Below the pieces are notes generated by a model that saw nothing but the letters and a program-made list of their open reading frames with translations, searched no databases and was not told the DNA's origin. DNA of 21,404 bases from Chromera velia. Its lineage: Eukaryota > Sar > Chromeraceae. The translations under genes were made by a program, and so were the position numbers. This document shows positions 1 through 21,404 of the stretch, one piece after another. Every line of letters begins with the position of its first letter. Position 1 is the stretch's first letter. Location of the stretch: the NCBI GenBank assembly GCA_018398765.1, contig JAHBMJ010001697.1:1-21404 (forward strand), in the 5' to 3' direction.

Positions 1-209
1 AGAGGGGGAGGGAGAGGGAGGGAGAGGTAGACACAGATATAGGTATGCTGAGGCTTGGACAAGAGAGGTTCCTTTCTGACAGTTCAGACCTCTACTTAGC
101 AGCGGTAGAGAACAGCACCACAACACAGAAACAACACTGTCAAACAGGGTGGACTGCAATAAAAAGAAAGGAGAGCAGGGGTGTAAAAGTAGAGAAAAGT
201 ATGTGATCT
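1..209. other. Purine-rich flank, no gene
   Basis: The first 30 bases are almost only A and G, in GGGAGGGAGA-like runs, and the rest is mixed sequence. I see no coding potential that looks real and no RNA gene. The purine strand asymmetry resembles the pyrimidine-rich block near 3 kb but on the other strand. Confidence 0.5.
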
Positions 210-459
210 GGGTAAAAATGCAGGGGGGTCTGAGGGGGGGCGCATTTTTACCGACAACAGCCCCTTCTCGGTAAAAATGCAGGAGGCTGGGAGGGGTGGT
301 GTATACAAAGCAGCAGAGAAAAGGACAGAGAATAACTTTTTGACACACATTAGACACAGAAAAATTTCAAAGTGGGAGTAGAGGGGGTGCATTTTTACCG
401 AGCAGGGACCGTTTTCAGTAAAAATGTGCCCCCCCCCAGATCCACCTGCATTTTTACCC
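210..459. mobile_element. Foldback (MITE-like) element of alternating inverted repeats
   Basis: The segment is bounded by an imperfect inverted repeat of about 23 bases: 210-232 (begins GGGTAAAAATGCAGG) matches the reverse complement of 437-459 with a few mismatches. Inside, the core GCATTTTTACC recurs in alternating orientation at about 242, 268-280 (reverse), 389, 416-426 (reverse, degenerate) and 448. The pair 242-254 and 268-280 forms a perfect 13-bp stem with a 13-base loop. There is no coding capacity. A non-autonomous foldback or MITE-type element fits best. I could not identify a target-site duplication, so an insertion history is inferred and not shown. Confidence 0.5.
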
Positions 460-482
460 ACGACTGACTAAGATCAAGGAAT

Positions 483-665
483 TCAACCAAGACTCACTGA
501 AGCAAGACTGACCATCGTTGGACTTCTGCTCGAGGCTCCTACGATTGTCCAAGTACTTGAAGCATAATTGAAGACGTACCTGCATGCAACATCACATGCA
601 AGTATCTGCATGAGAATCAGATCGACCAAAGAGAGATCCCACATCATGGGTCTCCTGGACAGACT
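483..665 (-). pseudogene. Degraded copia-type RT/RNase H junction fragment
   Basis: Read on the minus strand, two adjacent frames give weak matches to the conserved stretch where copia RT passes into RNase H. One frame (about 660-590) reads ETHDVGSLFGRSDSHAD, resembling the usual stretch that ends in a G-x-SD-x-D motif. The next frame (about 592-490) reads CDVACRYVFNYASS followed by SSRSPTMVSLASVS, resembling the TSGYVF / W-S-S-K-Q-P-T-V-L-S region. A frame change and stop codons lie between and after them. The fragment belongs to a different, older copy than the large copia element downstream. The similarity is by eye only and could be chance in a low-information stretch. Confidence 0.38.
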
Positions 666-799
666 AAGGAGGCAAGGAACGGAACACAAAGTGCATGAGA
701 AGTGAACACAGAAACTCTGAATGCCTGCCAAGTTAGCCTGTCTCTATGATAATTTCGAAAATTCTACCAGGACGGGGCTGATCTGGGTCAAGATATGGA

Positions 800-1165
800 C
801 AGACCCATTTTTACCGAGATCGGCCCTTCCTCGGTAAAAATTTCAAAATCGTCACACAGACCATATAAGAAAACAGGCTTCCAGCAATTCATAACTTGCT
901 TCTTTGGAACCCCAAAGCTCGATTCTTGCTTCCTTAGACGACCCAGGGGACGCTGTGTCGGTATGTGTCAGTCTGTCATGGGTTTGTCCATTTTTACCAA
1001 GATCGGCCCTTCCTCGGTAAAAATTTCGAAATCGTCACACAGACCGTATAAGAAAACAGGCTTCCAGCAATTCATACCTTGCTTCTTTGGAACCCCAAAG
1101 CTCGCTTCTTGCTTCCTTAGACGACCCAGGGGACGCTGTGTTGGCATGTGTCGGCCTGTCATGCA
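800..1165. repeat. 183-bp tandem duplication carrying hairpins
   Basis: Two copies of a 183-base unit lie head to tail, about 800-982 and 983-1165, with roughly a dozen differences. Each starts with a foldback: in copy 1, ATTTTTACCGAG (807-818) pairs perfectly with 830-841 around an 11-base loop; in copy 2 the stem 990-1001/1013-1024 has one mismatch. The hairpin core is the same ATTTTTACC as in the element at 210-459. The unit length is a multiple of three, so a 139-codon plus-strand frame (795-1214) runs through both copies. I regard that frame as accidental, because its protein is just the translated repeat and resembles nothing known to me. Confidence 0.85.
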
Positions 1166-1456
1166 TGGGTTGAAATTATTCATATGTATGTATGATACAA
1201 AACCATTGTCATGATTCCTCTCATCAAGAGCTATCTTTCCCTACCAAATGGACTTGCCTGAGTTGAATCTCAGTTGATAGAGGCCTCTTAGCCCCCTTTC
1301 TCCTGGTGTTGCTTCGACGCACGCAGCCGACTTTGCCTCTGTCGGCAAATAATCGGGTCTGAAGTCTGTTATCCATCTTGAAGGTCCACAGGTTCAAAAC
1401 TGCGGAACCCTGAACCTCTGAGCAAATGGACTTTTCCCACATAAATGTTGCTACAA

Positions 1457-1513
1457 AAAGCGCTCTGTCAGATGTTTTCTGACAGTTTTAAAAGATGTCT
1501 GACAGAGCGTTTT
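1457..1513. repeat. Strong imperfect-palindrome hairpin
   Basis: CGCTCTGTCAGA at 1461-1472 is perfectly complementary to TCTGACAGAGCG at 1498-1509. The stem extends outward through a G-T wobble and three A-T pairs to 1457/1513. The loop contains another CTGACAG (near 1479-1485), which could pair instead with the left arm. The structure therefore has two mutually exclusive foldings. It is followed by a T-run (about 1525-1533). No gene ends here, so a terminator role is not supported. Confidence 0.6.
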
Positions 1514-2880
1514 CTCGGTTTTGATTTTTTTTTCGGGAGTGCACTTTCGGGGCTCTGGAGGAGACGGGTGTTGCTGGCTCACCTCGGGTTGGCATGAAGT
1601 AGAGCTTGGAGGTGGGTCCAGTGGACACCAGCCATCTTAGTCTTATTTTCAACGTCTTCCTGCTTGCTGCTTCTCCTCCTGTTCAAGTGGGGAAGGGCTG
1701 CCGGCCTTATCTAAGTATTAAAGTACTGCTGCCCTCATCGCTCTCCTTACTCTTTCCTTGTAGGTCACAGTCTTGGGAGCCCCGGGTCAACCCCCAGGTC
1801 AGCCTGTCCAGACCTGCTGCTTTTTAGGCTCTTGGTTTTGTCCTTGGAACCTTGTGCGTGCAGAATAAGCTGGACAGAAGTGCTTCCTTGACTACATAAA
1901 GCGTGAACGCCTGTCCCTCCGTGTTTGTAGGTGTTGGTGGGCGGAGACTTGGGAACACCTGCAGGTCAGTTAAGGAAGCACGGCTTGCTCTTTCGCTTTG
2001 TATGATGATTTGCTTAGCATCCAGCTTCTTTGTCCTGCTAGAAGCTTGACAGAAACGAACAAGGGAGGTCACTGAGAGAGGGTTGATGGAGAATCTGCTG
2101 GAGCCTCCATTTTTTGACCGCCTCTTCTGAAGCTTTGCACAGCTCTCAGTCGTGCCAGACATTTTTCCACCCAGACCAATCGCTCAGCTTTCATATATTT
2201 GAATGTCTTCCACTTGCTCCATGTGTGTCAGTCTTTCAAAGCGGTCCATACTATCCCGACGCAAGTGCTACTTACTCGTTCATCCTTTCTTATTTGTGGC
2301 ACTCCGTACTGGTCTCCTTCTGAACATCTGGATCTACCTACAGACCTGTCCTTCTTTTTTACAGTTTCTCATTGACACACACAGAACGATTTGCAAGCTT
2401 TTATGCTGTGTAGTGTGAGTTCTTTATGAATAGAATTATGTTGTCTCTGTGCTCTGTTCTTAGGATTCCTCTCTGACCCCTGCTGACCATCTCCTATCCG
2501 GTCTGACCAGCCTAGCTGTGAAGCCCTCCTTCCTGCACTGTTTCTCTTAAAGAAGAAGCAATTCTTTGTACTTGATTGGTAGCGCTAAACGTTGCTGTTG
2601 AGCGTATCCATTAGTGTTATGTCTATGTATTTCTTTGCAGGTAACATTCACTAACTTCCACATGCTGCGGTGATCGTAATTTTTCCTACCATGCACCTTA
2701 GCTAATCAACCAGTCTTTTGAGCACATTTGAGCAGACTCGCACAGAAGTAGCGATTTTAAATGCTCTAAAAAGCTTTAGATTGCTTTAAGTAATCCAGTT
2801 TTACTTTATAATGAAGCTAGAATATAGTAAATTTAAAAGTCACTTTAAATTCTACTAAGTCCTACTTTGGAGTCCACTCT
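1514..2880. other. Intergenic stretch without recognisable gene
   Basis: Several open frames of 60-110 codons exist on both strands, the longest on the minus strand at 1824-2162 (112 codons). None shows a known motif, a signal peptide or a conserved-looking domain. The base composition is mixed to 2700 and becomes AT-rich from 2740 to 2880. At 2833-2846 the 14-mer TTAAAAGTCACTTT is the reverse complement of part of the 47-bp repeat found near 20.3 kb. I see no tRNA or rRNA gene. Confidence 0.5.
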
Positions 2881-3900
2881 ATTGTAGGTGACTTCCACGC
2901 CTTCGTTTTTCCCTTTTTTTTCTTCTTCCAGCTCTGCTTTCTTTTTTTTTTCTTTTTCAGTCTCTTTTGACCTCTTTTTTTTTGTTTTTTCTCATGACAT
3001 TGTTCAGAGATTCAGTTCTCCCCATCGCTTCCCGTGTCCGTGATTCAGAACTCATCGGGTTACGAAGCTTGACTGTGGCTTCGCAGTGACTGTTCAACCT
3101 GCCCCCGTCAGGTTGGCGTTGCCATCACTCCCCCTCCGGGTCCTGCTCATATTCACTTCTTCTCAGGGTTGCTGTCTCTCCATGTTGACTTTGTATGCAA
3201 GATTGCCTACCTGTGTGCATTCCTTTTTATCTCTTTTCCCTCTTTTGTTCTTTTTGCATTTGCTTCTTGGCTCTTTTCTTTCCCCATGTGATTGCCTTGC
3301 TTATCTTGTCTATGAGTGTGTGTTTTCGCCTTCGGATTTCGCTCTTTCCTCTTTTTTTATTTTTTTTCATTTCTTCCTCCTTGCTCATTTGTGTCTTCTT
3401 TTCATTTGTTTTATTATTTTCTTCCTTCATCTTTTTCTTTTCATCCCTCTTCTTGTTCTATTATTTTTTTTTTCTTTTTTTCTCTTCGTTTTCTCTTCCG
3501 TCTCTTGCTCTCTTTCTTTTCTTTCTCCTCTTCGGCCTTTCCCTCCCTCTTCTTCTTCTTCTTCTTCTTCTCTTTTTTTTTTTTTCTTTCATTAACATCT
3601 TTCGATGTCTGAGGCTTTCCCTCTGGTTGTCTGACTAATCTCTTTTTTTTTTTTTTATTTTACATCTGCAGAATCTGATGTTCGAGGCACTTCCTCTTGT
3701 TGATTGACTAGTCTGACTTTCCTTCTTTCGTTGCCTTATCCCTTCCTTCCCTTATCTTTCGGAGCTGCCTGTCACTCTTCTCAAATTCATTCCCCACCCT
3801 GTTCCCCTTGTCTCCCGCTTCCCTGTCTCCCGATCCCCCAGTTTGCAGAGCAGAAACATTCATTCAGGCGTGTTGTTCAGCAACAAACAAGAAGGGGATC
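2881..3900. repeat. Long pyrimidine-rich, strand-asymmetric tract
   Basis: The plus strand is dominated by T and C, with repeated T-runs of 8-14 bases (for example around 2918, 2943, 2977, 3472, 3573 and 3641) and a (TCT)n microsatellite at about 3550-3571. Overlapping open frames of 98-169 codons on the plus strand translate to almost pure F, L and S and are products of the composition, not genes. The complementary purine tract reads in the same direction as the copia element downstream. It may be simple-sequence expansion at or beyond that element's 3' end. Confidence 0.8.
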
Positions 3901-4208
3901 AGGTAACTTCTATTTGACTCTGAGCATGAATACCGTTTGATTCATCAATCTTTTCCGTTCACGCGCAGACTGAGATGGGATAGAGATTGAGAGAGATAAG
4001 AGAATGGACGAAAAAGGGTTCAGAGGAGGGAGAGAGATAGATTTTGAGTGAGACGCAGTCACATGTTCAGGTGGAGTCGAGATGCACGCCGTCACTTCCG
4101 TGCATGTCGGAGGAGAGAGGTACAGAGGAGAGTTAGGGCAGTGGTCCAGTGTTCAACAGCAGCTGCATGTTGCCTCCATTTGTTCAGATTCCTTTCTCAA
4201 TGCGCAGT
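3901..4208. other. Region beyond the copia polypurine tract, no gene seen
   Basis: This is where a 3' LTR of the minus-strand copia element would be expected to begin. By eye it does not match the candidate 5' LTR at 10569-10715. The sequence is mixed, partly GA-rich (3975-4040), and shows no protein that I recognise. Either the 3' LTR has been lost, has diverged beyond recognition, or lies elsewhere. Confidence 0.4.
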
Positions 4209-4259
4209 ATCCCTCATCCCCATTCTTTTCTTCCTTCTTTCCCATTCCCCTTCCTTACC
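4209..4259 (-). promoter_or_regulatory. Candidate polypurine tract of the copia element
   Basis: Immediately after the RNase H stop, the minus strand is almost purely A and G for about 50 bases (plus strand TTCCTTCTTTCCCATTCCCC and similar). In LTR retrotransposons such a tract primes plus-strand DNA synthesis and abuts the 3' LTR. The position fits, but no LTR sequence could be matched on its far side, so the exact tract end is uncertain. Confidence 0.5.
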
Positions 4260-4260
4260 A

Positions 4261-4875
4261 TCAAATTGGTTTGGTCTGCCAGTCGGCTCGGTTCAACTCA
4301 CGAGGTGTCCACACGACGTCCCTCAGCATGTCCACCCCCATCCTTCTCATCCCCTGAATCATATAGTCGAGCTCTTTCTGCAGCTCTGGCTTGGCTGTGC
4401 ACTTGCCGGACCGCAGGCTGTCATAGACACCTTTCGAGTCCAGATAGAAACGGACCCTTGGGAATTTGCCCATCAATTCGTCTATGAGGTAGCATGGTCG
4501 CCACGCTTCCCTCACTGTCTGTCTGAGGGCTTCCATCTCTGCTGAGTACAGGTGGTCATGGAGTTTTGTTGACCTTGCTGTCTTGAACACCACTAGGTTC
4601 CATTTGTTCCCCTTCTCATGGCTCCACGTTTCATCCCCCCAAAACCCTACAGTCCTCTTCCTGACCTCTTTCGTCTTCGGCTTCCTAGAGGCATCCGAAT
4701 AGAAATGGACTGCTCTACCTTCTGGGAGGAGAGGGCGGATTTCGATTCTCTCCTTCTCCTGCTGCATTCTAGAGATGACGAGGCCTGCGTTTCGCAGGTG
4801 TCTGCGTGTGGGGGTGCGGGTAGATCGCTGCAATTCATCATAAAAGACTCTGCGCTTCCAAAAGAACGACGCAGC
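4261..4875 (-). pseudogene. copia RNase H domain (C-terminal Pol)
   Basis: This is the C-terminal Pol segment, in the same frame as the RT segment upstream and separated from it by one TGA (4876-4878). RNase H removes the RNA strand of the replication hybrid. The visible active-site residues match the copia type: D in HFYSDASRK (about 4680-4700), E in YSAEMEAL, D in FYLDSKGVYDSL, and the terminal D in NRADWQTKPI. The domain ends with TKPI and a TGA at 4261-4263, the usual place for a copia polyprotein to stop. Within this segment the frame is open and has no obvious lesion. It could only be expressed by readthrough of the upstream stop. Confidence 0.85.
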
Positions 4876-5948
4876 TCACCTTAGAATTCCACATGCTGCC
4901 CCATACTCTTCCGTCAGGCTGGTGTCTCTTTCTCCCTCTTTCGGCGGTTCTATCATTGATTCGTCCACAGTCACCCTTCTCCCCCCTGCTTCTATGTCTT
5001 TCAGATATGTCTTCTTGGAGAGATACAGCTTTCCCCCTTCCCTCTCCATGTTGATGCCTGCGAATCGGTTGCTTCCTCCTTCCCCCAACTCTCCTATGGG
5101 GCCCAGTTTTATGTTTTTCCCTAGTTGGGTGAGGGTGGTCAGCATCTTCGCCCCTGCTCCTTGAATGTCGTCTACGTAATGCACTAGGACTTCTGACGCT
5201 GCCCTCTTCTTGCATGGGACCCCATTTTTTATTCCGTCATGACCAGCTCCCTCTCTTCTTACCAGTACTGCCTCCTCCACCAATGTGTACTCACTGTCTT
5301 TTTGCAGCTCGAACTGCAGAGAGAACACAAACAGATTTCCTGCATGCCTCCTTTCATAGTGCGCCTTCTCTAAGCAGTGGATTGCCTCCGGAATATTGCG
5401 CCCGGAATGAGCACAGCCGCTTTTCTTCTGAGCCCCAACCACTGGTCGTCGTCATACTTCTCGGGAAACGGATTCTCTACGGGAAGTTCAGGGAGGCTGA
5501 CAGGGATTCGGACACCCAAGACCCCGAGACTGTGTTTGTGTCTATCTTCGATCTGCTGGAATGCTTTGACAACATCGACGGAGTAGATCACTTTCCCTAT
5601 TGTGATCATGTAGGGGAGACCAGTCAGGAGAGACTGCTGAGCAAGAACCCCCGCATATGTGTCGTACACCCGTGGGTCTGCCCCTCCTTTGATCACCATT
5701 CTGTCTTTCTCTTTCTCTTCACCCCCCGGTTTCTTCTTCACTCCTGCATACTCCCCCATGTTGGTGACAGCCACCACTTCCTGCCTCGTCACTCTCTCAC
5801 CAAACACCCCGTTCTCCAACAGTCCACAAAATTCATCCAACCTTGACTTCTTGAACCTGCCTGACTCGATCTCCCCCCGGGTGGCAGGTCTGAGAGACGT
5901 ACCACTTTTGAACATCATGGCATTGTTCTGCGGGGCTCTTTCTGTTTA
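4876..5948 (-). pseudogene. copia reverse transcriptase domain, frameshifted
   Basis: Two open frames make up the domain: 5370-5948 (N-terminal part) and 4876-5442 (C-terminal part). They overlap and differ by a frame change somewhere in 5370-5442. Motif A is visible as YSVDVVKAFQQIE (about 5560-5585) and the catalytic YVDD box as VHYVDDIQGAG (YVDD at 5167-5178). The segment opens after a TAA at 5946-5948 in the same frame as the linker and integrase upstream. The N-terminal fragment ends at a TAG (5370-5372), and the C-terminal one at a TGA (4876-4878). The catalytic aspartates are intact, but the frame change makes a full RT impossible from this copy. Confidence 0.87.
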
Positions 5949-6884
5949 CTCTCTCTCCTTCTCCTTCTCTTTTCTCCCCGCTATGCCCCTTATCGTCACC
6001 CCTTGTACGATAGAGGGCGCTCTCTTCCCTTCTAACTGCTGCTGTCTGCCCATTACCTGGGGTGCCTCTCCTCTCTCCCATTTCTCTCTCTCCCCTGTGT
6101 CTGACGCACTCGCACCCCCCGAGGGGCATCTGCCTGTTTCGTCAGTTTGGAGGGCTCTTGGCCCATCGCTTTTGACTCTTCCTTCCACTCGACTCGCTCC
6201 GGGGGGACTTGGGGCTGAAGCTTTTGCCTGCACATGTCCTGTGGATTTTGCCGCTTGCATGGACCGTGTGCCTAATGCCTGGCTGGATGCAGATGCACCT
6301 GTCTGGCCTCTCTCCTGGTTGCTTCCATTTCCTCCTCTGTCTCTTTCCTCTCCTCCACGCTCATCATTCTTTCCCATTGCTTTGTGAGACTCTCCTTCAT
6401 TTGACTTGTCGGCCTCTCTCTCTTTTCATGATCCTGTTGCTAGGTCTTGCTGACTGGTAAGAAGCACAGAGAGTCGCAGCACAGGAGAAGAAATCGCTTG
6501 TTTCGAGAGACTGATTGACTCTTCATTTCTTCCTAAGAACATAACATTTTTTCCTTTTCATTCTCTGCCTGTTGCCTGGCTTGCCTCCTTTTCTTTCTCT
6601 TGTTTATGACTCACTGACTCACTTCGTTCACAAGGAGGTGACAACATCTGTCTCTGCAGACTGACCGATTCAGAGCTTCTTTCCACTCTGACACTTTGCT
6701 GACTGGCTGATGATCGGATCGCCGCAGCAGCCCTCTGCTAAGGAAGCGGACTCGGTGGTGGTGTGAGTCCTTGCGCATGCCCGCCTTGTGCTGCTGCTAC
6801 CGCTTGCAGCTGCACTCCTGGTGCTGCTACGGCCGCAGGTGGCTGTTGCGCATGCGCACTCCCTCTCTTCGCATTTGCTACCTA
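5949..6884 (-). pseudogene. Low-complexity linker between copia integrase and RT
   Basis: About 310 codons join integrase and RT in a single shared frame. They are interrupted by TAG at 6882-6884, TAG at 6738-6740, TGA at 6558-6560 and TGA at 6426-6428. The translation is rich in E, K, R, Q, S and A, with stretches such as EREKWERGEAP and KEKEKERE, and has no recognisable domain. A variable hydrophilic linker at this place is normal for copia Pol, although this one is long. The opposite strand has a 242-codon open frame (5659-6387) that I take to be a shadow. Confidence 0.7.
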
Positions 6885-8048
6885 CAACAGGAGTAAGAAG
6901 TCGTCATCGCTCGAGTCACTGGAGTTTTTGTCTTCTCCCTTCTCCATTTTTCTCTTCTCTTCTTTCAACTGCTCGGCATTCTCTTTTCCCTCTCTTTCTT
7001 GTGCTTCTGGGCTCACCCACACTCCTTCCTCTGCCTGCGGCTCAAGGCCTGTGTCTGTGACTCCTGCAAGCAGAAGTTGGGTGGCCTCATCTACCCCCTC
7101 ATAGCCCCACGTGGCTAGAGTGCCCTTGCGAGACTGATGGACGTCTACAGGGTGGACTATCTGGACTGTGAAGTCGTTCGGACCTTCACCCCAGATCTTC
7201 AACACTCTCACTGCATGCGGAGAAGGTCGAGAGATGTACCACCCCCTTTTACCTGGCAGCTCTTCTGTCTTCTTGGCTGTTTTTGCTCTGTGAGGGGTGA
7301 AAATTACCTTGTCCCCACACATGAATTTAAGGGGCGGGTGCTGACCATTCTTCTTGTAGTATGGGGAGGTGCCAAGCTCGTTCATGTGTAGAGCCATGTA
7401 GGTCTCGGCTAGTCCTTCCCACAAGTGAGAAAGCACAGCAAGGGGCCACCCTTTCTCCTTCATTATGGTCCTGGCCAGTTGTTTGATCATCTTTACTGCT
7501 GTTTCTGCGGGTCCTTGAGATGGGGAATGATACTTCGCACTCTTGTTGAAGTGGGTGTAGGGTATGGTCGCCTTTATCTTTGCCGACCTGAGGACATTCT
7601 CATTGTCAAACCTCATTGTGACGATCTGTCTGTGGGGTTTGGGGAGCAGGAGTCTGTTCTGTGCATTGAAACAGACACAGTGATCCATCACGTCACTCTT
7701 TGCATTGAGCCCCATCACATCAATCTCCCTGCTGTGCATTTCGACAATCACTGAGAATGGGTACCCAACGAGCTACCCAATGTCATAATACACCAGCTGC
7801 CCGTACTCTTTCGCTTCCTTCTCTCTTCTCCCAGGCACTGCATGTGGTGTTCTGTTGACTGCATTTCTGTCTTCACACAGCTCACACTCCCTCCACACCT
7901 TCTTCCTCACCTCCTCCTTCATGCTTACCTGCCTTTCTCTGAGGGTAGCAACCAGTCGAGAGAGATCACAGTGTCCAAACCGTGCATGCCACGCCTTCAG
8001 CTCGGTGGGATCGGTGAGTAGACGGTAGTTGGTATCTGCACCTGCCTA
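6882..8048 (-). pseudogene. copia integrase (zinc finger plus catalytic core)
   Basis: The integrase inserts the cDNA copy into host DNA. Starting after a TAG at 8046-8048, the frame gives a GAG-pre-integrase/HHCC zinc-binding segment: WHARFGH (about 7968-7991) and ECELCE (CxxC at 7876-7887). The DDE core follows: first D in YYDIG (7782-7784), second D in MRFDNENV (7605-7607), and E in GPAETAV (7503-7505). The spacing is 59 residues between the aspartates and D-X33-E, slightly shorter than the usual X35. A TAG (7773-7775) sits just after the first catalytic D, where the family usually continues. The C-terminal part (PHRAKTAKKTEELPGKRGWY) and an acidic tail SDSSDDD run to a TAG at 6882-6884. 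All three catalytic residues remain. Confidence 0.87.
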
Positions 8049-8678
8049 CTTCTGCTTCCTTCGGGTGAAGACCTTTTTGATGAAGGCATGTGTTTCTACT
8101 GTGGGTGCTGCAAGCAGAAGAGGAGACAATAGCGGACACATGACAAAAAAAGGGAGGTTTGATCTTCCGTCACCAAACGGCTGAGTGATCCTCAGTCTTC
8201 TCCCCTCTCCATCTGCATCTGTCACTGTCACATAATTCTTTCCACTGAGAGGGCCTGGGAGGCCATCATCAAGAACCAGGCCTTTCCCGCAAAGTAGATG
8301 TTTCATTCTCTCCCCGGGCTTGGTGAGATAGCAGATCACATCAACTTCACCCAACGCCCCCGTGATTTCGTCCACACCCCTAATTCGCACCACTCTGTAA
8401 GACCCGATTTGAATCCCTTCTGCTCTCTCATCACTCACCCCCATGGTGAGCTCAATTGGTTTTTCCTACACAATCCTCCTCGGCTCGATCCTGTCCCTGC
8501 ACAGAATCGTGTTGCTAGCACAGGAGTCTGTGTATATGTGGTCATCATACTGGGACTAGTTCTTCTGTGTCTTCATCTGGTTTGGCTGGATCACAGTGGG
8601 GTGGCTGCGGAACGTTATTTTCGCCTCCGGAGGCTCAAACTACTGCTGTTGAAGGGGCCCAGGTGTGGTCTTCTCCTG
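8049..8678 (-). pseudogene. copia aspartic protease region with altered active site
   Basis: The frame continues from Gag through the protease without a shift but with TAG stops at 8640-8642, 8556-8558 and 8466-8468. The retropepsin active site is visible as YTDSCASNTIL (DSCAS at 8514-8528), where copia proteases normally have D-S-G-A-S. A G to C change (GGT to TGT) has replaced the conserved glycine. Downstream, ATG at 8442-8444 opens a 132-codon stretch reading into LDDGLPGPLSGKNYVTVTDADGEGRRL. A protease with this substitution is unlikely to be active. The protease would normally cut the Gag-Pol polyprotein. Confidence 0.75.
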
Positions 8679-8719
8679 TTACTGCTGTTGAAGGGGCCCA
8701 GATGTGATCTTCTCCTTGT
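8641..8719 (-). repeat. 39-bp in-frame tandem duplication near the Gag/protease border
   Basis: The plus-strand segment beginning ACTGCTGTTGAAGGGGCCCA occurs at 8642-8680 and again from 8681, a period of 39 bases (13 codons) with three or four differences. Both copies translate to EK-x-T/I-x-GPLQQQ followed by a stop: TAA at 8679-8681 in the first-read copy and TAG at 8640-8642 in the second. Confidence 0.85.
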
Positions 8720-10171
8720 CTTCTGTGTCTTCGTCTTCGGCAGTGAGTCTTAGTTGCTGCTGTGAGTGAGAGGGAATCGGAGGGAGGAGCTGTATGAACC
8801 AGGCCTCCAGGAATGGATCTGACTTCGCGTTTGCATCATCATCAGACTCTTCGAACAATGAAGACAATCCACCACGCGCCTTTCCTCCCGATCTCCCACT
8901 GATTCCAGAAGGCAGGACGGGCTTCAACACCATGTTGGCTTGAGGCTGGGGTTGATTCTGGAGGAGGCTCTCTGGCTGCTGTGCAGACGGTTGGTCATTC
9001 GGGGCACAAGAGAGGCATAGAGGCAGTTGCCTCTCATTCTTGCAGTAGCGGGCGTAGTGTCCTCTCATTCTGCACTTGGGGCACGTGTTGTCTGCTGTCC
9101 AACACTTGTGCGGCGGGTGCGATCGATAATACCCGCAGTCTTGGCACCCACCGAGTGCAGGCGGAGCATTCCTGGGTCTCAGATATTGCTGCGGTGGCTG
9201 TTGAGGGTATTGCTGCTGTTGCATCCACTGCTGCTGTTGGTTGAATTGTTGTTGCGGTTCCTGCCTCTGACGGGGCCAGGATTGTTGTCTCATGGCAGCA
9301 TTGGAGCCTCCATACCCTCTTCTTTGTCTCAGAGAGTCTGGGGAAGCCTAGGAGGCACACCCGCTTACCCTGTGTAGAGGGCTTGCATTTGATTCTACAT
9401 TTCATCCCTCAGCGCCTGTTGCCAAATGAGGAGACCCAGAGGGCTCTGCTGCTGTTGCTGTGTGGTTGTTATGAGGTTTGCCTTCAACTGTTCTGATCTC
9501 TCTCTCTACTCTCTCTCGGCCTCTGACTCCCAACTCAGAAAACACCCCTCGCCGTGCTTATTGATCTCATCGCGGATAGCCTTAATCAGGGGCTGGAACT
9601 TATTGTAATCCACCTTGAGTCTAGTCCTGAGTGAGGACACCAGCTTCTGGGGAAGTCTATCCTGCGTATAACGCGCCGCATCCTCATCTGCTACTGTAAG
9701 GCCGCACATGTCCGCCAGATCTAGAAGGTTCTCCATGGTAGTAATCAATTTCTTAGGCTTCGCAATGAAGAGAGCCTTGCCAGAGTATTGGCCGACTACC
9801 TGGAGGGCTCTAGTTACCTTCTTCTTCTGCATCTGAATAGGTACGCTCCAGTTGGACCTCACCGCTTCCCATACCTGCTTCAAGTATTCTTTGGAATCGT
9901 TCTGGCTGTTGGCATCTTGAATCTCCTCCGCGTACCACTTATTCACAACTCCACCTACTGCCTGTTTTTCATCCGGGGCAGACTTCAACGCACTCAAGAT
10001 CTGGTCGATTTCCCAGAGTCTCTTGCTGTCATTGTCTGCTATGGCTTGGTAGGCTACCGAACCATCCCGCTTGACAAAGCATCTCCTCTGGTAGCGCTCG
10101 AACATCCACTCATCCGTGAGGGGAGGGAACAGAGACTTCTTCTCTTCTCCACCCGTCTCTCTGTCATCCAT
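8679..10171 (-). pseudogene. copia Gag with zinc knuckles, broken into two frames
   Basis: Gag is the particle protein that packages the element's RNA. The start is taken at ATG 10169-10171 (MDDRETGGEEKK), the first Met after the leader. The helical N-terminal part runs 221 codons to a TAG at 9506-9508, then continues in frame through a Q-rich stretch to a TAG (9395-9397) and a TAA (9365-9367). A frame change at about 9350-9390 leads into the second part (9293-8679), which is Q-rich and carries CPKCRMRGHYARYC, a perfect C-x2-C-x4-H-x4-C zinc knuckle. It is preceded by a looser CQDCGYYRSHPPHKC. No function remains possible as one protein without readthrough and a frame change. Confidence 0.85.
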
Positions 10172-10540
10172 CTTGAATCTGCAGGAATGGGCTTATGAGG
10201 AAAGAAAAATTTAGTGCATGCAACGGCCAACCAGCGTCTGTCAGTCTGAGTAGGCTTTTCTGTTGAGTGAGTGAGTCTTTCTAAGGGCCAGGCAATGAAG
10301 GATGCAAGCAAAAAATGCAGAAGAGAAGCAGTTTCAAAGAGTGTTAGTATTGGTCGATTGACTTACTGACGTCAGAGTCTGTCTTGATCTCCTCCTGTAT
10401 GGACGGAATATTGTCTTATTTCCATAACACCAGCGTCCCCTCTAATCTTTTTTTCCCCTTCTCCTTCCTCCCCCTTGAGTTCCCTGCCGCCAGTCTGTCC
10501 GATCTCCTCCCCTAGAGCAAGAACAGCCTGCAAGCTCAAC
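10172..10540 (-). other. copia leader between primer-binding site and Gag
   Basis: This stretch lies between the primer-binding site and the Gag start and has no convincing protein. It contains the palindrome CTGACGTCAG at 10366-10375, which includes TGACGTCA, the core bound by CRE/bZIP-type factors. It probably functioned as the 5' untranslated leader of the element's RNA. A regulatory role for the palindrome is inference. Confidence 0.5.
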
Positions 10541-10565
10541 GGTTCGAGCCCGCCTGGGAGCACCA
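10541..10565 (-). promoter_or_regulatory. copia primer-binding site (tRNA 3' end complement)
   Basis: On the minus strand the sequence starts TGGTGCTCCCAGGCGGGCTC and continues CGAACC, 25 bases in all. The plus strand therefore reads as the 3' end of a tRNA: TTCGAGC T-loop, the stem strand CCGCC, the acceptor strand TGGGAGC, discriminator A and CCA. The CCA is encoded, and upstream bases do not pair as a T-stem, so this is a primer-binding site and not a tRNA gene. It lies three bases from a candidate LTR edge. The donor tRNA would begin with GCUCCCA. I cannot name it with confidence. Confidence 0.85.
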
Positions 10566-10568
10566 GAT

Positions 10569-10715
10569 TGAAGTTTGTGTCCCGTCCAGTCTTATTTGGT
10601 CTACTGGCTCCCTTCCGTCCCGTACGGTCTAATACAATATATTGCTGCTAGATGAGACAATAAGTTCAGTCAGTCAGTACTTCAGTCCGGTACCTACAGG
10701 AGGGTAAGTCTGACA
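10569..10715 (-). mobile_element. Candidate 5' LTR of the copia element
   Basis: The stretch next to the primer-binding site would be the 5' LTR. Its inner end is TTCA on the minus strand (TG on plus at 10569). A possible outer end is TGTCAGAC on the minus strand (10708-10715). A TATA-like CAATATATTG lies at about 10636-10645. No second copy was found in the window, so the outer edge is a guess and the true LTR may be longer. Confidence 0.35.
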
Positions 10716-11310
10716 GTCCACCATTCCCACTCCTGGTACTCCTGAATGTTTCTTTCCGATCCAGGTCTCTTTCATTTATTTTTCTGCATGCATGTGAAGA
10801 ATTACTTTTTGAGCTTAATTACACGTTTTGCATTTTGCTCTCAGTCGCTCGCATTCGCGCACGGTCACGCACTTCCTGACCGGGTCTGACTTTACTGTGC
10901 GCGGCGGCGGGATATTCCAAGATCGGCGCCGCAAGGGCCGAACTTCGGACAGCGCGTCCCCCGCGGCCGCGGCCCCCCAAAGTATTAATATATTCATATA
11001 GCTATACGGGGCCGGAGCCCTGCATGCGCACCTGCATGGCGCCATTGACGCACGCCTGGGGCGGCCCTGAGAGGCTTTCTCACCGTCAACCGGTGAGCCG
11101 CGCAAAAGCCTGGGCACGAATACTGCTTGCATGACGTGCAGGGCATTGCAGGGCCTCAAAAGGCCTCCGCAAGGAGGAAAAGCGCACGAGTCACTCACTA
11201 GATTCTGCGCATTTTTTCGTGCCATTGTTGGGTGGAAGGTACGGGTCCTTTCTTCTGTACGCGCACCCGTCAGTCCAGACAACAGCGCGTCAACACTCAT
11301 CATGTGACTC
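10716..11310. promoter_or_regulatory. GC/CpG-rich 5' flank of the HET-like/LRR gene
   Basis: The sequence changes sharply to CpG-rich at about 10850 (many CGCG, GCGC and CGGCCG words), with a short AT island containing TATTAATATATTCATATAG at about 10983-11001. Such a region may hold the promoter of the gene that starts at 11311, but no specific motif proves it. A minus-strand open frame at 10815-11312 shows no known domain and is probably a composition effect. Confidence 0.35.
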
Positions 11311-13434
11311 ATGCCGCAAGGCAGTCAAGAACGCAGCGAGCCTACGGATGACAGCGAGTCCTCCAAAATTCCTGAGGAGTCCAGGGATAGCAGATGGAGA
11401 CAGAGAGTTCTTTGCTCCCTCCGCCAGTCATCTTACTTCGATCTTTGGCGAGCAGTCGAGGAAACTGCTCGGGGAGGGGAGGCGGAAGGTGCGGTGCCCC
11501 ATCCGTTCTCAACCTCATCGTGCGCTTGGTGTGGACGGCTCCTGAGAGAGTGTTTGGACGAGTGGGCGTCGCTCTGTGCAGGGCTGCACTGTCGCAGTGT
11601 ACAGACCGTGATCAGGCTAGGACAAGAGACGGGCAAGGCGACATCTGAGGGGATGCGGGTGGAGGGGGACGTGTGCGATGGTGAAGGAGAGAGGGAGGAA
11701 GACCCAGAAAGTGCGTCAGCTTCCCCTCTACTTGTGACTTTCCGCTGTCTTCATGAGGCCCTTCTCTCGACCCGATGGAGGCTGGGAAGTGACCGCTCGA
11801 TTTTCTACCTCGCGTTCACAGGGGCATTCGCTCTCGTGGAGGTGAGTGACTTGGCGCGTTTCGTTGGCATGGGTGGACAGGCGTGTGCCCGTCAGATTCT
11901 AGAGGAGTTCTTCCCTTCACTCCACGTGAGTCGACAGAAGCTGCTCGAGATTCTCGAGAGCGAACCAGGGGGGGGAGAGGGGTTCGTGCCTGAGGTGTTC
12001 TGCCTGTCTTACGGGTGGCATGCCAAAGGAAACCCCGACCCAACCAGGTCTCTGTGCAGCGCCATTGCTCAGATTCCGGAATTTGATTGCGATCATGCGT
12101 GGGAGGAGGGGGTGAAGCTGAGAAAGGACCGAGGTGACCAGGATTCCACCACCATGTCCTCCGAATTCGACACTTTTTCGTGCTCTCATGCTGCCAGTGG
12201 CCTCACCCCCTTCCTCTCATGGTTGTCCTCTCATTTTCAAACTCGCAGCCTGAGTGCAGAGGATCATGGGCATTTCCTCTTCTGGGACTTTTTGTCCCTT
12301 CATCAGAGACTCCCCCACAGAGACCGCACACCCATCGAAAAAAGAGCTTTCAGGTCAGGCCTCTCACACGTCTCGACTCTGTACGGGAACGAGGCCACAC
12401 GCATGGTGCGCTTTGCACAGATGCCCCCAGCGCACCCATCCGTGACCAACCGCACGCCCTACACCCACCGCGGGTGGACCGTTTTCGAGAGCCGCGTGGC
12501 CGGATTGAAGAGACAGGCTGTAGCGAGGACTGTGCAGATTGGTAGTTTGCCCCCCGACTTCCTCAGCCTTCCGCTCTCCCCTCCGGACTTTACCTCACTC
12601 CTTGACCAGCACCACGACAACGGCGAGGAGGTAATCAGATTTTCCAACGGGTTTGAAGATCGTCCCCGGTTGAAACGCTTCTACGAGAGGTATTTCGCCG
12701 AGGCCTTCGGGAAGAAAAAGACTCTCTCCCTTGCAAGAAGCAGATGCGTGACGGAAAGAGAGGCAACACAGCTCGCCTCCGCCCTTCTGTGGGCAGCCTC
12801 CCATTCTCCAGGTCCTGACGGATGCCTTATCAAGACAGTCGAGCTGGGAGACTGTGAAATGAGCCGCCTCGCTGTGTGCCGTCTCCTCTCTGCCGCTGCT
12901 GAGCTGCCGTCTCTCCGGGTTCTTAGGCTTCCAGAAGAGTGGAAGTCTGTCAAGCCCGAGGACAGAGTTCTGACAGACGAAACACTGCAGGGTCTAGCGT
13001 TGCTGACGAGCCTGACCGAGCTACAAGTGTGCGGACCCGGCGTGGGAGACGGAACGGTGGCGCTTCTGTCTGAGCACCTGAGCTCTCTGCAGAGCCTCTC
13101 GCTGCGTCACGCTTCTGCGTCAGCAAGGAGTCTGATGAGCCTTGTGAGGCTGCGGCGTCTGGAGAGGATAGACCTAGAAGAAACGGAAACCACAGATGAG
13201 CTCCTTAGTGGGCTTGCAAAGAAGCTTCCTCTTCTTACAGACATCGGCGTTGCCAACACAAAAGTAACGGAAAAGGGTCTTGTTTCCCTGTTGGAAGCAG
13301 AAAATCTAGAGTCATTGTGCTTGTGTAGACACAGCCAGGAGGCGGCATTCATTTTTGCAGAGACAACACTGCGTGAACGGTTTCCTGACTTCGAAATTGA
13401 AGACCGAGGCGGCCCATCGCTGCTCTTTTGTTAA
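11311..13434 (+). CDS. HET-like domain protein with C-terminal leucine-rich repeats
   Basis: This is an intact single-exon frame of 707 codons. ATG 11311 is the first Met after an in-frame TGA at 11305-11307, and the frame ends with TAA. Four motifs in residues 230-393 occur in the order known from HET (heterokaryon incompatibility) domains: FCLSYGWH (230-237), FWDFLSLHQ (324-332), LYGNEAT (357-363) and HRGWTVFE (386-393). These compare with LSYCWG, WIDxLCIxQ, IYxxAxxT and RxWTxQE. Residues from about 505 to 690 form cysteine-containing type leucine-rich repeats, with LTSLTELQVCGPGVGDGTVALL and similar units. An acidic stretch lies near residues 120-136. No signal peptide or membrane segment is evident, so a cytosolic protein is likely. 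By analogy it may be a recognition or cell-death-type protein, but this is inference. Two retroelements flank it. Confidence 0.88.
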   Translation: MPQGSQERSEPTDDSESSKIPEESRDSRWRQRVLCSLRQSSYFDLWRAVEETARGGEAEGAVPHPFSTSSCAWCGRLLRECLDEWASLCAGLHCRSVQTVIRLGQETGKATSEGMRVEGDVCDGEGEREEDPESASASPLLVTFRCLHEALLSTRWRLGSDRSIFYLAFTGAFALVEVSDLARFVGMGGQACARQILEEFFPSLHVSRQKLLEILESEPGGGEGFVPEVFCLSYGWHAKGNPDPTRSLCSAIAQIPEFDCDHAWEEGVKLRKDRGDQDSTTMSSEFDTFSCSHAASGLTPFLSWLSSHFQTRSLSAEDHGHFLFWDFLSLHQRLPHRDRTPIEKRAFRSGLSHVSTLYGNEATRMVRFAQMPPAHPSVTNRTPYTHRGWTVFESRVAGLKRQAVARTVQIGSLPPDFLSLPLSPPDFTSLLDQHHDNGEEVIRFSNGFEDRPRLKRFYERYFAEAFGKKKTLSLARSRCVTEREATQLASALLWAASHSPGPDGCLIKTVELGDCEMSRLAVCRLLSAAAELPSLRVLRLPEEWKSVKPEDRVLTDETLQGLALLTSLTELQVCGPGVGDGTVALLSEHLSSLQSLSLRHASASARSLMSLVRLRRLERIDLEETETTDELLSGLAKKLPLLTDIGVANTKVTEKGLVSLLEAENLESLCLCRHSQEAAFIFAETTLRERFPDFEIEDRGGPSLLFC

Positions 13435-14194
13435 AAACTTTATTTGATAAAACTATAGCTCATTGCATGCGGTGACATGACACTATGTCAATGGCTTGTT
13501 CTACAACTTGTTTGTAAAACTATTTACTAGTAGTAGTAGCAGTCGTCGCTAGGCGTGGTTTATACATAAATACATACATTAAATTCTGTTTATCAAGAAT
13601 GTTTGTATGTAATGTATATAAACTAATGTTGTAAACGTGACGTGTTTAAAAGGTCATTTTCAAAACCGAATTCCTGATAATGCCTAACAATGCCTAGGAT
13701 AATGTCAGTTAAGTTTCTAGTCAGGTTTTTATAGTCAGTTTACTAGTTGGTCAGACTGTTACTAAACTAGTCTAGTATATAGGCTAAAAACTAGTGACAA
13801 ACCTAGACTCGGAGTTGAATACTATTTTTTTAAATATGTTCTTTATATACATTGTGTATACATTATATTCTCTAAGTCCAGAATGTATATAAGAATGTAT
13901 GTATGTATAAACTACGCCTAGAGTCGTCGTAGTCCTAGGAGTACAAAGGGGCAGCACACTAAAGATTTTTTGTAACCCAGTTACGTTAGGGGGGGGGGGG
14001 GGCGGGGTTATAATTCATGTAAATTTAATTCATGTCAACCTACAGCCTCCCGGGTAATGAGACATATCTCTCTAGGCTCCCCCCTTATACTACCCCTACC
14101 AAACGGTCCTGGTCCAAACCTTGGTGGTTATAAGGAGCGGGACTACGATTCCTAGGCACCGTAGTAGGCAGTATTTAATAACTCTAGTTACGAT
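13435..14194. other. AT-rich intergenic DNA with CTAG clusters and a G-run
   Basis: No gene is visible. The sequence is AT-rich with repeated ATGTATATAA and CTAGT words; CTAG occurs about eleven times between 13520 and 13950. A run of 14 G followed by C and four G lies at 13989-14007. The 3' untranslated end of the preceding gene probably lies at the start of this stretch, but I cannot fix a polyadenylation site. Confidence 0.5.
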
Positions 14195-14269
14195 AAAGCC
14201 AAAGCGGCAAAGCCAAAGCGGTAAAGCTAAAGCGGTAAAGCCAAAGCGGCAAAGCCAAAGCGGCAAAGC
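14195..14269. repeat. 14-bp minisatellite, five copies plus a partial
   Basis: The unit AAAGCCAAAGCGGC is repeated five times from 14195, with only C/T changes between copies, and ends in a partial AAAGC. Each unit itself contains two AAAGC-type half units. Open frames across it on the minus strand (14096-14371 and 14184-14390) translate to repeated LALPLWLCRFGF-like residues and are artefacts of the repeat. Confidence 0.92.
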
Positions 14270-14570
14270 ATGACGGCAGCCATTGACGGCAGATGCTGCG
14301 AGTCGATCGATCATTTTCAGGCTTTGGCGTGGGTGCGGAGAGAGTAGACAAACAAGCATGTAGCCCCACATGGCCGCAGAAGGCTACCAACTCCCAATAC
14401 TATGAGCTTCTTCTGCAATAGTCGGAGACGGCTTTGCGAACTTCTTGTTCCCCCAGTCTTTTGACGCAATTGAGGCCTCTAGAGTTGCTAGGTGTTCCCT
14501 CACTCCGAAACAAGCAGCGGTGCTCTAAAAGGACAACCACAGAGCAAGCAGAGGAAGCAAAACACCCACA

Positions 14571-14768
14571 ATGACCTCGGAGCTTCAACCGACTGAGGAG
14601 ACGCCTGCAAGCTGGGCTGTCTATTCCCTTCAGATCCAGAACTATAACAAACACGGCGGTGCCCGTGACTTCGCACGGCGCCTGGGGGTAGATGTCAGCC
14701 TTCCAGGTTTCTCCCTTCCTTCAATGCCGACCAGACAAGCCGCGCTCACGGCCGCAGCCAGTTTTTGA
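14571..14768 (+). CDS. Possible small hypothetical protein or first exon
   Basis: A 65-codon frame (MTSELQPTEETPASW) begins at ATG 14571 after CACCCACA and ends at TGA. The composition is balanced and GC-richer than the flanks, which makes it more plausible than most short frames here. I do not recognise it. An overlapping frame at 14692-14994 (100 codons, GTG-type opening, lysine-rich tail KKNKEKEKKREMG) is an alternative, and the two could be parts of one spliced gene. Neither is supported by a domain. Confidence 0.22.
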   Translation: MTSELQPTEETPASWAVYSLQIQNYNKHGGARDFARRLGVDVSLPGFSLPSMPTRQAALTAAASF

Positions 14769-14994
14769 AAAGGCGGTGCTGTGTAGAAGAAGAAAATCGG
14801 AGGAGACGACGAAAATCTGGGGGCATAACTCGATGGGGGTTTTCCACCTGGGTCAGGATGGCAAGTCACACGTATGCACCCGCCATGGAGCACTTCAGAA
14901 CGACTGTGATGGCGTGAGTTTCCCAGTATTCAAACAGCAGTCGGGGAAAAGCAAAAAGAATAAAGAAAAAGAGAAAAAGAGAGAGATGGGATAG

Positions 14995-15198
14995 AAAAAG
15001 GCGGGTAGCTTGGCTCTCCCCGGCCACCTAAGCCCACCTTTTAATCTTACAGACCAGCATTTATAGCCAACCTTTTCTCATAGTTCAGGACAAGCCCTAT
15101 AGGCCGGCTACGAGCAGTGGGCATGCGAAGGGCCTGCGGAGCGGCGGCGCCGCGAAACACGCATATAATTTATGTGGCATTGGCCGCTCTGGCGTCAT
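14995..15198. other. GC-rich spacer before the gypsy element
   Basis: No gene is seen. The stretch has CpG-rich words (GCGGCGGCGCCGCG near 15140) beside an AT island GCATATAATTTATG near 15160, a juxtaposition that resembles the flank of the gene at 11311. CTTTTAATCTTACAG at about 15038-15052 looks like an intron 3' splice site, but I cannot attach exons to it. Confidence 0.35.
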
Positions 15199-15370
15199 GT
15201 AGCAATCTGACGTGGCCTGACGTCAGAAAAGCATTAGCCTGCCTTCTAGCGACTGATTAATCTGTTTGACTGAACGTTGTGTGAACTCTTCTAGGTCAAA
15301 CTTATATGTCAAGGAACCTCTGAATATACATCAACGTATTTAAAGTTCTTAGCCCCATAGAACGCTAACA
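15199..15370 (+). mobile_element. Candidate 5' LTR of the gypsy element
   Basis: A TG at 15199 (TGTAGCAATC) and a CA at 15370 (GCTAACA) bound a 172-base stretch directly before the primer-binding site. The ends TGT...ACA suit an LTR. TATTTAAAG at 15337-15345 could be its TATA box, and CTGACGTCAG at 15217-15226 is a bZIP/CRE-type palindrome with a second TGACG ten bases upstream. The 3' boundary is well placed by the primer-binding site. The 5' boundary is a guess because no second LTR is available. Confidence 0.5.
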
Positions 15371-15373
15371 GTG

Positions 15374-15397
15374 TGGTAGCAGAGCAAGGTTCCGAAC
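15374..15397 (+). promoter_or_regulatory. gypsy primer-binding site (initiator tRNA-Met)
   Basis: TGGTAGCAGAGCAAGGTTCC followed by GAAC is complementary to a tRNA 3' end that reads GCTCTGCTACCA, the acceptor strand typical of eukaryotic initiator tRNA-Met. The match continues into a TTCGGAACC-like T-arm. It sits three bases after the CA end of the candidate LTR, as expected for a minus-strand DNA synthesis primer. Confidence 0.85.
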
Positions 15398-15451
15398 AAG
15401 GATTTCCAACTTTATTCAGTCTGAATCCCCTGTTGTTTGCAATTGTCTGTC

Positions 15452-16230
15452 ATGGAACAACTTCCCATTCTACTGCCATCGGAGCAGGTTAGCAATGCTT
15501 TGCACAACCTTCAGCAGAGCATACTGGCCTTGCAACAAAACTAGCAGCAGTTCCAGCAGATTCTTGAAGGTGCAGTTGCAGCTCAAACCAATGTTGCTGC
15601 ACCACCTGTGTTCCCTACAGAAGAAGGTGCACTTCCCTCTGCTGTACCTCAGGGCCCTGAAGTTGAAGAACGTGAGCAGGTGCCTCATATCACTCTGGTG
15701 AAGCCAGAGACATTTACTGGACACCGCGACCAAACAGAGAGGTTCATCACGGACACGGATGATTACTTCACCAATATCCAAGTCCCTCGTCATCGTCAAC
15801 TGGGAATCGTCAAGACTTTTCTGTTTGCACCCCTGAAGAACTGGTTCGACTTGAGGGTGAAGCGTGAACAGGGTTTTGCAGATTGGCCAGCATTGCGTGA
15901 AGTGCTGAGAGGGAAGTACAAGGAGAAACATGAGTGAAGGAAGGCGAGGAGGAACGTTCTCACCCTCATGTGCACAAGGTCCATCACCGACTACAACGAG
16001 GAGTTCTCCACACTCGCTCTGAAGATCCCAGGAGCGAATAAGTTGGATTTGGTTGATGACTACATCAAAGGATTGCCTCTTATTATCAGGTACGAGACAA
16101 ACCGAGCGGAACCTATCATTTTGGAAGAAATAATGGAGAAGGCCCTTGACAATGAGCTCTGGCTGCAGGATGTCAACTCTTGCAAGGGCCACTGGAGTCG
16201 GAAAAACATGTACACGCCTGCAGCGTTGGA
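15452..16230 (+). pseudogene. gypsy Gag (Retrotrans_gag-type capsid)
   Basis: ATG 15452-15454 starts MEQLPILLPSEQ in the frame that carries the capsid. That frame is interrupted by a TAG at 15542-15544 within a glutamine run and by a TGA at 15935-15937. Between and after these are the hallmarks of the gypsy capsid: VKPETFTGHRDQTERFI, KNWFDLRVKREQG with the conserved W, ALREVLRGKY, ITDYNEEFSTLAL and DYIKGLPLIIRYE. The protein would pack the element's RNA. Its C-terminal boundary is set where similarity fades. A 292-codon open frame on the opposite strand (15470-16348) is a shadow. Confidence 0.82.
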
Positions 16231-16800
16231 CCCGATTGACCCGACAGGACCAGTGCCAATGGAATTGTGTGGGTTTAGTGCTCCTCGGAGGCCTACGGGG
16301 TTGCCACCACGTCACCCTGCAATTCCGCATGCAGGTTGTGTGGGACAACAGACGGAGACTGCACCGTTGTTTGCTATGTTAAGTCAGGCAGTGTGGCAAC
16401 GGACCCCAGTTGCCCCCACACATACGAGTCATTCAGACGTCCCAAACAAGACCTTTTTAGCCTTTCCCACGGATGCAGGGCTACCCCTAGCAGCCTTCCC
16501 TTCCCTTCCTGTCTCTGTACCCTTTTGGCGATCAGGGTGCCCAGTCTTGGGGAGGGAGAGGCAGGTCTGGTCGACAAGGTGACAGCTCAAGTTCACCGAT
16601 GTCACCTGGCAGAGGTTTTAGCTCAGATGGAAGGGGGCGTATGTAATCTTCGTCCTTTGGTGGATCGCCTCAGCCCCGTTACGGTGGATCTCCAGCACAC
16701 AAGGCAGGATTAAAGAGGATTGCCGGGGTGAGGACGATCCGAAACTGAAGCAAGAATAATGACATCGTGGTCGAAGGAAACCAAGCGGTACGTAGACAAG
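16231..16800 (+). pseudogene. Degenerate gypsy nucleocapsid/linker region
   Basis: No single frame carries this region. In one frame, CYVKSGSVATDPSCP (about 16371-16415) has the spacing of a C-x2-C-x4-H-x4-C zinc knuckle but lacks the second C and the H. In another frame, 16531-16650 reads as a glycine/arginine-rich tail (WGGRGRSGRQG and SPGRGFSSDGRGRM), typical of a nucleocapsid end. I infer that at least one indel separates the two. The knuckle is probably inactivated. Confidence 0.4.
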
Positions 16801-17280
16801 GAGTCTGGTTCAAGAAGAAGAAAGACAGAGAAGAAAGGAAGGATCGTGTAAAACAGATAATGAGGATGAGGATGATTCGTTTAAAACTGGTTTTGTCTAT
16901 CATAGCACGGTCGTGGGTGCTCCAGTCAGAGTTTTGTATGACATTGGAGCCGATGATATTTTTATCGATAGCAATTTTGCACACTATCGGCAGTTACATA
17001 TTCGCAGGTTTGGTATTCCCCTTAATTGCCGGGTCGCTATGAAGGAGCCGAAGAGACGAGAGGTCAGTGAGTATGCACTTGCTGTGCCCCTTCGAATTCC
17101 AGAGTATCAGGAGACAGTCGGTGCATTGCTTACTGATCTTGATGGCTACGACATCATTCTTGGATGGAAGTGGAGTGATGTTTACCAACCTAAACTCAGT
17201 TACTGGTCTCGTTCCCTTCGCTTCTTCTTCAACGGCAAGGAAATGAATCTTCAGAGAGGTGCATATATAAAAAATAGACC
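16801..17280 (+). pseudogene. gypsy aspartic protease
   Basis: The frame that includes GTG 16913 reads VGAPVRVLYDIGADDIFID. The D-I-G-A at 16940-16951 stands where retropepsins have D-S/T-G-A, so the catalytic aspartate is present but the conserved T has become I, consistent with one C to T change. The expected partner motif appears as GYDIILGWKW (about 17142-17171). The frame is open upstream through an acidic stretch NEDEDDSFKTG. The protease would release Gag and Pol. The T to I change probably impairs activity. Confidence 0.75.
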
Positions 17281-18470
17281 TTGCCCTCCCATTGTGTCGC
17301 ATCTGCAGGCCAAGCGAGCAATCAAGAGGGGTACTGTCTGTCATATCGTGTGTCTGGAGATGACACATCGGCCTGTCTGCGACCTTGAGTGTTCTGCTCA
17401 TGCAACTGAAGTCAGTGAGGGAAAAGGAAGGGGGAGAATGAATGATGGGGGGATTTTAGGTTCTGACTTTCTCTCTTCTCTCCCGTCTGATCATCCTGCT
17501 CGGTCGGCCCCTGACTTGACAATGTCAGATGTGCATAAATTTCTCTCTCGACCAGATGCTGAGGTTTTGCTTGATGTAAAGGAAATTGTGGCTGATCATG
17601 CGACTCTTTTTCCTGATCGGTTGAAGGAATTGCCTACCTCGAGGAGACTTGATTTGGATTTCAAGATTGAACTCAAACCAGGTCACTCTCTTCCCGCCCG
17701 CCCGCCCTATCGTTTGTCGATCGGAGAACTGGATGAATTGAGAAGATAGATAGATGCATACATCGAGCAGGGATTCATCCGGGCCATATGATCCGGCCGT
17801 CTGCATCTCCGTATGTTGCTCCAATCTTGTTTGTCCAGAAGAAGGACGGAACCATGCACATATATTATGACTACACAGGCCTGAACAAAATCACGATCAA
17901 AGATAAATATTCTCTTCCTCACCCTCAGAATTTGATTGATCGACTGGATGGTGCCCGTTACTTCACGACACTTGACCTCTGTCAGTATTACCATCAAATG
18001 CATATGAAGGAGGAAGACATTCCAAAGACTGCTTTCACTACTCGATATGGCTCTTTTGAGTGGTTGGTCGTCTCTTTTTGTTTGACGAATGCACCACCGC
18101 ATGGAATGAGAGTGATTCAATATGTTCTTCGTTCATGTCTCGATCGTTTTGTGTCTGTTTTTCTGGATGACATTCTCATTTACTCACGCACAAGAGAAGA
18201 ACATAAAAAGTATATCCGGACTGTACTCAGATTGCTGGGTGAGGCAAAGCTGTATGCAAAGCTCTCAAAATATTATTTCATGCAGACTGATTTCGTCTTT
18301 CTGGGACTGAAGATTTCGCGAACGGGAGTGAGGCTGGAGAAAAGCAAGACAGAGGAAGTGAGTAAGTGGCCCACTCCAAAGAGCAAGAACGATGTGCTTT
18401 CTTTCCTTAGTTTTACAAACTGGGTGAGACGCTTTGTGCCTCGTTTTAGTGAAAAAGCAGGTCCTCTGTA
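17281..18470 (+). pseudogene. gypsy reverse transcriptase, frameshifted
   Basis: The N-terminal part is in the protease frame: LDLDFKIELKPGHSLPARPP, YRLSIGELDELRR, a TAG at 17747-17749 and IDAYIEQGFIR. A frame change at about 17770-17795 leads to IRPSASPYVAPILFVQKKDG. The finger and palm follow: DYTGLNKITIKDKYSLP, FTTLDLCQYYHQ (motif A aspartate), KTAFTTRYGSFEWLV, LTNAPP, and the catalytic box VFLDDILIYS (FLDD at 18160-18171). The frame change coincides with a near-duplicate ATCCGGGCCATATG followed by ATCCGGCCG, which suggests a 14-base insertion. The catalytic residues are intact. Confidence 0.88.
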
Positions 18471-18930
18471 TGCCGCTGTATGTGCTGCTGAAAGAGAACA
18501 AAGTGTTTAAATGGGGGAAAAAAGAGGAAGAGAGCTTTGAGGCAGTGAAAGAGGCAGTAAGAAATACTGTCGAACTGTATATTCCTGACCCTGCATGTCC
18601 GTTCAAAATTTTTGTGGATGCATGTGAGTCGACAGAGACGCTTGCTGCTGCACTCATGCAGGAAGACCCTGAGACTGGGTGGCTGCGTCCATGCGCTTTC
18701 ACCTCTCGAAAAATGACGCAGGCAGAGTTAGAGTAGCCGATTAGAGACAAAGAATTCCTCTCGGGTGTGTTTGCAGTGAAGACGTGGAGGCCGTACATGA
18801 GTTACACAACAAAGGTATGGTCAGATCATGAGTCTCTTAAGACTTAGTATATGAATCTGTCTGCTGATCGCACCTTGATGTCTTCACGTATGCGTAGGTT
18901 TGTCTTGACTTTCGACGAGGTGGGGATCAC
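18434..18930 (+). pseudogene. gypsy RNase H domain
   Basis: After a second frame change at about 18460-18490, the frame reads LYVLLKENKVFKWGKKEEESFEAVKEA and then FVDACESTETLAAALMQ, with the RNase H aspartate in the usual place. It continues past TAG at 18734-18736 (ELE stop PIRDKEFL) to VKTWRPYM and WSDHESLKT. A second TAG follows at 18845-18847, before YMNLSADRTLMSSRMRRFV. It removes the RNA template after reverse transcription. The frame change lies at CCTCTGTATG followed by CCGCTGTATG, a 10-base near duplicate. Confidence 0.82.
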
Positions 18931-20268
18931 TCCGAGATACGCGTCTGGCGCCCGCAATTGTGTGGCAGATGCGCTGAGCCGTCGTCTTGGACGCCCTCAG
19001 ACGTCGACGCCAGCAGAAGAGAAAGAAAGAAAAGAGGTCTGTCAGTTGTTGTTATTGGATTTAAGAGTGCAGCCAGATAAGGAGTTGCTGGGTAGAATAA
19101 GGAAAGGGTATGATGAAGAGAAATTTTGGACAAAAGTGAAAGAAGTGCTCGAGCATCCTGAGATAGGAGTGCCTCGACACTTGCGGCTGATTGTTCCGTG
19201 TTTTCAGATAGAGGACGGACTACTTTATTTCAACGATAGGTTGGCTATCCCAACAGAGAGACTGCAAAGAAATCTTATTTATGAGCATCATGACACAGCC
19301 GTTGGTGGTCATTTGGGAACAGAAAAGACCTACTTGAAGTTGGCAGGAAACTTCTACTGGCCGCACATGTATGCATCTGTTGTACGGTACGTAAGAAAGT
19401 GTGATGTATGTCAGCGATCAAAGAGGCTGACTGAGAAGCCGTATAGACTGTTGCAACCTCTTTCTATTCCTGAATTTTCTTTCCAATCGATTTTTCTTGA
19501 CTTTGTGTTTGGACTTCCAAGCGTGACGTTCAGGGGGGAATCGGTGGATAGAATTCTCTCTGTGGCTGACCGTTTGTCCTATTTTTTGCTAGCGTTTGTC
19601 CAAAACTCCCTTCTTTGCTGCAATCTCCTCAGAGATCATGATTGAGGGGACAGCAGAAGTCGTGTACGAGCAAGCGGTGTGTGAACACGGTATGCCTTAG
19701 TCAGTGGTCAGTGATCGTAACCCTCGTTTTCTCTCTATATTTTGGAAAGAACTCGCTCGCCTGTGGGGAACGAAACTGATACACCAGAGGACATCCACAG
19801 TCAGATGGCCAGACAGAGAGAGATAACCAGACCATCGAATAAATGTTGCGCTGTTTCATGAATAAGCACCAGACTGACTGGCCGAAGTGGTTGTATTCTT
19901 GCCAGTTTGCATATTGTGATTCTGTTCATCCTGCCACAGGCATGTCTCCTTTTTGTTTCTTATATGGACGTGACTCTATTCGCCTGCCTTCTATCTCTGT
20001 GCGCTCCAAGTCATTCTATCCGCCAGCAGCAGACTTTGTAGACCGCAGAGAGGCAGAAATCATGAGGGCAAAGGAACGACTTGAGCAAGCAGGAGAACAA
20101 GCAGCTCGACAGGTAGATCTATGCAGACAGGAAGTTTTGTTTGCCCCAAGGGACTTTTTGCTTGTACATAATGCATACTTCAAGGGAAGCAAAAAGCCAA
20201 GTAGGAAGCTTGAGCCTGTGTTTTACGGACCCTTTGAGCTAGAAAAGAAAGTGGGAAGCAATGCATTA
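18931..20268 (+). pseudogene. gypsy integrase with GPY/F module, frameshifted
   Basis: The HHCC zinc-binding domain is intact: HHDTAVGGHLGTEKTYLKLA, YWPHMY and KCDVCQRSK (about 19285-19425). The catalytic core is split over three frames: D in IFLDFVFGLP (about 19490-19515), D in SVVSDRNPRF (19713-19715) after a TAG at 19698-19700, and E in SDGQTERDNQ (19816-19818). A TAA at 19840-19842 follows. The C-terminal part, from MLRCFMNKHQTDWPKW to YGPFELEKKVGSNA (ending about 20268), is the GPY/F module. The usual tail after it is replaced by AT-rich sequence. The integrase inserts the cDNA. All three catalytic residues remain, but in different frames. Confidence 0.85.
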
Positions 20269-20314
20269 ACTAACTGTACTGACAATTGAAACTTTTGTAC
20301 TAGAAAGTGACTTT
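20268..20314. repeat. Direct repeat copy 1 (about 47 bp)
   Basis: AACTAACTGTACTGACAATT and the following bases to 20314 recur at 21043-21089 with three mismatches, 775 bases apart. The repeat starts exactly where similarity to gypsy integrase ends, so it may mark the edge of an insertion or a recombination joint. A reverse-complement 14-mer of part of it occurs at about 2833-2846. Confidence 0.8.
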
Positions 20315-21042
20315 TAATTTTCTATGTATCACACTAAATTTTATATAAAAAACTAAGTCTTTAAAGCACTTAGAATGATTCTATTTATTGTTTCTTACCT
20401 GCATGAAAGTATGAACAACTTTTAAAGATAAGGTTTAATGGGTTTGTGGTGTGTATGTTGGAAATTGTTGGACATGAGTGAGGTGAAAGAGTTATAGTAT
20501 GATGATATGTCGGGGAGTGATTGCAGACTCTGCAGGCATGTGACAATGCGCAGTGTAATACATAAACAAGCTAACTTTTACTTCTAATGGGATACGCCGA
20601 ATTTGCACACTGATGTAAGGAGGAAGTACACAGCGGGCAACCCCCATGAAAGGTAAGAATGAATATCCGCAAACAGATCTGCCGATTTGACAGTGAGTGA
20701 GTGAATTAGTGAGAAAAATAAGAATGACTCAGTGAGTCAGTGACGAAGTATGTTGGCGAGTGAGTAAGTGAGCATAATCAACTACAGCAACTAATACAGC
20801 AAGCGTAGCAAGCGTGTAGTTTAGGACTTGTATAACGTTGTGTTCAAACATTTTATAGACTAGCTCACAGTCTCAGTTATAGCTAGATGATTTAAAAGAG
20901 CAAGTTGATAATAGAAGGCGTATATAATGTTTGGCTACTACATATGCTACTATGCTACCACTAGAATGGCCAAAATATAAATGAAAGTAAATGAAAGAAA
21001 CATTACAGCATATGTGTCTGTATGTAAAAGACCTATATATTG
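20315..21042. other. AT-rich segment between the direct repeats
   Basis: No gene is seen. It contains a degenerate GTGA/AGTC tetranucleotide tract at about 20690-20775 and scattered A/T runs. The pair of direct repeats on each side could be the termini of a small element or the trace of unequal recombination. I found no coding capacity and no inverted termini. Confidence 0.45.
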
Positions 21043-21089
21043 AACTGACTGTACTGACAATTGAAACCTTTGTACTGGAAAGTGACTTT
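21043..21089. repeat. Direct repeat copy 2 (about 47 bp)
   Basis: AACTGACTGTACTGACAATT and the following bases match copy 1 at 20268-20314. The two differ by A/G, T/C and A/G substitutions only. The sequence beyond it (AAAAATGTAG) differs from the sequence beyond copy 1. Confidence 0.8.
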
Positions 21090-21404
21090 GAAAAATGTAG
21101 TTTTTAAAACATTAAAATAGATAGTTTAACTTTTAAACTAATTGATTTTCATAATTTATTTAAGACTATTTAAGCTTAGTAAGATGTTTAAAAAATGAAA
21201 TAAAAAAAATGTATATATAGAGTATATATTTTTTCAAAACCATAAATTATCTGATACCTATCATCGTAAATTAACGCTAAGAAATGCATCTGAATGGCTC
21301 TGAATCGATTTGATTGAAGCATTTCTTCTCATGATTATAACTGTTTTGTTTTTAATTCATACGAGGCACTGCTCAACGGCGGGCGTGTCAGGGGTAGGGA
21401 GGGG
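21090..21404. other. AT-rich end of the window, no gene
   Basis: The stretch is A/T-dominated to about 21360 and then ends in GGGCGTGTCAGGGGTAGGGA-like G-rich sequence. No protein, RNA gene or LTR matching the gypsy 5' LTR candidate is visible here. Confidence 0.5.

What the first reader, a model, noticed from the sequence alone, without database searches (positions are those of the whole stretch)
11311..13434. HET-like domain joined to leucine-rich repeats in an intact 707-codon gene
Four motifs in the order of fungal HET domains (LSYGWH, FWDFLSLHQ, LYGNEAT, RGWTVFE) precede a block of LRRs. HET domains are known mainly from fungal allorecognition and cell-death proteins and are thought to be distant relatives of TIR domains. 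Fusion to LRRs would give an NLR-like layout without an obvious NTPase. If the match holds, this is a candidate self/non-self or damage sensor in a lineage where such systems are little described. The motifs are seen in the sequence; the family call and role are inference.
Basis: partly seen in the sequence, partly recalled or inferred. Interest (0 to 1): 0.72.

Follow-up and report, generated by a model that had tools for sequence, protein, structure and literature searches.

The report
Possible HET-like region before leucine-rich repeats
A eukaryotic gene seems to join a distant relative of a fungal cell-death domain to a row of leucine-rich repeats, which could make a simple one-protein sensor, but the family link rests on two or three short motifs and no structure or relative could confirm it.

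Summary
The ORF is real: 11311-13434 (+), 707 codons; its start is less sure, since the first ~118 codons show little coding signal. The four quoted motifs are present (aa 232, 324, 357, 387). The C-terminal part carries five, perhaps six, leucine-rich repeats (2 of 20,000 shuffles as good; best Pfam LRR E=0.0015, below cut-off). The HET call is suggestive, not established. Pfam HET does not match. The third motif is not supported. AlphaFold2 gave no usable model (pLDDT 37 and 50). No P-loop pattern and no NTPase match, so it is not an NLR. No relative was found in the collections I could search. Best reading: a divergent HET/TIR-like region keeping the W-x3-E glutamate, fused to an LRR sensor without an NTPase; a possible new variant of a known kind, unproven.

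The parts
11311..13434 (+). 707-codon ORF, the whole protein P0001
   Evidence: stop at 11305 upstream; codon-position G+C 61/49/61%
11311..11664 (+). first ~118 codons, weak coding signal; start codon uncertain
   Evidence: G+C by codon position 0.59/0.57/0.62 here, 0.67/0.47/0.63 in codons 119-236
11995..12021 (+). HET block 1 (aa 229-237 VFCLSYGWH; LSYxW motif)
   Evidence: 10.8 bits, best place in the protein; as good in 45 of 3000 shuffles
12022..12273 (+). long spacer (aa 238-321) between blocks 1 and 2, includes GNPDPTRS
   Evidence: 101 residues from the L of LSY to the Q of the second motif (positions) against 52-60 in the 9 fungal HETs measured; one further HET (L027/L067) also has a long spacer
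12274..12306 (+). HET block 2 (aa 322-332 FLFWDFLSLHQ)
   Evidence: 2.7 bits, best place in the protein by 8 bits, but as good in 363 of 3000 shuffles
12379..12399 (+).
   Evidence: block 3 scores -5.7 at aa 346-361 and fits better elsewhere; aligned alone, block 3 landed here in 2 of 3 settings
12463..12501 (+). HET block 4 (aa 385-397 THRGWTVFESRVA; RxWxxxE, Glu393)
   Evidence: 12.2 bits, best place in the protein; as good in 37 of 3000 shuffles
12904..13308 (+). leucine-rich repeats (five units from aa 532 to about 666; a possible sixth at aa ~664 by eye)
   Evidence: 2 of 20,000 shuffles; Pfam LRR families E=0.0015 to 0.47, all below cut-off

Best explanation
The gene encodes a protein with a divergent HET/TIR-like region (about aa 225-410) followed by a C-terminal leucine-rich repeat region (about aa 530-690), with no NTPase between them. 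Shown: the ORF, the repeats, and an above-chance ordered match of three HET blocks. Inferred: that the region has the HET/TIR fold; that Glu393 in the W-x3-E motif is the counterpart of the glutamate shared by HET and TIR; that the LRRs bind a ligand or a guarded protein, and that binding brings HET-like regions together, switching on NAD+ cleavage or recruitment of other HET/TIR proteins and so a defence or cell-death response. It would work like a TIR-LRR or HET-NLR receptor in which ligand binding alone, and not an ATP switch, drives clustering.
For: Ordered block score 20.0, 3 of 20,000 shuffles and 0 of 284 control ORFs; an earlier model gave 27.0, 1 of 5000 shuffles, 0 of 66 ORFs. Blocks 1, 2 and 4 each have their best position in 707 residues at the expected place and in order. 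The HET profile with filters off aligns the two outer motifs only, E=0.013 for the protein, 0.1 and 0.089 for the two pieces. LRR chain 2 of 20,000 shuffles. No P-loop pattern. Literature: HET is a death-inducing domain remotely related to TIR with a functionally relevant glutamate conserved (PMC9815663, passage; PMC4986451, section).
Against: No Pfam match of any family in aa 1-480, none in NCBIfam or PADLOC. Score far below true HETs (29 of 31 at 93-146; the other two at -4.3 and 12.7). Block 3 fails, block 2 alone is not significant. hhalign probability 1%. Both AlphaFold2 models are unusable; the second came out all-helical, which is not a TIR fold, though at pLDDT 50 this says little. No relative found, so conservation of the motifs is untested. 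Gap limits of the block model were set by me knowing the window protein. Function is inferred from families only.
Confidence: 0.45

Rival explanations
1. An ordinary LRR protein (an adaptor or scaffold, say) whose N-terminal region belongs to an undescribed, lineage-specific family; the HET motifs are coincidence picked out by a reader scanning much sequence.
For: No profile match; motif 3 fails and motif 2 alone is not significant; 3 of 20,000 is for one protein, while the finding was chosen after a scan of unknown size; hhalign 1%.
Against: Three blocks place themselves correctly and in order over the whole protein, and no control ORF reaches the score (0 of 284; 0 of 244).
Confidence: 0.37
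2. A divergent TIR domain and not a HET domain, joined to LRRs, as in TIR-type receptors without the NTPase.
For: HET and TIR are remote relatives (PMC4986451); VFCLSY resembles the first TIR strand and W-x3-E the TIR glutamate motif (both recalled, from no call).
Against: No Pfam TIR row; a TIR profile from the first-pass TIR ORFs over 70 residues (at most 32) gives no match in aa 200-430, only a poor one at aa 24-57, E=0.087 for the protein. The Trp after LSY and the Gln of FWDFLSLHQ are HET-type (compare the HET alignment).
Confidence: 0.1
3. The open frame is one exon of a larger gene, so the true architecture (possibly with an NTPase on another exon) is not visible. This can hold together with any of the others.
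For: Coding signal is weak in the first ~118 codons; a stop lies two codons before the ATG. Splice sites were not tested.
Against: The frame stays open to its stop with 15-29 stops in each of the five other frames, and G+C falls from 57% to 34% after it, so the 3' end looks real. Nearby ORFs on both sides are retroelement-like.
Confidence: 0.25

Closest known systems
HET domain (Pfam PF06985), as in Podospora HET-E and HET-B
   Same: LSYxW, D-x5-Q and RxWxxxE motifs in the same order; Glu at W+4
   Different: Below any family cut-off; Cys of the second motif is Ser, Gln before the Glu is Phe; third block not found; long spacer after block 1; LRRs in place of the WD40, ankyrin, TPR or lectin partners described in fungi
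TIR-NB-LRR and other NLR receptors
   Same: Possible signalling domain N-terminal, LRRs C-terminal
   Different: No P-loop pattern and no NTPase match
HET homologues outside fungi (stramenopiles, haptophytes, choanoflagellates, green algae, bryophytes; PMC4986451)
   Same: HET-like region outside the classical fungal set, if the host is not a fungus (host unknown)
Pfam LRR families (LRR_R13L1-DRL21, LRR_14) and FBXL17 LRRs
   Same: Repeats spaced 24-33 residues, LxxLxxLxL; weak matches
   Different: Pfam scores are below cut-off

Membership tests
HET (PF06985) | Match to the Pfam profile above its cut-off | tested here: not met
   No HET row at E up to 10, whole protein and pieces (the tool's filters drop most weak matches); own HET profiles with filters off E=0.14 and 0.013 for this one protein
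HET (PF06985) | Block 1, [AT]LSYxWG | tested here: met
   VFCLSYGWH, best place in the protein, 45 of 3000 shuffles as good; final G replaced by H
HET (PF06985) | Block 2, LWIDAxCINQ | tested here: inconclusive
   FLFWDFLSLHQ is the best place but 363 of 3000 shuffles are as good; C replaced by S
HET (PF06985) | Block 3, ERxxQVxxMxxIYxxA | tested here: not met
   Score -5.7 at the motif, best place at aa 450; 2569 of 3000 shuffles as good as that best
HET (PF06985) | Block 4, RxWxxQE with its Glu | tested here: met
   THRGWTVFESRVA, 12.2 bits, best place, 37 of 3000 shuffles; Q replaced by F, Glu kept
HET (PF06985) | HET/TIR-like fold | tested here: inconclusive
   AlphaFold2 mean pLDDT 37.1 without alignment and 50.0 with a hypothesis-directed alignment
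HET (PF06985) | Causes cell death when expressed | not testable with these tools
   needs an experiment
TIR (PF01582, PF13676) | Profile match | tested here: not met
   No Pfam TIR row; own TIR profile has no match in aa 200-430
NLR / STAND receptors | Central NACHT or NB-ARC NTPase | tested here: not met
   No GxxxxGK[ST], no NTPase family; an NTPase on an unseen exon is not excluded
Leucine-rich repeat proteins | Tandem LxxLxxLxL units of about 20-30 residues | tested here: met
   Five units in chain, 2 of 20,000 shuffles
Leucine-rich repeat proteins | Pfam LRR match above cut-off | tested here: not met
   Best 18.8 bits against 27

The most novel reading that the evidence does not exclude
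A single-chain receptor, in a eukaryote that I suspect is a protist, in which a HET/TIR-type NAD+-using death domain with its glutamate kept is fused straight to a leucine-rich repeat sensor, so that ligand binding alone triggers the response with no NTPase switch; a layout not found in fungal NLRs, where no LRR motifs were seen (PMC4986451 abstract), nor in the papers that my searches showed.
Probability: 0.28. Interest if true: 0.7.

Novelty: new variant of a known kind. Interest (0 to 1): 0.42.

Why it matters
Fungal NLRs carry WD40, ankyrin or TPR sensors and no LRR motifs were found in them (PMC4986451 abstract), while plants and animals use LRRs. A HET-LRR fusion without an NTPase would show that death-type domains and LRRs were combined once more elsewhere among eukaryotes, and would give a compact protein in which the still unknown way that HET acts could be tested. 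As it stands, the family link is not proved.

Tried and rejected
Relatives. Viral contigs by protein (no pattern match); by DNA patterns for HET and window-type motifs (0, 3 and 12 loci; the 15 loci were read, none HET-like); by the fungal HET alignment (30 stretches matched a pattern, none confirmed by tblastn); by two patterns for an algal-type motif that I recalled, S[HY]RW..HPDP (33 and 26 loci; 41 motif places found, none followed by the later motifs). Plasmids and phages by tblastn: 2 and 8 records, E 0.5 to 9, read as chance. PF06985 in prokaryotes: 1 of 6, 1 of 52, 0 of 288 and 0 of 296 genomes, the one being G001 each time; the tool warns that searches do not show absence.

Structure. 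Single-sequence AlphaFold2 failed. Default MAFFT of the domain with whole HETs keeps blocks 1 and 4 in register (block 4 slipped in 2 of 30 settings) but not 2 and 3; HETs cut into pieces did no better at first. I then looked for inputs that put the blocks in register: 1 of 900 (blocks 2-4, block 1 rows absent) and 5 of 700 (a random 700 of the 2592 generated). Alignment A3 is therefore hypothesis-directed and a good model from it would have been weak evidence; the model was poor. I made no fold search, since both models are low-confidence.

Other blanks: HET alignment A2 against solved structures 0 matches; phmmer of the region 0; Rfam 0; DNA tandem repeats at 12700-13500 none. In one search the search with the second HET profile did not run (a wrong option); it was run. 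A first TIR profile from 2 seed sequences gave no hit on the protein.

Rows dropped: 34 unique HET stretches cut to 31 longer than 100 residues; control ORFs under 300, 200 or 120 residues left out. Shorter ORFs have less room for a chance chain than the 707-residue protein, so the shuffles are the fairer control.

Full report
What is there. The ORF at 11311-13434 (+) is as described: ATG to stop, 707 codons. A TGA stands two codons before the ATG, G+C by codon position is 61/49/61%, and 300 base shuffles of the ORF gave open frames of at most 276 codons. In sliding pieces the second-position dip is nearly absent in codons 1-118 (0.59/0.57/0.62), clear in codons 119-295, shallow in codons 237-413 (0.53/0.49/0.60, 0.54/0.52/0.67) and clear again from about codon 355 on. 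So the true start, or an upstream exon, is open. G+C falls from 57% in the ORF to 34% in the next 600 bases. The surroundings hold retroelement material: on the + strand ORFs with protease (E=2.3e-7), reverse transcriptase (E=6.9e-26) and integrase zinc-binding (E=9.2e-21) matches between 16.9 and 19.6 kb, a Ty3/gypsy-type order (my reading); six minus-strand ORFs between 4.3 and 10.2 kb gave no Pfam match at E<=0.01 and look to me like copia-type remnants. I take the window as eukaryotic for that reason. I suspect a chromerid or similar alga from memory alone; no call shows it, and no whole genome is held.

The repeats. The C-terminal part has five LxxLxxLxL units at aa 532, 565, 590, 614 and 639; a chain of five was reached by 2 of 20,000 shuffles of aa 496-707, and aa 1-495 has no chain. 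A sixth unit at about aa 664 fits by eye. Pfam LRR families match weakly (best E=0.0015, 18.8 bits, cut-off 27), as do four LRR chains among solved structures, FBXL17 first (E=0.017 to 0.14). I take the LRR call as sound.

The HET call. Pfam finds no HET and no TIR in the protein or its pieces at E up to 10, and no family at all in aa 1-480; NCBIfam and PADLOC find nothing. To test the motifs I needed real HETs. A degenerate pattern for W-x-D-x-x-C-I-[ND]-Q in genome contigs gave 20 loci, 15 of them from one MAG labelled Deltaproteobacteria CPC1; the other five were read and are not convincing HETs. The whole MAG (G001) has 41 PF06985 matches, the best E=1.2e-35; I take these contigs to be fungal contamination (inference). 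From its loci I built HET models without the window protein's letters, though block limits and gap limits were set by me after I had seen it.

A full-length HET profile with filters off gives E=0.14 (18 seed sequences) or 0.013 (31 sequences) in a search of this one protein; in the second the only two aligned pieces are LSYGW and RGWTVFE. hhalign gives probability 1%, E=0.051, and aligns the LSYGW piece only. Long spacers punish such profiles, so I also scored four ungapped blocks in order with free spacing. First model: 27.0; 1 of 5000 shuffles as good, mean 3.5; best of 66 other ORFs 14.3; the HET ORFs ran from 9.6 to 165.7. Second model, built from alignment columns: 20.0; 3 of 20,000 shuffles as good; best of 284 control ORFs 13.0; best of 56 other window ORFs -7.1; the 31 HET ORFs that made the model score 93.6-145.9 save two (-4.3, 12.7). 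Further controls: best of 51 TIR-bearing ORFs 14.9, best of 193 others 8.2. Block 3 does not: its best place is aa 450 and 2569 of 3000 shuffles do as well. Aligned alone by MAFFT (register read on one fungal row, L023), pieces for blocks 1, 2 and 4 landed on the motifs in 3 of 3 settings and block 3 in 2 of 3; when several kinds were aligned together they were often misplaced.

So the likeness is above chance for one protein (3 of 20,000), rests on two strong motifs and one weak one, and is far from fungal HETs. A TIR profile built from prokaryotic TIR ORFs does not match the region.

Structure. AlphaFold2 on the single sequence: mean pLDDT 37.1. With an alignment of aa 208-425 and fungal HET fragments, placed by a hypothesis-directed choice of inputs: mean pLDDT 50.0, all helices. 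Neither can be used for or against a fold, and I made no fold search.

Relatives. None in viral contigs, phages or plasmids by the searches made. So conservation, the decisive evidence, is missing.

Mechanism. [quoted passage not shown] it is remotely homologous to TIR, with a functionally relevant glutamate conserved (PMC9815663, passage). PMC12881547 (passages) has a table row for HET/TIR proteins with two entries 'not determined', which I read as biochemistry and structure, though it speaks elsewhere of NAD+ hydrolase activity for the HET/TIR module. In the window protein the Glu at W+4 of RGWTVFE (aa 393) is kept; that it is catalytic is inference. I infer an LRR sensor that clusters or unmasks a HET/TIR-like region. 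Without an NTPase (no P-loop pattern; no family) it would work like an NLR but is not one.

Known or new. HET homologues in stramenopiles, haptophytes, choanoflagellates, green algae and bryophytes are in print (PMC4986451, section read), so HET outside fungi is not new. The same paper reports no LRR motifs in fungal NLRs (abstract seen). Literature searches: HET domain with Chromera velia 0 papers; heterokaryon incompatibility, LRR, TIR and protist 4; HET, TIR, dinoflagellate 1; two of heterokaryon incompatibility, HET domain, Symbiodinium 61, 20 listed; Chromera velia with LRR 4; HET, LRR, alga 3; two of TIR domain, Vitrella, Chromera 157, 20 listed; two of HET domain, PF06985, Stramenopiles 17; heterokaryon incompatibility with dinoflagellate 1; five of six immune terms 57, 10 listed. 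None of the listings, nor the passages I saw of PMC4986451, PMC2939053, PMC10197012, PMC9815663, PMC12881547, PMC10890737 and PMC4501334, showed a HET-LRR fusion; the library lacks most subscription papers and preprints. I rate it a possible new variant of a known kind, interest moderate.

Noticed in passing
window 16913-20289 (+): Ty3/gypsy-type retroelement pieces: RVP_2, RVT_1 and Integrase_H2C2 in separate ORFs, and a weak SH3_Tf2-1 match below cut-off in the last; a 50-nt repeat at 20268 and 21043 is 92% alike.
   Followed up: partly
window 4261-10171 (-): Run of minus-strand ORFs that look like copia-type gag-pol remnants to the eye; none of the six tested has a Pfam match at E<=0.01.
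   Followed up: partly
window 209-1163: Two 176-nt direct repeats at 805 and 988, 95% alike, and a 73-nt inverted repeat at 209-281/388-460; a shared CGGTAAAAAT motif recurs among them.
   Followed up: no
window 14191-14283: Array of a 14-nt unit, several copies.
   Followed up: no
L018, L020-L023, L025, L027-L035 and G001: A MAG labelled Deltaproteobacteria bacterium CPC1 carries 41 PF06985 HET matches, probably fungal contigs binned as bacterial.
   Followed up: partly
window 11311-11664: The first ~118 codons show little codon-position signal; the start codon or an intron may be misjudged.
   Followed up: partly
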